Positions 1 to 64,000 of a stretch of 64,000 nucleotides of DNA are shown piece by piece. The DNA lies in the IMG/VR virus record IMGVR_UViG_3300020468_000005, positions 1 to 64,000 of that record; one strand, written 5' to 3'. Each line of letters starts with the position of its first letter. Positions within the stretch are counted from its first letter, which is position 1. A program made the translations under genes and the position numbers. The stretch is from a virus. A model generated the notes under the pieces. That model was not told where the DNA came from. It made no database searches and was given only the letters and a program-made list of their open reading frames with translations.

Positions 1-1473
1 CTAAGAAGACCAAGTATCCTGAGATCTGGTAACCATACATTTGAATATGTTGGTTATGGTCCTGGTAACTATTCAACTGGTCTACCTTCAGTACAAAACA
101 GAGTTCTAACTGAGCAAGAGATACTTATATCACAGTCACAAAAAGAAAATGGTGGTATCGCATTCTACTCTGGACTTAACAGTAATGGTGACTTGTTTAT
201 TGGTAACACTAAGATTAGTTCTGTTACTGGTGAGGAAGCAAACCTTGATACTCCTACCTTATCAATCGTTGGTGAAACTACAAACTTACGTCCTACATTT
301 GATGAGATCATTGTTAGAGATAAAATCACTGTTGAATCTAATACACTTGAAACTGAGGTTAGAGGTAAGTTAAGAGTACTTAACGAAGCATCTATTGAAA
401 ATAAGTTAACTGTTGATGATATTACTATTGGTGGTACAAACGAATCATCTAAGAACATTGACGTATTTGGATCAGCTCCAACTGCATCTGATGTTGGTGA
501 CGTTGGTGACTGGAAATTACTAGAGAGTATTACCAGAGGAGGGCACTTAGGTTTCTATTACACTGGTGGTGAGTGGGTCAAATTTGGATTAACTGATACT
601 GGTAACATGTCAGTTACTGGTGGTAGTGGTACTGGTGATAGTACAGGTGATTTAGAATTTAACAACGGACTTGGAGTAAAAATTAATGGCACTGGTACAT
701 TCCAAATAGGTACAGGTGATTTAACTACAGGTGGTAACATCATAGGTGGTAACAATATTACTCTTACTGGTGATATTCAAGTAAATGGCGGTGACATCAC
801 AACGAACCAGTCAACGTTTAATATCGTAAATAACACAGCAACAACAATTAATTTTGGTGGTGCAGGTACTAATATTACTATTGGTGCTACTACTGGTACT
901 ACAACCATAAGAAACGACTTGTCTTTGACAGGTGGTTTAACAATCGGTAATAACCTCACAGTTGGTTCATCTAATGTAATCTCCGATGCAAGTGGAACTG
1001 CTACATTAAAAAATATTGATGCTATAGATGCTACTACTGAAGCTACTATAGAATCTGCAATCGACACACTTGGCAACTTAACTTCAGCCTCATCCTTGAG
1101 CACAGTTGGCACAATCACTACTGGTACATGGAACGCAACTACTATCAGTAGGAGCAAGGGTGGAACTGGTATAGATACATCAACTCTCTCTAATGGACAG
1201 TTACTTATTGGTTCTGCTAGTGGATTTGCAAAAGCAACGTTGGGTAATTCAACAGGTATCAGTATCACTAATGGATCTAACTCTATTACTATAAACAATA
1301 CTGGTGTTACATCATTCGCTAATCCTTCAGGATTCTATGATGGATCTGTTAACTCAACAACTGGTGGAGTCACATTCACTATTGGTACAGGATCAAATGC
1401 ATATGGTAGAAGATATATAAGTCAAAGTTCACCTTCGGGTGGTTCAAATGGAGATATTTGGTATAGGTATTAA
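1..1473 (+). CDS. Long tail fibre protein, C-terminal part (5' end outside window)
   Basis: The frame is open from the first base to a TAA at 1471-1473, so this is the last 490 residues of a longer protein. It begins with a segment containing HTFEYVGYGPGNYSTGLP and then FYSGLNSNGDLFIGN, which I associate with the middle of long cyanophage fibre/structural proteins. A Gly/Thr/Asn-rich repetitive region follows, with many TTGG, TGT and GGTG strings typical of trimeric beta-structured fibre shafts. The C-terminus ends in GDIWYRY. It probably forms a distal tail fibre or host-contact appendage. It sits directly upstream of a glycine-rich adhesin, 2 nt away. The gene that starts at 57678 is the same general type, so the genome carries at least two such long fibres. 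Fibre role is confident; the exact fibre is unknown. Confidence 0.8.
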   Translation, partial: LRRPSILRSGNHTFEYVGYGPGNYSTGLPSVQNRVLTEQEILISQSQKENGGIAFYSGLNSNGDLFIGNTKISSVTGEEANLDTPTLSIVGETTNLRPTFDEIIVRDKITVESNTLETEVRGKLRVLNEASIENKLTVDDITIGGTNESSKNIDVFGSAPTASDVGDVGDWKLLESITRGGHLGFYYTGGEWVKFGLTDTGNMSVTGGSGTGDSTGDLEFNNGLGVKINGTGTFQIGTGDLTTGGNIIGGNNITLTGDIQVNGGDITTNQSTFNIVNNTATTINFGGAGTNITIGATTGTTTIRNDLSLTGGLTIGNNLTVGSSNVISDASGTATLKNIDAIDATTEATIESAIDTLGNLTSASSLSTVGTITTGTWNATTISRSKGGTGIDTSTLSNGQLLIGSASGFAKATLGNSTGISITNGSNSITINNTGVTSFANPSGFYDGSVNSTTGGVTFTIGTGSNAYGRRYISQSSPSGGSNGDIWYRY

Positions 1474-1475
1474 TT

Positions 1476-2495
1476 ATGACACTTCCTTATAATTCCGCTG
1501 TAGCTAATCAACTTGGCGATCAGGGAAAACTAGTAATGGTAAAGGATCAGGATGAATGGCGATATGCTGATCGTGTCTGGGCTAAAGAATCTAACTCATG
1601 GCGTGAAGTAGAAAGAGTATATGTAAAAGATAGTGGAACATGGCGAGAGGTAGGAAAGTATGACATCTATCGTTTTCGGTTTGATCTGAATAGTAATAAT
1701 CAAGGATCTGGAGCTAACTATAATTATAGGATGCTTAATCCCTCTGTAAATAGTAGCAATGATGATCTATACACTGGATCAGCAAATACAAATACTTATT
1801 GGAGTCTATCAACTGCACTAACTACTGTGAGTCCTTGGAGTGGTTCAGATCCTGTAATTGGTGTTGTTTACGTAAACTCTAGTCAAAGAAATTTAAGAAT
1901 AGATACCTTACCTTCAGGTTCTAGAGTTGTGTTGCACATATATGGCAACAGAAGAATTATGGGTAGAGGTGGAAATGGTGGAAATGGAAGTCAGTCACAC
2001 GCTGCTGGTGGTAATGGTGCTAATGGACAAACTGCATTATATGCTAGAGGTAGTGGAGCTGGACAAGTATTATTAGTCAACTACGGTCAGATTGCTGGCG
2101 GTGGTGGAGGAGGTGGAGGTGGCCGTGGAGGTCAATGCGTCTACAACCAAAACACTCAGAAATCATGTATGAAAGGTAGTCAATGCCCTGTTACATATCA
2201 AAACTTCTCCCAAGAACAAGGTGGAGGAGGTGGCGGTGGTGCTGGATATCCTGGTGGGTCAGGTGGATCGGGTGATCCAAATGGTCAAAATGGAAACCAA
2301 AGTGGTGCAGGAAGTGGTGGTGGAAACCAAAGTTGTAACGCTCAAGATGGTAGAAATGGTGGTAATTTTGGACAAAATGGACAAACAAAATCAGGAACTG
2401 CAGGTTCTGCTGGTAGTGCAGGTGCTGCAATTGATGGAGTATCTAACATAAATAAAATTGTAAGTGGAACAATCACGGGACCCCAGACAAACTAA
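1476..2495 (+). CDS. Glycine-rich tail-fibre tip adhesin
   Basis: 339 residues. Residues about 25-55 hold three similar Trp-centred units (EWRYADRVW, SWREVERVY, TWREVGKY), probably an attachment or folding segment. After a mixed beta-type domain, the C-terminal half has poly-glycine blocks (nine Gly in a row near residue 213, further blocks near 250 and 265) separated by short variable segments. This alternation resembles the receptor-binding adhesins at T-even fibre tips (gp38-like), where Gly-rich strands form a polyglycine-II lattice displaying variable loops; that comparison is inference. Four cysteines (three within 16 residues in the first loop, one later) are unusual. It starts 2 nt after the fibre stop, and its own stop overlaps the next ATG. 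Confidence 0.75.
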   Translation: MTLPYNSAVANQLGDQGKLVMVKDQDEWRYADRVWAKESNSWREVERVYVKDSGTWREVGKYDIYRFRFDLNSNNQGSGANYNYRMLNPSVNSSNDDLYTGSANTNTYWSLSTALTTVSPWSGSDPVIGVVYVNSSQRNLRIDTLPSGSRVVLHIYGNRRIMGRGGNGGNGSQSHAAGGNGANGQTALYARGSGAGQVLLVNYGQIAGGGGGGGGGRGGQCVYNQNTQKSCMKGSQCPVTYQNFSQEQGGGGGGGAGYPGGSGGSGDPNGQNGNQSGAGSGGGNQSCNAQDGRNGGNFGQNGQTKSGTAGSAGSAGAAIDGVSNINKIVSGTITGPQTN

Positions 2496-2992
2496 TGACT
2501 GAATCTATAGAAAATATTGACCCGCAGTTTAGACTGGATGCTGAGGTATCTCCAGTATATAAATGCACAAATTATAACGCAGAAGAGAGATCTTTTGAGG
2601 TATATTATAATGATGGACTATTAAAGAACGATGAGTGGTATGGTCCTATCATGATGGATTTGGATAACATGGATCCAGAAGAAGTAACTCCATTAAGATT
2701 TCAAATTGCTGAAGTGGTATATCAAGCAGTAGAGAATAGCAAGTTAGTTGAGACTGATATGTCTGGTAGTTTGGTTGCACTCAATGCTATAATGGATACA
2801 GAGCAATCAGTTCCTATGATTGAATTAATGAAACATCATGAAGCAAAAGCAAAAGCAAATCCACAAGGAATTGATCCTATTGCAAATGCTATAAATGCAA
2901 CGCAGGTGATTAACGTTTACAATGAAGATGATTTTGATCTACAATTTGAAGCACTAACACAGGCACTAGCAGAAGAAGATGCAGAGGGGTAA
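2495..2992 (+). CDS. Acidic hypothetical protein downstream of fibre adhesin
   Basis: 165 residues, acidic, no membrane segment. The ATG shares its first base with the stop of the adhesin gene, so the two are translationally coupled. The sequence is helical-looking in the C-terminal half, with an Ala/Lys-rich stretch (KHHEAKAKANPQGIDP). I do not recognise a family. Its place behind a fibre adhesin fits a fibre-assembly chaperone, as T4 gp38 or gp57A are for fibres, but nothing in the sequence proves this. Confidence 0.7.
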   Translation: MTESIENIDPQFRLDAEVSPVYKCTNYNAEERSFEVYYNDGLLKNDEWYGPIMMDLDNMDPEEVTPLRFQIAEVVYQAVENSKLVETDMSGSLVALNAIMDTEQSVPMIELMKHHEAKAKANPQGIDPIANAINATQVINVYNEDDFDLQFEALTQALAEEDAEG

Positions 2993-2995
2993 TAA

Positions 2996-3715
2996 ATGTA
3001 TCAATTTGCAGAGACACAAGATTCAAGGATAGCACACTATTCTTTTGGTAGAAGCATAACACAATTTGGTATGACTGTATTCAGTACAACTGATGCACGT
3101 CAAGGTAAAAAAATATTTGGCAATGATCCTGACCCATTTAAGGAAATACCTCTAATCACACAGAGTGATGTGGTACAGGAGCATATTGATAATAATCCTA
3201 AAGGTATAGTTGCTGCTCATGAAGATGAAGTAAGGGAATGTGGTAAGTATTTACAAGTACATCATAGAACAGTAATGTTCGGAAGCACATGGAAGAGTGA
3301 CAGTTTAAGACCTGCACACCGATCATTGCTTTATCATAACGGAGCATATACTCATTTTAGATTCTGTGGTCTTGCAAGGATGGTATCTCAAGAAGAACAT
3401 GGTATCGCATCATGTCAAGGTTATGAAGATTTACATGCCACTAACAGGAGAGTGCATTTCTATGAGGAGAGTGGAGCCTTTACACCAACAGGAAAAGGTA
3501 GTATAATAGTACCAATGCACGATTGTTGGTTTCATCAACAGAAATTAATACAGCATTTCCCATATCCAGTATCAGTTGATCACACAGTTCAAATAACAGT
3601 AGAGAAACCTACATTAATAATTGAATTCACAAGAGAAGAACCTGATGTTGCAGAATTTGCTAGGACATGGTTACAACAAGTAGAAGACGGACTTATTGAA
3701 ATTATTGATAGATGA
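2996..3715 (+). CDS. Hypothetical protein, first of two tandem paralogues
   Basis: 239 residues. It shares an arrangement with the next gene: an early FGNDPDPFKEIP segment (FGDDPEEHKTYI in the neighbour), a central block with a VMFGSTW...H..LLYH...HFRFCG pattern (LLFTEGIW...H..LRYK...SFRISG there), and a late LIIEFTREEP block (YLIEFTNEP there) followed by a helical tail ending in IEIIDR (IEVFER there). These conserved positions show the two are paralogues. Function is unknown. The many His residues could suggest a metal site but no known motif is visible. It lies between fibre genes and small early genes, so an attachment- or fibre-related role is possible. It overlaps the next gene by 4 bp. 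Confidence 0.75.
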   Translation: MYQFAETQDSRIAHYSFGRSITQFGMTVFSTTDARQGKKIFGNDPDPFKEIPLITQSDVVQEHIDNNPKGIVAAHEDEVRECGKYLQVHHRTVMFGSTWKSDSLRPAHRSLLYHNGAYTHFRFCGLARMVSQEEHGIASCQGYEDLHATNRRVHFYEESGAFTPTGKGSIIVPMHDCWFHQQKLIQHFPYPVSVDHTVQITVEKPTLIIEFTREEPDVAEFARTWLQQVEDGLIEIIDR

Positions 3716-4380
3716 GTAAATCATACACTGTAACTGATTCTTTCGAGGATTTTACAGTTTTATATCATAGAGGATGTGACCAAGGTTTCAAATTCTTTGG
3801 TGACGATCCAGAAGAACACAAGACATACATAAAACAACCGCACATTGATATGGTCAATACGATCATACCTGATTGGATGGACATTCCTACTGAATTTCTT
3901 ACCCATTTTTATATGCATAGTAGATGTTTACTGTTTACTGAGGGTATATGGATGAGTGAAACAGCAAGACATCCGCATTACTTACGTTATAAACCAGGAA
4001 CTAACGTAAGTTTTCGTATATCTGGGATTACTAGGTTCACATCATTGACCGAAGGTGGTAGTGCTCTCTGTGTTGGTATCAATCCTGATGCCAAAACTAT
4101 ACCAAATTTACGCAGACATGTGCAGAAAGTGGATAGTACTATGCATTTTATGCCTATCAGCACTGATTCTATATTCATCGCTACGGAGAATGCTACATTT
4201 GGTAACATAGAATTACCAATGGGTGCACCTAGACGCTTGAAAAATGATTTTGATGTGCTAGAATTTGAAAAACCAGGTTATCTGATAGAATTTACTAACG
4301 AACCAATGAACCTAGAGGATGAATTAGTCAACTATATCCACCAATATATTGAAGGTAAGATTGAGGTGTTTGAGCGATGA
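3712..4380 (+). CDS. Hypothetical protein, second of two tandem paralogues
   Basis: 222 residues. It is a diverged tandem duplicate of the upstream gene, with the shared blocks FGDDPEE, LLFTEGIW and YLIEFTNEP in the same order and a similar end (GKIEVFER against GLIEIIDR). The ATG overlaps the upstream stop and its own stop overlaps the next ATG, so the three genes form one translationally coupled set. No family recognised. Confidence 0.75.
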   Translation: MSKSYTVTDSFEDFTVLYHRGCDQGFKFFGDDPEEHKTYIKQPHIDMVNTIIPDWMDIPTEFLTHFYMHSRCLLFTEGIWMSETARHPHYLRYKPGTNVSFRISGITRFTSLTEGGSALCVGINPDAKTIPNLRRHVQKVDSTMHFMPISTDSIFIATENATFGNIELPMGAPRRLKNDFDVLEFEKPGYLIEFTNEPMNLEDELVNYIHQYIEGKIEVFER

Positions 4381-4706
4381 TGGAGTTTCGTGATGGGTTC
4401 ACACCCAACTGGCAAGAGAACGTAGGTCTACCATGGAATGAATACAAGCTCTTAGAACGTGATAAGTTTGAAGAGTTGGTTACTATGATGATAGATGCAT
4501 ACCCAGAGCATGAACTAACAGAGTGGTTGAAGCGTGGTTTCTGCATGAACGAGTGTGATTCTACTATTGCATTCAAATCTCTGGAAGGTACACGCACTTT
4601 AAATCATCATCTTGCAATATGGGATGAGGAAGATGCGGACTGTTACGATAGTTATTGGAATGAAGTTGATGATAGCATAGACTGGGATGATGATTGGGAT
4701 GAGTAG
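4377..4706 (+). CDS. Small acidic hypothetical protein
   Basis: 109 residues ending in a strongly acidic, Trp-containing tail (SIDWDDDWDE). It begins inside the stop codon of the preceding paralogue (ATGA overlap) and is the last gene of this run before a promoter. The acidic tail could mimic nucleic acid or bind a basic partner; this is speculative. No family recognised. Confidence 0.65.
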   Translation: MMEFRDGFTPNWQENVGLPWNEYKLLERDKFEELVTMMIDAYPEHELTEWLKRGFCMNECDSTIAFKSLEGTRTLNHHLAIWDEEDADCYDSYWNEVDDSIDWDDDWDE

Positions 4707-4731
4707 ACACTTAAATTAGTGTACACATAGG

Positions 4732-4760
4732 TTGCATATGCAGAGAATATGTTGTATACT
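4732..4760 (+). promoter_or_regulatory. Sigma70-like early promoter
   Basis: TTGCAT (4732-4737), 17 nt, TATACT (4755-4760). It lies in the only non-coding gap between the fibre-side genes and the next gene, and points at the gene starting at 4785. Spacing is ideal for host sigma70-type RNA polymerase. Confidence 0.65.
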
Positions 4761-4784
4761 TATAGTATACACATCAGGAGACAC

Positions 4785-5270
4785 ATGACAGTAGCAACCG
4801 CACCTGCAACACTCGAAGAAAGAGTACAAGGTTGGGCAGACGATCTATGTGCAGCATTAGATCTAAACTTCAAGCATCAATCAATCAGAATGCATGAGAG
4901 AGAATTAGCAGATGAGAGATCATTTGAGGACTATCACAAGGAGCAACTAGATAAGATCGCTCTAGGTACTGCTAACCTAAACAGATTTGTTAAGTACACA
5001 GGTCGCAAGTACATCAAGATCGTTATGCAAGAGTTTGGCAGACACGAGACAGAGTACAAGGACAGCAGTGTTCATGCATTTATAGATAAGAAGACAGGTC
5101 AGGTGTATATGCCTGCAGGTTATAATGCACCAACACTAACAGGTAAGTATCCAGTAAGATGGGACTTAAGAATCATCAAGGATAGAGAGTATATCCTTAA
5201 TCCAATCAACTGCACATGGTCAGGTGGTTATCTTTACGACAGATCAACATTACCTACCAAGTACGTTTAA
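4785..5270 (+). CDS. Conserved-type phage hypothetical protein, early expressed
   Basis: 161 residues. I chose ATG 4785 rather than an in-frame alternative at 4749: AGGAG lies 4 nt upstream at 4776-4780, and the alternative start would fall inside the promoter -10. The protein has a helical N-terminal half and a C-terminal part with HAFIDKKTGQVYMPAGYNAP and CTWSGGYLY, a pattern I associate with a small protein common in T4-like cyanophages. Function unknown. It is a single-gene transcription unit, with a sigma70-like promoter just before and a hairpin immediately after the stop, which suggests strong early expression. Confidence 0.8.
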   Translation: MTVATAPATLEERVQGWADDLCAALDLNFKHQSIRMHERELADERSFEDYHKEQLDKIALGTANLNRFVKYTGRKYIKIVMQEFGRHETEYKDSSVHAFIDKKTGQVYMPAGYNAPTLTGKYPVRWDLRIIKDREYILNPINCTWSGGYLYDRSTLPTKYV

Positions 5271-5295
5271 GACCCCACAAGGGGTCTCTGACCCC
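5269..5295 (+). terminator. GC-rich hairpin after early gene
   Basis: AGACCCC-ACAA-GGGGTCT (stem 5270-5276 with 5281-5287) directly follows the stop codon. GGGGTC can also pair with a second GACCCC at 5290-5295, giving two mutually exclusive hairpins. There is no long T-tract, so termination may be partial or the hairpin may protect the mRNA 3' end. Confidence 0.5.
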
Positions 5296-5313
5296 TTCTA
5301 GCACAGTAGAAAC

Positions 5314-5571
5314 ATGCCAGTATATAGAGACTACGAAATTAGACTTAATCTTAATGAACTAATAGAACACAGGATTCCAACCTGTGATTTGTTGCATCCA
5401 GACCACTGCTTAACTGAAAGTCAAGTGGCACAGATAGCACATGATATTAATATGGATTTAGATCTACATCCCATATATCATCAAATAGATGATCACATCA
5501 TGCGTTATGTTAAAGCAGCAGGTATTGACAATACAGATCATTGGGTAGAACCTAGACTAGAAGACCTATGA
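5314..5571 (+). CDS. Small hypothetical protein
   Basis: 85 residues, soluble, rich in His and Asp. No recognised motif. It begins a tightly overlapping set: its stop overlaps the ATG of the small membrane protein at 5568. The ribosome binding site is weak. Confidence 0.6.
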   Translation: MPVYRDYEIRLNLNELIEHRIPTCDLLHPDHCLTESQVAQIAHDINMDLDLHPIYHQIDDHIMRYVKAAGIDNTDHWVEPRLEDL

Positions 5572-5714
5572 TGAAACTCGTTGAGTACATAGTTATAGTA
5601 GGAATGGTAGTATTCTTAGGATTTGTATTTTTATATGAGTTGATAGATCTGTTTTTGGTCAGACCTATCTATCAAAGGTTCTTTAAAAAGAAAAAAAGGA
5701 GGAGAAGGCGATGA
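5568..5714 (+). CDS. Tiny membrane protein with polybasic tail
   Basis: 48 residues (a second in-frame ATG is at 5571). One hydrophobic segment spans about residues 5-30 (VEYIVIVGMVVFLGFVFLYE), followed by a C-terminal tail of four Lys and five Arg in a row. The layout predicts a single-pass inner-membrane protein with a cytoplasmic basic tail. The codons for the tail (aaaaaggaggagaagg) also supply the strong Shine-Dalgarno of the next gene. The ATG overlaps the preceding stop and the stop overlaps the next ATG. Function unknown. Confidence 0.65.
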   Translation: MMKLVEYIVIVGMVVFLGFVFLYELIDLFLVRPIYQRFFKKKKRRRRR

Positions 5715-5914
5715 ATGACATAACCATATTCATATTTGGTCTTAGTTTTGCAGCAGTTGTTGGTGCAACGTTCGCATTTATGTGGAAGATGACAGGTGCT
5801 GTATTAGAAGATGTGAATAAACCACGGAAACCACAGAGAACAGTGCATCCAGAGATGAAAGATGTACAGAGTGGTGATGAACTATTAGTATTTAAAGCAA
5901 ACGATGACAGTTAA
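5711..5914 (+). CDS. Small single-pass membrane protein
   Basis: 67 residues: a hydrophobic segment at about 5-27 (IFIFGLSFAAVVGATFAFMW) and then a soluble tail with VHPEM and ELLVFKAND. I associate this pattern with a small protein found widely in T4-like cyanophages. Role unknown, possibly envelope modification during infection. It is preceded by AGGAGG within the upstream gene and overlaps the next gene by 11 bp. Confidence 0.75.
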   Translation: MNDITIFIFGLSFAAVVGATFAFMWKMTGAVLEDVNKPRKPQRTVHPEMKDVQSGDELLVFKANDDS

Positions 5915-6521
5915 TGTATCTCCAGTTGATAATTATGTATCACATGTATTTCCAGTAGGGATTTACGCAAAGCAAGGTATATTAGATGCGGATGAGAACG
6001 CAAAAGTGCTCTCTAAAGTGTATGATCTCCGCAAGATATTCAAAGAAGGTAATACAAAAGATTGGATGAGTGGTGCAATGTCACCTGATAATTGTTTTCA
6101 TGTCACCGACCTTACGGAGTATTTGGAGTTTAGTACGTTAATAAACAGAATATCCGATTGCGTACAAGACTTCGCACTCTACTATGGTAGTGATGAGCTT
6201 TATGAATGCACAGAATCATGGTATAATGTTTACTCAAGTGGAAGATATCAAGAGTTCCACATGCATCCTTACAATATATTCTCCGCAATATATTATGTCA
6301 AGGTACCAAATGGAGCAAATGGCACATACTTCAAGCGTCCTGATATGGGAGCGATGTTACCTCCTAAGAATAAAGTGCAACCAACTCCACTGAATCAGGA
6401 TACTTTGATAGCACCTCCGCAAGAAGGAACTGTCATAATATTCAGATCAAATTTACAACACTCGGTTCCCCCCTCGACATTTGAAGGAGATCGTGTTACA
6501 ATTGCTCTTAACTTCGCATAA
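5904..6521 (+). CDS. 2OG-Fe(II) oxygenase, TIGR02466-like
   Basis: 205 residues. The fold signature is seen as FHMHPYNIFSAIYYVK (candidate metal ligands H119/H121), a downstream IIFRSNLQHSVPP (H186), and R197 in DRVTIALNF, the expected 2-oxoglutarate-binding arginine. The family hydroxylates an unknown substrate using 2-oxoglutarate, O2 and Fe(II), and is common in marine T4-like phages. It overlaps the upstream membrane gene by 11 bp. It is one of four different 2OG-oxygenase-like genes within about 9 kb. Family confidence is good; substrate unknown. Confidence 0.85.
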   Translation: MTVNVSPVDNYVSHVFPVGIYAKQGILDADENAKVLSKVYDLRKIFKEGNTKDWMSGAMSPDNCFHVTDLTEYLEFSTLINRISDCVQDFALYYGSDELYECTESWYNVYSSGRYQEFHMHPYNIFSAIYYVKVPNGANGTYFKRPDMGAMLPPKNKVQPTPLNQDTLIAPPQEGTVIIFRSNLQHSVPPSTFEGDRVTIALNFA

Positions 6522-6524
6522 CTT

Positions 6525-6626
6525 ATGAATGGATGGTATGTAGTATTTTGGACAGTAACAAGTCTGTTCATCCTCAGATCTCTTGGTGTATTCAAACCAA
6601 GTAAAAAGAAAAAGAAAAAGAAATGA
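6525..6626 (+). CDS. Tiny membrane peptide with polylysine tail
   Basis: 33 residues: a hydrophobic N-terminal segment (WYVVFWTVTSLFILRSLGVF) and a C-terminal run of seven lysines. It starts 3 nt after the preceding stop, and its stop overlaps the next ATG. The layout repeats that of the tiny protein at 5568-5714. Too short for homology, but position and overlap support a real gene. Confidence 0.55.
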   Translation: MNGWYVVFWTVTSLFILRSLGVFKPSKKKKKKK

Positions 6627-6823
6627 GGAAACTATGGAGGATATGGGCAAAAGCACTCGGTGATAAGTCTGGTAAATCTGATAAGGAAGCAGACTTCGTT
6701 GCAATCATAAGAACCTTTATATTCCTCCAATTGATTATCACCAACTGTTTTATCGTGGGTGGAAATATACGTCATTGGAATGACCATTACGAAAGACCAC
6801 ACTACGAATTGACAGAGCAATAA
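6623..6823 (+). CDS. Small membrane-associated protein
   Basis: 66 residues with an N-terminal LWRIWAKALGDKSGKSDKEAD segment, one hydrophobic helix (residues about 27-48, IIRTFIFLQLIITNCFIVGG) and a short charged tail. I associate the sequence pattern with a widespread small cyanophage protein. Role unknown. It is the last of the 5314-6823 overlapping set. Confidence 0.75.
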   Translation: MRKLWRIWAKALGDKSGKSDKEADFVAIIRTFIFLQLIITNCFIVGGNIRHWNDHYERPHYELTEQ

Positions 6824-6843
6824 TTTGTTGCTATCATTAGACC

Positions 6844-7344
6844 ATGAACATTTTTGTTACCGATCCAGATCCAATAGTATCAGCACAGTGCTTACCTGAC
6901 AAGCATATTGTCAAAATGCCATTGGAAACATGTCAAATGCTATCCATTGTTGGTAGTGACAAATGGGGTCATGGTTTTGGTATTGTACCTAAGTTAGATG
7001 GTACACCATACAAGACAGACAAAGGTGCATTCAGGAATCACCCATGCACTATCTGGGCACAATCACATTGGACATGGTTAATCAATCATGGTCTTGCATT
7101 GTGTGCAGAGTATACTCACAGATACAATAAGGTTCACAGTTGTCAATCTAGTATCGAGTACGTTAACAATACATTCCCCCATCACGATGATTTCCCTACG
7201 AGCTATACCCGAGCCATGCCCGAACAGTTTAAATTTGACACAAGCATTAGTACTTTTACTGCTTACAAGAATTACATTGGCAGCAAACCTTGGGTTGCAT
7301 CTAATTATCTTCGTGACCCATCCAGAAAACCAAATTGGTTATGA
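6844..7344 (+). CDS. Conserved phage protein of unknown function
   Basis: 166 residues. It begins MNIFVTDPDPIVSAQCLPDKHIVKMPLETCQML and has a central HPCTIWAQSHWTWLINHGLALCAEYTHRY block. This D-(x)n-CDKHVVKM-type opening with a Trp/His-rich core is a pattern I associate with a protein family seen across tailed phages, with no function that I can name. Conserved His, Asp and Cys residues suggest an enzyme. Its stop overlaps the ATG of a DNA methyltransferase, so it may work with DNA modification. Confidence 0.7.
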   Translation: MNIFVTDPDPIVSAQCLPDKHIVKMPLETCQMLSIVGSDKWGHGFGIVPKLDGTPYKTDKGAFRNHPCTIWAQSHWTWLINHGLALCAEYTHRYNKVHSCQSSIEYVNNTFPHHDDFPTSYTRAMPEQFKFDTSISTFTAYKNYIGSKPWVASNYLRDPSRKPNWL

Positions 7345-8273
7345 ATAAGATACTGTTCGGTGACTGCCGAGAAACATTAAAGACACTTGATACTAAAGCA
7401 CGAATGTGTGTGACCTCTCCTCCTTACTATGGTTTACGTAACTATGGTAATGAAGACAATCAAATTGGAATGGAATCAACACCAGAGGAATATATTGCAC
7501 AGTTAGTGGACGTTTTTAGAAGTGTACGTGATGTGTTGACAGATGATGGTACGTTGTGGCTTAATATAGGAGATACCTATTATAACTATAGATCCGATGG
7601 AAACTATCCAAAACAGACAGTTTCTAAATCTAAACAAGACCTACCAGACTTCTCACCTGTTCGTGGTAACAAACTACAAGGACTAAAGAGTAAGGATTTG
7701 ATTGGCATCCCATGGATGTTAGCATTTGCATTACGTGCAGATGGATGGTGGTTGAGACAGGATATAATATGGCACAAACCAAATCCTATGCCAGAATCGG
7801 TTAAGGATAGATGTACCAAAGCACATGAGTACATATTTTTATTGAGCAAAAGCAAAAACTATTATTATGACAATGAAGCAATTAAAGAACCAGTCAAGCA
7901 AGACTGGGGAACGAGAGATAGATCTAAAGGGAAATATCATAATGAAGGCACAGGGTTACAGCCACATAGTGGTCTTGAGAAGTCATACACCACAAAGAAT
8001 AAACGTTCAGTATGGACAGTTACAAATAAACCGTACAAAGGAGCACATTTTGCAGTGTTCCCCCCAGACCTCATTGAACCATGTATCTTGGCAGGCAGCG
8101 GTGAGGGTGATGTAGTTTTAGATCCATTCATGGGATCAGGAACTACTGCTATGGTTGCTCGTAAACACAATCGTAACTACATTGGTTGCGAATTGCACGA
8201 GGACTATGCCAGTTTACAAACTGACCGAATAGACAGCATTCCATCCCAATTACCTGCTATACTATGGAAGTAA
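7341..8273 (+). CDS. DNA methyltransferase, TSPPY type (amino-methylating)
   Basis: 310 residues from ATG 7341, which overlaps the preceding stop; the in-frame TTG at 7335 is less likely. The catalytic motif IV is TSPPYYGLR at residues 25-33. The S-adenosylmethionine-binding motif DPFMGSGTT is at 261-269, near the C-terminus, giving the beta-class order (motif IV before motif I). The middle has WHKPNPMPESVKDR and HEYIFLLSKS, typical of this class. It transfers a methyl group to N4 of cytosine or N6 of adenine; TSPPY favours N4-cytosine but does not settle it. It probably protects phage DNA from host nucleases. No partner restriction enzyme is fused; a candidate nuclease lies at 12613. Confidence 0.9.
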   Translation: MNKILFGDCRETLKTLDTKARMCVTSPPYYGLRNYGNEDNQIGMESTPEEYIAQLVDVFRSVRDVLTDDGTLWLNIGDTYYNYRSDGNYPKQTVSKSKQDLPDFSPVRGNKLQGLKSKDLIGIPWMLAFALRADGWWLRQDIIWHKPNPMPESVKDRCTKAHEYIFLLSKSKNYYYDNEAIKEPVKQDWGTRDRSKGKYHNEGTGLQPHSGLEKSYTTKNKRSVWTVTNKPYKGAHFAVFPPDLIEPCILAGSGEGDVVLDPFMGSGTTAMVARKHNRNYIGCELHEDYASLQTDRIDSIPSQLPAILWK

Positions 8274-8431
8274 TCATCACACCAGACCATTTAACTATGT
8301 CAAAGAGATACGAATCACCATTTTCAAAGAGTGAACTAAGGTATTTCCAGTCACTTATGCAGAATGACACAAAGGCAGAGGGTAGAGGTGCTACCTATGC
8401 TAAACTAGAGGTATTATTAAATGGACGCTAA
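8264..8431 (+). CDS. Small hypothetical protein after methyltransferase
   Basis: 55 residues, overlapping the end of the methyltransferase by 10 bp. It contains MSKRYESPFSKSELRYFQSLM and a basic C-terminal part. No recognised family. The exact fit between neighbouring genes is the main support. Confidence 0.5.
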   Translation: MEVIITPDHLTMSKRYESPFSKSELRYFQSLMQNDTKAEGRGATYAKLEVLLNGR

Positions 8432-8503
8432 AGAATTAACAGGAGCAGAGAAACTCCTCTTCATTTTCTCATTCATCAACTTTCTACATTGGGGAACTCA
8501 GGT

Positions 8504-8962
8504 ATGTCTTGTTATGTTACGTTTGGCGGGTATCGCAATCGCAAGCGGATCACTCGTGCTGCAATCGAGTGGTTCATACAACATCGTAAACTCAATCGCT
8601 TCAACACGTTTATCCATGTAATTGATAAGCGGTTGTGGCCAGAGGATGATGGTGCATGTATCACAGTAGGTGCACAATCAAAACCTAGATACTTTGAGAT
8701 CGAGATGGAAAACCGTCTAGATAACAAAGAACAATACCTTACCACATTATTTCATGAGTTAGTACACTTCGAGCAACGTATTCGTGGTACTCACCAAGTG
8801 AGATATGATACACGATTATGTCGTAGTGTCAACAAGTGGCATGGTAAGGTCATACCACCAGAAACTGCCTACATGGATGAACCATGGGAGGTAGAAGCAT
8901 ATGGGACAGAGAAGGAATTGTATGATTCCTATAGAAAATATGAAGCAAATCTTAAAGATTGA
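8504..8962 (+). CDS. HExxH zinc-metallopeptidase-like protein
   Basis: 152 residues from ATG 8504 (a TTG start at 8489 is possible). The key motif is FHELVHFEQ, with H84, E85 and H88 forming HExxH. A later PWEVEAYGTEKELY (E129 or E131) could give the third metal ligand, as in gluzincin-type peptidases. Upstream segments (RYFEIEMENR) look like a beta strand leading to the active helix. The protein is short and has no signal peptide, so it would act in the cytoplasm, either as a small protease or as an SprT/DUF-type metal protein. Substrate unknown. It overlaps the next gene by 23 bp. Confidence 0.7.
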   Translation: MSCYVTFGGYRNRKRITRAAIEWFIQHRKLNRFNTFIHVIDKRLWPEDDGACITVGAQSKPRYFEIEMENRLDNKEQYLTTLFHELVHFEQRIRGTHQVRYDTRLCRSVNKWHGKVIPPETAYMDEPWEVEAYGTEKELYDSYRKYEANLKD

Positions 8963-9443
8963 GACGTTTTACGTTAAACCACCAGTAAATACAGATGAGA
9001 TACTCGATAGTCTCGATTGGTATCGTCGTGACGATAGACCTGTACAAGCAGATTTAACCGATTGGAATGTATCTGAGTGTTTCCCTGACTTTTGCCGACA
9101 AATTCATGTCCTCTACCCGAACCACAAAATTCAAGATCTTTGGGTTGCGTCCTATGGACGTGGCGATTATGCAGAAACTCATAACCATTCTGATTTTGAT
9201 TGGTCTTTTGTGTGGTATCTGGATGCCTGTATATCTTGCAATCCGATAAGCTTCCCCAATTTAGAGAGACCATGGTTGCAACATGAGAGAATCTACCCAA
9301 GGGTAGGTAGTTTGCATGTGTTCGATGCAGATGCAAAGCATTATGTGTGCCCACACACTTGCTTTGATCATAATCGTGTGGTTGTATCAGGTAATCTTAT
9401 GAAACGACCACAAGGCAAACTAAACAAAAATCCATTTATTTAA
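8940..9443 (+). CDS. Putative 2OG-Fe(II) oxygenase-like protein
   Basis: 167 residues from ATG 8940; a further-upstream alternative start would lie deep inside the preceding gene. A segment THNHSDFDWSFVWYLD (H81/H83, D85) resembles the His-x-Asp strand of double-stranded beta-helix oxygenases. A distal H139 and R146 in HNRVVVSGNL resemble the second metal histidine and the 2-oxoglutarate arginine. The YPRVGSLHVFDADAKH segment fits the strand before the distal histidine. The assignment is weaker than for the other three oxygenases because ligand identities are inferred by eye. It lies between a metallopeptidase-like gene and a small unknown. Confidence 0.6.
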   Translation: MKQILKIETFYVKPPVNTDEILDSLDWYRRDDRPVQADLTDWNVSECFPDFCRQIHVLYPNHKIQDLWVASYGRGDYAETHNHSDFDWSFVWYLDACISCNPISFPNLERPWLQHERIYPRVGSLHVFDADAKHYVCPHTCFDHNRVVVSGNLMKRPQGKLNKNPFI

Positions 9444-9445
9444 GC

Positions 9446-9652
9446 ATGACACCAGAGCAAAGAGAATTAAATAGCATCTACAACTTTTATAAAGATGCTA
9501 AGTATGGTTTTGCTACAAGAGATGGATATTATGCTATACCTGCAGGTGGTAAGAAGTTGGCTTTAGTGCATAATGGTGCTATAATAAAGTATTGCAGAAA
9601 TGAGCAGAGTGCTCGTAATCTAGTAGATAAACTAAGAAAGAAACGTAAATGA
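9446..9652 (+). CDS. Small basic hypothetical protein
   Basis: 68 residues with a basic C-terminus (KLRKKRK) and a region YYAIPAGGKKLALVHNGAIIKYCRNE that looks like a small beta sheet. No recognised family. Its stop overlaps the next ATG by 4 bp. Confidence 0.65.
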   Translation: MTPEQRELNSIYNFYKDAKYGFATRDGYYAIPAGGKKLALVHNGAIIKYCRNEQSARNLVDKLRKKRK

Positions 9653-10233
9653 GTAAATGGATTGACATCTATTCTATACCAAGTGGTATAGATGCTGATG
9701 TATGTCAGGTGATTCGTAAACAGATGGATAAGGTTGTAGTAATTAAAGGTACAACTGGCGATGAAACTGATGAGAGATCAGATAGTCTTAGATCAGGATA
9801 TCCTGAGGTACGATCAAGTAAAGTGTCATGGTTACATACAGACAACTGGATCAGTGGTATGATGGCACACTTCATAAATTGTGCTAATATAGAATCATTT
9901 GAGTTTGATTTAGTTAGTTGGGGATCTGATATACAATACACAATATATGATGAGGAAGGAGATTGCTATGATTGGCACATTGATGGTCCCCTTCAATCAG
10001 CATTCAATCCAAATCATTACAGGAAACTAAGTATTAGTCTATGCCTATCATCTAAAGATGAATATGATGGTGGTGAACTGGATTTAAGAGTGGGAACTTT
10101 AGAACGTAACTTTAAAATGGACATGGGTGATGTTATAATATTCCCAAGTGATACATTACATAGAGTAAGACCAATTAAGAGTGGTAAACGAATATCCTTA
10201 GTTGGATGGTATGCAGGACCTAAGTTTAAATGA
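9649..10233 (+). CDS. 2OG-Fe(II) oxygenase, prolyl-4-hydroxylase/PiuC-like
   Basis: 194 residues. The complete ligand set is visible: H110 and D112 in CYDWHIDG, H171 in FPSDTLHRVRP, and R181 in GKRISLVGWY. The strands before (FDLVSWGSDIQYTIYDE) and between (KLSISLCLSSKDEYDGGELDL) match the prolyl-4-hydroxylase-type family. It uses 2-oxoglutarate, O2 and Fe(II); the substrate could be a protein, a nucleotide or a small molecule. It overlaps both neighbours by 4 bp, including the Dam methylase. Confidence 0.9.
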   Translation: MSKWIDIYSIPSGIDADVCQVIRKQMDKVVVIKGTTGDETDERSDSLRSGYPEVRSSKVSWLHTDNWISGMMAHFINCANIESFEFDLVSWGSDIQYTIYDEEGDCYDWHIDGPLQSAFNPNHYRKLSISLCLSSKDEYDGGELDLRVGTLERNFKMDMGDVIIFPSDTLHRVRPIKSGKRISLVGWYAGPKFK

Positions 10234-11087
10234 AACCTATTATTAAATATCAAGGCGGTAAGACAAGAGAGTTACCAATAATTAAAAAGTTAGCACCTAC
10301 ACAGTTCGATAGAATCATTGAACCATTCGCTGGTGGTGCAGCGGTATCATTTGCATATGAAAAACCTGCAATACTATGTGATATCAATGAAGCATTGATC
10401 AACTTGTATTGTATGGTTCAACAACCAAGTATATTTCATGAGATATTCTCACATGTGAGTTGGTTGAAAACACTAGAGCATAATGATCTAGAGAAAGAGT
10501 ATTATAAAGCAAGAGATTATATTAATGGGGAAGAACGTGATGCATACACATATGCTATTTCATACATCACAGTAAGACAGTTATGTTTCTCTGGTATGGA
10601 GAGATACAATAACGATGGTAAATTCAATGTACCCTTCGGACATTACAAGAAGTTTGCCTGTAACCTAGATTGGAATCACATGAAGTATCTAAAGAACTGT
10701 TTGATACTTCATGGATTTCATGATGCATTTGATTATGCATCACATGATGACTGGATCTTTATTGATCCACCATATCGTGATAGGTTAGGATACACAGAAG
10801 GTGATGGCGGTGATCTACATGATAACTTAGTGCATCGGATGATCCATACTCAAACTAAATGGTTGTTTATTCATACTGAGTGTGATTACTATAAAGAGAA
10901 ACTAAAAGATTTTAATATAATAATTAAACCATTTAGTTATGGACAACGGTTCGGTAAGAATAAGAACCATGCCAATGCTTCAGTATCGCACATGTATGTC
11001 ACAAATTATGATACTGATATGACACTTCATTATGTTGCACAACCTAATTTGTTAGAGATTTGTAACAATGACTTGACAGCAGCATAA
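10230..11087 (+). CDS. dam: Dam-type DNA adenine-N6 methyltransferase
   Basis: 285 residues, the usual length for the D12 class. The N-terminus has KYQGGKTRELP, the S-adenosylmethionine motif I EPFAGGAAVSF lies at about 31-41, and catalytic DPPY starts at residue 179. The order motif I then IV is the alpha class, as in Dam, T4 Dam and DpnM. It methylates N6 of adenine, probably in a short palindrome such as GATC; the target cannot be read from the sequence. Together with the methyltransferase at 7341, two unrelated DNA methylases sit 2 kb apart. It overlaps the upstream oxygenase by 4 bp. Confidence 0.9.
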   Translation: MKPIIKYQGGKTRELPIIKKLAPTQFDRIIEPFAGGAAVSFAYEKPAILCDINEALINLYCMVQQPSIFHEIFSHVSWLKTLEHNDLEKEYYKARDYINGEERDAYTYAISYITVRQLCFSGMERYNNDGKFNVPFGHYKKFACNLDWNHMKYLKNCLILHGFHDAFDYASHDDWIFIDPPYRDRLGYTEGDGGDLHDNLVHRMIHTQTKWLFIHTECDYYKEKLKDFNIIIKPFSYGQRFGKNKNHANASVSHMYVTNYDTDMTLHYVAQPNLLEICNNDLTAA

Positions 11088-11101
11088 TAGTATGATAACT
11101 T
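11073..11101 (+). promoter_or_regulatory. Possible promoter for ParB-like gene
   Basis: A perfect TTGACA -35 (11073-11078) lies inside the end of the Dam gene, with TAACTT at 17 nt spacing (11096-11101). The -10 is poor. Transcription from it would begin close to the first strand of the leader RNA stem. Confidence 0.35.
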
Positions 11102-11105
11102 ACTA

Positions 11106-11193
11106 ATAGGGAAACAGATGCCTTCGGGTATTTTGTTTCTCGCACCCTAACCTCTCGGCAGCAACTGAGAGTGTCATAAGGATTATCCCCTAT
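11106..11193 (+). ncRNA. Structured 5' leader RNA of ParB-like gene
   Basis: The 122-nt gap before the gene at 11210 can fold fully. A 12-bp hairpin (11111-11122 with 11127-11139, one bulged T) is capped by a UUCG tetraloop. A second hairpin (11152-11158 with 11165-11171) has a CAGCAA loop. ATAGGG (11106-11111) pairs with CCCTAT (11188-11193) to close both. TAGGG can instead pair with CCCTA at 11145-11149, so two exclusive states exist. No known riboswitch consensus was recognised. It may be a regulatory leader or a small RNA. Confidence 0.5.
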
Positions 11194-11209
11194 AACAATT
11201 AAAAAGATC

Positions 11210-12367
11210 ATGAGTTCAAGCTATTTGAAACAGCAGGATCGTATTGTCAACTTAAGAAATCTTATAGATGAACTTGAGCGTGAGAATAAGTTCCCAAAAC
11301 TAAAGAAAGGAATCAAAAACACCCAAGCTTTAGTAGAAGAAGAGTTAGATCCGTCTACTCTATCAATATCTGAGTTTTATCAGAGACAATTTTCCGTAAC
11401 TGCACTTAACAGTTACAAGATGTATAACCCACAACTCGTACGTGATGTTGTCGTGGCAGTTAGACCTAAGCAATTAGGAGGTCATAAACTAGTCATTGAT
11501 GGACAACATACTGCGGGTCTTGCCATTTATAGTGGTGATGTGGAAAAGATTAAGTGCAATGTACTCTATCACCCAGAGGACAGACCTCTTGATGAGTGTA
11601 TCAAAGTAGAAGGAGAACTCTTCCATGCATACAACACAGCACGTAAAAACCCAACACTAATTGATAAGTATCGTGCAGGTTTATGTTTCGATGACCATGA
11701 TGCAGTGAGATTCCATAACAATCTATTGACATGTAACTTACAGGTTGATGGATTAGGTGATCTTGATGGTGATAGTTTAGCATCAGCAGGTGCAGCACGT
11801 TTTGACAAGTGTGTCAAACAGTTCGACAATAAGGATGTTGACTTTAAATCTGAGATAGTCAGAGCAGTTAACTATATCCGTGGTACATGGGGTACACCAC
11901 CTAAAACATCAGTTAAGGATGATGATGGTAACGAGATAGTTACTAAGTTCAAGTATCGTGATGATCTCATCCATGGATTGACCACATTACTCGTCCTTAT
12001 CAGTGTTGGAAGAAACAAGAACTGCAAGAGATTAACTCAACAGCAGAAAGATGACTTCCAAGAGTGGTTAACAACTGAAGCACACAAGAAGGCAATTCAG
12101 TTCTATACTGCTAACACTGCTGGTGGTAACACACACTATAAAATTGCTCATAGGTTCTTACAAGAATACAATACTCATGATGCATATGAGACTATTTCTA
12201 ACAAGTGGGCACATGAGAATGGTGTGTGGGATGATGAGTGTTTAAGAGAAAGCGATCCTATGAGGAGAGCAATCCTTATCTCTAACCCAGAATCACGTAA
12301 GGTTAAATCTGGTAAGGTAGAGAATGGTATCTATCGTACAGCAGAATTCCCAAGATACAATGCATAG
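11210..12367 (+). CDS. ParB-like N-terminal domain protein
   Basis: 385 residues. Residues about 95-120 carry VIDGQHTAGLAIYSGDVEKIKCNVLYHPE, which matches the ParB/Srx-type pattern of a (V/I)DGQHR-like box followed by a helix and a strand of partner contacts; His100 stands where Gly/Glu-rich nucleotide-binding boxes are usual. The rest is helical, with no recognised DNA-binding motif. No ParA is next to it, so chromosome-style partition is unlikely. Phage proteins with this domain are often nucleases or DNA-binding regulators. It stands alone between a structured leader and a strong terminator, so it is regulated as a single unit. Domain recognition is moderate; function is inferred. Confidence 0.65.
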   Translation: MSSSYLKQQDRIVNLRNLIDELERENKFPKLKKGIKNTQALVEEELDPSTLSISEFYQRQFSVTALNSYKMYNPQLVRDVVVAVRPKQLGGHKLVIDGQHTAGLAIYSGDVEKIKCNVLYHPEDRPLDECIKVEGELFHAYNTARKNPTLIDKYRAGLCFDDHDAVRFHNNLLTCNLQVDGLGDLDGDSLASAGAARFDKCVKQFDNKDVDFKSEIVRAVNYIRGTWGTPPKTSVKDDDGNEIVTKFKYRDDLIHGLTTLLVLISVGRNKNCKRLTQQQKDDFQEWLTTEAHKKAIQFYTANTAGGNTHYKIAHRFLQEYNTHDAYETISNKWAHENGVWDDECLRESDPMRRAILISNPESRKVKSGKVENGIYRTAEFPRYNA

Positions 12368-12390
12368 TATGCCAGTTTAATAACATATAC

Positions 12391-12415
12391 AGAGGGTTGC
12401 AAAACCCTCTTTTTT
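12391..12415 (+). terminator. Rho-independent terminator of ParB-like gene
   Basis: AGAGGGTT-GCAA-AACCCTCT: an 8-bp perfect stem (12391-12398 with 12403-12410) with a GNRA-type GCAA loop, followed by a T-run to 12415. It is the clearest intrinsic terminator in this half of the window. Confidence 0.9.
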
Positions 12416-12425
12416 ATTGTATAAT
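12397..12425 (+). promoter_or_regulatory. Sigma70-like promoter embedded in the terminator
   Basis: TTGCAA (12397-12402) uses the end of the left stem and the loop of the terminator as its -35, followed by 17 nt and TATAAT (12420-12425). It points at the small gene starting at 12447. One short stretch therefore ends one transcript and starts the next. Confidence 0.7.
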
Positions 12426-12446
12426 ATTATTAGTTAAGCAATTACA

Positions 12447-12629
12447 ATGCTCGTCAGACAACTCATTCAACAACTTGAACAGTTTAATCCTGATGAAGCA
12501 ATATGTCTTGTTGACTATGAGATGCAGAGAGATTATAATATTGAAGTCATTAAGAAAGAGAAAGGATATAATTGTATATTCATTAGAGAAATTCCTACTT
12601 ACAGTTTTGACCATGTTATCATCCACTGA
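12447..12629 (+). CDS. Small phage protein, LxxQLxxxxPDxxV type
   Basis: 60 residues beginning MLVRQLIQQLEQFNPDEAICLVDYE. This opening helix-loop-strand pattern (LIxxLxxxxPDxxI) is common among small uncharacterised phage proteins. The gene starts about 20 nt after a strong promoter and overlaps the next gene by 17 bp. No clear Shine-Dalgarno. Function unknown. Confidence 0.65.
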   Translation: MLVRQLIQQLEQFNPDEAICLVDYEMQRDYNIEVIKKEKGYNCIFIREIPTYSFDHVIIH

Positions 12630-13278
12630 ATACCTAGAAGCAACATTGCTACCACTCATTGAGAGTATACAACCAAAGACTACTGATTCATTCATACTTG
12701 AAGCATGTGGATTAGAAGCACGTCCATCAACACAGAGTGTATCCATTACTATTGGTGCAAGACTAGAGAAGTTTTGGAACACAGTATTATCTGACATGGA
12801 CAATACAACAAATATGATAGAGGACAGTGATCGTGTAGATGTCAATGGTAGAACAAGACAGATAGATCACTTCTTCACTATACCTGATCTCATGTATGCA
12901 TCACATATGTACCTAGAGAGTAAGTGTAACGTCAACTTTGATACTGAGAAAGTGAGAGCATCTAACCAGAAGATACATGATATTGCAAATGCACTTGAAG
13001 AGCAGCATGACATCATCAACGTTCAGAGTGGTTACTTCGTACCAGTGAAGAGAGACATACCAATAGAGATAGCGAGAGAATATACAAATCTAGGCATAAG
13101 CATCTTTGGAGTATCTGATTTATACAGATGGTTCAATGATGAACTACCATTTACTATTGATGAGTACTTCGAGTTCTTCAAGTATAGGTTAGCACCTATC
13201 ATTGATGCATTACTCGATGGTAGACCACTTAGCAAGGTGTCACATGGGGCTACCCAGAAGGACATGGACTTGCTATAA
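12613..13278 (+). CDS. Candidate PD-(D/E)XK nuclease
   Basis: 221 residues from ATG 12613. The centre has a layout typical of restriction-like nucleases: E53 in GARLEKFWNTVL near the first helix, D85 in RQIDHFF, and E102/K104 in MYLESKCNVNFD, that is D-(16)-E-x-K. The following basic helix (KVRASNQK) fits substrate DNA. It would cut DNA with Mg2+. A restriction-type enzyme near two methylases is suggestive, although phages also carry such nucleases for host DNA breakdown or recombination. The call rests on motif spacing only. Confidence 0.5.
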   Translation: MLSSTEYLEATLLPLIESIQPKTTDSFILEACGLEARPSTQSVSITIGARLEKFWNTVLSDMDNTTNMIEDSDRVDVNGRTRQIDHFFTIPDLMYASHMYLESKCNVNFDTEKVRASNQKIHDIANALEEQHDIINVQSGYFVPVKRDIPIEIAREYTNLGISIFGVSDLYRWFNDELPFTIDEYFEFFKYRLAPIIDALLDGRPLSKVSHGATQKDMDLL

Positions 13279-13285
13279 TGGTAAT

Positions 13286-13498
13286 ATGAAACTTCGACCA
13301 GGATCTGAATCTATGTACGTGTCAACGGTGAGTCAATGTACTCGACTAATCAATGGTGCTAAAAAAGCACTCAAAGTTGCAGAGCAAGACCCATTTGCAT
13401 ATACAGAGGACGAGATCCGTCATTTAAAACGTAGTTTACGTGATCTATACGATCAACGTAAGTACTTAAATAGTGGTAATGGTTTCGGTAATGATTAG
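13286..13498 (+). CDS. Small helical hypothetical protein
   Basis: 70 residues from ATG 13286, mainly helical and basic (LINGAKKALKVAEQDP, DEIRHLKRSLRDLYDQRKYL). A TATAAT lies only 6 nt before the ATG (13274-13279) without a clear -35, so a leaderless transcript is possible but unproven. Upstream in-frame starts would overlap the nuclease gene. Confidence 0.6.
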   Translation: MKLRPGSESMYVSTVSQCTRLINGAKKALKVAEQDPFAYTEDEIRHLKRSLRDLYDQRKYLNSGNGFGND

Positions 13499-13714
13499 AT
13501 GCCCCAACAAACTAAGTTTAATGTCGGTGATCTAGTATCATACAAGGAGTGGCATGAAAGTTATGTGACTTTCGTATGCTCTCACTATATCGTAGTGTGT
13601 ATCAACCGCAAGGAAGATAAGAACACTATGCACGGTGTTAGGGAAGTTAATATTTTAGTATATCCGTCCGAATGGACTTCAATCATCCCCAGAAACACAA
13701 ATGGCAAGAACTAA
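13499..13714 (+). CDS. Small beta-rich (SH3-like) hypothetical protein
   Basis: 71 residues. FNVGDLVSYKEW, then YVTFVCSHYIVVCIN, and a final VYPSEW resemble a small beta-barrel protein type I associate with cyanophage small genes. Function unknown. It starts directly after the preceding stop and overlaps the next gene by 14 bp. Confidence 0.65.
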   Translation: MPQQTKFNVGDLVSYKEWHESYVTFVCSHYIVVCINRKEDKNTMHGVREVNILVYPSEWTSIIPRNTNGKN

Positions 13715-13916
13715 AAAGGTTCAATTTCAAGCACTCAAACGTGACATCGTTGTGGAACTACAACCACGACGTAAAGGAGTATTTTGGAACTATGCAGATA
13801 GTCCCACAAAGTATGGTCCTTTCAAGAATGACCAACAGGCAATTTCAGATGCCAAACTATACTCACAGTATGGTACAACTAACAAAACATTATTAAAACT
13901 CGGAGTATCTAGATGA
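13701..13916 (+). CDS. Small basic hypothetical protein
   Basis: 71 residues with a basic N-terminus (MARTKKVQFQALKRD) and a beta-rich middle (FWNYADSPTKYGPF). No family recognised. It overlaps both neighbours, as is usual in this packed set. Confidence 0.65.
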   Translation: MARTKKVQFQALKRDIVVELQPRRKGVFWNYADSPTKYGPFKNDQQAISDAKLYSQYGTTNKTLLKLGVSR

Positions 13917-14062
13917 ACAACGTCCCCTTTTATGATTTCCCACATTCACCGATACTTATTATTGGTTTCTTTGGTATATTCACAGCACTCGCAGTGCTCT
14001 ACGTTGCGAATCGCGATTATTTTGGATCGCCATTAAATAAGGACAGGAGGAATGTCAAATGA
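13913..14062 (+). CDS. Tiny membrane protein
   Basis: 49 residues with one hydrophobic helix (ILIIGFFGIFTALAVLYVA, residues about 14-32), then a basic C-terminal tail (KDRRNVK). ATG and stop both overlap neighbours by 4 bp. The AGGAGG in its tail serves as Shine-Dalgarno for the next gene. Function unknown. Confidence 0.6.
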   Translation: MNNVPFYDFPHSPILIIGFFGIFTALAVLYVANRDYFGSPLNKDRRNVK

Positions 14063-14319
14063 AAACAGAAGTAATTCTAGAGAGATATCCCTACCGCTTC
14101 GTGCAAAAGGGATTACTAGAGGAGAACGGAGCACCAGACTTCCGTATCCAAAAGTGGAATGATCTAAACAAGAGATACTATGACATGTACTATCTTGATA
14201 GTCAAGCACAACTAGATTGTTGTATTGAGGACAGAGAGTATGTCAAGTGGTTAGATCCTGATCCAGAAGTGGCAGCATATCCACGCAAAGGAGACAAAGT
14301 GGTATCGCCTTATGGATAA
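14059..14319 (+). CDS. Small conserved-type phage protein
   Basis: 86 residues with Tyr/Trp-rich sequence (RYPYRFVQKGLLEENGAPDFRIQKW). It has a strong AGGAGG upstream and overlaps both neighbours. I associate the pattern with small cyanophage proteins but cannot name a function. Confidence 0.65.
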   Translation: MKTEVILERYPYRFVQKGLLEENGAPDFRIQKWNDLNKRYYDMYYLDSQAQLDCCIEDREYVKWLDPDPEVAAYPRKGDKVVSPYG

Positions 14320-14488
14320 TAGAATCCAAGAACGTCGCCAGAAGTGCTACAAGAAACTTATACAGTCCGACTTACCAGTCGAGTTTGTATATGCATATTG
14401 TACTGAGTGGGCAGAAGGCGAGGAGAAAGACATAGCAGATGAACGTGCTATCAGAAAGAACACAAAGTATAAAAGAACAGTATACTAG
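14312..14488 (+). CDS. Small charged hypothetical protein
   Basis: 58 residues, mostly helical and basic at both ends (RIQERRQKCYKKL, RKNTKYKRTVY). It overlaps the preceding gene by 8 bp and ends 2 nt before the next start. No family recognised. Confidence 0.55.
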   Translation: MDNRIQERRQKCYKKLIQSDLPVEFVYAYCTEWAEGEEKDIADERAIRKNTKYKRTVY

Positions 14489-14490
14489 AC

Positions 14491-15084
14491 GTGAGTTACT
14501 TCTATACACCAGATGAAGTAGAGAACACCAAACTCAATGGACTAGAGAAAGTATATCCTACTCTCAAAGAAGAGTGGGATGCACATTCTAATGAGATTGA
14601 GTGGAGAGATTTCACTGACTATCAAGAACGTACTATCAAATATAGTTCACAAGGACATGAGATAGATGGTTCAGCATTTAATACTGCACCAATAGCAACG
14701 TCATCATCCAAGTGGAGTATAGCACCATTGTTCTATAATGACCAACAGTATACTAGAAATACTAACCTATTACCCAAGTTAAGGAAGACTATGTTATGGT
14801 TAGGAGAGACAAAGTATGTTGGTATGGTCAAATTAGCACCAGATGCTAGGTTAGGAGAGCATTATGACCCTGATCCTAACAAGTTTACTCGGAGGTTTCG
14901 ATGTCAACTTCCATTTGTCTCCTCAATCTGTACGTTATCTGTTCAGAGTGAGTACAGACCACTTACGGAGGGTAAGCTCTTAATATTTCAGAGTTCCGCA
15001 CGTCATAAAGTACAAAATATGGGTGATTCAGACCGTATTTCGTTGATTTTTGACATATTCCGTAAGGGAGCAGGTATTCTATAG
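14491..15084 (+). CDS. 2OG-Fe(II) oxygenase, aspartyl/asparaginyl hydroxylase-like
   Basis: 197 residues from a GTG start placed 2 nt after the preceding stop. Ligands seen are H124 and D126 in GEHYDPDP, H172 in SSARHKVQN, and R182 in SDRISLIFDI. The HxD context and LIFQSS strand resemble the Asp/Asn beta-hydroxylase type. It uses 2-oxoglutarate, O2 and Fe(II); the substrate is unknown and could be a protein side chain. It is the fourth oxygenase-like gene in the island and the last gene before a non-coding gap. Confidence 0.8.
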   Translation: MSYFYTPDEVENTKLNGLEKVYPTLKEEWDAHSNEIEWRDFTDYQERTIKYSSQGHEIDGSAFNTAPIATSSSKWSIAPLFYNDQQYTRNTNLLPKLRKTMLWLGETKYVGMVKLAPDARLGEHYDPDPNKFTRRFRCQLPFVSSICTLSVQSEYRPLTEGKLLIFQSSARHKVQNMGDSDRISLIFDIFRKGAGIL

Positions 15085-15107
15085 GTAATCTAAGTAGAAT
15101 TTACCTA
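15082..15107 (+). terminator. Weak hairpin after oxygenase gene
   Basis: TAGGTAA (15082-15088) and TTACCTA (15101-15107) form a 7-bp stem starting inside the stop codon of the preceding gene. There is no T-run, so it may be a weak terminator or an mRNA end structure. The rest of the 15085-15271 gap shows only the promoter listed next. Confidence 0.35.
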
Positions 15108-15220
15108 GATTTAAGAAACGTTTAAAAAAAGATAGTTGCGTGTTCTGGTTCTGTCAGCTTAGCGAGCGATGCACGAGATGTCAACCACTTCTGTGCCAGT
15201 TCTCAAAGTGTCCTCAAAGC

Positions 15221-15249
15221 TTGCAAAAACACTCGGAATGGACTATAAT
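15221..15249 (+). promoter_or_regulatory. Sigma70-like promoter
   Basis: TTGCAA (15221-15226), 17 nt, TATAAT (15244-15249). The two hexamers and the spacing are identical to the promoter at 12397-12425. It drives the gene at 15272. Confidence 0.75.
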
Positions 15250-15271
15250 TACTAGTATACAACACAATTAC

Positions 15272-15526
15272 ATGGCATCAAAAAAACACACATTCGATAT
15301 AGATGCACTCAGTTCGGCTATAGATAAGATAGTCGTGCAAGGCTCCAAGGTTTTCATCAATTTCTCAGGAAACGAGAAAACCTACGAGTATGAATGGAAA
15401 CCTGCAAACAAGACTCTTTTAGCCAAGCTGAATGGTTTTGTTGAAGATCCTACTTCTCTGTCACTTGGAGCATTTTATAACAGTTCTTTGAAAAGTGGCG
15501 ACTTAGTTCAAAAACCATTTAACTAG
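15272..15526 (+). CDS. Small early protein
   Basis: 84 residues from ATG 15272, 23 nt after a strong promoter. N-terminal MASKKHTFDIDALSSAIDKIV and later KTYEYEWKPANKTLLAKLNGF. The latter looks like a small beta/alpha protein. No family recognised. Confidence 0.65.
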   Translation: MASKKHTFDIDALSSAIDKIVVQGSKVFINFSGNEKTYEYEWKPANKTLLAKLNGFVEDPTSLSLGAFYNSSLKSGDLVQKPFN

Positions 15527-15542
15527 ACAAAAGGTACAAAAC

Positions 15543-15704
15543 ATGGCAAAGTCATGGGATTACGGGAAAAAGAACAAAAGGGGTTCTTTTAGCCAAAAGA
15601 AGAAAGAACTCACAGAGTATGAAGAACTTGAGAGTTCTGGATTTCTTCAAGAGATCTCTAATAATAAGAGATTCAAGGTCAAACAAGAGTACTTGGAGGA
15701 TTAA
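15543..15704 (+). CDS. Small charged protein
   Basis: 53 residues, highly basic N-terminal half (SWDYGKKNKRGSFSQKKKE) and an acidic-to-mixed C-terminal half. It is followed within 2 nt by the next gene, whose Shine-Dalgarno (GGAGGA) lies in its last codons. No family recognised. Confidence 0.55.
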   Translation: MAKSWDYGKKNKRGSFSQKKKELTEYEELESSGFLQEISNNKRFKVKQEYLED

Positions 15705-15705
15705 T

Positions 15706-15885
15706 TTGAACATTTACCAAAACCTATTAAAAAAAGCAAAAGAGGAAAGAACTCTCAGTTGGGAGGAAAGTGTTGATTTGGTACAATACTTATTAGACAC
15801 AGAAAAACTGACAGAACATCCCGAATTCGAGAAACTCTGTCAGTATTATATCACAGAGGGACTATGTTACTACGTCCCCTCGTGA
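15706..15885 (+). CDS. Small helical protein with TTG start
   Basis: 59 residues. I chose TTG 15706 because GGAGGA lies 5 nt upstream (15695-15700) and no ATG is available in the same frame near it. The sequence is helical (NLLKKAKEERTLSWEESVDLVQYLL). It is the last plus-strand gene before a convergent minus-strand cluster; the two stop codons are 3 nt apart. Confidence 0.55.
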   Translation: MNIYQNLLKKAKEERTLSWEESVDLVQYLLDTEKLTEHPEFEKLCQYYITEGLCYYVPS

Positions 15886-15888
15886 CAG

Positions 15889-16050
15889 TTATATAATTGT
15901 CAATTCCTCTGGACGAAATGCCTTGCGGTCAAACCTATCCTCATTTGTCGTGATGCATACCACAGAATTGATCTCAGGGAACAGAGAGAGCACCCACCAT
16001 TCGAGTCCCTCCTCGTCCCTTACTTTGTCAGAAATGCTCAGCTGATTCAT
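15889..16050 (-). CDS. Small hypothetical protein (end of minus-strand set)
   Basis: 53 residues, with ISDKVRDEEGLEWWVLSLF and ITTNEDRFDRKAF. It is the last gene of a minus-strand run of six closely packed genes. Its ATG overlaps the TGA of the gene upstream of it. No family recognised. Confidence 0.55.
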   Translation of the reverse strand: MNQLSISDKVRDEEGLEWWVLSLFPEINSVVCITTNEDRFDRKAFRPEELTII

Positions 16051-16259
16051 TTTAATTGAATGTCGTAATAAATGTTTCTAATGCAATAACCTGATGCTGT
16101 AGTGATCTCGTCGATCATGTCATCGTCATCGTCTGCTTCCCAGACACCGAGATGTTGATCACGGATTTCAATTTGTTCATCATCTGTTAATTGCCACTCA
16201 GGGTTTCCATCCCCTATTTCATCGAAATCAAATTCGATATCGGTTACTAGAAATTTCAT
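16047..16259 (-). CDS. Small acidic hypothetical protein
   Basis: 70 residues from the ATG at 16259. Strongly acidic middle (GVWEADDDDDMIDE) with a beta-like opening (FLVTDIEFDFDE). It overlaps both neighbours. The opening resembles small phage proteins with FLVTDIEFDF, function unknown. Confidence 0.6.
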   Translation of the reverse strand: MKFLVTDIEFDFDEIGDGNPEWQLTDDEQIEIRDQHLGVWEADDDDDMIDEITTASGYCIRNIYYDIQLK

Positions 16260-16444
16260 TACCAGTCCCCGTTTGCGTCTTTGTAGCAATCCTCATTCCA
16301 ATGTTCGCCCCTCTGCAATATGCCAAGGTTGATTGCGATCTCATCGTAGTATTGCATAGCAGACCTAGACATGCGACCACATGAATAGTCCCACCCTAAC
16401 TCTGTGAAATCATCATAGAGTTTTGAAACGTTAATCTTAGTCAA
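16259..16444 (-). CDS. Small hypothetical protein with TTG start
   Basis: 61 residues. It starts at TTG (16444) with GGAGGA 6 nt before it. Sequence includes ELGWDYSCGRMSRSAMQYYDEI and a Trp-rich end. It is translationally coupled to the gene upstream, whose last codons hold its ribosome binding site. No family recognised. Confidence 0.6.
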   Translation of the reverse strand: MTKINVSKLYDDFTELGWDYSCGRMSRSAMQYYDEIAINLGILQRGEHWNEDCYKDANGDW

Positions 16445-16589
16445 TTAAAATCCTCCTTTGTTCGCGGTAGTAAAGTTCTTTTTCGATCATGTCATGAGTT
16501 TCACAATCTGGGTCATCGTTCTTGATGATTGCCCTAAGTTGATCATCGGACATGCCGATGATCTTAGAATGTTTAAGAGTGTAACTCAT
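16437..16589 (-). CDS. Small hypothetical protein
   Basis: 50 residues, with a good Shine-Dalgarno (GGAGGT, 4 nt before the ATG). It has a helical SMSDDQLRAIIKND-like middle and a charged end (EKELYYREQRRILID). Overlaps both neighbours. No family recognised. Confidence 0.6.
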   Translation of the reverse strand: MSYTLKHSKIIGMSDDQLRAIIKNDDPDCETHDMIEKELYYREQRRILID

Positions 16590-16846
16590 GCCACCTCCTT
16601 TTCAAGGTATGCAAACGGGTTGTAACCGCCATCGTAAATCTGGTTCATGATGTCTCTTACTCGCTCTCTGTCGAGACTATCGCCATCGCCCCAAGAGTAA
16701 ACGTCGCTGTCATAATGTGCGATTGCATCAAGGTAGATGCATGTAGCGTAAGCGATCTGCTCTCTAGATCTACCTTGGTCATATAGACCGCCATAACCAT
16801 AGAATGACTTGCAGTATTCTATGAAGTCGTTAAATGAACTATTCAT
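16586..16846 (-). CDS. Small hypothetical protein, Tyr-rich
   Basis: 86 residues from the ATG at 16846, which overlaps the stop of the gene before it. The middle (YGYGGLYDQGRSREQIAYATCIYLDAIA) is helical and Tyr-rich, and the end (YNPFAYLEKEVA) is charged. No family recognised; the start was chosen because earlier in-frame starts overlap the neighbouring gene. Confidence 0.6.
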   Translation of the reverse strand: MNSSFNDFIEYCKSFYGYGGLYDQGRSREQIAYATCIYLDAIAHYDSDVYSWGDGDSLDRERVRDIMNQIYDGGYNPFAYLEKEVA

Positions 16847-17046
16847 TACTGAACCCCCACTAGTCTTGAGATGTCGTTCATGAAATCGTCGAATTTCCAT
16901 TGTGCTGATTGGTTCAGCATCTGTTGACCGTACATAGGTAGATCTCCAGTATCGGTTGCTTCAGCAACTACTTCATCATAACACGCTTGGTAAATACCCT
17001 CTCGTGTTACTGGATAATCTGTGATGTCTACGTAAAGGAATTGCAT
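16846..17046 (-). CDS. Small hypothetical protein, first gene after minus-strand promoter
   Basis: 66 residues. It begins MQFLYVDITDYPVTREGIYQACYDEVV. It is the first gene behind the minus-strand promoter at 17083-17088, with a 36-nt leader that lacks an obvious Shine-Dalgarno. No family recognised. Confidence 0.6.
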   Translation of the reverse strand: MQFLYVDITDYPVTREGIYQACYDEVVAEATDTGDLPMYGQQMLNQSAQWKFDDFMNDISRLVGVQ

Positions 17047-17082
17047 AATCTAAAAATGAATGAATTTCGTTTGTACTCTTTT

Positions 17083-17127
17083 ATTATAGTCGATAATATG
17101 CCCACTTAGAGCATAAGTGAGCATATT
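17083..17127 (-). promoter_or_regulatory. Minus-strand promoter with palindrome before the -10
   Basis: TATAAT on the minus strand (17088 down to 17083) is followed by AAAAGAG, similar to the promoter at 18522-18549. There is no -35 hexamer at the usual place. Instead a 14-bp inverted repeat (17095-17108 with 17114-17127, 5-nt loop, one G-T pair) ends exactly 6 nt before the -10. It could be an operator, or a terminator for the upstream minus-strand genes. Confidence 0.55.
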
Positions 17128-17138
17128 GAAACAATTGT

Positions 17139-17375
17139 TTACACTTTCTTTTTCTTGAAGTCGCACTTCATATAGTCCTGAATCTCGTCGATAACTTCAC
17201 CGAGATGTTCACCCCAGTAATTCTCTGCTTCTTCTAGGAAATCATGTTCCCCTTGTTTGTCGAAATACTGGAATAGGTCGTCTTGTACATATTGTGCGAG
17301 GTCTTCGGTGGACATATTATCCACCATTCTCTCAGCGAGGAACTCTTTGAGTTCGGTTAATAATGCCCTATCCAT
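17139..17375 (-). CDS. Small acidic helical protein
   Basis: 78 residues, helical and acidic (LLTELKEFLAERMV, FLEEAENYWGEHLGEV) with a KKKK end. I associate the pattern with small cyanophage proteins of unknown function. Its start overlaps the stop of the ferredoxin-like protein gene, so the two are coupled. Confidence 0.65.
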   Translation of the reverse strand: MDRALLTELKEFLAERMVDNMSTEDLAQYVQDDLFQYFDKQGEHDFLEEAENYWGEHLGEVIDEIQDYMKCDFKKKKV

Positions 17376-17899
17376 TACAGATAACCCGCTAGTTCACAAC
17401 CTGGTTCATCATAGAACCAACTAATACTTAGATCGTCATACTGTTCTTTAATAGCATAACAGACTTCTTCGGGTGGACTCCACGCTGTTTCAAATTGCAC
17501 CTCGAATCCGTGTGGCATATCTGTATCATCTATTTCCATAGTGTAAGCATCCCACTTAGTTCCCCAGTTATGGACACGCCAGTTATACCACCGATCATCC
17601 ATAACGTCAGTTGATTCAAAACGTAAACCACTTCTAAATGGTTTCTCTTTGTCTATAATGAGTTTTGGACACTCACCTAATTCACCTCTAGGTTTAGAGA
17701 ATGAATACTCTTGGACTGTTTCTTCATTCAATGGAATTTTAGTCCAATCAGGTTCGGGGATGAATGATCCAAACACTGAGTCGTTTGGTTCAGTGTTGTC
17801 ATCAGTCTCGATCCCTTTTAAGAAAATCTTGTGTAGTTTTAGGATCGCTGTTGAGTCGTCACTGTAGAATGTGACTCGATTGTGGCAATGATTCGGCAT
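17375..17899 (-). CDS. YubB/Api92-like ferredoxin-fold protein
   Basis: 174 residues from the ATG at 17899 (a GTG at 17908 is less likely). It begins MPNHCHNRVTFYSDD and has FGSFIPEPDW, then WYNWRVHNWGTKWDAY and FETAWSPPEEVCYAI near the end. This MPNWxxNxxx opening with a WGTKWDA and a WSPP box is the signature of the Api92/YubB family found on plasmids and phages. The fold is ferredoxin-like and the function is not known. It is the longest gene in the minus-strand group. Confidence 0.8.
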   Translation of the reverse strand: MPNHCHNRVTFYSDDSTAILKLHKIFLKGIETDDNTEPNDSVFGSFIPEPDWTKIPLNEETVQEYSFSKPRGELGECPKLIIDKEKPFRSGLRFESTDVMDDRWYNWRVHNWGTKWDAYTMEIDDTDMPHGFEVQFETAWSPPEEVCYAIKEQYDDLSISWFYDEPGCELAGYL

Positions 17900-18027
17900 T
17901 AGATACACACCTCGTCGAATCTCTTGTTAGCGATTTCTATATGCTGATCCTCTGTAAGTGTTGGGAATTCTTGCATAACCTCGTAGTAGATAGACCAGAG
18001 GATTTCTTCATGATGTAGTGTTGACAT
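17899..18027 (-). CDS. Small conserved-type phage protein
   Basis: 42 residues. MSTLHHEEILWSIYYEVMQEFP and TEDQHIEIANKRFDEVCI form two helices. I associate this HEEI...EVxxxFPxLTxxQxIEIANKRF pattern with a very short protein common in T4-like cyanophages. Its stop overlaps the ATG of the ferredoxin-fold gene (TAATG). Function unknown. Confidence 0.7.
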   Translation of the reverse strand: MSTLHHEEILWSIYYEVMQEFPTLTEDQHIEIANKRFDEVCI

Positions 18028-18032
18028 AATAA

Positions 18033-18230
18033 TTACCTTTTAGGATTAATTGGTTCGTAATCGAACGGACTAGGTTCAGCGATTTTCTCACATAGTGAGT
18101 CATAATCTGCTTGGGTGGAGTCGTTTATCCAACCCATATCGTTGAAAAATGACATCATCTCAACGAGGACTGACTCTTCTGGTTCAGTCATTGTGATGGT
18201 TCTTAACCATTGTGTGTCTTTGTTTTCCAT
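18033..18230 (-). CDS. Small acidic hypothetical protein
   Basis: 65 residues, acidic, with LVEMMSFFNDMGWINDSTQADYDSLCEKI. Its start lies 6 nt after a TATAATAAGGATATG element, which contains both a -10-like and a Shine-Dalgarno-like part. No family recognised. Confidence 0.6.
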   Translation of the reverse strand: MENKDTQWLRTITMTEPEESVLVEMMSFFNDMGWINDSTQADYDSLCEKIAEPSPFDYEPINPKR

Positions 18231-18242
18231 ATCCTTATTATA
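18228..18242 (-). promoter_or_regulatory. TATAATAAGGATAT element before small minus-strand gene
   Basis: On the minus strand TATAAT (18242 to 18237) is followed by AAGGATATGGAAAAC, nearly the same as the plus-strand element at 19075-19095 (two differences in 21). Since the ATG is only 6 nt after the -10, either the message is leaderless or AAGGAT acts as Shine-Dalgarno in a longer transcript. Confidence 0.4.
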
Positions 18243-18494
18243 CTATGCCCCCAATCCTTCAGGGTGGCATAGACTAACAATGTAATCATTTGTAACAGTC
18301 TTAACGTATGTGTCAGCGTGTTTCAAATACTGGTTGATGTGCTTGCTAGTTGTTCGAGAATAGTAGGCATCAGTTTTGAAATAACCATCAACGAGAGTGT
18401 GACCTGCAACAGGTGTTTCATATGAGAAAAATAACGTAGTGCCATTGTTGAAACTGATTTCGGTTTGGTTGCTACCGATTTGTCTAAGAATCAT
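18243..18494 (-). CDS. DUF8033-like small protein
   Basis: 83 residues. MILRQIGSNQTEISFNNGTTLFFSYETPVAG and YYSRTTSKHINQYL match, from memory, a family with an xLRQIGxNxTE opening, an FFSYxTPVA box and an SxTTSxHIN box, found in many phages and some plasmids. No biochemical function is known. It is the first gene of the minus-strand transcript from the promoter at 18522-18549. Confidence 0.7.
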   Translation of the reverse strand: MILRQIGSNQTEISFNNGTTLFFSYETPVAGHTLVDGYFKTDAYYSRTTSKHINQYLKHADTYVKTVTNDYIVSLCHPEGLGA

Positions 18495-18521
18495 TTTAGT
18501 TCTTTTGTTGTTTACTCTTCT

Positions 18522-18549
18522 ATTATAAGGGATCGATTCCCAGAGTCAA
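18522..18549 (-). promoter_or_regulatory. Minus-strand sigma70-like promoter
   Basis: Reading the minus strand: TTGACT (18549 to 18544), 16 nt, TATAAT (18527 to 18522). The spacer includes a GGGA...TCCC inverted repeat around ATCGAT, which could hold an operator. It drives the gene starting at 18494 and diverges from the plus-strand promoter at 18612. Confidence 0.7.
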
Positions 18550-18611
18550 CGAGTCAATGTGCAACTAAAATAACTGTCACACTGAGTCGGGATATCGTAT
18601 GCAGCGTCCCT

Positions 18612-18617
18612 TATAAT
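18612..18617 (+). promoter_or_regulatory. -10 element of divergent plus-strand promoter
   Basis: TATAAT in the context TCCCTTATAATGGAATC, similar to the minus-strand promoter 80 nt away. No good -35; the upstream region has GGGA...TCCC and a CTGAGTCGGG string that recurs at 19352. The ATG at 18616 overlaps this -10. Confidence 0.5.
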
Positions 18618-18642
18618 GGAATCAGTTAAGACGGATGCATTA

Positions 18643-18942
18643 ATGCAAACTCACTCAATCACCCTAGGTAGAAACATTCCTAACAGCGGTACCGTAACGA
18701 ATCAGATGTGGATCGAGTTCCTCAAGAACGAAGTCTGTACATCTCTTGAGTATGCGACAGTGACCGAGGGGACGGGAATTTATAAGGGTGAATTGGAACA
18801 GTGCATGATTATTTCAGTGCAGACTGATGACCTAAACGTTATCACCGCACTGCAAGCAATCGGATCACGGTATAAGAAGCAATTCAATCAAGACTGCATT
18901 TTATATTCTACCACAGATAATCCGCAATTCGTACTTACATGA
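18643..18942 (+). CDS. Small hypothetical protein, early region
   Basis: 99 residues from ATG 18643. The in-frame ATG at 18616 lies inside the promoter -10 and would not be in the mRNA. Sequence: ITLGRNIPNSGTVTNQMWIEFLKNEV, then CMIISVQTDDLNVITALQAIGSRYKKQFNQDCIL. Alternating strands and helices suggest a small alpha/beta domain, and the CILYST end fits. I do not recognise the family. Overlaps the next tiny gene by 4 bp. Confidence 0.65.
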   Translation: MQTHSITLGRNIPNSGTVTNQMWIEFLKNEVCTSLEYATVTEGTGIYKGELEQCMIISVQTDDLNVITALQAIGSRYKKQFNQDCILYSTTDNPQFVLT

Positions 18943-19034
18943 CCAAATCAAAACCAAAGGAAAAGGTCCTTCACCCAGTGTATAAGATCTTTCTTTACGT
19001 GCTTACTTTCACCGCTGTACTATTGGGAGCGTAA
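18939..19034 (+). CDS. Tiny membrane peptide
   Basis: 31 residues: basic N-terminus (MTKSKPKEKVLHPVYK) then a hydrophobic helix (IFLYVLTFTAVLLGA). ATGA overlap with the preceding stop supports translation. A small inner-membrane peptide of unknown role. Confidence 0.5.
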   Translation: MTKSKPKEKVLHPVYKIFLYVLTFTAVLLGA

Positions 19035-19074
19035 CGTTTTATTACAAATGTGCAGACCTCAACCGATGATCCTT

Positions 19075-19080
19075 TATAAT
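19075..19080 (+). promoter_or_regulatory. -10 element before tiny gene
   Basis: TATAAT followed by AAGGATATACAAAAC. The same 21-nt element, with two differences, occurs on the minus strand at 18242-18222. No -35 hexamer is seen at 16-18 nt. Confidence 0.5.
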
Positions 19081-19108
19081 AAGGATATACAAAACAGGAT
19101 TTCAATCT

Positions 19109-19276
19109 ATGTTCAACAAAGACCTAACACCAATGTACAACGGAAGAGTTCTAATGAACAAAACCGCAATGCAAGATCCAACCGTAAAGGCAGCACTTGA
19201 CGCGATGGCATCAAGGAATTTTGAACCTCAAGAAATCAACCGCTACGGGATCTGGTACATATCAGATAGGCACTAG
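19109..19276 (+). CDS. Tiny hypothetical protein
   Basis: 55 residues: MFNKDLTPMYNGRVLMNKTAMQ, an Ala-rich helix and a Trp/Tyr end. It starts 28 nt after a -10 element. Its stop codon TAG forms the loop of a perfect GGCAC-TAG-GTGCC hairpin. No family recognised. Confidence 0.5.
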   Translation: MFNKDLTPMYNGRVLMNKTAMQDPTVKAALDAMASRNFEPQEINRYGIWYISDRH

Positions 19277-19424
19277 GTGCCTTGGGCATTGATTGGGCAT
19301 GGTGAGAGTCCATGCGTTTAAAGGATATCAATCTATGTAAGTCCCATCCAGCTGAGTCGGGCACGGGTAAGCGACCCCAGAGGAACATGCTTTTTAAATC
19401 GAACCTCCGACTCGACCACTTCAC
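19269..19424 (+). ncRNA. Structured non-coding RNA or 3' UTR
   Basis: After the tiny gene, 150 nt hold no reasonable reading frame but several helices: GGCAC-TAG-GTGCC (19269-19281), GCATGG-(7)-CCATGC (19297-19315), GGGT-AAGCG-ACCC (19365-19377), and GAGTCGG (19354-19360) with CCGACTC (19407-19413), the last closing a 46-nt domain around the third. It ends in a true terminator (19425-19460). This suggests an RNA made from the promoter at 19075, or processed from that message. No known RNA family was recognised. Confidence 0.45.
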
Positions 19425-19460
19425 AAACTGTCCCCATTGTAGTGTTTGGGGGCAGTTTTT
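19425..19460 (+). terminator. Rho-independent terminator
   Basis: AAACTGTCCCC (19425-19435) pairs with GGGGGCAGTTT (19448-19458) over 11 bp with one G-T pair. A T-run (19456-19460) follows. It ends the structured RNA transcript. The -10 of the next promoter begins only 5 nt later. Confidence 0.85.
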
Positions 19461-19464
19461 CCTT

Positions 19465-19470
19465 TATAAT
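19465..19470 (+). promoter_or_regulatory. -10 element directly after terminator
   Basis: TATAAT in TTCCTTTATAATAGAATCA. The same TTATAATRGAATC context appears at 18612. Any -35 would lie in the terminator's right arm or loop; no good hexamer is seen. It drives the gene at 19496. Confidence 0.5.
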
Positions 19471-19495
19471 AGAATCAAATCAGATTAAAGCATTT

Positions 19496-19750
19496 ATGAC
19501 TTTTCAGCAATCAATCAACCTCACAGACACACCTCGCACAGAGTACAATGGTTGGTCAGACTGGACGACTTGGAACTGTGCCCTATGGGTTGGCGGTGAC
19601 GAGGGACTCTACAACATAGCAAGGGACTGCGACTCATGGTTCGACTTTATCATATGCATGCAAGATCTAGGCATGAATAAGACTCCAGACGGGGCAAAGT
19701 GGACAGAAGCAGACTATGACGAGATGATGGAGATGATGGATGAACTGTAA
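19496..19750 (+). CDS. DUF7249-like small protein
   Basis: 84 residues from ATG 19496. The centre has NGWSDWTTWNCALWVGGDEGLYNIA, matching from memory a phage family with an NGYxxxxTWNxALWxxNDEGLY core (DUF7249-like). No function is known. The protein is acidic with a Met-rich end (YDEMMEMMDEL). It is expressed from its own promoter in the early region. Confidence 0.7.
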   Translation: MTFQQSINLTDTPRTEYNGWSDWTTWNCALWVGGDEGLYNIARDCDSWFDFIICMQDLGMNKTPDGAKWTEADYDEMMEMMDEL

Positions 19751-19767
19751 ACAAATGTTTCAATACG

Positions 19768-19807
19768 CATACAATAGCATCGACTCTATTGTATGTACTG
19801 CTATAAT
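19768..19807 (+). promoter_or_regulatory. Promoter with palindrome before the -10
   Basis: CATACAATAG (19768-19777) and CTATTGTATG (19786-19795) form a perfect 10-bp inverted repeat with an 8-nt loop. TATAAT (19802-19807) follows after exactly 6 nt, the same arrangement as on the minus strand at 17083-17127. No -35 hexamer is at the normal place. Confidence 0.55.
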
Positions 19808-19832
19808 GAATACATACCACAAAGGAGCAAAC

Positions 19833-20021
19833 ATGACTACTTGGGCAATCCAACCTTCACACTACGGAAACGAAGTTAAGATCTGGGCAGACGTATTCCA
19901 CGCTGACCACTTCGCAGACGCAAAGCGTCACGCAGAGAGACAGGCAGAATTGCTAGGCGAAGCAATCACAATTTGGAAGTGCGGTAGCATCTCTGAGTTC
20001 AAGTGGATGGAGGTTAAGTAA
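19833..20021 (+). CDS. Small hypothetical protein
   Basis: 62 residues from ATG 19833, which has GGAG 8 nt upstream. It contains IWADVFHADHFADAKRHAERQAELLGEAITIWK, an amphipathic helix followed by a strand. Base composition is visibly richer in G+C than in the neighbouring virion genes. No family recognised. Its stop overlaps the next ATG (TAATG). Confidence 0.65.
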   Translation: MTTWAIQPSHYGNEVKIWADVFHADHFADAKRHAERQAELLGEAITIWKCGSISEFKWMEVK

Positions 20022-20158
20022 TGAACAACGAAACATACGACCTCCTACTCAATGACAAGTTCATACGTGACCACTTCGTCGTTATCACCTTCGACGAAGA
20101 GGGCGAAGAGGTAGAAGACGATGGGAGACTATTCCCTAAGGACGCACCGATAGGTTAA
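20021..20158 (+). CDS. Tiny acidic hypothetical protein
   Basis: 45 residues, acidic (FDEEGEEVEDDGRLF). It is coupled to the preceding gene by a TAATG overlap and followed 8 nt later by a terminator. No family recognised. Confidence 0.55.
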   Translation: MNNETYDLLLNDKFIRDHFVVITFDEEGEEVEDDGRLFPKDAPIG

Positions 20159-20166
20159 AGCACTTG

Positions 20167-20187
20167 CCCCCCCTTGGGGGGTTTTTT
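20167..20187 (+). terminator. Rho-independent terminator
   Basis: A run of seven C (20167-20173), TT, six G (20176-20181) and six T (20182-20187). The stem is very GC-rich and followed by a good T-tract. It ends the 19833-20158 transcript. Confidence 0.9.
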
Positions 20188-20255
20188 ATATCCGCCTGCT
20201 AAGCTTAACATCCATACGCTTTCTAAGCTATAAAGTCTTGCATGAGCGAGCGTGA

Positions 20256-20268
20256 TATAAAATAAATA
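20256..20268 (+). promoter_or_regulatory. Possible late-type promoter before small gene
   Basis: ATATAAAATAAATAAT contains AATAAATA, compatible with the T4-like late octamer used by cyanophages. It lies 22 nt before the ATG at 20291. The preceding 20188-20255 also has AGCTTA/TAAGCT inverted repeats but no gene. Confidence 0.35.
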
Positions 20269-20290
20269 ATTTTTCAAAAAATTTTTCCCA

Positions 20291-20470
20291 ATGAAAACAT
20301 TCGACGTAGAGACCACAGTAACATATAAGCAGTGGATCAGAGTATCAGCAGAAGATGAGTATGCTGCCCAGAAACGTGTCAACGATATGGCATGGGACGT
20401 AACTGCGATACAGTATCAGGTTATGGAGAAGGCAGAATCCACAGGAACGGTTAGAGACTGCCCAGAGTGA
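20291..20470 (+). CDS. Small hypothetical protein coupled to PPTase
   Basis: 59 residues, alternating strand and helix (FDVETTVTYKQWIRVSAEDEYAAQKRVNDM). The RVSAEDEYAAQKRV segment resembles a DpnD/PcfM-type small protein of mobile elements; this is only a resemblance. Its stop overlaps the GTG start of the phosphopantetheinyl transferase by 4 bp, so the two are expressed together. Confidence 0.6.
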   Translation: MKTFDVETTVTYKQWIRVSAEDEYAAQKRVNDMAWDVTAIQYQVMEKAESTGTVRDCPE

Positions 20471-20913
20471 AACCCATATACTCCGATGAAGTAGCGAGCG
20501 TTTATCTGACCTCAGATGTAAAACTCGCCCTAAGAATGTTTCTCTGCAGAGTTCCTCTGAGTTGCAAAGAACCTGTGAAAATGTATTGGAATAAATCAGA
20601 CACTAACCATTGTACAGTAGTTGCAGTGGGTTTCAAAGAAGTCGGAGTTGATATAGAGTACATGAGATATAGAAGGTTTGAAGATATTTCAAGACGTTAC
20701 TTCCATAAGGATGAGATTACTGATAACATGCATGTCTTCTATGATCTATGGACTCAGAAGGAAGCATACACCAAGTGGAAGAAAGGAAAGATAGCAAAGT
20801 ACATGTCTCAGAAGATAGACAAGGATATATCTCAACTAGTTCCACAGTCGAGGTATAGTATGATAGAACTAGATGGGTTACCTTACAACATTAGAGGGTA
20901 TCTATGTTATTGA
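20467..20913 (+). CDS. 4'-phosphopantetheinyl transferase, short Sfp type
   Basis: 148 residues from a GTG that overlaps the preceding stop. The two family signatures are present in order: GVDIEYMRYRRFEDISRRYF at residues 60-79, with D62 and E64 as Mg2+ ligands, and LWTQKEAYTKWKKG at 94-107, with E99 as the third ligand and K103 as the catalytic lysine. The region before (NHCTVVAVGFKEV) corresponds to the ISHS strand but the Ser-His is not conserved. Length is between AcpS (about 120) and Sfp (about 220), and the N-terminal pseudo-domain is shortened. It would move phosphopantetheine from CoA to an acyl or peptidyl carrier protein. No carrier is seen here, so the target is probably a host protein. 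Confidence 0.85.
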   Translation: MKPIYSDEVASVYLTSDVKLALRMFLCRVPLSCKEPVKMYWNKSDTNHCTVVAVGFKEVGVDIEYMRYRRFEDISRRYFHKDEITDNMHVFYDLWTQKEAYTKWKKGKIAKYMSQKIDKDISQLVPQSRYSMIELDGLPYNIRGYLCY

Positions 20914-20938
20914 CAATGTGTTGATACTCTGATATAAT
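20910..20938 (+). promoter_or_regulatory. Perfect-consensus sigma70 promoter
   Basis: TTGACA (20910-20915), 17 nt, TATAAT (20933-20938): both hexamers and the spacing are the exact consensus. The -35 overlaps the stop codon of the PPTase gene. Drives the gene at 20967. Confidence 0.85.
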
Positions 20939-20966
20939 ATATACTATATACCACTCTCCCTTTTCT

Positions 20967-21143
20967 ATGCAATACGTATTATTCAACGAACATTTCGATC
21001 AAGTAGGTACGTATGACAGTATCTACGATCTTCGTAAGTTTCTTTGTGATAGGAAGTATGAGATAGATTGTGATAAGGATATAGGGGATACGTTTGATTA
21101 CATCAAGCATATCAAGTGGCATTTCGATATTAAACAACAATAG
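20967..21143 (+). CDS. Small hypothetical protein behind consensus promoter
   Basis: 58 residues: QYVLFNEHFDQVGTYDSIYDLRKFLCDRKYEID followed by a charged His-containing end. It is the first gene after the strongest promoter in the window, so probably made at high level early in infection. No family recognised. Confidence 0.6.
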   Translation: MQYVLFNEHFDQVGTYDSIYDLRKFLCDRKYEIDCDKDIGDTFDYIKHIKWHFDIKQQ

Positions 21144-21151
21144 GAGGATAC

Positions 21152-21367
21152 ATGTCAGGCGATTGCAAACAACAACCGCATATCTACTATTCAGAGCATG
21201 GTAGAAAAACACTCGAAGAGTATTATGTCAATAGGATAGAAGCACTCAACGAGGAAGTAGATAGATTAAAAGGTATAGTCGATTACCTTGAAAGTAAAGT
21301 AAAAACCCACCATACGATCTTTACAAATTATGAACTCTCATTTATCAAACGAAGAACTTCTCGCTAG
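21152..21367 (+). CDS. Small coiled-coil protein
   Basis: 71 residues with GGAGGA upstream. The middle (RKTLEEYYVNRIEALNEEVDRLKGIVDYLESKV) shows a heptad-like pattern of a coiled coil. It overlaps the next gene by 38 bp, the longest overlap among the small genes. No family recognised. Confidence 0.6.
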   Translation: MSGDCKQQPHIYYSEHGRKTLEEYYVNRIEALNEEVDRLKGIVDYLESKVKTHHTIFTNYELSFIKRRTSR

Positions 21368-21551
21368 ACTCACTAAACTTGAAGGTGCTGTGAGTAATCT
21401 TATGATGAGACGACCTGGTCATGAGGAATATGAGAAGCTCGTCGATGTTGTATGCGACCATGAGACACGCTTGATCAGAGAGGAAGAGGAACTTCAGAAG
21501 TGCACAGAGACTGTTTCTGAGTTGTCTGAGTCAGAGGATACAAACTGGTAA
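21330..21551 (+). CDS. Small helical protein
   Basis: 73 residues, helical with a possible coiled coil (NEELLARLTKLEGAVSNLMM; ETRLIREEEELQKCTETVSELSESE). Acidic. It overlaps the preceding coiled-coil gene. No family recognised; the start is uncertain. Confidence 0.6.
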   Translation: MNSHLSNEELLARLTKLEGAVSNLMMRRPGHEEYEKLVDVVCDHETRLIREEEELQKCTETVSELSESEDTNW

Positions 21552-21626
21552 AAAATCGCGAATCCTAACCAAAGGGCAAAAATCGCGTCGTTGGTCTCTA
21601 AATATAACTCATAGGAAGTACAAGCC

Positions 21627-21842
21627 ATGATAGGACTGGAAGCACTAGAAGGAGAATTCGTTATCCGAGATAACGATGAAATCATAAAACTGTCGAGGGT
21701 AAGGGATATACCTCCCTCTTTCGACCATCTGATTAAGTTTGCTCCTACCCCTCCAGAACCACCCCATAGTGTAAATGATCATATGGAGATGGCAAAATAT
21801 AGCGAGTACTTGCACGAGTTAATGACAAGAGAACGCAAATGA
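21627..21842 (+). CDS. Small hypothetical protein
   Basis: 71 residues with a Pro-rich centre (FAPTPPEPPHSV) and helical end. GGAAG lies upstream. The 75-nt gap before it holds two copies of AAAAATCGCG (about 21552 and 21579) and a TAAATATA string. Coupled to the next gene by 4 bp. Function unknown. Confidence 0.6.
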   Translation: MIGLEALEGEFVIRDNDEIIKLSRVRDIPPSFDHLIKFAPTPPEPPHSVNDHMEMAKYSEYLHELMTRERK

Positions 21843-22045
21843 GCAAATACGAATTCGAGTACGATTCATGGTTTAGAGACGACATACCAAAAGCACAATA
21901 TGGAAGTCTTCAGTGTTGGATAGAGAATGAGAAGACACAACCATGGACGACCGCATACGATATGACCATTCATAGTATAATGTATAATATAGCAATAAAG
22001 AACGGATTACTAACAGAAGCATATGGCAGTAACCATCACTCCTGA
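21839..22045 (+). CDS. Small hypothetical protein before spike module
   Basis: 68 residues, acidic and Trp/Tyr-rich (YEFEYDSWFRDDIPKAQYGSLQCW). It overlaps the next gene, a probable virion protein, by 23 bp. No family recognised. Confidence 0.6.
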   Translation: MSKYEFEYDSWFRDDIPKAQYGSLQCWIENEKTQPWTTAYDMTIHSIMYNIAIKNGLLTEAYGSNHHS

Positions 22046-22523
22046 TGGAACAGCAACGTTCCTTACGGATTTAACTAGACCTAACTTTGCAATGAACCAG
22101 ACAGTGAGTGCTTCTTGTTCGGTTGCTTCACCTAATGTATGTAATGTAACTAATGTTACTGCAACTGTAGCTGGAACACAACCTGACCTAGTAATTACAC
22201 CTGGTAGTACATCTGTATCAATTACTGGTTCAATAGAAGATCCTTTTGTAGACGAATTTAAGTATGTGGAGCAAGGAGAATCAGATAAGACATCTACCCC
22301 TGTGACAGTTCAGCGACTGGTTAACATGCCCCCAGATAAGGTAATGTTTGACCTCAATCAGGACAATACATCGTACACAACTGAAACTTTCACCGTAACG
22401 GTACAATGGGAGAGTGGTCCTGTAGGGAACCTGACTGCCCAAGCACCCGCATCCTTCACACTTGAATTAAAGATATATAATGAGTGGGAAGGTATACGTT
22501 CCTTTATTTCAGATTATTATTAA
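22023..22523 (+). CDS. Probable virion protein, Ig-like
   Basis: 166 residues with alternating short strands and Thr/Val-rich segments (NVTNVTATVAG, VITPGSTSVSITGS, TFTVTVQWESG), which suggest a beta-sandwich. It ends with YNEWEGIRSFISDYY. It lies next to the PAAR spike-tip gene and the baseplate cluster, so it is probably a spike or baseplate part. No exact family recognised. Confidence 0.65.
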   Translation: MAVTITPDGTATFLTDLTRPNFAMNQTVSASCSVASPNVCNVTNVTATVAGTQPDLVITPGSTSVSITGSIEDPFVDEFKYVEQGESDKTSTPVTVQRLVNMPPDKVMFDLNQDNTSYTTETFTVTVQWESGPVGNLTAQAPASFTLELKIYNEWEGIRSFISDYY

Positions 22524-22524
22524 A

Positions 22525-22806
22525 ATGCCAGCAGTAACACGAGTAGGAGACGCAGATGTAGCCCATTGTTCTGGAATGTCCAGAGCACAGGGTTCAGGTA
22601 ACGTCTTCTGTAATGGTATTCCTATATCCAGACAAGGAGATAAGAACACCACACACCTATTACCAGGCTCACCGTGCCCTCCTCACAGTGCAGCCATAGG
22701 AAGTGGTAGTAGCACAGTCTTTGTAAATGGCAAAGGATGTGGTAGAGTAGGAGATGCAACATGTACAAGTGTTGCAGCAGGTTCATCAAACGTATTCGCA
22801 GGTTAA
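22525..22806 (+). CDS. PAAR-domain spike tip protein (T4 gp5.4-like)
   Basis: 93 residues from ATG 22525. Proline/glycine repeats with PAVTRVGDADVAHCSG, ISRQGDKNTTHLLPGSPCPPH and VFVNGKGCGRVGDATC are the classic PAAR pattern, with His and Cys placed to bind a metal at the tip (H14, H44, H54 and Cys residues are candidates). The protein caps the central spike of the baseplate and pierces the host outer membrane. In T4 the matching gene (5.4) also lies just before the wedge genes. Confidence 0.9.
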   Translation: MPAVTRVGDADVAHCSGMSRAQGSGNVFCNGIPISRQGDKNTTHLLPGSPCPPHSAAIGSGSSTVFVNGKGCGRVGDATCTSVAAGSSNVFAG

Positions 22807-22809
22807 ATT

Positions 22810-22950
22810 ATGGCAACTAGATATGCAATGGGTCTTCCAACAATCGAAGCAAGACCAAAGAAAACAAGACAAGGTAGAGGACAGCATACTAAGTATAGTG
22901 CTACCTCTCGTAACAAAGCAAGAAAGAGGTATCGTGGCCAAGGCAAATAG
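22810..22950 (+). CDS. Small very basic protein
   Basis: 46 residues, very rich in Arg and Lys (ARPKKTRQGRGQHTKYSATSRNKARKRYRGQGK). I associate this with a small basic protein next to baseplate genes in cyanophages. The charge suggests nucleic-acid binding or a tail-tube association. It overlaps the next gene. Confidence 0.65.
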   Translation: MATRYAMGLPTIEARPKKTRQGRGQHTKYSATSRNKARKRYRGQGK

Positions 22951-23092
22951 AATCGTAGACGGAAAAAGGAACGCAAATATACCCGTAGATATGTCTGATC
23001 ACTTCTACGATCATGGCAATGAATACTGCAGATATTTAATTACTGATCCTAGATCTGATAGGAAGGTAAAGAATGTTAAAAAAGAAGTATAA
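22934..23092 (+). CDS. Small protein before gp25 (GTG start)
   Basis: 52 residues if it begins at GTG 22934, which has AGAGG 5 nt upstream; ATG 22991 would give 33 residues. It contains DHFYDHGNEYCRYLITDPRSDRKVKNVKKEV. The last codons overlap the late promoter before gp25. No family recognised. Confidence 0.5.
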   Translation: MAKANRIVDGKRNANIPVDMSDHFYDHGNEYCRYLITDPRSDRKVKNVKKEV

Positions 23093-23095
23093 ATA
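23088..23095 (+). promoter_or_regulatory. T4-type late promoter before gp25
   Basis: TATAAATA at 23088-23095, 27 nt before the gp25 start. The motif matches the T4 late-promoter octamer recognised by the phage sigma factor gp55 with the sliding clamp. It presumably starts the baseplate wedge transcript. Confidence 0.75.
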
Positions 23096-23122
23096 TATCT
23101 GAAGGTAAACTTTGTCATATAA

Positions 23123-23512
23123 ATGGCGATTAAATCAAAGTCGTTTAGAGACTTTTCGTTGACATTTGAAAAGAATGCAGTAACAAACGATGTTTTGTCA
23201 CTGAAGAACGAAGCAGCCATAAAGGAATCTGTAAGAAATATCATATTGTATAATTTTTACGAGAAACCTTTTGATCCTAAATTTGGCGGTAATATCATTG
23301 GACTATTATTTGAGAATGCTAGTCCCTCATTACAGACAGACTTACAGGATAGAATTGCAGATACAATTAACATTTACGAACCAAGGGTTGTTCATTTAGA
23401 AACTAAAGTTAAATGGACAGAGGATCGTAACAACTTAGATGTATCAATTCGTTATGTAATCTTAGGTATACCTCCTACAGTAGATTCACTCGAGCTTGCA
23501 TTGAAACCATAA
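23123..23512 (+). CDS. 25: Baseplate wedge subunit gp25
   Basis: 129 residues, the usual length (T4 gp25 is 132). NILYNFYEKPFDPKFGG and the late WTEDRNNLDVSIRYVI segment are characteristic of the gp25/GpW-type lysozyme-like fold. It joins gp6 and the sheath to the wedge and helps start sheath assembly. Its last base is the first base of the gp6 ATG. Confidence 0.9.
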   Translation: MAIKSKSFRDFSLTFEKNAVTNDVLSLKNEAAIKESVRNIILYNFYEKPFDPKFGGNIIGLLFENASPSLQTDLQDRIADTINIYEPRVVHLETKVKWTEDRNNLDVSIRYVILGIPPTVDSLELALKP

Positions 23513-25395
23513 TGTCATTTCAACAGGTAAATGCCTTAGAATTTAACGAAATCAAGGCACAAATTAAAGATTATCTAAAATCACAATCACAGTTTAGCGA
23601 TTATGACTTTGAAGGATCGTCTATGACGGTGCTTTTAGATACTCTTGCATACAATACTTACTATACAGCGGTTAATGCTAACCTTGCAGTCAATGAAGGG
23701 TTCCTAGAAACGGCAGTTTTGCGTGAAAATGTCGTAAAACTAGCAAGGATGCTTGGTTATACACCTCGTTCTGCACGTTCTAGTAAGTGTGTTGTTAATA
23801 TTGCAGTACAAACACAGGTTACAACTAACGCACAAGGCGTAATTACCAAAGGATATCCTACTAGAATTACTTTACAGAAAGGATTGGTAGTTAATTTTAC
23901 AGGTTTAGATAATAATAACTTTGTTTTTTCTATTGGACAGGACGTAATTCAGACTGTGGATAGCGGAACAGGAATTGCAACGTTTTCTAATACTGAATTA
24001 TTTGAAGGAAATTTCCTTACAGACACATTTGTACGTAATACTTCTGAAAGACAACGTTTTATTTTAACAAATGATCGAGCAGATACCTCTACTTTACGAG
24101 TTTTAGTAACTTCTGGAACTGTTACAGAGCGTTATTTGCAAGCAACAGACATTACAAAGATAGATTCTACATCAAAAGTCTTCTTTTTGGAAGAATCTGA
24201 GTATGGAAGACCCGAAATTATGTTCGGAGACGGTATTGTTGGTAGAGATTTGTTAAATGGAGACGTAGTTAGTGCTACTTACACCACTTCTAGTGGTTCT
24301 GGAGCGAATGGATTGCTCCAATTTGAAAATATTGGAACATTTATCAACGATGAAGCTCAATCCGTGACCTCTGGTATAACAATTACGCTAGTTGAGCGTC
24401 CAGAAGGCGGTAAAGATGCAGAAACTACGGAAGCAATCAAGTTTTCAGCTCCAAAATTCTATTCTGCGTTTGGTAGAGCAGTCTCAACACAGGATTATGA
24501 AGCAATTATTCCAAATATTTACCCAAATGTAGCTTCAATCGCTTGTTATGGTGGTGAAGAAGCGGAACCTCCTGAATTTGGTAAGGTATTTTTAGCGATT
24601 AAACCTAAAAATGCAGATAAATTATCACTTTCCGAAAAAAATGTTGTATTAAAGAAGCTCAGAGAGTATTCTGTAGCAGCAGTTCAACCTTCAATCATTG
24701 ATCCGTCCATTTTATACATTGATATTGATAGTTTTGTGTACTATAACCCCAATATTACACGGAAAGAATCAGATGTAATCAAAAATTCCGTACTTGCCAC
24801 CTTAGTTGCACTCAATACTGGATCTGAATTTAATAAATTTGGTGGAAAGTTCAAATATTCTAAGCTTCAGGGTATAATTGATAGTGCAGATACTTCAATT
24901 ACTTCAAATATCACTCGTCTCAAGATGAGAAAGAACGTTATAGTGACTCTGAACGCACGAGTGAACTATAAAATATGTTACGGTAACCGCATTAACCAAG
25001 GAACGTCCACACAACCTACTGTTTCCTCTTCAGGATTTGCTATTTCTGGTGATACAGTTAATACTTATTTCCTCAATGATGATGGTGCAGGTTTGTTGAG
25101 ACTTTACTACATTAAGGGAAGTGGTGAAAAAGAATACATTGGAGGTTCTTGGGGTACTGTTGATTATTCTATGGGAGAGATCGTGATTAACGATTTGGTG
25201 ATTACATCAACAATTGCTTCTGGTAATATACTACAACTTAGTGCAATTCCAGAATCTAATGACCTTGTTTCTTTGCGTGAAACCTATTTGACATTAGGTA
25301 TAGATAATACAACTGTTAATGTTGTAGAAGACACTATCAGTAGTGGTTCAAATCTTTCTGGTACGGGAGTTATACCAGAGTCCAGTTATAGTTAA
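23512..25395 (+). CDS. 6: Baseplate wedge subunit gp6
   Basis: 627 residues (T4 gp6 is 660). N-terminal VNALEFNEIKAQIKDYLKSQ with FEGSSMTVLLDTLAYNTYY and ETAVLRENVVKLARMLGYTPRS are typical of gp6 (Baseplate_J-type). The middle has FGRAVSTQDYEAIIPNIYPNV. gp6 forms the inner ring of the baseplate and changes shape on contraction. It overlaps gp25 by 1 nt and ends 5 nt before the giant gene. Confidence 0.9.
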   Translation: MSFQQVNALEFNEIKAQIKDYLKSQSQFSDYDFEGSSMTVLLDTLAYNTYYTAVNANLAVNEGFLETAVLRENVVKLARMLGYTPRSARSSKCVVNIAVQTQVTTNAQGVITKGYPTRITLQKGLVVNFTGLDNNNFVFSIGQDVIQTVDSGTGIATFSNTELFEGNFLTDTFVRNTSERQRFILTNDRADTSTLRVLVTSGTVTERYLQATDITKIDSTSKVFFLEESEYGRPEIMFGDGIVGRDLLNGDVVSATYTTSSGSGANGLLQFENIGTFINDEAQSVTSGITITLVERPEGGKDAETTEAIKFSAPKFYSAFGRAVSTQDYEAIIPNIYPNVASIACYGGEEAEPPEFGKVFLAIKPKNADKLSLSEKNVVLKKLREYSVAAVQPSIIDPSILYIDIDSFVYYNPNITRKESDVIKNSVLATLVALNTGSEFNKFGGKFKYSKLQGIIDSADTSITSNITRLKMRKNVIVTLNARVNYKICYGNRINQGTSTQPTVSSSGFAISGDTVNTYFLNDDGAGLLRLYYIKGSGEKEYIGGSWGTVDYSMGEIVINDLVITSTIASGNILQLSAIPESNDLVSLRETYLTLGIDNTTVNVVEDTISSGSNLSGTGVIPESSYS

Positions 25396-25400
25396 CAAGA

Positions 25401-28400
25401 ATGGCAACTAATCAATCATCTTGGAAGGTCGGTCAGTGGACTACACCAACCACGACGGTTACAACTCAACCTGTACCGTCTGAGGTTACCGCTGAATCGA
25501 GATCCCAAATATCCCATAATATTCCTGGACAGTTTGCGTCATTCATTCAGGATGAATATCCTACGTTTATAGAATTTGTTAAAGCATATTATAAATCACA
25601 AGAATTAAGAGGATATTGTTTTGATGTTATTAATAACTGGGGTGATTATTACAATATTGACAATTATGGAAGTTTAATTGTTGAAACGGACTTAATTTCT
25701 TCAATGTCAACTACTTCTACAACAGTTGACGTTACTACAACTCGTGATTTCCCCGATGAAGGTCTTTTGATGATAGATGATGAGATCATTTATTACAAAA
25801 ACAAAGGACAGACTATTTTTAATGACTGTTCAAGAGGATTTGATGCAGTAAAAGCGGTTGGAACTGCTAGTCAGTATGTTTTTGCTGAAACAACTGCTGC
25901 TGAACATGCTCTAGGAGCAAAAGTTGTTAATTTGAACAATATTTTCCCACTTTTCATGTTGGGACAGTTCAAAGATCAGTATTTGTCCACTTATCCAAAG
26001 AATTTTTCAGATGGAGTTACTGAATCTACTGTAATTAAGCGAATTAAAGATTTTTATGCGTCAAAAGGCACAACTAGGTCTTTTCAGTTCGTTTTAAGAA
26101 CACTTTTTGGCGTAGAATCAGAAGTTTCATACCCAAGAGACAGAATCTTCAAACCATCGGATGCATTCTTCACTAATAGAGAGGTAATTCGTGCTACAGC
26201 AGTTAGTGGAGACCCTACAGAGTTAGTTGGCGAAGTTTTGTACCAAGAAAACGATCCAAGTGACCCATATGTCAATGAAGCACGTATTTACGTTAAGGGT
26301 GTTCAAAAAGTTTTCACTGCTTCAGGGGAAATCTATGAAATTGACGTAGATACCAATAACTCTTCAGGAACCTTTGTAACACCTTACAAAACTACTATTG
26401 CATCAGATGTACCTTCAAGATTAGACTTTACAACGATCACAGTTGATAGTACTTTGGGATGGCCAGAGTTAAATGGTAGATTTAGAGTTCAAGATGAAAT
26501 AATAACATATACAAACAAAACAGTTAACCAATTTATAGGATGTACTCGTGCTAGAGAGGGTACAACCTCTGATGAGCATATTGCAGGTCAAGAAGCGTTT
26601 GCTGCATTCCGAATTTACGGTAAAAGTAACCTAGATGGGTCTGATATTCAGATTAAAGTATATGGTGGAACGAGAGGAGTTAATTTAACTAATGGTGGTA
26701 AATATTACCTTCCTAAGAGTAAAGTTACAACGCCTGCAGCACCTGGTTTTGACAGTCTTGATCCAATATGGAGTTCCTTCCAATATAACGTTAGAAAGGC
26801 ACTTAGAGGGGTTACAGCAGAGTTAGCAACACCTGCTGCTGATGGTTCTGTTCGTGTTACAGTTACCACTAGAGAAAAACATCGTTTAAGAAGAGATGAC
26901 AAGGTTAGAATCCTAAATGCTGCTGAAGACATCTATAATAACGAACATGATGTTGTTGGTATTATAGATGAGTTCAAATTTGAATTTATTCTTGGTAGTG
27001 CACCTTCTCAACCTATATTGGAAACAGATGGTTTATTTTTTATCTCTAGAGAATTTGCATTTGGTACAAGTGTCTACACATCTATCAATAACTTAGTTTC
27101 CCAGTACACTGCTGATGTACAAAACGTATATAAGTCAACTGACAATGCAATAGTCGCTAGTACAGGTATACCATCACATAAAATAGGTCCTTTCTCTGTA
27201 AATGATCCAGATCCAGGAAATCAACGATATTTAAAGAGAATACCATTAGTACCATCAACAAAAAGTACAAAAACACCAACTCCTGTTGGGCAAGTTGGGA
27301 TTGGTGTAAATGGAGTTCCATTTTTCTCATATAAGGGAACTTCGACGAAAAAGTTTGGTGGAATTGCTTCTATCACAAAAAATGATGGTGGAGATGGATA
27401 TGATATTGAAAACCCCCCTACAGTTGAGTTTGAACCCGACTATAAGTTAAATACAACTTATGCAAGTGGCAATGTTATAAAATATGATGATAATGGTACT
27501 GTAAGAAGATATAGAGCACAGAATCCTGGCACAAGTGATAAAATTACATATCCAACACATACAAGTGGTGCTGTTAGACATGGAACTATTGATTGGGAAT
27601 ATTTGGGTTTAGGTGCATCAGCAGAAGCTATTATTGATGGTAGAATTATTGCTATCAACGTAACTAACGGTGGGGGAGGATATACCCGTCAACCTATTGT
27701 TTCTATTAGTGGTGGTGGTGCACCTAACAGTACACAGGCAACTGCAGTCGCACAAATTACTGATGGTAGGGTAACTGGTATTGCGGTAACATATTCAGGT
27801 GCTGGTTATACAAAAGTTGCAGGATTACCTAACATATCAATTAGTGGTGGTGGCGGTGTAGGTGCTGCTGCTAGTGCTGTTGTACGTGGACCTATCAATA
27901 CAATAAACATCACAAATACAGGATCTGAGTATACTTACGAACCAAATATTACTTTAAAATCTGGTGATGGTGCTGTGGGTTATGCATCTATTCTTAGTGG
28001 AAAGATTGAGAGTATTATTGTTACATTTGGTGGTGCAGATTACTTTGGTGCTCCAGACGTTGTTATTACTGGAGATGGAGTTGGTGCTACTGCGTTTGCT
28101 GTTGTAGATCCAACTAGTAGACAAGTTACATCGGTTACTGTAACAAATAAAGGACTTGGGTATACAACAGGTAATACTCAAATTAGTATTGTGTATCCTG
28201 GTGATGGTGCTAGATTTACAACTAATTTAACTCAGTTAACTTATAACGAAGCAGCAACTGCAGATGAAATTAAGAAGAATAATCCTAGTGCTATTTTCTC
28301 AGATAGAAAAGTTGTAGACGATGCTAATGGTACAGTTGTAAGAGGAGAAAACATTGGAATCTATGATGGTGAATATGGATACTTCTACACTCCAGATAAT

Positions 28401-31400
28401 CTTAGGTATTACCTAGGAGATAGTATTGAATCTAGAATTCCTACAGTAGCAGATCCTTCACCATGGATAGAACAGACTCCAATAGGACATTCTCCAATTA
28501 TAGGTTGGGCATATGACGGACATCCCATATATGGACCTTATGGATTTGAAGATCGACAAAATCAGAACCCATATAACTCGTATATTCAACCAGCTAGTAG
28601 TTATAGAATAAAAACATCTAGAGCGTCCATTCTAAGCGGTCTGACAGACCCTATGGGAACGTTTATTGAAGATTATGAGTATGTGGAAGGTCTAGGTGAT
28701 TTAGACCGTTATAATGGTAGATATTGCGTAACTCCAGAATATCCAGATGGAGTATATGCTTATTTTACAACAATTGATGGTGTCAGTGGTGCACCTAAAT
28801 TTCCATACTTTGTAGGACCTGATTTTTACTCAGAAGCAGATGAAATTAACTGGAATGGTAATGGACTACAAAGAAACTTTACTGAAGACGCTATCCGTTT
28901 TAGAGCACCATATATCGGAACTGATCAGGTTACTGCAAAGAGAAAAGCGTTAGATTCAAGAATTGATTTTGTACTAGCACTAGAAGATAGTACAACATTA
29001 ATAACATTAGAAAGTGGAGAAGTTCTTCAATATATTGAAGATGGTATTGGTTACTTTAGTTACTACCCAACAATTCGTGGTGGTAGTGCACAATCCTTAA
29101 CAGTTGCAGCTACTAACAGATATTCATCAACTAATATTAATGACTTCCTTGTAGAAGGTGGTGGGCAAGGATATAAGGTTAATGATAGATTATTATTTGA
29201 CAATACTGATACTGGTGGTGATGGAGTAAGTGCCACTATCTCAACTATCACAGGTGAACCTGTTTCTACACTTAATTACGTTGTAAATGATGAAGATGTA
29301 ACAATTGCTACATTAACCACGACTAATAATCACTATTTGGTTGGTGGTGATCAAATAACTGTTTCTATAGGTGACAATACTTATGAAAGAGAACTTAAGT
29401 CATACCTATACAATTCAAAATTCTATTTTAAGTATTTTGATTTAGTAAGTTATGATTTTATTACAGAATGGACAAACAGCACTGCATATAATAAATTTGA
29501 TTTAGTTTTTGTTGCAAATAGAGTATATCAAGCAACTGAAACCGCAACATCAGATTCTGATGCTAATAACGCTCCAACACATGTATCTGGCACAGTCAGT
29601 GATGGTACAATGTTATGGAAGTATATACGGAAACGTACAGATGGTGCACTTATTGCTACTACTACAAATTCCCAAGGATCTGGATATTTACCTGGCGTAT
29701 ACACTGACGTTCCAATGCTCACTAATGGGAATGGTAAAAATCTTATATTAGATCTTACTGTTGCTGCTAATGGAACTATATCAGTTGGTTCTATACCAAC
29801 GACTGCAGATAGAGGAACTGCATTTAAGATTGGCGATACTATTACAGTTGATGATGATAATGTTGGTAGTAACGGTGGATCTGGATTTCAACTTACTGTA
29901 ACTCAAATATCATTAGAAGCTGTAGTTAGAACTGATGCTGCACATCAATTAGGAGTTGGTGATATAGTTGATTTTAAAGGTATGAATGTTGGAACTTATA
30001 ATGGTGATTTTACAGTAGTAAGAACTGAAACTCTTAGAAGATTTACTATTTCAGTTAATCAATTAGGTACAAATGCTGCTCCTAATATTACAAGTTCGGT
30101 AGTTAGTGTAAGGGAACCTAAATTCCAATTTATTAATGGACATTCATATAAATTTGATACTTCAGATTCTACTCTCAATAATGTTACATTAGCATTTACT
30201 CTTGACCCATTAAACACTGATATATTCACATATAAAAACATCACAGATGAGGTTGTTGATACTCAAACTCTTCAACAAACTTCTATAACTCTTAAGGTTG
30301 TAGATTTACCAGGTATTTTCTATTATTTTGATTTAGCAGGTCAATATTCAATAACTGGAAGTTATTTCACTATTATGAACGAACCTCTAGCTGGTACAAA
30401 TATACTATTATCTAAGACTGATACTACTGCTTCATATGCAACTGCATTAGAACCAGAAGTAAATTATGATGCTTCAAATACTATAACTTATAGTACAAAC
30501 TCAATATATCCAACTGGAGGAGTCTCAACAATCTCAATTGGAGACAGTGGACGTAATTATGAATCTTTACCACAATTATCAGGATCCACCAGAGCTGGTG
30601 CAGGTGCAACTGCTGTAGCAACAATTTCTGGAGTATTATCTGGAGTCTCTGTTACAAATAAGGGTTCTGGTTATAATCCTGCGTCTTTACCTACAGGGGT
30701 TGTTACATTACCTGATTTTGTAGATTTAACACTAACAAACGTTCTTGGTTCTGGTTCATTTGCAGTAAATGAAATTATTATATCTCAAAGTGCTCAAGGA
30801 ACTCAAACTGCTAGAGGTAAAGTTATTTCTTGGGATCCATTGAGTTCAACATTGAGAATACAACCTCTTCAAAATGGAAGGACTGGTGCTGCAAATAAAG
30901 GGTATATTATGTTTACCACATTTGCTGCTAATAATGATAGAGGTAAAGTTTTTAGTTCAGATTCTCAGGCAACTATTAGTGCAGTGAGTGGTGCTCAAGC
31001 AACTGTGCTTTGTAGTATTCCTAGTTCAGGTCCTGATGTAGGTAGATTGTCAGAAGTCACTGTTAATGGTCCTGGTTCTAACTATAGAGCAGCACCAAAT
31101 ATTATTCTTGACGATCCTGATTTTGGATTAGTTAATACTGTAACAATTACTACAAATACAACTGGATTAACGCCTGGTCAGTATACTGGTGTTACACAAT
31201 CTGCTGTAAATCCTACTGGTGGTACTAATGTAGAATTTACGGTTACTTCTGGTGCTGGTGGAACTGTTGAACAGGTTGTAGTTACTAATGGTGGTGGTAC
31301 ATATAGACTAGGTGATATCATTACTATTCCTGGTAATCAGATAGGTGGTGCTACAACTGCTAATGATATTACTGTGACAGTTACAGTACTGACACATATT

Positions 31401-34400
31401 GATCCTGCATCCACATTATGTTCTTTAAATGCAACAGTAGATAGTATAACCATTACTAATACTGGATCTGGTTATTTGTCTGCTCCAGATGTTCTTGTTA
31501 GTGGTGGTAGTGGAATCAATGCAAAATTCAATGCATCTATTCAGAATCAAGGAATATCTGCAATTAATATAGAAGCTGGTGGAGAATTGTTCCAAAATGC
31601 TCCTGTAGTTAACATTACACAAAAAACAGGAACGGGTGCTTCTGTATTATTGAAATCTACCGATTTGGGTAAAATATTAAAAATTGGTGGAGATAATATT
31701 ACATTTAATTATAGTCATGATAGAACTCTAAAACCAGAGTTAAATACTACCTTTAATTTACAATTAACAAGAACTCAAGTTATTGACTATCTTGAGGTGA
31801 CAGATGGTGGTGCAAACTTTGTTGCAATTCCAGAAATTGTTCTTACTGGTGGAAGTGGGTCACTTTTTGATTTAAGAGCCGTTATTGAGAATGAGGTTAT
31901 ACAAAGTGTTGAAGTTCGTAATCCAGGTAGAGGTTTCTTATCAGCTCCATCTGTAAGTGCAAGAATAACTCATAATTGGGTTGGATTGAGATCTAACAGT
32001 ACTTTAAACTTCCCATATAATGCAAAAATACCTACAGGTACGAAAGTTACATTAAATGAAAATATAGGAACATTTCCAACTCCATTAGTAACTAATACAA
32101 CATATTATGCCATTGCAGCGACTCTTGCAAATGGATTAGCAAATAATCAAATTAGATTAGCAACAACTCAAGCAAATGCAATAGCTGGAACTTATATTAA
32201 CTTTACAGGTGATCCGATTGGAGATGCTAATGGATTAACAGAATTTACTCTTTCTAGTACTGATCTTGGTGATATTATTACTGCATATATGAAACCTGCT
32301 AATTTCTTAGTTGGAGAAAGAGTTTATCAAGGTACATCCACTACAACATATACTGCGTTTGGAATTATTAAAGATTGGGATAGTCGTGGACGTATTCTTA
32401 GTGTGGAAATTATAGAAGGTGATTTTCTATCTGGCGAACCTGTCTTTGGTGAAGAATCAGCAGCATTTGGTGAAATCCATGCATTTGATAGAGCAGATGC
32501 AACATTTAACGTATCTCCTATTAGTACTTCTGCTGAAGGTTGGGAACGTACCACTGGTTTCTTAGATGTCAATGAGCAGAGAATATATGATAGTGATAGG
32601 TTCCAAGAATACTCATATGAAATTTCTTCACCTATCAATATTAATAAATGGAAAAACCCATTAAAATTTGCAGCACATCCTGCAGGATTTAAGGTACTTG
32701 GTACACAAGTTGTTTTAGAATCTAGTGCTAAAATTTATAGATCCAAATCTACAATAAATTCAAACTATTCTTCAAATGAACCATGGGCATGGTGGGTAGA
32801 ATCACCTCAACCAAATTTACAAACATTTAATGGCACTACCTATGTTTTCCCCAAACCTTCTGCTAGGTCAACTGGTAAATTAGCAACTATTAAGAACTTT
32901 GCACTAGGTGACCCAGACTACTCAGCAGCAGTTCCTACTGAGGTACAAATTTTTGGTAGACAACTATTAGATATTCAGAAAATCTTAAGTTGCATCTCAT
33001 ATAAGATTGATGATATTAGTTCTTCTTTTGATGGATCTACGACTGTTTTTAATTTAACAATTAGTGGTGCTACTGTAACTACTAAAATTGGAAAAACTTC
33101 TATTAAAGAACAATTCTTAGTTACAATAAATGGAATTGTTCAGAATCCTAATAATTACACTTTTGCAAACGATGCCATAACATTCTCAGTTGCACCTAAG
33201 GCAAATTCTGTTGCTTTGATAATGTATTATGATCGTGCATCATATACTTCTAGTTTCCAGTTAGATCAAATTGGAGATGAGATAAAAGCATTTGATATTA
33301 CTAATGGATTGACAGGTGGTACAGGATATGCAGATGGTACATATACTGCAATTCCATTAAGAAATAAAATTGGTAGTGGTGTTGGTGCAACTGCTGATAT
33401 TACAGTTAGTAATGGTTATGTTTCTAACGTTGTATTGAATAACTCAGGTGATGGATTTAGAGATGATGGTATTGTTGGAATTAGTGAAATTGGAAAACCA
33501 TTAACTAACAGTTATACCCCCTCTACAGCAACTTACGCTCCTAGTACAGGTGTACTAGAATTAACAGTAGGATCACATACTTTAAGTGCTCCTACAACAG
33601 CAACTGCCACAGATATTGACTATAATCCTAATACAGGTATTATGACAGTTACACTAGTGTCACACGGATTGGAAGCGGGTGATCAAGTTAAGTTTGCTGA
33701 TAATTCAATAACTCTTAGTTGTGCTTTTGGTGGTGCTTCAGGAGCAGCTGCTCAGAAGACCTATCCACGTAGTACTGACTATGCAAGTGATAGATGGTTA
33801 GAAGTATCAAACATAACAGTTAATACATTTGATGTTCAGGTATTAGATAGTATTCCTTCTACAAACGTAGATCCACATTCATTTGTATCTGCTGTTGCTG
33901 GTGGAATTAGTATTGCACAATCTACTGTTAGATTCTCAAACAATGCAATAACATTCAGTTGTGGATTTGGTGGTGGAGGTAATAGAAGTTACCCAAGGTC
34001 AACAGATCCTATTGCTGGTAAAAACGTTCCTGTTGATGCTATTACATCTACTACGTTTACGATCAATGCATTAAATGGAACCACACCTACAAACACTGAT
34101 GCACACACTTATGTTGGTAATGCCACTGCTGCTTTGAGTCCAACCTTTGTTGATTATGATGCTTCTCTTGGTATCATGAAACTAGAGTTAGCTAATCATG
34201 GACTTTCTAATGGTAACTTTATCCAATTTACTTCAGATTCACTAAACTTTATTTGTTCTCGTGATAACTATGCAACTACAACTGCATATCCTAGAGGATC
34301 AGATCCAGCTGCTGTAAACTGGTTAAATGTATTTGATGTAGAAACTAATAGTTTCAAGGTTCAGGTTGGAGCAAATATAGAAAAAGCATTTACACCAACT

Positions 34401-37400
34401 GGTGCGACATATACTGCGTCAACAGGTTCATTAACTTTAGATATAGAGAACCATGGATTTACGGCTGCTACTGAGCATACTGCAACTGATGCTACTTTTA
34501 ATACTACTACTGGTATTGTCACAATAACTTCTGCAAGTCATGGATTTGCAGCAGGTGATAGAGTTAAAATAAAAGACAGTTCTATAACCATGAGTTGTGG
34601 TTATAATGGAGGTGGGCAAGAATCATATCCTAAACCAGGTCAACCAATTAGCGGTAAGTGGATAACAGTTAGAGCAATTACCCAAGATACTTTTGATATC
34701 CAATGTCTTAAAGATGCTCCTTGTAGTAATAGTGATGCACACACATTTGTTTCTGCTACTGCAAATGGAATCCTCCACGCTAAGAGTGTAATCAGTATTG
34801 ATGATGAAGCATTAACATTTACATGCACACAAGATGATGACTTCTCTAGAAAATCATATCCTCGTACAACAGATCCTGCATCAAGAGAATTACTTGGTAT
34901 TGAAGCAGTTACCACTGACACTCTAACAGTTAACGTAGGTGCATCACCTCAGGTTACATTCACACCAACTAATGCAGTTTATACTCCTAGTACAGGTGTA
35001 CTAGTATTGACAATAGGTAATCATACTCTTCCTGTTGGTACAGGTATTAGTATTGATGTAAACTCCTTGAAGTTTAGATGTGACATGGAAAATGATGGTA
35101 CTCTCATTGCAGGAAACTTATCAAATCTAGGTGCTAGTCTTCACAATTATCCAAGACCAACAGATCCAGCTGCTAAGAGCAATCTTTATATTACTGAAAC
35201 GACAGGTACTACAATCACAGTTAATGTTAAACCATCTGTCACTGTAAATTACCAACCAACAGACGCTGCCTTGAATCTTGCTAATGGAGATCTTTCATTA
35301 ACTATCGGTGCACATCAATTCCGTGGAGAAAAGACATTTACACCAACAGCTGTTGACTATACTCCCAACACTGGTCTTGCAACATTAACAATTAAAGGTC
35401 ATACTATTCAAGCAGGTGACTTTGTTCAGGTTGCTAAAGAATCACTTACATTTACATGTGCACAAGATAGTCATCAGACTAATCATTCTTATCCAAGAAC
35501 TACTGATCCTGTCTATAGAGAGTGGATTCAGGTTATTTCTGTAACAAATGATACAATACTGCTTAACTTCTACTCAACTGTTGCAGGTAATTCAGCACAC
35601 CTATTTGTATCTGCTGCAGATGACTGTATTGCATTAAAAGGAGATACTATCAAGTTAACAGATGGTAGCATCGTAATGAGTTGTGATAATGGTGGTGTTA
35701 GCAACCAGTCTTATCCTAGAACTGATACTATTTCATATACTCCAACAGGTGCAGATTATGATCCTTCTACTGGAGTCATGACTGTTACTCATGGAGGGGG
35801 TGCAGGTGCCTTTGTGAACGGTGATCAAGTTAAGTTTGATGATAATGCTATTGTATTCACTTGTGCTGCTGGTGGTGGCACACACGCTTATCCTAGACCA
35901 GGCGATCCTGCTAGTGGTAGATGGTTAACTATTTGGAATGCTGACGATACAACCTTCAAGGTTCAGGTATTAGATACAATTCCTTCTACAAATACTAGTG
36001 TACATGTATTCTCTAGTGCTGTTAATAATGGCACGAAGAAAAAGAAAGACTGGGCGTATGATAGACCGATTCCGATCAAGAGTGTTGGATATACATCTCA
36101 TGCTGTAACAAATGCTACATATGATCCTAGTACAGGTGTACTAGTAGCAACAGTTGCAGGTCATGGATTCTCAAATGGCGAATATGTTAAAGTAAATCAA
36201 AGTGCATTGAAGTTTACATGTAATAAAGATAGTAATGCAACAGTTAAGAGTTACCCAACACTAGAAGATCCTTATTATGATGAGTGGGTAAAAGTAAGAA
36301 ATGTTACAACTGATACATTTGAGATTAATGTTGGAGTTGCAGGTCCTAATGGACAGCACACCCATACATTTGTACCAGAGGGTAAATTGACACCAACCTT
36401 AGGAGCATACAATCCAACAACAGGTGTTATGACTATAACTATTCCTGATCATGGATTTGTTGCTGGTGATGAGATCAAAGTTGATGACAATGCGTTTAGA
36501 TTCACATGTCTTGAGGACTTTGATACTTCATACCATGATTATCCTCGTAACACAGACCCAATCAGCGGTCAGTGGGTTAAGATATACAATGTCACAACTA
36601 ATACTTTTGATATACAGGTTCTAAACAGTGTACCGTCTACTAATACCACTACTCATACGTTTATTTCCGCAGTTGCTAATTCGATTACTCGCTCTGCCAT
36701 CAAGAAGCAAACTGGCGTTATTACGTTCAATACTAATAATAGAGATGCTGCTATTACTCATCAGTACGCTCATAGTTTTGTATCAGCAAGTGCTACAGCC
36801 GTCATAGCAGGTGGCAATTATACTCACACCTTCATACAGTCAACATCTGGTGCTGTTAAGACTGGTGGTGATTATGTACATACATTCGTCAATGCTAAAC
36901 CTACTTCTGTAAAATATGGATATACTCACTTGTACACAGGAAATGCAATTGCTAATCCTGTAACAAGAGGTCTAGTAACATCTGGTGGTCATGCATACGA
37001 TAGATTAGCTGATGCGGGTAGATTAATACGAGCAAACTTAGATTTCATTGCAACTACTGCATATGGTAGAATGCTTGCATTGAATCCTACTTTTGATGGT
37101 GATCTCTATAAGAGAAAATGTATTCGTGATACTAAGTTAATTTCTGAAGCAGTAGCAAACAATATTGAGTTTGGTGGAAATGATGGTGTTTATGATGCAG
37201 CAAATTTCTATGTTGGAACTGTACACCTAACTGGTGAAGAAGATCAATCTGTACAGGTGTTCAATGCTGCTAGAGATATCTGTCGTGAGGTAATGCGTAA
37301 TATCACTGTTACAACTAATTACGTTACTGAAGGATCACAAGTTAAGGATCTTACTATTACCAATGATAGTGGAGACAATACCTATACTACAGCAGACTGT

Positions 37401-38954
37401 AGCGATATTGCATCTGCTATTAGCACACTATGGGGAATAGTAACACAGGCAGTAGGAACAACTGCAGGTGGTTCAGGTAACTTGAATAACGTTACTAGAA
37501 CTGCTTCTGAATCTCCTGAGTTCCAAGTTGAGATTGATACAGTAACATTTGATGGAGTTGATACAACATTTAACGCACAGGTTAATGGTTCAAACTATTC
37601 ATTACCTGCAAGTGATAACTTCTTAATATTCTTGAATAGTATTCTTCAACTTAAAGGTAGTACTGAATCATATACTTACACAGGTAGTGCAATTACATTT
37701 AATGAAGCACCTGTTAGTGGTATGGACTTCTATGGATTCTACTTTGGTAAATTAGTTCTTTTAGATGATCTTTCTCCATTCTTTGACAATAGTAAGGAAA
37801 CCTTTACTATGACACTAAACAATGAACCATTCTCATTAGAGAGTGATAATGAGAATGTAGAACCATCAAATAACTTGATGATATTCATTAATGGAGTATT
37901 CCAAGAACCTGGTGTCGCATACTCTCTTAATGGATCAATTATAAAATTCAGTGAAGCTCCAAGAGCAAATTCTCAAGCATCCTTGTACATCTATACTGGA
38001 TCTGATGAAGATATATTTGTTTCCAATACATTTAACTCAATTGATCCTACAGACAGAATGCAGGTTGCTAGTGAAGGATCTGATCGTTTAATCGCAACAG
38101 TCTCAAGTGCTACTTCAGTTGATACTTACGAATATGTTGGACTTAGACCAACCACTGCTACATTTACAGCAGTATTGACTAATGGTGTTGTTACTAATAT
38201 TATTATTGACAATCCTGGTGAAAATTATGAAGATCCTCCAGTCCTTCTATTCCAAGGAGGTAGTGGAGTTGGTGCTAGTGGAACTACCACTATTGAACCA
38301 GGTAGCGGTAAAGTACTTACTGCTACTATTGCAAATGGTGGTACTGGATATTTAACCGTACCAACAATAGTTCCTGTTCATGCTGTTGATATAGAGAGAA
38401 AATCTAGAGATAGAATCATTTCCAATTCACTTGCTTTGGGATGTACATATCTTACTTCTTCCATAACTGACAGTAGTACAACTCTCAACTGCAAGAATAT
38501 ATACTATGATACTAGTCAAAGAATTGGTTTCCCCGATGAAGGCGAAGTATTGATACCATTCTATGATACAACTGTTACTCCAAACAGATGGAATGTAGAA
38601 AGAATTCTATACGGATCTAGAAATACATCTGCGAATACAATAACCGTAGCAACAGGTGGTAGAGGATATAGAGGAACCACTGCAGCTGCACACACTGTTT
38701 TAACAGGAACATACAGTGCGTCTGGAATAACTTGTACCGTGACTACATCCGCAACTCATAATTATGTGACTGGTATGAAAGTTTTCTTGGACTTTACAAG
38801 TGGACCTACAGCAGAACCAATAAACTGGGGTTTTGATGGAGAGTATGCGGTTACAGTTACATCTGGGAACACATTTACGGTAGAATTCCCATTCAGTCAA
38901 ACATCAAGCGGAAACGTCTCGATTCTGCCAGAAGTTCGTCTGAGATCATTATAA
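25401..38954 (+). CDS. 7: Giant baseplate wedge protein at the gp7 position
   Basis: 4517 residues, over four times T4 gp7 (1032). Placed between gp6 and gp8, it is the wedge core by position. N-terminal 1-350: GQFASFIQDEYPTFIEFVKAYY and a VIKRIKDFYASKGTTRSFQFVLRTLFG segment, typical of cyanophage gp7. About 640-930: GxGY repeats (TNGGGGYTRQPIVSISGGG). About 1034-1140: a YHYH-type domain (GWAYDGHPIYGPYG... NGRYCVTPEYPDGVYAYF). About 1460-2330: more GxGY repeats. About 2703-3770: eleven units with a YPRxTDP-type motif. Near 3860-3990: a DAANFY domain also found in the 57678 fibre gene. The extra mass probably extends outside the wedge, like a fibre. Confidence 0.8.
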   Translation: MATNQSSWKVGQWTTPTTTVTTQPVPSEVTAESRSQISHNIPGQFASFIQDEYPTFIEFVKAYYKSQELRGYCFDVINNWGDYYNIDNYGSLIVETDLISSMSTTSTTVDVTTTRDFPDEGLLMIDDEIIYYKNKGQTIFNDCSRGFDAVKAVGTASQYVFAETTAAEHALGAKVVNLNNIFPLFMLGQFKDQYLSTYPKNFSDGVTESTVIKRIKDFYASKGTTRSFQFVLRTLFGVESEVSYPRDRIFKPSDAFFTNREVIRATAVSGDPTELVGEVLYQENDPSDPYVNEARIYVKGVQKVFTASGEIYEIDVDTNNSSGTFVTPYKTTIASDVPSRLDFTTITVDSTLGWPELNGRFRVQDEIITYTNKTVNQFIGCTRAREGTTSDEHIAGQEAFAAFRIYGKSNLDGSDIQIKVYGGTRGVNLTNGGKYYLPKSKVTTPAAPGFDSLDPIWSSFQYNVRKALRGVTAELATPAADGSVRVTVTTREKHRLRRDDKVRILNAAEDIYNNEHDVVGIIDEFKFEFILGSAPSQPILETDGLFFISREFAFGTSVYTSINNLVSQYTADVQNVYKSTDNAIVASTGIPSHKIGPFSVNDPDPGNQRYLKRIPLVPSTKSTKTPTPVGQVGIGVNGVPFFSYKGTSTKKFGGIASITKNDGGDGYDIENPPTVEFEPDYKLNTTYASGNVIKYDDNGTVRRYRAQNPGTSDKITYPTHTSGAVRHGTIDWEYLGLGASAEAIIDGRIIAINVTNGGGGYTRQPIVSISGGGAPNSTQATAVAQITDGRVTGIAVTYSGAGYTKVAGLPNISISGGGGVGAAASAVVRGPINTINITNTGSEYTYEPNITLKSGDGAVGYASILSGKIESIIVTFGGADYFGAPDVVITGDGVGATAFAVVDPTSRQVTSVTVTNKGLGYTTGNTQISIVYPGDGARFTTNLTQLTYNEAATADEIKKNNPSAIFSDRKVVDDANGTVVRGENIGIYDGEYGYFYTPDNLRYYLGDSIESRIPTVADPSPWIEQTPIGHSPIIGWAYDGHPIYGPYGFEDRQNQNPYNSYIQPASSYRIKTSRASILSGLTDPMGTFIEDYEYVEGLGDLDRYNGRYCVTPEYPDGVYAYFTTIDGVSGAPKFPYFVGPDFYSEADEINWNGNGLQRNFTEDAIRFRAPYIGTDQVTAKRKALDSRIDFVLALEDSTTLITLESGEVLQYIEDGIGYFSYYPTIRGGSAQSLTVAATNRYSSTNINDFLVEGGGQGYKVNDRLLFDNTDTGGDGVSATISTITGEPVSTLNYVVNDEDVTIATLTTTNNHYLVGGDQITVSIGDNTYERELKSYLYNSKFYFKYFDLVSYDFITEWTNSTAYNKFDLVFVANRVYQATETATSDSDANNAPTHVSGTVSDGTMLWKYIRKRTDGALIATTTNSQGSGYLPGVYTDVPMLTNGNGKNLILDLTVAANGTISVGSIPTTADRGTAFKIGDTITVDDDNVGSNGGSGFQLTVTQISLEAVVRTDAAHQLGVGDIVDFKGMNVGTYNGDFTVVRTETLRRFTISVNQLGTNAAPNITSSVVSVREPKFQFINGHSYKFDTSDSTLNNVTLAFTLDPLNTDIFTYKNITDEVVDTQTLQQTSITLKVVDLPGIFYYFDLAGQYSITGSYFTIMNEPLAGTNILLSKTDTTASYATALEPEVNYDASNTITYSTNSIYPTGGVSTISIGDSGRNYESLPQLSGSTRAGAGATAVATISGVLSGVSVTNKGSGYNPASLPTGVVTLPDFVDLTLTNVLGSGSFAVNEIIISQSAQGTQTARGKVISWDPLSSTLRIQPLQNGRTGAANKGYIMFTTFAANNDRGKVFSSDSQATISAVSGAQATVLCSIPSSGPDVGRLSEVTVNGPGSNYRAAPNIILDDPDFGLVNTVTITTNTTGLTPGQYTGVTQSAVNPTGGTNVEFTVTSGAGGTVEQVVVTNGGGTYRLGDIITIPGNQIGGATTANDITVTVTVLTHIDPASTLCSLNATVDSITITNTGSGYLSAPDVLVSGGSGINAKFNASIQNQGISAINIEAGGELFQNAPVVNITQKTGTGASVLLKSTDLGKILKIGGDNITFNYSHDRTLKPELNTTFNLQLTRTQVIDYLEVTDGGANFVAIPEIVLTGGSGSLFDLRAVIENEVIQSVEVRNPGRGFLSAPSVSARITHNWVGLRSNSTLNFPYNAKIPTGTKVTLNENIGTFPTPLVTNTTYYAIAATLANGLANNQIRLATTQANAIAGTYINFTGDPIGDANGLTEFTLSSTDLGDIITAYMKPANFLVGERVYQGTSTTTYTAFGIIKDWDSRGRILSVEIIEGDFLSGEPVFGEESAAFGEIHAFDRADATFNVSPISTSAEGWERTTGFLDVNEQRIYDSDRFQEYSYEISSPININKWKNPLKFAAHPAGFKVLGTQVVLESSAKIYRSKSTINSNYSSNEPWAWWVESPQPNLQTFNGTTYVFPKPSARSTGKLATIKNFALGDPDYSAAVPTEVQIFGRQLLDIQKILSCISYKIDDISSSFDGSTTVFNLTISGATVTTKIGKTSIKEQFLVTINGIVQNPNNYTFANDAITFSVAPKANSVALIMYYDRASYTSSFQLDQIGDEIKAFDITNGLTGGTGYADGTYTAIPLRNKIGSGVGATADITVSNGYVSNVVLNNSGDGFRDDGIVGISEIGKPLTNSYTPSTATYAPSTGVLELTVGSHTLSAPTTATATDIDYNPNTGIMTVTLVSHGLEAGDQVKFADNSITLSCAFGGASGAAAQKTYPRSTDYASDRWLEVSNITVNTFDVQVLDSIPSTNVDPHSFVSAVAGGISIAQSTVRFSNNAITFSCGFGGGGNRSYPRSTDPIAGKNVPVDAITSTTFTINALNGTTPTNTDAHTYVGNATAALSPTFVDYDASLGIMKLELANHGLSNGNFIQFTSDSLNFICSRDNYATTTAYPRGSDPAAVNWLNVFDVETNSFKVQVGANIEKAFTPTGATYTASTGSLTLDIENHGFTAATEHTATDATFNTTTGIVTITSASHGFAAGDRVKIKDSSITMSCGYNGGGQESYPKPGQPISGKWITVRAITQDTFDIQCLKDAPCSNSDAHTFVSATANGILHAKSVISIDDEALTFTCTQDDDFSRKSYPRTTDPASRELLGIEAVTTDTLTVNVGASPQVTFTPTNAVYTPSTGVLVLTIGNHTLPVGTGISIDVNSLKFRCDMENDGTLIAGNLSNLGASLHNYPRPTDPAAKSNLYITETTGTTITVNVKPSVTVNYQPTDAALNLANGDLSLTIGAHQFRGEKTFTPTAVDYTPNTGLATLTIKGHTIQAGDFVQVAKESLTFTCAQDSHQTNHSYPRTTDPVYREWIQVISVTNDTILLNFYSTVAGNSAHLFVSAADDCIALKGDTIKLTDGSIVMSCDNGGVSNQSYPRTDTISYTPTGADYDPSTGVMTVTHGGGAGAFVNGDQVKFDDNAIVFTCAAGGGTHAYPRPGDPASGRWLTIWNADDTTFKVQVLDTIPSTNTSVHVFSSAVNNGTKKKKDWAYDRPIPIKSVGYTSHAVTNATYDPSTGVLVATVAGHGFSNGEYVKVNQSALKFTCNKDSNATVKSYPTLEDPYYDEWVKVRNVTTDTFEINVGVAGPNGQHTHTFVPEGKLTPTLGAYNPTTGVMTITIPDHGFVAGDEIKVDDNAFRFTCLEDFDTSYHDYPRNTDPISGQWVKIYNVTTNTFDIQVLNSVPSTNTTTHTFISAVANSITRSAIKKQTGVITFNTNNRDAAITHQYAHSFVSASATAVIAGGNYTHTFIQSTSGAVKTGGDYVHTFVNAKPTSVKYGYTHLYTGNAIANPVTRGLVTSGGHAYDRLADAGRLIRANLDFIATTAYGRMLALNPTFDGDLYKRKCIRDTKLISEAVANNIEFGGNDGVYDAANFYVGTVHLTGEEDQSVQVFNAARDICREVMRNITVTTNYVTEGSQVKDLTITNDSGDNTYTTADCSDIASAISTLWGIVTQAVGTTAGGSGNLNNVTRTASESPEFQVEIDTVTFDGVDTTFNAQVNGSNYSLPASDNFLIFLNSILQLKGSTESYTYTGSAITFNEAPVSGMDFYGFYFGKLVLLDDLSPFFDNSKETFTMTLNNEPFSLESDNENVEPSNNLMIFINGVFQEPGVAYSLNGSIIKFSEAPRANSQASLYIYTGSDEDIFVSNTFNSIDPTDRMQVASEGSDRLIATVSSATSVDTYEYVGLRPTTATFTAVLTNGVVTNIIIDNPGENYEDPPVLLFQGGSGVGASGTTTIEPGSGKVLTATIANGGTGYLTVPTIVPVHAVDIERKSRDRIISNSLALGCTYLTSSITDSSTTLNCKNIYYDTSQRIGFPDEGEVLIPFYDTTVTPNRWNVERILYGSRNTSANTITVATGGRGYRGTTAAAHTVLTGTYSASGITCTVTTSATHNYVTGMKVFLDFTSGPTAEPINWGFDGEYAVTVTSGNTFTVEFPFSQTSSGNVSILPEVRLRSL
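33510..36700 (+). repeat. YPRxTDP repeats in the giant gp7
   Basis: At least eleven tandem units of about 90-110 residues. Each has a YxxSTGVxxLTIxxH segment, a FxC (Cys-containing) strand, an S/TYPRxTDP turn, WLxVxxVTTxTFxVQV, and a HTFVSA segment. Copies vary in sequence but an 18-nt palindromic stretch, CTAGTACAGGTGTACTAG, is identical in three units (33541, 34987, 36127). The same unit type fills 60770-64000. Confidence 0.85.
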
Positions 38955-38957
38955 ATA
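38950..38957 (+). promoter_or_regulatory. T4-type late promoter before gp8
   Basis: TATAAATA at 38950-38957 overlapping the stop codon of the giant gene; the gp8 ATG is 20 nt downstream. Same octamer as at 23088 and 57100. Confidence 0.75.
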
Positions 38958-38977
38958 ACAACAAAAGCTTATAAGCA

Positions 38978-40492
38978 ATGGCATTAGTTACTGATAAATT
39001 TAGAATATACGCTGCGGAAAGTTTTAGAGATACACTGCTGACTCAAAATAAAGTCTTTATGTTTGTTGGTAGAGCTAAGTCTTGGGGTAGTACAGATGTA
39101 CCACCCGCAGGTGAGCCGATTGATAGTTTTACCTATCAGTCAGGCACTTATGCTGATTCTGTTGCCTTTAAGCGTGTAGATATTTCAGATACTGCTCTTG
39201 TAGTACCAAGAGTTGATTGGATTGATCCTACACAAACTACAGGTGGTGTGGGACGTACATACTCAATGTATAAACCAGATTATGCACCCGCAAAAACTAC
39301 TGCAAATGGATCTTCCAGATTGTATGATAGTAATTTCTATGTAATGAATTCAGACTTTAACGTCTACAAGTGTCTTTATAATGGACAAACCCCTGAGTAT
39401 CCAAGAGGAAGACCCTCTTTGGTAGAACCAACTGGTACTTCAACCACTATTATCGAAACTGGTGATAGTCCTGGTAGTTACTCCTATCGTTGGAAGTACA
39501 TGTATACTATTGATGCGGATAATATTCTAAAGTTTGTTACTTCTGAATTTGTTCCCGTATTATCAAACTCTCTTGTTAAGTCTGCTGCAGGTGATGGTGC
39601 TATTGATAGTGTAGTTATTGAAAATGCAGGCACTGGTTACAACAACAAAGAATATACTGATGTTCCTATTCGCGGAGATTATGACATCAATGGTGGAACT
39701 CAAGCAAAGTGCACTGTAAAGGTGACTTCTGGTTCTGTTGAATCTGTTACTATCACAACTGCAGGTTCTAAGTATACGTTTGGTACTATTGATGTTGCAC
39801 TCATTCCTAATATCGGAAATGGTGTAAATGCATCTTTAGATGTTGTTATTCCTCCTAATAATGGACATGGTTCTGATGCTGTTAGAGAATTGGGTGCATA
39901 TCGTTTAATGTTTACTAGTAAATTAGAAACTAGTAGTGCATTTGTAGATTTTCCAAATGATTTGACATATAGAAGAGTTGGATTAGTTTTAAATCCTTTT
40001 GATTTCAACACAACAACTGTTTGTAGTCAAAATACTAGATCTGCTGTTAAAGCAATGATTTTCCCTCAGTCAGGCACTGGTACACCCACTGGTGCATTCG
40101 CTCCTGGCGAAACTATTGTTCAAACTACTACGAATGCGAAAGGATTTGTAGTATCATATGATTCCACAACTAAAGTATTGAAATATTATCAAGATTCAGT
40201 TGATGGCACACAAAATGGAAATGTAATTGCGTTCTCTGGTGCTAATCAGATTACATCATCTCAAAATGCTTATACTGCAACTCCAGACACAACGTTTGGA
40301 ACTTCAGCTAATCAACAAACACAGATACAAATTGGTGTCTCTGTGTATGAATTAGGTCTTTCCTTTGTTGGTGGATATGCTAATCAAGAAATCCAAACTA
40401 ACTCTGGAGAAATCCTCTACATAGATAACAGAAACCCAATAACAAGATCTGCGGATCAAAACGAAGAGCTCAAAGTAGTAATTGAATTCTAA
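38978..40492 (+). CDS. 8: Baseplate wedge subunit gp8
   Basis: 504 residues (T4 gp8 is 334; cyanophage forms are longer). It begins MALVTDKFRIYAAESFRDTLL, with VFMFVGRAKSWGSTDVPP and later the YDSNFYVMNSDFNVYKCLYN segment, typical of gp8. It joins the wedge and helps hold gp6, gp7 and gp10. A GxGY pair (ENAGTGYNNKEYTDVPI) and a C-terminal ring-like segment (GEILYIDNRNPITRSADQNE) are also seen. Confidence 0.9.
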   Translation: MALVTDKFRIYAAESFRDTLLTQNKVFMFVGRAKSWGSTDVPPAGEPIDSFTYQSGTYADSVAFKRVDISDTALVVPRVDWIDPTQTTGGVGRTYSMYKPDYAPAKTTANGSSRLYDSNFYVMNSDFNVYKCLYNGQTPEYPRGRPSLVEPTGTSTTIIETGDSPGSYSYRWKYMYTIDADNILKFVTSEFVPVLSNSLVKSAAGDGAIDSVVIENAGTGYNNKEYTDVPIRGDYDINGGTQAKCTVKVTSGSVESVTITTAGSKYTFGTIDVALIPNIGNGVNASLDVVIPPNNGHGSDAVRELGAYRLMFTSKLETSSAFVDFPNDLTYRRVGLVLNPFDFNTTTVCSQNTRSAVKAMIFPQSGTGTPTGAFAPGETIVQTTTNAKGFVVSYDSTTKVLKYYQDSVDGTQNGNVIAFSGANQITSSQNAYTATPDTTFGTSANQQTQIQIGVSVYELGLSFVGGYANQEIQTNSGEILYIDNRNPITRSADQNEELKVVIEF

Positions 40493-43400
40493 ATGGCACA
40501 GAATACCAACCTTAATATAGCTCCTTACTTCGACGACTTCGATGATAGTAAGGGCTTCCTAAAAGTACTTTTCAAACCTGGCTATCCAGTACAGGCTAGG
40601 GAACTTACTACGCTGCAAAGTTTATTGCAGAATCAGATTGACTCCTTTGGACAAGGTGTTTATAAAGAAGGTGCTCAGGTAATTCCTGGTGGTATTACTT
40701 TGAATAAAGATGTTGCATGTGTAATTATTCAAAACAACTATCTCAATCTTGACGTTGAATTATATCGTACTCAACTTGATAACTTAGTTCTTAAAGGTTC
40801 TACCTCTGGTGTTCGTGCTCGTGTTTTATTTTCTATTAGTTCTACTACATCGACTAGAAATAATATAACTTTTTATATAAATTACTTACAAAAAGCAGAC
40901 GATAACGTCACAACTACCTTTACAGATGGAGAAACACTCACCTGCGAAAGCGACATTACTTACGCAGCTACAACTATTGCTGCTAATACACCTCTTGCTC
41001 AACTCTTAAACTCAAATGCAAATTCTAAGGGTTCTACTGCTAACGTTGGTGCAGGTGTTTATTATACTAGAGGATATTTTGCACCTGTACATGAGCAAAC
41101 TCTAATATTAGATCAGTATGGAACTGATCCAACATATAAAGTAGGTTTAAAGGTAGAAGAAAAAATTATAACTGCTGATGAGGATGAAAGTCTATATGAT
41201 AACGCAATAGGAAGCACAAACTTCTCAGCACCTGGTGCAGATAGGTTTAAAATTAACCTAACATTAATTAAGAAAAATCTTGCGGATCCTAACTCTGCTG
41301 ACTTTATAGAACTACTTAGAACTAATGTTGGAGAAATTGAGAAGAAGGTAGAGAGAAGTGACCTTGGATTTATTCAAGATGTACTTGCCACTAGAACTAA
41401 AGAAGAATCTGGTGACTATTATGTCAAGAAATTTGAGATAGATGCTAGAGAAAATCTTAATGATGGATTTAATAATGGTGTATATGACGCAGGTGCTACG
41501 ACTGGAGATGGCAATACAGCTGATGAAGCAAACATAGCAATACAATTATCCAGTGGTCAAGCTTATATTTCTGGATATAGAACAGAGCGTTTATCTACAA
41601 CATATAAGGATGTAGCTAAACCAAGAACCTTTGTCGGAGAAAATAACAAATATATTGCTACTGATATTGGAAATTATGTCTTTATGACAAATGGCCACAA
41701 AGCACCTGCCATATATGAAATTATTAACTTAAGAGATGAAATAACTGGAACTCCTGGTACTGCAGCTGGTAATATTATTGGTCAAACAAGAGTTCTCAAC
41801 TTTTCTTATGAATCAGGTACGGTTAACAACCAAAGTACGGTTTACCGTACAAACTTAGTTGATACCAAGTTTTTTACTAGACTTGATTGCCAATCAAATG
41901 TTAACTGGCAGTTAGGCGACTTTGTTGTGGGTAGAACTTCTGGTGCTACTGGATTCGTAGCAATTACTAATTCATCTAGTCAAGTAGGATATCTTAGTGA
42001 TGTAATAGGAACATTTACACAAAACGAACAATTAGATTTAAACGCAGCAAGTAGCGGTACTAATATTGGACAGTTAGATAATAATACTTCTGCTGTTAAA
42101 TCTTATAACTTTAGTGATGTAAAGTCATATAGTTTTGGAAGTAATGGAACTGCTGATGCGGTATTGGATGTCAAGGTAGCATTACCTGGTTCAGGTCCTA
42201 TTATCTCGTCTCAAAGTGGGTCTGGTACGTCTCAAACTGCGACTGTAACTGCAACTCTTTCTAACTTTAATGTTCAGTTAAAAGTGGGTGATATCGTTGA
42301 GTTTACAAATGCTAATATAGCACATAAAGTCAAAGTTACTGCTGTTACTGATGCATTCTCCTTTACTATACAGAAGATTGAAGCTGGTGCTGGTAATATG
42401 ACCGATAGTGCCATTACTGGTCAGATAGTTAGATCACGTCCTGAAGTTAAAGATGCACAAAAGAATAAATTAGTTACTGCTCTTGGATATGATGCAGTAA
42501 AGAATACTAATAAGAATAATACTCAGAATCCAACAGGATCATTTAGAAAGTATTTTGCTGGTGGGGCAGCATCTGGAGGGCAACTTGGTTTTAATGCAGG
42601 TTCTGGTCTTGTATTTACCAATACTAATAATAATGATACATTCTTGCTTATTAATAATACTAATGGTGATTTGTTACAAGCACCTTCTACTGACGTAGCT
42701 ACTGGGCAAAATGTTCAAGTTAGTGGATTGTCAGGTACTAATAATTACTCTCTAATTGCTACAGTTAGTGCTTCCGATAGATCTGCTAAGGGAAAAACCA
42801 CGGAAAGGATGAAAATCCTTAAAATAGATAAGAGTTTTGCTGCTGGTGTTAATGGTCTAACACAGGAAAACGCTACAGGAGATGGGTATGGATATAGAGT
42901 AGATGATGCTAGAATCTCACTTGGAAGTGGAGATGTATTTAAGATAAAAGCAATATACGAAGCTAATGGTAGCACTGCAACTGCGGACAATACAATACCT
43001 AATATGCAGTTTACCAACTTAGTTGGTACTCTTTCTACTGATGAAGTAATAACTGGAGATACATCTGGTGCAAGAGGAAGAATAGTTGCTGTTGGTGGTA
43101 ATAGTAATCAAATCTATTTTATTCCAGTAGAAGATGATAAGTTTACCGATGGTGAGACTGTAACTGCACCTAATGCTACTTTAAAACTTATTGCTGGAAC
43201 TGTTCAGTCGGGTGGAAAGAATATAACAGATAGTTATGATCTAGATGATGGGCAGAGAGATCAGTTTTATGATTATTCATCTATCGTTAGAAAATCTGGT
43301 TATGCAGCACCTACACATCAAGTGTTAGTAATATATGATCGTTTTCTTACCACTGCAGGTATCAATCCATATACCGTAGATTCTTATGATACTGCGGATT

Positions 43401-46400
43401 ATAAGATTATTCCAAATTATGATGGTGAGGAATTAAGAGATAGTGTTGATTTTAGACCGATTGTTCCTGAGAAATTGGCAAATACAGGATCTGTAACTAG
43501 TCCCTTTACTTTAAATGGTACAGAATTCTTTGATTTTGGTAGTAGAGCATTCACTGGTAACGAGACTGGTGTACCAGGTCCTGGTGAGACTACTATTATA
43601 AGTTTGGAACATTATCTTGCTAGAGTTGATAAAGTCTTTATGAATAAAGACAATGAAATTCAAGTAGTAAAAGGAGCTCCTAGCACTAACCCTGTTGAAC
43701 CAGAAGACATTGAAGATGCAATGTTACTGGCAACAATCAACTACAATCCATACGTATTTGATGTTGACAAAGATGTTAGTATCAGAGAAACTAACTTCAA
43801 GAGATATACTTTTAGAGATATACAACAGTTAGAAGATAGAATTAAGACACTCGAATATTATACACAATTATCACTACTTGAAAGTGAGACTGCAAGTATG
43901 GAAATTAGAGACACTAGTGGTCTTAGCAGATTTAAAAATGGATTTGTAGTAGATAACTTTGCAAGTCTTTCAACTAGTGATACTTTACATCGAGACTATA
44001 GAGTATCTCTTGATTTTGATGAAGGTCAATGTCGCCCATCTCATTATACTACTCAAGTACCTCTTACATTTTCTACAGCATCTACTAATGTACAGCAAAC
44101 TGGAGATCTTGTAACACTTCCATATACAAGCACAGTTCTTTTAGATCAACCATATTCTTCAGGTGTTGAGAATGTTAACCCATTTAACGTATTCACATAT
44201 GTTGGAGATATTCAGTTGCATCCAGAGTCTGATAACTGGGTAGATACTAAAACTCTTAATCCTGTTAAAGGTCCTGTTGTAGAAGGTAACTTCCTTACTA
44301 CTGTTAGAGAGTATAATGCTGACCAGAATGGTTTTTCTCCAACTCAATGGAACTCATGGAAAACTACATGGACTGGGAAAACTAAATCAGTAGATGTTGG
44401 TAGTTGGAGAAGAAGAACAAAAAGATCTAGAGTTAGAACTATTACTACTACTAGAACAACTACTAGAAAACAAACAAGAACAGGTATCAGGTATAGAGTT
44501 ACTCCTGTTATTGAGCAGAAGTCACTAGGTAACAAGGTTGTTTCTGTAGACCATATTCAGTTTATGCGTTCTAGAAACATTGAGTTTAATTGTAAGAAAT
44601 TAAAACCAAGAACTAAGTTCTTTGGATTTTTTGATGGTATTGCTCTACCTACTAAATTAGTTACACCTAAAATTATTGGTTTGACTAAGGATTCATCTAG
44701 TGATTCTAAAACAAACAATATTCCTTTCCAAGTTGGTGAGACAGTATATGTCAACTCAGCTGGATCTCCTGGTTTTACACCTAAGAAAGGATTTAGATTT
44801 AAGGCAAGAGTTGCAGCACCTAATGAAGGATTTGAAATAAATCCATTAGACGGAACTGATATCCAATCTACTAATGACTATACATCTAACTTAGGTTTCC
44901 TTAACATTGATACTAAGTCTCTTGCTGATCAGGCAAAGGGAACTTATTATGGTTCACCTAAAATTAATGATTATATTATTGGAGAAACTTCTGGTGCAAT
45001 TGCTAAAGTAACAAGTAAAGACTTGATCAGTGACAAGAGAGGTAAACTTAGAGGATCATTCTTTATAGATTCACCTAAGGGTACAGGTAATCTTAAATTC
45101 AAGACTGGTAATAAATTATTCAGACTTACTGATGATGCATCCGATAGTAAGGTTATTGGTGTATCTGATTCTAGTGCTGAGGTAGAATTTACTTCTTCTG
45201 GTATCTTACAGACAGTGCAAGATCAAATTATATCTGTAAGAAATGCTAAGGTTACATCTGAAGAAATGTTCGACTCTAGAACTGTTAAAGATACTAAGCA
45301 ATCTAAAAAGAATGAAGTTAGATTCTGTGACCCACTTGCACAAACCTTCCTTATTGAAGATTCATCATTAGAAGGTGGGGTATTCTTAACTAAGATTGAT
45401 ATATTCTTCTTTACTAAGGATGAGGAAATTCCAGTATCATTAGATATTAGAACTGTAGTTAATGGTAATCCAACTCAAATAATTGTACCTCTTTCTAAAG
45501 TTATTAAAGATCCTGAGGATGTATTCATATCTGCAGATGCTTCTAAACCAACTTCATTTGAGTTTGAATCTCCAGTATACCTACCATTCAGACAGGAACA
45601 TGCTATTGTATTGACTTCTGACTCTAACCAGTATAAGGTATTCATCTCTATTCTTGGTGAAGATGCTATAGATGCTGCACATGCAGGAGAAAAAATTTCT
45701 GAGCAACCATACATCGGTGTATTGTTCAAGTCACAGAACGCATCTACATGGACACCATCACAGTATGAAGACTTGATGTTTAAGATCTATAGAGCAGAAT
45801 TTGCATTACCAAGCACATCATCTAATAGTAAACTTGTACTAGAAAATGCACAACTTGGTGAATCTAATGGTGGTTTCTTAAATCTTGCAGCTAACTCCAT
45901 GCAAATGACTGCAGGTCAAGATGAGATTAGAGTATTCCATGGTAATCACGGTATGCAGTCACCACTTAACTATGTACAGATAAGCGGTGTAACATCTGAA
46001 GTTCCAGATACTGCACTTACATCTACTATTAGTACAACGGGTACCTCCACATTTACAGTTACTAACGCAGCATTATTCCATACCACTATGGGTGGATCTG
46101 CGATAAGTAATTCAAATCCAGGTTTTGTAAGAATTCTTGGAGAAGCAGAAGATGGCAGTGGAGATGAGATTATTGCATATAGTGGTATAAATTCAAACAC
46201 TATAACAATTGCTTCCAATGGACGTAACCATAGTGGTAGTGCAGGTGGATCAACTGGTTTATCACATTCATCTGGTGCTATTGTACAATGTTACAATCTA
46301 AATGGAATTCCACTTACATCAATCAATGCTACTCATACTGCACCTGGTGGAATTATATCTATCAACAGTCCTCATAGTTACAATCTAAAAGTAACTGGTA

Positions 46401-47200
46401 AGACAGCAAATACTTCTATGATGGGTGGTGGTGTCTTTATAACTGCTTCTCAAAATATTCCATGGGACGTATTAACACCACAAATTCAAAATCAAACTCA
46501 ACCAAAAACAAGTATCATTCCAAGAGTATTGGGTACAAGTGGTACTTCATGTGGTCCTGATAGCGATGGGGGTAATTCTGGTTTAGAGACTTCTTTCGTT
46601 AAAGATACTACTTATCTTGATGTGGTTATTGGAGAAGAGAATTACTTCCCTGCTACTAAGATTATTGCTAACCAACTCAATGAGATTAACCGTATGAATA
46701 ATGTGAAGTCGTTTACTATGGAGTTGGATTTAGAATCTGAGGTATCTCACCTATCTCCTGTGATTGATCTATCTGCTGTATCAATTATTACAACAGCAAA
46801 TATCATTAATAACCTTGAACCTACTGCTAATATTGGTAGCGAATGTGCAGCAAATTACATTACTAAGGTTGCTCGAATGGATAAGAGTGCCACTGGATTG
46901 AAGGTTATGCTTACTGCTAACACATGGACACAATCCACTATTAGAGTGATGTACAAGTTAGTACCTGTTGGTTATGCTGGTGCTCTTGATGATTTACCTT
47001 TCCAATTCTTTAATACTACAGGTATTCCAGACAGCGGTATTATTACACCACAGAATGATCTCTTTACATTTACTGATTATGAGTATACAATAGATGATAC
47101 TGAGGACTTCGATGGATTCCAAATCAAAGTAAGTTTCATTGCTTATTCTGAACCATATATACCGAGGATAAAAGACTTCAGAGCAATCGCTTTAGCATAA
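40493..47200 (+). CDS. DUF4815-type baseplate wedge / tail protein
   Basis: 2235 residues. The N-terminus (NLNIAPYFDDFDDSKGFLKVLFKPGYPVQARELTTLQSLL) is the DUF4815 signature seen in cyanophage proteins at the gp9/gp10 position. About 1080-1180 there is a helical IQQLEDRIKTLEYYTQLSLLE segment followed by RFKNGFVVDNFASLSTSD, and about 1300 an Arg/Lys-rich TTRTTTRKQ patch. The C-terminal 700 residues form mixed beta domains with RAEFALPS and FQIKVSFIAYSEPYIPRIKDFRAI. It directly follows gp8 without spacer. It probably covers the outer baseplate where fibres attach. Confidence 0.8.
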   Translation: MAQNTNLNIAPYFDDFDDSKGFLKVLFKPGYPVQARELTTLQSLLQNQIDSFGQGVYKEGAQVIPGGITLNKDVACVIIQNNYLNLDVELYRTQLDNLVLKGSTSGVRARVLFSISSTTSTRNNITFYINYLQKADDNVTTTFTDGETLTCESDITYAATTIAANTPLAQLLNSNANSKGSTANVGAGVYYTRGYFAPVHEQTLILDQYGTDPTYKVGLKVEEKIITADEDESLYDNAIGSTNFSAPGADRFKINLTLIKKNLADPNSADFIELLRTNVGEIEKKVERSDLGFIQDVLATRTKEESGDYYVKKFEIDARENLNDGFNNGVYDAGATTGDGNTADEANIAIQLSSGQAYISGYRTERLSTTYKDVAKPRTFVGENNKYIATDIGNYVFMTNGHKAPAIYEIINLRDEITGTPGTAAGNIIGQTRVLNFSYESGTVNNQSTVYRTNLVDTKFFTRLDCQSNVNWQLGDFVVGRTSGATGFVAITNSSSQVGYLSDVIGTFTQNEQLDLNAASSGTNIGQLDNNTSAVKSYNFSDVKSYSFGSNGTADAVLDVKVALPGSGPIISSQSGSGTSQTATVTATLSNFNVQLKVGDIVEFTNANIAHKVKVTAVTDAFSFTIQKIEAGAGNMTDSAITGQIVRSRPEVKDAQKNKLVTALGYDAVKNTNKNNTQNPTGSFRKYFAGGAASGGQLGFNAGSGLVFTNTNNNDTFLLINNTNGDLLQAPSTDVATGQNVQVSGLSGTNNYSLIATVSASDRSAKGKTTERMKILKIDKSFAAGVNGLTQENATGDGYGYRVDDARISLGSGDVFKIKAIYEANGSTATADNTIPNMQFTNLVGTLSTDEVITGDTSGARGRIVAVGGNSNQIYFIPVEDDKFTDGETVTAPNATLKLIAGTVQSGGKNITDSYDLDDGQRDQFYDYSSIVRKSGYAAPTHQVLVIYDRFLTTAGINPYTVDSYDTADYKIIPNYDGEELRDSVDFRPIVPEKLANTGSVTSPFTLNGTEFFDFGSRAFTGNETGVPGPGETTIISLEHYLARVDKVFMNKDNEIQVVKGAPSTNPVEPEDIEDAMLLATINYNPYVFDVDKDVSIRETNFKRYTFRDIQQLEDRIKTLEYYTQLSLLESETASMEIRDTSGLSRFKNGFVVDNFASLSTSDTLHRDYRVSLDFDEGQCRPSHYTTQVPLTFSTASTNVQQTGDLVTLPYTSTVLLDQPYSSGVENVNPFNVFTYVGDIQLHPESDNWVDTKTLNPVKGPVVEGNFLTTVREYNADQNGFSPTQWNSWKTTWTGKTKSVDVGSWRRRTKRSRVRTITTTRTTTRKQTRTGIRYRVTPVIEQKSLGNKVVSVDHIQFMRSRNIEFNCKKLKPRTKFFGFFDGIALPTKLVTPKIIGLTKDSSSDSKTNNIPFQVGETVYVNSAGSPGFTPKKGFRFKARVAAPNEGFEINPLDGTDIQSTNDYTSNLGFLNIDTKSLADQAKGTYYGSPKINDYIIGETSGAIAKVTSKDLISDKRGKLRGSFFIDSPKGTGNLKFKTGNKLFRLTDDASDSKVIGVSDSSAEVEFTSSGILQTVQDQIISVRNAKVTSEEMFDSRTVKDTKQSKKNEVRFCDPLAQTFLIEDSSLEGGVFLTKIDIFFFTKDEEIPVSLDIRTVVNGNPTQIIVPLSKVIKDPEDVFISADASKPTSFEFESPVYLPFRQEHAIVLTSDSNQYKVFISILGEDAIDAAHAGEKISEQPYIGVLFKSQNASTWTPSQYEDLMFKIYRAEFALPSTSSNSKLVLENAQLGESNGGFLNLAANSMQMTAGQDEIRVFHGNHGMQSPLNYVQISGVTSEVPDTALTSTISTTGTSTFTVTNAALFHTTMGGSAISNSNPGFVRILGEAEDGSGDEIIAYSGINSNTITIASNGRNHSGSAGGSTGLSHSSGAIVQCYNLNGIPLTSINATHTAPGGIISINSPHSYNLKVTGKTANTSMMGGGVFITASQNIPWDVLTPQIQNQTQPKTSIIPRVLGTSGTSCGPDSDGGNSGLETSFVKDTTYLDVVIGEENYFPATKIIANQLNEINRMNNVKSFTMELDLESEVSHLSPVIDLSAVSIITTANIINNLEPTANIGSECAANYITKVARMDKSATGLKVMLTANTWTQSTIRVMYKLVPVGYAGALDDLPFQFFNTTGIPDSGIITPQNDLFTFTDYEYTIDDTEDFDGFQIKVSFIAYSEPYIPRIKDFRAIALA

Positions 47201-47424
47201 TGGAAGATAAAATACTTGATCTAATCCCTGTCGAAGGACATAACTCCCTCGGCAGGGATGCTGATTCTAATGCAATCGTCAATACAGACGATAGTGCATA
47301 TGACGCTTATATAAAAGCAAGAGAAAATGCACGCAACAAAGATCGCACTTTAGATGACTTGAAGAGAGAAGTTGACGAACTTAAAGACCTTATAAACGAC
47401 TTAATACAGAAAGAGGATAAATAA
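47200..47424 (+). CDS. Small coiled-coil protein after wedge gene
   Basis: 74 residues. Starts on the last base of the preceding stop. NSLGRDADSNAIVNTDDSAYDAYIKARENARNKD then a coiled-coil end (TLDDLKREVDELKDLINDLIQK). I associate this pattern with a small protein at this position in cyanophages; it may help assembly. Function unknown. Confidence 0.75.
   Translation: MEDKILDLIPVEGHNSLGRDADSNAIVNTDDSAYDAYIKARENARNKDRTLDDLKREVDELKDLINDLIQKEDK
47416..47423 (+). promoter_or_regulatory. Late-type promoter
   Basis: GATAAATA at 47416-47423, a variant of the late octamer, 35 nt before the next start. Weaker match than the TATAAATA sites. Confidence 0.5.
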
Positions 47425-47458
47425 AGTTAAGCTAAATATTATATGGAATTCTTAGAGA

Positions 47459-47797
47459 ATGGCAAGTGCTGTATCCAACCTACTAATATATCAAGGTTCT
47501 GACTTTATCATCGACTTCACAGTTGAGAATGATAATGGCACAGAATTTAACCTTACAGGATATACAGTAGCAAGTTTGATAAAGAAACACTACACAAGTA
47601 GTACTTCTCAAACTGTAACGTCTGCAGTCCTGACTCCTACAACGAGTGGAAGAATACAATTATCTCTAACTAATTCCCAGACCGCTGCTATGAAAAGTGG
47701 ACGGTATGTGTATGATGTCGTCATAACTTCAGCATCTGGTATCAAGTCCAGAGTGTTAGAGGGTTCAGTAAGCGTACTTGAGGGGGTAACACTTTAA
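47459..47797 (+). CDS. Small virion protein, Ig-like
   Basis: 112 residues with repeated short beta strands: NLLIYQGSDFIIDFTVEN, FNLTGYTVASLIKKHY and GRYVYDVVITSASGIKSRVLEGSVSV. This resembles small Ig-like or BppU-like phage proteins that sit near fibre attachment sites. It starts immediately before two further small fibre-related genes. Family name not certain. Confidence 0.75.
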   Translation: MASAVSNLLIYQGSDFIIDFTVENDNGTEFNLTGYTVASLIKKHYTSSTSQTVTSAVLTPTTSGRIQLSLTNSQTAAMKSGRYVYDVVITSASGIKSRVLEGSVSVLEGVTL

Positions 47798-48019
47798 ATG
47801 GCAAGATTAAGATTTGGGGACCAATCAGTCCCAAGAGTAACTCGTGTCGCCACTGGTGGTGGCGGTGGCACGATTGGTGCTATGTCAGACGTAGATTTGA
47901 CAGATGTATCACAAGGTGGACTAGCAGAAGGTTCAGTGCTTGTGTATGATTCAGCAGCAACAAGATTTGTCGCCACGAATGTTTTAAATCACGTAACAGT
48001 AAACGGGGGTAGCTTCTAA
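47798..48019 (+). CDS. Small virion protein, Gly-rich connector
   Basis: 73 residues with a GGGGG run, then MSDVDLTDVSQGGLAEGSVLVYDSAATRFVATNVL. This repeat-like VDLTDVxxGGLxxGxVLVYD segment is common in fibre proteins. It begins right after the preceding stop and its last base is the first base of the next ATG. Probably a small fibre connector. Confidence 0.7.
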   Translation: MARLRFGDQSVPRVTRVATGGGGGTIGAMSDVDLTDVSQGGLAEGSVLVYDSAATRFVATNVLNHVTVNGGSF

Positions 48020-49704
48020 TGGCATCCAATATTCTAATTAAAAGGAGTACTGGTTCAACCGCACCTGGTAGTATTACATTTGGTGAACTCGCCATTACTA
48101 CAGGAGCAAACGGAACTCAGGCAAACGCAGGAGACAGACTATTCATTGGAGACAATAATGGTGCTGCACAGATTGTCGGTGGTAGATATTTTATGGACAT
48201 GTTGGATCATGTTCATGGTACATTAACTGCTAGTTCATCTGTAATAGTCGATAGTAATTCAAAAATTGATCAGTGGAATGTTGACGACATCACCCTTGAT
48301 GCAAATGTCATTACAACATCTACTACTGATGCTGACCTTATCTTCCGTGCAAATGGTACAGGTAAACTGGTTATTGAAGATGGTCAGGAACTAGAGTTTG
48401 GAACTACAGGAGATGTAGAACTCTCATATAATGACTCAGATGCAGTTTTAGACATCAAGCGTGTAGCAGGTACCCCCGACTTGCGTATTGCTGATGATAT
48501 GAAACTAAACTTTGGTAATACAAAGGATGCTTCTATCAGATATGACGAGACAACTTCTGACAAGATTCAAGTAGAAGGTGCAGACTGGAACTATAGTACA
48601 GGTGTACTAGTCAACTATGCTGATACTACAGATGCTTCTAACGTTGCCACAGCAGGTGTTACATTTGCGGGTGGTATTGGTGTAGGAGCTACTGCATGGA
48701 TCAAAGACCTTAAGGTTGATGATAATACAGTTCTTGGTACTGCTGATACAGATACACTGGAAGTTAATGCAACAACTACCTTCCAGAATGGTGTAACCTT
48801 TAATGGAACCACAAACATTTCTGGTAATACATCTCAGACTGGTTCTATTGAAATTGATAACCTTAAGTTAGACGGAAACGTACTTTCTACTATTAATAGT
48901 ATACAAGAATTGATTATTGACCCATTTCCTGCAGGTGGAGACGCTGATGGTTTGGTCATAATTAAAGGTGACCTTCAAATTGATGGTACAACAACTACTG
49001 TTAATAGTGCTTCAATGTCTGTTAACGATCCTACTATTGAATTAGGAGATCCCACTACACCGATCACAGTTAAAACTCTTGCTACCTTTGCGGGTAACGC
49101 AACAGTTGCTGTTGTAGTTGATGCAGTGGAGCAATTATCAGTCGGTGATTCAATCACTGGTACTGGTATTCCTGGTGGCACAACAATCTCTGCTATCAAC
49201 ACAGGTACAAAAACTATTACATTAAGTGCAGCAATTACTGCTGACCAAGTTGTAGGTGCTACCTTAGTTACAGTTAGAGGTGCTGATGATGCAATGGATC
49301 GTGGTGTTAAAATTCACTACAATCTATCTGGAACCAATAAATTTGGTTTCTTTGGTTATGACCGCACTGGTGGTGGTGACGGTGCAGGTGCTTGGACATT
49401 TATTGAAGAAGCAACTGACACAGGTACTGTTTTTGGTGTAACTGGAAACCGTGGTACTGTTCTTATCGGTGATCTTGAACTAGACACTGACCTTGAAGTT
49501 CAGTTTGGTGGTACTGGTGCAGGTACATTTACCTCAAATGGTATCGTATATGGTAATGGCACAAGTCCTCTACAGGTAACTGCAGAGGCTAACATGGCAT
49601 CACCTGGTACTGGAAATGATGCTACTACATCATATCAAGTATTGACTGTTACTTCAGCTGGAGTCCCAGTCTGGACAAACACCCTCGATGGAGGAACTTT
49701 TTAA
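48019..49704 (+). CDS. Tail fibre / structural protein
   Basis: 561 residues. The N-terminus (SNILIKRSTGSTAPGSITFGELAITTGANGTQANAGDRLFIGD) is the standard opening of cyanophage fibre and virion proteins. The rest repeats short DxxLxxxxT units (DDITLDANVITTSTTDADLIFRANGTGKLVIEDG, SYNDSDAVLDIKRV, VDDNTVLGTADTDTLEV) typical of a trimeric beta-helical shaft. A palindrome-like TAGTACAGGTGTACTA also occurs at 48594. Host attachment role by analogy. Confidence 0.8.
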   Translation: MASNILIKRSTGSTAPGSITFGELAITTGANGTQANAGDRLFIGDNNGAAQIVGGRYFMDMLDHVHGTLTASSSVIVDSNSKIDQWNVDDITLDANVITTSTTDADLIFRANGTGKLVIEDGQELEFGTTGDVELSYNDSDAVLDIKRVAGTPDLRIADDMKLNFGNTKDASIRYDETTSDKIQVEGADWNYSTGVLVNYADTTDASNVATAGVTFAGGIGVGATAWIKDLKVDDNTVLGTADTDTLEVNATTTFQNGVTFNGTTNISGNTSQTGSIEIDNLKLDGNVLSTINSIQELIIDPFPAGGDADGLVIIKGDLQIDGTTTTVNSASMSVNDPTIELGDPTTPITVKTLATFAGNATVAVVVDAVEQLSVGDSITGTGIPGGTTISAINTGTKTITLSAAITADQVVGATLVTVRGADDAMDRGVKIHYNLSGTNKFGFFGYDRTGGGDGAGAWTFIEEATDTGTVFGVTGNRGTVLIGDLELDTDLEVQFGGTGAGTFTSNGIVYGNGTSPLQVTAEANMASPGTGNDATTSYQVLTVTSAGVPVWTNTLDGGTF

Positions 49705-49714
49705 AATTTGAATT

Positions 49715-49921
49715 ATGAATGCACAAATTGTTATTAACACATTACAAAAGAAAATTTCTGAATTGACATTAGTAAATGTGATGTTAGAAGCACAAATAGC
49801 TGACTTACAAAATCAGTTAAATAGTATGAATCAAGACCAAATTCCTGAGAATGCTCTAGATGGCAACGAGAATCAAGCTAAAGAGATCGACGACAGCAGC
49901 AGTCGTCCCGACAACTTCTAA
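49715..49921 (+). CDS. Small coiled-coil protein
   Basis: 68 residues: IVINTLQKKISELTLVNVMLEAQIADLQNQLNSM forms a clear coiled coil, followed by an acidic/Ser-rich tail. I associate it with a small protein next to fibre genes in cyanophages, perhaps a fibre chaperone. Its last 62 nt overlap the start of the 2414-residue fibre gene in another frame. Confidence 0.75.
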   Translation: MNAQIVINTLQKKISELTLVNVMLEAQIADLQNQLNSMNQDQIPENALDGNENQAKEIDDSSSRPDNF

Positions 49922-52900
49922 TTTAGAAGATGGCGAAATAGCTCTTAATATAGCGGATAGAAAACTATACGCTAGAAACGGATCAAATATAATAGAGGTT
50001 GCTAACCAGAAACCCAATACGGGTGAGGTGGTTACATCCATGCTTTCCACTGACATCACGAATGGTCAGGGGAATACTTATTATGTCGCGTCAGTAGGTT
50101 CAGATAATAATACTCTTGCTAATGGTGGTAATGCAGGTCTACATCCAGATACACCATTCCTTACTATTACAAAGGCACTTGGAACTGCCACAGCAGGTGA
50201 TACAATCATAGTTGCACCAGGTGAGTATCAAGAAACATTCCCAATGACTGTACCTGACGGAGTCACTCTTCGTGGTACTAATTTACGTTCTACATCTGTA
50301 AAACCAACAGGTGTTACTAATGCTAACACTGCATTTAAACTTTCAGGAGACTGTCACGTTTCCGATTTAACAATCAAAGATTTCTATTATGATAGTTCAA
50401 ATGATGACGGATATGCGTTTGAACTTATCACTTCATTAAATTCTACACAGAGTCCATATATCGAGAGATGTACAGTTAATACAAAAGGTAGTGTAACTAG
50501 TGCATCAGACCCTTATGGGTATGCACAGGGAGATGCAGGACGTGGTGCTAAGTTAGATGGTGCAAATATTGCAGCTGCATCACAGCATAGTTCTGTTTTA
50601 TTCAATGAATGTACATTCATTACACCGAATCAGATTGGTGTAATTGCAACTAATGGTATAAGAGTTGAGTGGTTAAATTGCTTTAACTATTTCGCATCCA
50701 TAGGTATTCAAGGTATTCAAGGTGCTACTGGTAAGTCTGGAACAGGTAATACAAGATTAAAACTAGGTGGAGTCAGTGGAACATACTCTACATCTGAGGT
50801 TACATATCAATTAGAGGACAGTTTCCAGTCAGGAACCTATGCTAGATCAAGTTCTACTGTTACATTGACAAGAACAGGACATGGTTTAGTAACAGGTGAT
50901 TACATCTACGCAGATCATATCAGTGGTTCTGCTACAGATAATTTTTATCAAGTTACAAAGGTAGACAATAATACAGTCACATATGCAGATGGTGCATCTG
51001 GAACAACATCTGGTAATGTTACTTACAAGAAGGCAGTTGCACGAGGTGTAGTTTCTAGTAATGATGGAACTTATATATTCATTACTGGTAAAGGAACTGG
51101 AGCATTTACTACAGTCAATAAATCCGCAAAAACTTTAAGTAGATTTGGTGACTCACAGTTAGATACAGCACAAAAGAAATTTGGAACATCATCTATATTA
51201 TTAGACGGAACTGAAGATAACGTAAAAGTTCCAACTTCAGAAGACTTTGGATTTGGTACATCAAACTGGTGTTTAGAAGCATTCATAAGACCAAACAGTG
51301 TAACAGGCATACAGCATATATTTGATTTAAGAGATGCATCTGGTACAGATACTGCACCAAAATTATACTTAAATGGCACAACCCTTCATTATGGAGTAGG
51401 TAATGCATCAACTCGTAGTGGTGGTACTTTATCAACTGGTACATGGTATCACGTTGCAGTAGCAAGACAGGGAGGAACCACAAAATTATTCTTAGATGGA
51501 GTAGAGTTAGGAACTGGTGCAGATACTAATGACTATGGTTCTACTAAACCAGTTATCATAGGTTCAGACTATCAAGCATCTCCTACTGAAGCATTTAACG
51601 GACATATTGACGAGGTAAGAATTAGTAAAGGTGCTGCTAGATTCACTGCAGGATTTACCCCTACAACAGGCGAATACTCATCAGATCTTAATACAGTACT
51701 ATTGCTTCATGCTAACGGTGATGACGCTTCTACGACCTTTACAGACGGGTCTGGTGGCACATCTGATATTAGATCAAGTGGTGGTGATTCTGCTACATCT
51801 GTTATCACTGCTGACTATTCTGCATTCGGTGCTGAGATGCGTTCAGTTGCATCTGCATGTGTATATGGAAGTAAAGGTGTACAGGCAGACGGTTCTGGTG
51901 TAAAACTTATATTGACTGCACATAACTTTGGTTATGTTGGATCTGGTTCAGACTATACTAATGACCCATCTCTTGCTGTACAGGCAAATGAGGTAGAAGA
52001 ACTTAACAATGGTAAGGTTCTATATTCTTCCACAGACCAAGACGGTGACTTCCGTGTTGGTGAAGCATTTTCTGTAGACCAAGAGACTGGTAACGTTCAA
52101 TTCCAAGCAACCTCTACTGCTCAGTCTGCTGCAAATATTACGTTAAGTGATGGAACTGGTACTACTAACATTTTCCCTGCATACATTGAGACAGGTAACT
52201 TACGTTTAGCAGGTAACAGTATTACTTCAACGACAGGTCAGGTAATCGTTGACCCTTCTGGTCAGGAAGACTTTGTTGTTAACGCTGAAACAATCGTTAA
52301 AGAAGCAGTTTACTTTGATGTTAATAAGTCAATATCATTTGGTAGTGTAATCCAAGGTGCTCTTAATATTGCAGGATTCCAAGACAGTACATTATTTGGT
52401 TCATCTGAAGCATCTTGCTTCTCTACAAGATCATTTGTTGTTCTTAAGAATGGTTTAGGTACAGTTACAGTTACTTCTGCAGGTACTGGATATGAGGGTG
52501 GACAACAATCCGTATCTGTAACATCAGATCCTTTCCAAAAAGGAACTGCCACAGCAGCATTAGCAACAACTGGTGCTATAAAATCAATTACGTTAAGTAA
52601 TAGAGGAAGTGGTTATAGTGCTTCTCCAGACATCACATTTTCATCTGGAGCTGCTGCAGCGACTGCTAATTTAGGTCAAGCAGGTAATGTTGTAGCCGCA
52701 GCAGTTGATTTTGGTGGTACTAACTATTCAGGACCTACTGCAGTCGTAGATCCACCTCCTCAAAATACATTTTCACCTAGTGGTACTGTTGTTGATACAA
52801 CTGCGAATACTATTACAATTTCTAGTCACAGTTTTGAAACTGGTGATCAAGTAACATATGATTCTCAAACTCTTGATGCTGGTGCAACATCTGTTGGTGG

Positions 52901-55900
52901 TCTTACTCATAACAGCACCTATTATATCATTTGGGTAGATACAGATACTATTAAAGTAGCAGCATCACTATCAGATGCAAACGCAGGAACTGAAATATCA
53001 TTGGGACCTGCTACAGGTTCTAACGATCAGTTCTTCATTGGAACATCTGCAACTCTTAATTTAGGACAAACAGGTGGTGTCATTGATAGTGTCACAATAA
53101 CTTCTGCAGGATCTGGATACCAATCAAACCCATCAGTTACTATTGCTGATTCAGGAACTGGTTCTGGTGCTGTATTAACTACAACTCTTGGATATACTGT
53201 TCAAAGTATAACTGTATCAGATGGTGGTCAATACACATCTGCAACTTTACCAACTATAACATTTGCTAATGCTGCTGGTGATACTACAGGATCTGGAGTT
53301 GCAGGTTCACCTGATATAGGTTTCCCTGTTGAAACTCTAACTGTAACTGGTAACGGTCTGGGTTATAGAAATACTCCTGGTGTTACATTTACTGGTGGTA
53401 CTCCCTCTCAGGAAGCAAATGCTACTGCAGTTCTTGATGAAAAGACTGGTAGACTTTCCTCAATTACTCTTGATAGTGGTGGTATTGGATATTCATCTGC
53501 TCCTACTGTTGAAGTAACTGGAGGTGGTGGTAAAGATGGTGTTGTTAATATTGATATTCAATCAATATCTGGTACTATTACATCTTCTGGTTCTGGATAC
53601 TTAGCAGGTTCATATCCAAACGTACAGTTTACTGGTGGAGCTCCAACTACAACTACAACTGCCACATTCGTAATTCCTGGTTTTAGTGGAAGTATCACAA
53701 ATGGTGGTTCTGGATATACTGATGGTACATACCAAACAAACTTTAGAAACGTACCAACTGCAACTTATACAGTTACTGTTGTTCAAAGAGATAAATTAAA
53801 TCTTTCTAATATTACTGGTGGAACATTTGCTGTAGGTAATACTGTTACTGGTTCTGTTTCTGGTGCAACTGGAACAGTTACTAAGGTTCTTACTGATGCT
53901 GTTTTTGTTAACAACGTAACTGGTTCATTCTTAGATGCTCAACAAGAAAATATAGCTACTGGTGGTGTTAGTGCTCAACTTGATTCATTGAACCTTGCTA
54001 CTAATAGGTACTTGATTGACACAGGATCAGGACCTGTTGAAGCTCCATCCATTACACTAGTTGATAATAATACATATCGTTTTGATCAGAGTGACTCTAG
54101 TAATGCTACTCATGAATTAGCAATACAGTCAGTAACTAACGTTACTACAAGAAATGCAGGTACTGCAGGTACTGCGGGTGCATATTTTGAAATGATAGTT
54201 GGTTCTGTGTCTGGAACTACTACTGACGGTACATATCAATGTGTTCAACATGGTGTTGCCATGAGTGAACCAACTCCTAACTTAACATTTACATCTGGTT
54301 CTTCAGGTAACTCTGGTGATCAGATGACTGGTGATTTCACAGTTAGTGGTGGAGCAATAACTTCACTTTCTATATTGACACAAGGTTTAGGATATGCATT
54401 AAATAACCAGTTAACTGTAGATCCTGGTGATGTTGGTGGTACTGGTTCTGGATTTATATACACTTTGAATAGTGAACAGACTGGAGTTACAGCAGTTAAT
54501 GATATATCCCTAACAGGTGCAGGTTATAATATTGGTGATGTTCTTTCAGTAGATGATGCTACAGTTGGTGGTGGAGGTGGAGCTGGATTCCAGTTCACAG
54601 TTAATAACGTAGGTTTTGCAACTGGAGCTACAGTAACCACACCAGGTACTGCATTTGAAGCAGCTGACGCTCCGATAATAGGTAACGTTGGTGGTGACCA
54701 AGCAGTTCAAGGAACAGGTTTAGTTTTAGACATTGCTACTATTAGTAGTGAGAAAAATATTGAGTTAACTCAAGAAGGTCTACTTACTTTAGGACCTACT
54801 GGTGGTGCTCAGGTAATAATGAATCCAGATGGAACTACAACTGCAGCAAACTGGAATATATCAGCAGCTGGTGGTTCTACATTTACAACTATAGCTGGTA
54901 CAACTGGAACGTTTAGTTCCACGCTAACTGTTCAGAGTACATCTACCTTTACTGGATTGGGAACATTCAATGGTGGTATAACTGTAAGTGGTGCTTCAAG
55001 TAGCATAGACCAAGCAACAATTAAACTTGATGATGGTGCAGAAGCAACTCCAACGCTAACATTTACTAATTCTAATACTAGTGGATTCTATAGATCTGCA
55101 AGTAACACAATTGGAATTACTCTTGGTGGAACTCAATTTGGTGAGATTGGTGCTTCTAGAGGTATAGATGCAAAACTATTCCAAGCAGATGCTACAGTTG
55201 GTAGTCTAACTCCATTCTTCAAAGTAGATACTGCTAACACTAAGGTACAGATAGGACCTGCTGCAGCACAAATAGAAATTGACAATACTAATACTATTTT
55301 TGGTAATGGTTCAGATATTAATGTACCACTAAACTTTGATACCAAAGGTGAAGGTAATTTTGTATTTAAAGGTGGCACAAATGTTGACTTCTCTATAACT
55401 GATGGTACTGATGAAAAATTAAAAATTGATACTGGAACTGGTGATTTAACTGTTAGTGGTAACTTAGATGCTGGTCTTTTACGTATTCTTGATAATGTAG
55501 TTCAAAACAATAGTTCAACAGCAACAAGATCATTTGGTCAAATTCTTGCAGTATCAGTTACAGGAACTGGATCTGGATATACTGACGGAACATACACAGC
55601 AACTGCAACAACTTCATCTGGAATTGGAACTGGATTGACTCTAACAGTCACAGTCGCTAGTGGAGACTTCTCAGCAGTAACTGTAGTTGCGAAGGGTCAA
55701 AATTATGCAGTAGGAGATACCATTCTTATAACAGCAGCAGGTGGTGGATCTGGTAGAACAATTACCGTTAGTGATGTTGATGGTACTGGTGTTGCGATCA
55801 AACCTTCTTCAGGATTTGATATTCTTTGTGATACTACTGGTTCACTTATAGTTCCATCAGGAACTACAAACGAACGTCCTAATGCATTAGATCGTAGATC

Positions 55901-57104
55901 AGGTGCTATCAGATATAATACTACACAGTTGCAATTTGAAGGTTTTAACGGAACTGACTTTGTATCTCTTGGTGGTGTTAGAGACGTTGACCAAGATACT
56001 TACATATTAACTGAAGCATCACCTGGTTCTGACGAAGATACATTTGAATACTTTGCAGCAGGGCAAAATAACCTTTCAATAAGCAATACCACTATGACCT
56101 TTAAGGGTAATATGACAGGTGTTGTTTATCCAAACATTGCATTTACTCACAGCATTCCTAACTCTCTTATCATTGATGGTACAAATTTTGGTATTAACCC
56201 ATTAAATGTTCAGGCTTCTGGTTCTAATATTGTATCTGTAAGAAATAAGAAAGATTTTGAAGTTACTGGTGGTTTAAGACTCAGAAATGTTCCTGCACAA
56301 GGTGTTGTTGCTACATTTGATAATGCTACATTAACACAAGTTGCAACATCATATACAGCATCCACTACTGTTACTAGCGTCACAACATCCGCACAGATTG
56401 AAGGTACTGGATTGACTGTAGATATAACTACAGATAGTAATGGAACTGTAACATCTGTTACTGTTAACTCTGGCGGTACTGGTTATGAAATTGGTGAAGT
56501 TATAACTATCGCTGGTACTGCTGTTGGTGGAACGACTCCAGCTCAAGACATAACAATCAAAGTTGATACTATTTCTAGTCCAACATCTCCTATAACAAGA
56601 AAAGATGTATTAAGACAGAATTACACAACTAGAATGGATGATAAACCATTCATTGATTTAGATGCCAACGGTGCTGAAGCGGGATGGAAAATCAATAGAG
56701 GATGGAATGGTGGAACCACATCATACTTAACTATATTTGATACCACTGCTGACTTTGTGGAACTTGATGACTGTCGTGTTGAGGGTGGTCAGATTAGTTC
56801 TTTCACAAGCACCGCAACTGTCGTATCATTTGATAAGACACAATACAAAGGTGGTAAGACTCTTATCACCATTGAAAGTGATGATGGTAAGGTTCACATG
56901 TTTGAGGTCACTGCTATATGTGCAGCTGCAGGTACTGCTGCTCACGCAACAGTTACCAACTCCATTACATCAGATAATGACTTGATGGATGCAACCATAG
57001 CAGTCGCTGCTAACAGTGTTAATATCCAATTAACTAAATCAACAGCTGCAACATCATCTACTAGTTTTACTGGTAGATTCACAACCACTAAAGTTAAGGT
57101 ATAA
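49860..57104 (+). CDS. Long tail fibre with beta-helix, LamG and GxGY repeats
   Basis: 2414 residues. N-terminus TRIKLKRSTTAAVVPTTSNLEDGEIALNIADRKLYAR is the common attachment opening. About 75-280 resembles a pectate-lyase-like right-handed beta-helix (PDTPFLTITKALGTATAGDTIIVAPGEYQETFPMTVPDGVTLRG). About 440-600 is a LamG/concanavalin-like jelly roll (SSILLDGTEDNVKVPTSEDFGFG... WYHVAVARQGGTTKLFLDG... GHIDEVRISKGAARF). About 850-1640 has GxGY repeats (TSAGTGYEGGQQSVSV). The C-terminus has further fibre repeats. The LamG and beta-helix parts suggest sugar binding, so it may recognise host surface glycans. Confidence 0.85.
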   Translation: MATRIKLKRSTTAAVVPTTSNLEDGEIALNIADRKLYARNGSNIIEVANQKPNTGEVVTSMLSTDITNGQGNTYYVASVGSDNNTLANGGNAGLHPDTPFLTITKALGTATAGDTIIVAPGEYQETFPMTVPDGVTLRGTNLRSTSVKPTGVTNANTAFKLSGDCHVSDLTIKDFYYDSSNDDGYAFELITSLNSTQSPYIERCTVNTKGSVTSASDPYGYAQGDAGRGAKLDGANIAAASQHSSVLFNECTFITPNQIGVIATNGIRVEWLNCFNYFASIGIQGIQGATGKSGTGNTRLKLGGVSGTYSTSEVTYQLEDSFQSGTYARSSSTVTLTRTGHGLVTGDYIYADHISGSATDNFYQVTKVDNNTVTYADGASGTTSGNVTYKKAVARGVVSSNDGTYIFITGKGTGAFTTVNKSAKTLSRFGDSQLDTAQKKFGTSSILLDGTEDNVKVPTSEDFGFGTSNWCLEAFIRPNSVTGIQHIFDLRDASGTDTAPKLYLNGTTLHYGVGNASTRSGGTLSTGTWYHVAVARQGGTTKLFLDGVELGTGADTNDYGSTKPVIIGSDYQASPTEAFNGHIDEVRISKGAARFTAGFTPTTGEYSSDLNTVLLLHANGDDASTTFTDGSGGTSDIRSSGGDSATSVITADYSAFGAEMRSVASACVYGSKGVQADGSGVKLILTAHNFGYVGSGSDYTNDPSLAVQANEVEELNNGKVLYSSTDQDGDFRVGEAFSVDQETGNVQFQATSTAQSAANITLSDGTGTTNIFPAYIETGNLRLAGNSITSTTGQVIVDPSGQEDFVVNAETIVKEAVYFDVNKSISFGSVIQGALNIAGFQDSTLFGSSEASCFSTRSFVVLKNGLGTVTVTSAGTGYEGGQQSVSVTSDPFQKGTATAALATTGAIKSITLSNRGSGYSASPDITFSSGAAAATANLGQAGNVVAAAVDFGGTNYSGPTAVVDPPPQNTFSPSGTVVDTTANTITISSHSFETGDQVTYDSQTLDAGATSVGGLTHNSTYYIIWVDTDTIKVAASLSDANAGTEISLGPATGSNDQFFIGTSATLNLGQTGGVIDSVTITSAGSGYQSNPSVTIADSGTGSGAVLTTTLGYTVQSITVSDGGQYTSATLPTITFANAAGDTTGSGVAGSPDIGFPVETLTVTGNGLGYRNTPGVTFTGGTPSQEANATAVLDEKTGRLSSITLDSGGIGYSSAPTVEVTGGGGKDGVVNIDIQSISGTITSSGSGYLAGSYPNVQFTGGAPTTTTTATFVIPGFSGSITNGGSGYTDGTYQTNFRNVPTATYTVTVVQRDKLNLSNITGGTFAVGNTVTGSVSGATGTVTKVLTDAVFVNNVTGSFLDAQQENIATGGVSAQLDSLNLATNRYLIDTGSGPVEAPSITLVDNNTYRFDQSDSSNATHELAIQSVTNVTTRNAGTAGTAGAYFEMIVGSVSGTTTDGTYQCVQHGVAMSEPTPNLTFTSGSSGNSGDQMTGDFTVSGGAITSLSILTQGLGYALNNQLTVDPGDVGGTGSGFIYTLNSEQTGVTAVNDISLTGAGYNIGDVLSVDDATVGGGGGAGFQFTVNNVGFATGATVTTPGTAFEAADAPIIGNVGGDQAVQGTGLVLDIATISSEKNIELTQEGLLTLGPTGGAQVIMNPDGTTTAANWNISAAGGSTFTTIAGTTGTFSSTLTVQSTSTFTGLGTFNGGITVSGASSSIDQATIKLDDGAEATPTLTFTNSNTSGFYRSASNTIGITLGGTQFGEIGASRGIDAKLFQADATVGSLTPFFKVDTANTKVQIGPAAAQIEIDNTNTIFGNGSDINVPLNFDTKGEGNFVFKGGTNVDFSITDGTDEKLKIDTGTGDLTVSGNLDAGLLRILDNVVQNNSSTATRSFGQILAVSVTGTGSGYTDGTYTATATTSSGIGTGLTLTVTVASGDFSAVTVVAKGQNYAVGDTILITAAGGGSGRTITVSDVDGTGVAIKPSSGFDILCDTTGSLIVPSGTTNERPNALDRRSGAIRYNTTQLQFEGFNGTDFVSLGGVRDVDQDTYILTEASPGSDEDTFEYFAAGQNNLSISNTTMTFKGNMTGVVYPNIAFTHSIPNSLIIDGTNFGINPLNVQASGSNIVSVRNKKDFEVTGGLRLRNVPAQGVVATFDNATLTQVATSYTASTTVTSVTTSAQIEGTGLTVDITTDSNGTVTSVTVNSGGTGYEIGEVITIAGTAVGGTTPAQDITIKVDTISSPTSPITRKDVLRQNYTTRMDDKPFIDLDANGAEAGWKINRGWNGGTTSYLTIFDTTADFVELDDCRVEGGQISSFTSTATVVSFDKTQYKGGKTLITIESDDGKVHMFEVTAICAAAGTAAHATVTNSITSDNDLMDATIAVAANSVNIQLTKSTAATSSTSFTGRFTTTKVKV

Positions 57105-57107
57105 ATA
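57100..57107 (+). promoter_or_regulatory. T4-type late promoter after long fibre gene
   Basis: TATAAATA at 57100-57107 overlapping the stop codon of the fibre gene. The next ATG is 21 nt downstream. Confidence 0.75.
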
Positions 57108-57128
57108 AACCTGAGGTAATATAACGTC

Positions 57129-57662
57129 ATGCCAACCAAGAATTTTTCATCAATTGGAGGTTTTGCAGTAGGTTCTACTGAAGTCGTCAACACACAGTTC
57201 GAGCTCAAGAACATATCTGCAATTCACATGGTCAGCGATAATTTCGCTGATGCGAGCCATGACAAGTATCTAGTTAAAAGAGTAACAGATTCTGCCAACA
57301 ATACCTTACAATTGACATTAGATGGAACTACTGCTCTAGCAACAAACACACCTGCACTTGCTGCAGATAGAGTTTGTTTTATAAAAGCAAGAGTTTTTGG
57401 TCAAGAGACTACTAGCAATCAATATGTTTATGCAACAACATTTGATATTGTAGTTACTACTGCTAATGATGGTACTCCAACAGTAGCAGCTACCTATGAG
57501 AATATTATTAGGAACAATCCACCAGGACAAGAACTCTGGAATGTAACTCCAGATGCTTTCCAAATTGGAGGAGCTCCTTATTTCACTTTTGAAGTGAAGT
57601 CAGTGACTACCAATTCTACAGTTAAGTGGATTGGTGTTTTGGATATTACCGTCGTATCATAA
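57129..57662 (+). CDS. Virion structural protein
   Basis: 177 residues. MPTKNFSSIGGFAVGSTEVVNTQFELKNISAIHMVSDNFADASH, then a beta-rich region and WNVTPDAFQIGGAPYFTFEVKSVTTNSTVKWIGVLDITVV at the end. I associate it with a small structural protein near fibre genes in cyanophages. It may connect a fibre to the baseplate. It has its own late promoter. Confidence 0.75.
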   Translation: MPTKNFSSIGGFAVGSTEVVNTQFELKNISAIHMVSDNFADASHDKYLVKRVTDSANNTLQLTLDGTTALATNTPALAADRVCFIKARVFGQETTSNQYVYATTFDIVVTTANDGTPTVAATYENIIRNNPPGQELWNVTPDAFQIGGAPYFTFEVKSVTTNSTVKWIGVLDITVVS

Positions 57663-57677
57663 CCGTTTGGAAAACTA

Positions 57678-60600
57678 ATGGCTCTTAAGATTAATTCTGA
57701 CCAACAGAGAATATCAGCATCGGGTGCTACCCCTACAGGAAATTGGGTTGGTGCTACGTATAGTAGGACTGTGGGAGGACTTGTAAATATCCTTTCAGTT
57801 GGACACGGGTTTATAGGGAACGAAAAGTTATATATTGACTTCACATCTGGTGGTGAAACAGATGGAACATATATTGTATCAAAAGTAGATGATGATAATT
57901 TACAATTTCAGAGTACTAACTTAGGTGTAATCACTGCAGGTAACACTGCAGCATATAGAAGAGTAAGATCTTTAAGTGTACAAGGTGATGAATCTGTAGA
58001 ATTTTCAGTGGGTGTAGATGCCAACGAAAAGGATGCTATAACTTTAAACTTAAATGCACAGAATAATATTAGAGTTGGTGTTAATACTACCGATCCACAG
58101 TATGAACTAGACGTTGAGGGACAGATTAGAACAACTCGTTCTATCATTTCTGATACTGCACAGGTTACAAACCTTGATATCAATACGATTATCAACCCTG
58201 CATTAGATCTTCGTGGTCCTAATTTAATTAACTATGAAGATACAGATGTAACAAGTCCTACATTTGGCACAATATTTTTCCCTACTGCTGACACACCTCC
58301 CCTAAGTGATCAGTCAAGAAGGGTTGCAACCACTGACTTTGTATATAAAGTTGCTACTAATGACACTGGTGGTCGTGTATACGTGTCACAAACTATTGGT
58401 AGTGATCTAAATGATGGTCGTTCAGCTGCAAGACCAGTTAAAACTATTAAGAAAGCAGCACAGATTGCTTATACTTTACAAAAAGCACAACCAGATCCTA
58501 GTGATGAATACGTTTCACTAATCGTATCTGGTGGTGAATACTTTGAAGATAACCCAATTACACTTCCTAGGAACTGTTCACTTATTGGTGACAACTTAAG
58601 ACGAGTAATTGTTAGACCTCAAAACCAAGATCGTCATATGCTCAAAGCGTCTAACGAGACGTATGTGTTCGGTGTTGTATTCAGAGATGCATTACAAAAT
58701 CAGTCAGATCCACAAAGTACTGTTATTCATACTTGGAAGTATGCGTTTGTGTTTGATGACAAACAAAGATTATATTACGAACCAGAGTTAGGACAGATTC
58801 CATCAATACCTGGTGATAAGTTCCGTGGTGATAACCTTTTCAACATTACCTTTACCAACCATACAGGTAACAATACAACTCTCGTAGTTGGTTATTTTCT
58901 ACAAGGTGGATCTTCTGGTACATTAGGTACAATTCAAGAAATTACATTTACAGGTCCTGTTGCATCACCATACTCCACTGGTTCTGTTAAAGTCTTAATT
59001 ACATCAGGTGTTAATGATGTATTCCAAGACGCTGAAAAAGTATTCTATGATTCTGTAGCAGCAAATATTATTACTGACATTAATAATGCAGGTGTGTCTG
59101 ATAGATTTGACGTATCTGATGCTGAATCATTAAGACCAGAATTAGAGACAATCTCTAACCAGATTTATCAGCATACAATCAACTCAGAAAGAGAAACTAT
59201 TGCTTTTGCTGCTGATGGTACTAAAGTAAATACAACTACAGATCGTATTACAATCACTGGTCACGGACTTAAAACTGGTGATCAAGTTTATTATGAAAAA
59301 GATGAAAACGCTGCGGCTCTTGGTGGTCTTGCTGACAGCACACTTTATTATATAAGAAACGTTGATGCTAATACTATAGAACTTTATGATCTTTGGGTAG
59401 ATGCTACAGCAACTACAGCAACTACAGGTATTAGAAATTTAAGTTCGGTTTCCCCAGATACTAAACTTCACTTATTTACTACTGGTAAGATGATGCCAGA
59501 GGGTAATCATATCTTTGTTGATACCCATCAATTTGCAAGTGGTGATGGTGTAGTATACCGTGAGAGTAAAATGGGCAAGATAGACGGTCTTGTCTCTGGT
59601 ACAACATATTATGTTTATAAGGAAAATGTAAATTGGTTTAGACTTGCATCATCTGCTGCTAACGCATTAAACAAAGATGCTCAAGGTAATGATGCTCCTG
59701 TAACTCTTCCTCTTAATAGTACAGGTTTAGGATATCAAAGATTTGAAATAGCAGATAGAATATACTCAATCGCAACTCTTGACACATCATTAGCTACACA
59801 GCAGACCTACAATGGTCCTATATTCAATATTTCTGGTACTACTTATCATGACTATGAGGTAGGACAAGAAATTCAGTTATATGGATTCACAAGTACTGCA
59901 ATTGATTTTGGTGGATCTGTAAACTCATCTTGGAGTTTAGCTTCTGGTGAAGTTACAGTTACTTTAAGCACTGTAGATAATACACTTGTTACTAATCTAT
60001 TCTCCAACTGGATGTCACTTGGAGAATGTGGTCTGAAGTTTAGTTTTGGTGGTACAGGATCTGAAGCATTAAGCAAGACATATCATATTGATAACTTCTC
60101 TCTAGGATCTGGAACTCCATCATTACCTGGCAACACTGCACTAGGTATGGGTTATGCCAGATATAATAGTTCTTCTTTAACTGTTACTTTTGTACTTAAG
60201 ACAGCAAATATTCAATCAACAACTAATACTGCAACTGCTACTGGTTCTACAGTCAGTGTTTTAGATAACGTTGAAGATCTTAATGGTAGAAAATATATTA
60301 CACATCGTATAGAACGTGCTGATGGTTACTCACTACAGTTTGTAGTAAGATCTTCTATCAGTGTATTTAATACAACATTTAATCCAACTGGTAACCAGTC
60401 AGTTATTTCAACTAGCAACTATGTTCTAGCATCTCTAAGGAACTCTCCTTATGGATTTAAAAAGATAGATCAGACAGACAGATATAGAGATGGTGCAGAA
60501 TCTATCAGAGCAAACCAAGAATTTATTGCACAGGAAGCATATGGATATGTTAAATCTCATTATGAAAACTCTGCTACTAGAAATAGCACTTTAACAATAG

Positions 60601-63600
60601 GACCTACTACATTCGTTGCATTAGGAGATACATTTGATCATCCTATTACCGAGTGGTCTACTAGTTTCAATAAGTTAACAGTTAAAGTTAATACTGGACA
60701 TAACTTATTCCAAGGATTCCAAAATCATAATCACATTTACAATGGTGGCACAGCAACTAATGCTATTACCATTACACAGGGTAGTGTTCAGAAAGACGTA
60801 ACTGATGCAACATACAATCCCGTTACAGGTGATCTTGTATTAACAATAGGTGCACACAGTTATACTACTGCTAATACATTAACCATTGCAAATGGTGCTA
60901 TTAGTTTCACATGTTCTAGAGATAATCACGCAACATCTCATACCTACCCAAGAGCAACAGATCCTGCATACGGTGCGACTCTAGCAATTAAAGAAGTAGA
61001 TGCTTCTGGTACAGTTACTGTTAACGTTGGTGTATCTGCTGGTGTTCAGATTAAAGGTAGTTCCACTGCTGCTATTAATGGTACATGGGCTATTGATGAG
61101 GTATATGATCACAGAACATTTGTATTAGATCTAGGTATCACTTCTCTTACAACTGATACTACTGGAACTGACGGTACATTCCAAGATATAAGAAAACCAT
61201 TTAGAACTCCAAATAGTTTCCCAGTAAATAACAAACAAGGTGATGCTGCTGATTTGATAGCTGCTAACGCTGAAATGATCGCTGAGGTAGCTGTTGAGAG
61301 AATGGTTGCTAATACTGGTTATAGCGTACCTACAGGTAATACAGCGTGTACTGATGACATTAAAGACTTCTTACAGAAATCACTTTATCACAACCTCAAG
61401 TGGGGTGGTAATGATAGAGTATATGATGCTGCTAATTACTATCTAAAACAAGTAACTACAAGTAATCAAAGTAAGTATATTGAAGCATTCAATTATGCAA
61501 AAGATTATGCTGCTAAGGTAGTTCGTAACTTGCCTATGCTAAGGCATCCACATACACTTCATACTCAGTTCTTTAATACTACAATTACTTTAGATAGAGC
61601 AGTGTATGGACAGGTTCCTAATAAGACACAGGATGCTTCAAACTTAATTAATCTTAACAACACATTTATATCTAACGAAGCAGTAGAACGTTTTGTTTCT
61701 AGTATGACTGAGACTCCAGTTGAGGCAGTCAATGGAAATGATATTACAATTAATGCACTTAATGGTACTACTCCAACAAATACTAGTCCACATACATTCC
61801 AAGGTTTAAGCACATATCAGTGGCAACCTTCAAACGTTGCTTATGATCCACTCACAGGTGAGATGATCATTACTATTAATGCTCACCCATTTGTTGATGG
61901 AGACAGAATTTTAATAGCACCTAATTCATTAACATTTACATGTGCTTCAGATAGCAACAGTGCTCAGAAAACATATCCTCGCACAACAGATCCATACTAC
62001 AACAAATATATTGGTGTACGTAAAGTAGATGCCAACAATATTAAAGTTAATGTTGGTGCTGCTAAAACTGATGTTACTGCACATACATTTGTAACTGCTA
62101 CATCAACTGCTATTAGTAGAGCAGTCGTTTACAACGATACTGGATTTACAAATCATACAGTAACCAATGCATCCTATGAACCAATTACAGGTGTATTACA
62201 ATTAACAATTCCTAATCATGGATTTACCGTAGGTGAAAAGGTACAAGTTGCACAGGATTCATTGACCTTTACTTGTGCTATGGATGACAACTATTCTAAG
62301 CACACATATCCAAGAGCAACAGATCCTGCACTTAATGTTTGGAAGAGTGTTTCTAATGTTACACAGGACACTTTTGACATTAACGTAGGTACTACACCTC
62401 CTATCACATTTACTCCTACAAACGCTGTATATACCCCTACAACAGGTCTTGTTGAAGTTACCATAGGAAACCATACACTTGAAGCTCCTACCACTCACAC
62501 TGTAGAAGGTGCAACATTAGATGTTGCCACTGGTGTGATGACTGTTACTATTAACGATCATGGATTCCAAGAAGGAAACAAGATCAATATTGCTCAAAGT
62601 TCTATAACTATGAGTTGCCCTTATGGTGGCGGTGGTCAAGAATCTTATCCAAAAGCTGGTCAATATATTGATGGTAAGTGGATCAATATATGGAACGTAA
62701 CTCAAAATACATTTAGTTTTGACACTACTGGTGGTGTACCATTATCAGTTAATGATGCTCATACATTTGTATCTGCAACTCCTAATGGATTAAGTCGTGT
62801 TAAAGAACATATCAAACTTACAACAGGTGCATTAACATTTAAGTGTGCTGAAGATAATTTCTCAACTGAACATTCTTATCCAAGAGCACTTGTAGATACA
62901 CATACAGCAACTAATGGTACAACTTATGATCCTAATACAGGTATCATGAAAGTTACCACCACTGCTGCTCATGGAATGAGAAATGGTGATTGGGTTAAGA
63001 TATCAGAAAATTCCATGACATTCAGTTGTGGATACAATGGTGCTTCTGGTGCAGCTGCACAAAAAACATATCCAAGATCAACAGACCATATTGCTAATAA
63101 ATGGCAGAAGATTCTCAATGTAACTGCAACAACATTTGAAATTCAAGTTTTATCTACAATTCCATCTACTAACCTTGATGTACATACATTTGTATCTGCT
63201 ACTTCAAATGGAATTCAACAGAAACGTGACAAGTCTTACAATACTTCAGTTCCTATCGTAGCAAAAACTGGAACTACAATTACTATTGACGTTGGTATTT
63301 CTTCTAATTCAACTGCACACACTTTCCAGTCTGCACTTAACAACTCAGTTATTACTGGTGGTAACTATGCACACACATTCGTAAGTTCTGTTACTAACGG
63401 TGTTAAGAGAGCAACTTCTTCCACAATCTTAAATTACGTTCCATCTGGTTCAACATATAATCCTTCAACAGGAGATATGGTCATAACGATTGGATCTAAT
63501 CAATTGTTAGCTCCAACTACACATACTTCTACTGATGGTGCTTATAATCCCACTACAGGTATTATGACTGTCACCGTTGCTAATCACGGATTCAATGTTG

Positions 63601-64000
63601 GTGACAAAGTTAAATTTGCTGTCGGTGCTATAAGCTTTAGTTGTACTCATGGTAGTGGTGGTACAACTGCATATCCTCGTTCTTCCGATCCAATTGCGAA
63701 TAAGTGGGTTATCATTTCTAATGTGACTCAGAATACATTTGATGTTCAAACATTAGATTCAGTTCCTTCTACTAATACTACAACTCACACTTATGTAAGT
63801 TCTGCTGCTAATGCTATTAGTCATGCTAGATCTACAGTTAAAGTTGCAACAAACTCTATAATCTTTAGTTGTACTCATGGTAGTGGAGGAAATAAAACAT
63901 ACCCTCGTGTAACTGATCCTATTGCATCTGCTAGATTCTCAATTCCTAATCATAATAAAGATTGTAAGGATGATGTTTCTGATGTATTGAGAGCTGTTGC
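57678..64000 (+). CDS. Very long tail fibre protein (3' end outside window)
   Basis: The frame starts at ATG 57678 and is open to the window edge: at least 2107 residues. Opening MALKINSDQQRISASGATPTGNW and later NNIRVGVNTTDPQYELDVEGQIRTT fit cyanophage fibre proteins. About 230-340 resembles a beta-helix opening (SDLNDGRSAARPVKTIKKAAQIAYTLQ, VSGGEYFEDNPITLPRNCSLIGDN). PGDKFRGDNLFNITFTNHTGNNTT follows. About 1180-1290 is a DAANYY domain shared with the giant gp7. From about 1030 on there are YPRxTDP units. No stop was found before 64000. Confidence 0.85.
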   Translation, partial: MALKINSDQQRISASGATPTGNWVGATYSRTVGGLVNILSVGHGFIGNEKLYIDFTSGGETDGTYIVSKVDDDNLQFQSTNLGVITAGNTAAYRRVRSLSVQGDESVEFSVGVDANEKDAITLNLNAQNNIRVGVNTTDPQYELDVEGQIRTTRSIISDTAQVTNLDINTIINPALDLRGPNLINYEDTDVTSPTFGTIFFPTADTPPLSDQSRRVATTDFVYKVATNDTGGRVYVSQTIGSDLNDGRSAARPVKTIKKAAQIAYTLQKAQPDPSDEYVSLIVSGGEYFEDNPITLPRNCSLIGDNLRRVIVRPQNQDRHMLKASNETYVFGVVFRDALQNQSDPQSTVIHTWKYAFVFDDKQRLYYEPELGQIPSIPGDKFRGDNLFNITFTNHTGNNTTLVVGYFLQGGSSGTLGTIQEITFTGPVASPYSTGSVKVLITSGVNDVFQDAEKVFYDSVAANIITDINNAGVSDRFDVSDAESLRPELETISNQIYQHTINSERETIAFAADGTKVNTTTDRITITGHGLKTGDQVYYEKDENAAALGGLADSTLYYIRNVDANTIELYDLWVDATATTATTGIRNLSSVSPDTKLHLFTTGKMMPEGNHIFVDTHQFASGDGVVYRESKMGKIDGLVSGTTYYVYKENVNWFRLASSAANALNKDAQGNDAPVTLPLNSTGLGYQRFEIADRIYSIATLDTSLATQQTYNGPIFNISGTTYHDYEVGQEIQLYGFTSTAIDFGGSVNSSWSLASGEVTVTLSTVDNTLVTNLFSNWMSLGECGLKFSFGGTGSEALSKTYHIDNFSLGSGTPSLPGNTALGMGYARYNSSSLTVTFVLKTANIQSTTNTATATGSTVSVLDNVEDLNGRKYITHRIERADGYSLQFVVRSSISVFNTTFNPTGNQSVISTSNYVLASLRNSPYGFKKIDQTDRYRDGAESIRANQEFIAQEAYGYVKSHYENSATRNSTLTIGPTTFVALGDTFDHPITEWSTSFNKLTVKVNTGHNLFQGFQNHNHIYNGGTATNAITITQGSVQKDVTDATYNPVTGDLVLTIGAHSYTTANTLTIANGAISFTCSRDNHATSHTYPRATDPAYGATLAIKEVDASGTVTVNVGVSAGVQIKGSSTAAINGTWAIDEVYDHRTFVLDLGITSLTTDTTGTDGTFQDIRKPFRTPNSFPVNNKQGDAADLIAANAEMIAEVAVERMVANTGYSVPTGNTACTDDIKDFLQKSLYHNLKWGGNDRVYDAANYYLKQVTTSNQSKYIEAFNYAKDYAAKVVRNLPMLRHPHTLHTQFFNTTITLDRAVYGQVPNKTQDASNLINLNNTFISNEAVERFVSSMTETPVEAVNGNDITINALNGTTPTNTSPHTFQGLSTYQWQPSNVAYDPLTGEMIITINAHPFVDGDRILIAPNSLTFTCASDSNSAQKTYPRTTDPYYNKYIGVRKVDANNIKVNVGAAKTDVTAHTFVTATSTAISRAVVYNDTGFTNHTVTNASYEPITGVLQLTIPNHGFTVGEKVQVAQDSLTFTCAMDDNYSKHTYPRATDPALNVWKSVSNVTQDTFDINVGTTPPITFTPTNAVYTPTTGLVEVTIGNHTLEAPTTHTVEGATLDVATGVMTVTINDHGFQEGNKINIAQSSITMSCPYGGGGQESYPKAGQYIDGKWINIWNVTQNTFSFDTTGGVPLSVNDAHTFVSATPNGLSRVKEHIKLTTGALTFKCAEDNFSTEHSYPRALVDTHTATNGTTYDPNTGIMKVTTTAAHGMRNGDWVKISENSMTFSCGYNGASGAAAQKTYPRSTDHIANKWQKILNVTATTFEIQVLSTIPSTNLDVHTFVSATSNGIQQKRDKSYNTSVPIVAKTGTTITIDVGISSNSTAHTFQSALNNSVITGGNYAHTFVSSVTNGVKRATSSTILNYVPSGSTYNPSTGDMVITIGSNQLLAPTTHTSTDGAYNPTTGIMTVTVANHGFNVGDKVKFAVGAISFSCTHGSGGTTAYPRSSDPIANKWVIISNVTQNTFDVQTLDSVPSTNTTTHTYVSSAANAISHARSTVKVATNSIIFSCTHGSGGNKTYPRVTDPIASARFSIPNHNKDCKDDVSDVLRAV
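60770..64000 (+). repeat. YPRxTDP repeats in the terminal fibre gene
   Basis: At least eight units of the kind found in the giant gp7 (motifs near 60945, 61975, 62307, 62647, 62877, 63069, 63672, 63898). The closest pair across genes is ITMSC-GGGGQESYPKAGQ (62610) and ITMSC-GGGQESYPKPGQ (34590). They are protein-level repeats, broken by the DAANYY domain between the first and second copies. Confidence 0.85.

Follow-up and report, generated by a model that had tools for sequence, protein, structure and literature searches.

Does a gene of 148 codons in a cyanophage encode a working 4'-phosphopantetheinyl transferase (PPTase) and, if so, which carrier protein would it serve? The question is raised by an open reading frame (ORF) in the window, the stretch of 64,000 nucleotides analysed here (positions 1 to 64,000 of the virus record IMGVR_UViG_3300020468_000005), whose features are collected in Table 1. 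The reading that we prefer, and to which we give a probability of roughly 70%, is that the ORF would encode a compact working PPTase of a Eurybiavirus-like phage that loads the phage's own fatty-acid-type acyl carrier protein (ACP).

Table 1. Location of the PPTase gene, its motifs and the surrounding features in the window
Feature	Position	Strand	Remarks
3' part of fibre gene	1..1473	+	Equivalent of PHM1_031, from residue 1029
Intrinsic-terminator-like hairpin with T run	20166..20187	+	Upstream boundary of the unit
59-aa ORF	20291..20470	+	Directly 5' of the PPTase ORF, overlaps its start by 4 bases (GTGA)
PPTase ORF	20467..20913	+	GTG start, 148 aa, compact Sfp-related 4'-phosphopantetheinyl transferase
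W41-N-K-S-D-T46 motif	20587..20604	+	At the place of cellular (F)NxSH(S/T); Asp for His
G-V-D62-I-E64	20644..20658	+	Two of three Mg2+ ligands; aligns to Sfp GIDIE
W95-T-Q-K98-E99-A-Y-T-K103-W104	20749..20778	+	Third Mg2+ ligand E99, catalytic lysine K103; aligns to Sfp WSMKESFIK
Sigma-70 promoter TTGACA-17-TATAAT	20910..20938	+	12/12 consensus bases
58-aa gene	20967..21143	+	Behind the sigma-70 promoter; PHM1_078 orthologue, 86% identity, phrog_718
Downstream neighbours	22023..25395	+	Conserved: so-called RTX protein, PAAR protein, gp25, gp6 (baseplate)

A preliminary description, made from the letters of the DNA, had proposed a PPTase with D62, E64, E99 and K103 as its Mg2+ ligands and lysine, and had suggested a Pfam search and an AlphaFold model as checks. 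The identity is borne out by the family profile, the catalytic residues, the predicted fold and their conservation. The ORF gives the single PF01648 (ACPS) match found by profile search in the whole 88,572-base virus record, over residues 59-109 and with 35.7 bits (E 9.6e-9), above the curated cut-off of 25 bits; it is the orthologue of PHM1_077 of phage P-HM1, which scores 34.8 bits. The four residues were named correctly, and together with G60, V61, W95 and K98 they are invariant across a 32-row alignment of homologues. A loss of the Mg2+ ligands in related phages, which had been set down as evidence that would count against the proposal, was found neither in those rows nor in five further phage records, more distant or additional ones, all of which also keep the catalytic lysine. 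The AlphaFold model, computed with 32 homologues as input, has a PPTase fold with a pLDDT of 87.3 and a pTM of 0.81, falls below a pLDDT of 50 at residues 120-128 only, and places a beta-alpha-beta-beta element before the GxDIE motif (residues 60-64). Its best 33 Foldseek matches in the PDB are all Sfp-type PPTases, with TM-scores by query of at most 0.61 and no E-value below 1e-3. The first match in the BFVD structure search is the orthologue of phage MED4-213, and a PDB search with a profile of the homologues finds Bacillus Sfp best (E 1.4e-5). The ORF is therefore a real, conserved PPTase and is probably enzymatically active.

The gene is maintained among phages. Relatives at 47-100% identity are encoded in 51 IMG/VR loci, and the isolated phages with a homologue are only the Prochlorococcus phages P-HM1, P-HM2 and MED4-213, at 51-52% identity. 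Pairwise dN/dS values lie mostly between 0.16 and 0.37 around the window sequence and between 0.07 and 0.27 in the P-HM1 group; one pair reaches 0.66, a value resting on three synonymous changes. The gene is thus under purifying selection, with dN/dS well below 1, and a pseudogene or truncation was rejected because of the low ratios and the conserved length.

The length itself requires comment. Sfp-type enzymes have about 220-250 amino acids in two similar halves of about 110 each, and the 148-residue protein does not have this form: the stretch before the DIE region has about 56 amino acids, and the C-terminal end is shortened as well. The short N-terminal half, which the preliminary description had found odd, turns out to be a family trait; as it is common to all phage homologues examined, it does not come from a truncation peculiar to the record. 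Four more distant phage copies have about 165 residues and keep the same motifs. The (F)NxSH(S/T) motif of Sfp-type enzymes is also missing from the protein. At its position the phage sequences read W(N/S)KSD(T/S), once SN, so that D or N occupies the place of the histidine in 32/32 rows (two rows hold an SH further along, the motif position itself being D or N by alignment) and D occupies it in the five further records. Cellular PPTases, by a scripted motif count whose exceptions were read by eye, have SH in 102/115 cases and AH or TH in 10 of the 13 exceptions, so the histidine is present in about 112/115. Membership of the AcpS type was rejected, since GxDIE is not N-terminal in the phage protein and the fold search favours the Sfp type. 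With the nearest known structures being Sfp-type and neither the length nor the two halves of that type being present, the protein is best called an Sfp-related compact variant rather than a standard member, and it would be an unusually small one.

These changes bear on what the protein does. The whole phage family has lost the N-terminal segment and has an altered SH motif, and small size is, we infer, common in proteins that have turned into binders. Such traits would suit a protein with the PPTase fold that no longer carries out normal transfer and binds ACP or CoA, for instance sequestering or regulating the fatty-acid machinery of the host. A pure binder, however, would have no need of Mg2+ ligands and lysine, and these are invariant down to about 45-55% identity and in the more distant group as well, which makes a binder very unlikely. 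In the Sfp-CoA structure the histidine of the SH motif, together with N-terminal basic residues, contacts the 3'-phosphate of CoA. By analogy with these contacts, the histidine being replaced and the N-terminal segment absent, the CoA pocket of the phage enzyme has probably been rebuilt, and the changes could mean lower activity or a changed donor. An active enzyme that prefers dephospho-CoA or another pantetheine donor over CoA would agree with the replacement of the histidine by Asp or Asn throughout the phage copies and with the loss of the CoA-contacting segment. However, no account of these contacts was found in the literature searched, and other residues could stand in for those lost; a preference of this kind appears most improbable.

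The PPTase gene occupies two sites in phage genomes. In 40 loci it precedes PHM1_078 and the genes for PAAR and gp25, and in 11 loci it stands behind nrdB and PHM1_175. Among the loci with at least 2 kb of sequence upstream of the RTX-named gene it is present in 11/22 and absent from the other 11/22. It is a mobile accessory gene and not a core one. The earlier suspicion that it is not a standard cyanophage gene holds to this extent; its presence together with an ACP gene in P-HM1 and P-HM2 had already been reported (PMC3037559).

In the window the PPTase ORF and the 59-aa ORF before it are probably co-translated. At the other end, the PPTase stop codon TGA (20911-20913) sits within the -35 box of the sigma-70 promoter, the one consensus promoter found in the window against 0.05 expected. 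A like promoter (TTGACA, 17-18 bases, TATAAT or TACAAT) lies at the PPTase stop in 39/40 loci of the first site. The overlap with the promoter and the hairpin upstream suggest, as far as DNA signals can tell, a small unit of early or middle type rather than a late structural gene. A T4-type late promoter for the PPTase gene was also considered and discarded: the window has three copies of TATAAATA, not above chance and not near the gene. Similar sigma-70 promoters also precede the RTX-named gene in several relatives that lack the PPTase gene (e.g. L316, L318 and L322). As to that neighbour, P-HM1 and PHROGs give the product of 22023-22523 the name 'RTX toxin' or 'toxin'; it has 166 amino acids and no Pfam match, and its gene adjoins those for PAAR and gp25. 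There seems to be no ground for calling it a toxin, and it more likely has a role in the baseplate.

Which carrier would the enzyme load? The preliminary description had seen no carrier protein nearby and had proposed a host ACP or a peptide-synthesis carrier as the target. The first statement is true of the record itself, in which no PF00550 match was found. The record begins, however, inside the fibre gene, downstream of the place where P-HM1 has its ACP gene four genes upstream; the order there is ACP, cpeT, a YadA-domain gene, PHM1_030 and the fibre gene, with the PPTase gene further on. The ACP gene of the window's phage would therefore fall off the left end. The closest fibre-gene relatives of the window (83-89% identity) for which 10 kb upstream is available, L359, L361, L417 and L430, all have an ACP gene. 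The annotated ACP of P-HM1, PHM1_027, matches PF00550 above the cut-off (E 3.1e-8) and has the features of a type II fatty-acid ACP, as it scores 70.5 bits with TIGR00517, the fatty-acid ACP model, whose cut-off is 70.45, and carries the serine of the DSL attachment motif. This motif, serine intact, is present in 85/85 phage ACP homologues. The PHM1_027 model is helical-bundle-like; its core has a pLDDT of about 80-86, while confidence is low for the tail at the C-terminus. In a phage ACP (L055:1402-1875) the part that matches bacterial ACPs is followed by a C-terminal tail of about 55 residues, which is charged and little conserved.

The two genes are 22-28 kb apart and do not share an operon, which speaks against the preferred reading, but they occur together in a regular although one-sided manner. 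Every PPTase-bearing record that reaches the ACP locus has the ACP gene (5/5: P-HM1, P-HM2, MED4-213, G323 and G324). The last two are metagenomic IMG/VR records, G323 of 200 kb, with both genes in each. The PPTase-bearing records checked that have no ACP match (G002, G003, G004, G326, G327, G332 and that of the window, G000) do not extend as far as the ACP locus. The three PPTase-bearing phages are the only isolates with near-full-length ACP matches (80% of the query or more). Strict pairing was rejected, because one 189-kb record (G320) contains the ACP gene and has the PPTase gene nowhere. Two other ACP-bearing records (G005 and G006) lack the PPTase gene at the baseplate site, and as fragments do not reach the second site. 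The case of G320 indicates that a phage ACP can apparently manage alone or be loaded by a host enzyme. As all five PPTase-bearing records have the ACP gene and the converse fails, the PPTase appears nested within the ACP-bearing phages, a distribution that fits a loader improving the phage ACP and not essential to it.

A role mainly on the host's AcpP, with the phage ACP loaded incidentally or by a host enzyme, has to be weighed against this. That phage ACPs exist without the PPTase speaks for such a role, as does the resemblance of the phage ACP to fatty-acid ACPs, owing to which an enzyme fitting one may fit the other. The phage ACP in 5/5 of the records covering its locus speaks against it, and so do the PPTases of the hosts. 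Most of the cyanobacteria with genomes of 1.6-1.7 Mb, which are probably Prochlorococcus, have no PF01648 match at E 1e-3. Among the 12 listed genomes of this size without a match, 11 have a diverged PPTase of about 220 amino acids, found by the phage profile (E 3e-8 to 2e-5) or by a profile of its own kind (loci L258-L265 and L267-L277, probably from Prochlorococcus and Synechococcus). Calls of absence based on Pfam would hence be wrong in small-genome cyanobacteria, as the model misses the diverged enzyme. Having a PPTase of its own, the host is in principle not short of one, and its ACP would already be loaded in nearly all the cyanobacteria of 1.6-1.7 Mb sampled. A host ACP is thus unlikely to be the main target, and the earlier proposal of a host or peptide-synthesis carrier probably missed it, since P-HM1, P-HM2, MED4-213 and the two metagenomic records with the PPTase carry their own ACP with DSL motif. 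One genome (G179:C1:826483-827083; L278-L281) has a second PPTase copy in pieces with many stop codons and an intact PPTase elsewhere; the fragmented copy is a decayed duplicate.

The host enzymes also bear on origin. In the tree all phage PPTases form one clade (100/99) beside the picocyanobacterial clade and not nested inside it, so a recent theft from the host is not backed. The branches are long and deep support is weak, and the deeper placement of the phage clade is unsafe because long branches meet there. A tryptophan after the catalytic lysine, present in 18/19 host and 16/16 phage sequences, was dropped as a common trait of host and phage, as the more distant phage copies are without it.

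According to the reading that we prefer, the virus would be a Eurybiavirus-like T4-type cyanophage infecting Prochlorococcus or a near relative. Its PPTase, in which D62, E64 and E99 would bind Mg2+ and K103 would assist, would move 4'-phosphopantetheine from CoA to the DSL serine of the phage's own fatty-acid-type ACP, and holo-ACP would be made early or midway in infection. The simplest guess is that the loaded ACP feeds acyl chains into type II fatty-acid or lipid enzymes of the host. No phage enzyme using the loaded ACP was found: 55 proteins of P-HM1, most of them unannotated, were searched with Pfam, which returned no ketosynthase, acyltransferase or thioesterase, and did find oxygenases, glycine dehydrogenase and CpeT. 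Extra variable genes lie between ACP and cpeT in three loci (L140 and L144, from G005 and G006, and L344, from P-HM2); among the genes of this interval are an oxygenase-like ORF and one for a conserved protein of about 225 amino acids, which may act with the ACP. More speculatively, the minimal enzyme, with half of its N-terminal domain gone and SH changed to SD, may be a dedicated orthogonal loader of its own ACP, its donor preference possibly changed, and the pair a host-independent viral acyl-carrier system; we regard this as a tentative and somewhat doubtful extension.

The ACP genes of phages are counted among the auxiliary metabolic genes. A loading enzyme in the same genomes would imply that at least some of them are meant as holo-carriers and not decoys, and an acyl-carrier kit of two parts seems to come with the virus itself, PPTase and ACP being both present in close relatives. 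As annotation the pairing was already known, since a single line of a genome paper names an ACP 'and its synthetase' in P-HM1 and P-HM2 (Sullivan et al. 2010; PMC3037559), whose PPTase orthologues are already annotated as such. The present analysis adds to this the compact architecture, the family-wide change of SH to SD, the distribution nested relative to the ACP, the occurrence at two genome sites and the overlap with the promoter. The open-access literature searched gave no functional study of a phage PPTase-ACP pair, no activity data for any member of the family, and nothing useful on phage PPTases or on the SH motif of Sfp.

The nearest known system is that of P-HM1 and P-HM2, with the PPTase PHM1_077 or ACPS (T4-GC500) and the ACP PHM1_027 (T4-GC457). 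The window's PPTase is orthologous to the former (51% identity), equally compact and with the same motif changes, and its gene likewise precedes the RTX-named, PAAR, gp25 and gp6 genes. Differences from P-HM1 are the GTG start, a different ORF (59 aa) in front of the gene and a shorter N-terminal loop, and the window's record, unlike the genomes of P-HM1 and P-HM2 with their ACP, is incomplete on the ACP side. The Sfp-like PPTases of picocyanobacterial hosts (about 220 amino acids) have a weak but real profile similarity to the phage enzyme and differ in their full N-terminal half and SH motif. AcpS-type holo-ACP synthases share with it the superfamily and the short length, about 120 amino acids. 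Their DIE, however, is near residue 8, whereas in the phage protein it is at about residue 60 and follows an Sfp-like element at the N-terminus, and in the PDB fold search an AcpS-type match (a fungal FAS PPT domain) has an E-value of 4.5 against 1e-3 for the Sfp type. Bacillus subtilis Sfp (PDB 1qr0, 4mrt), among the top fold matches, shares GxDIE and WxxKExxxK with the phage enzyme; it has about 228 amino acids rather than 148, about 105 rather than about 56 of them before DIE, SH where the phage enzyme has SD, and a longer C-terminus.
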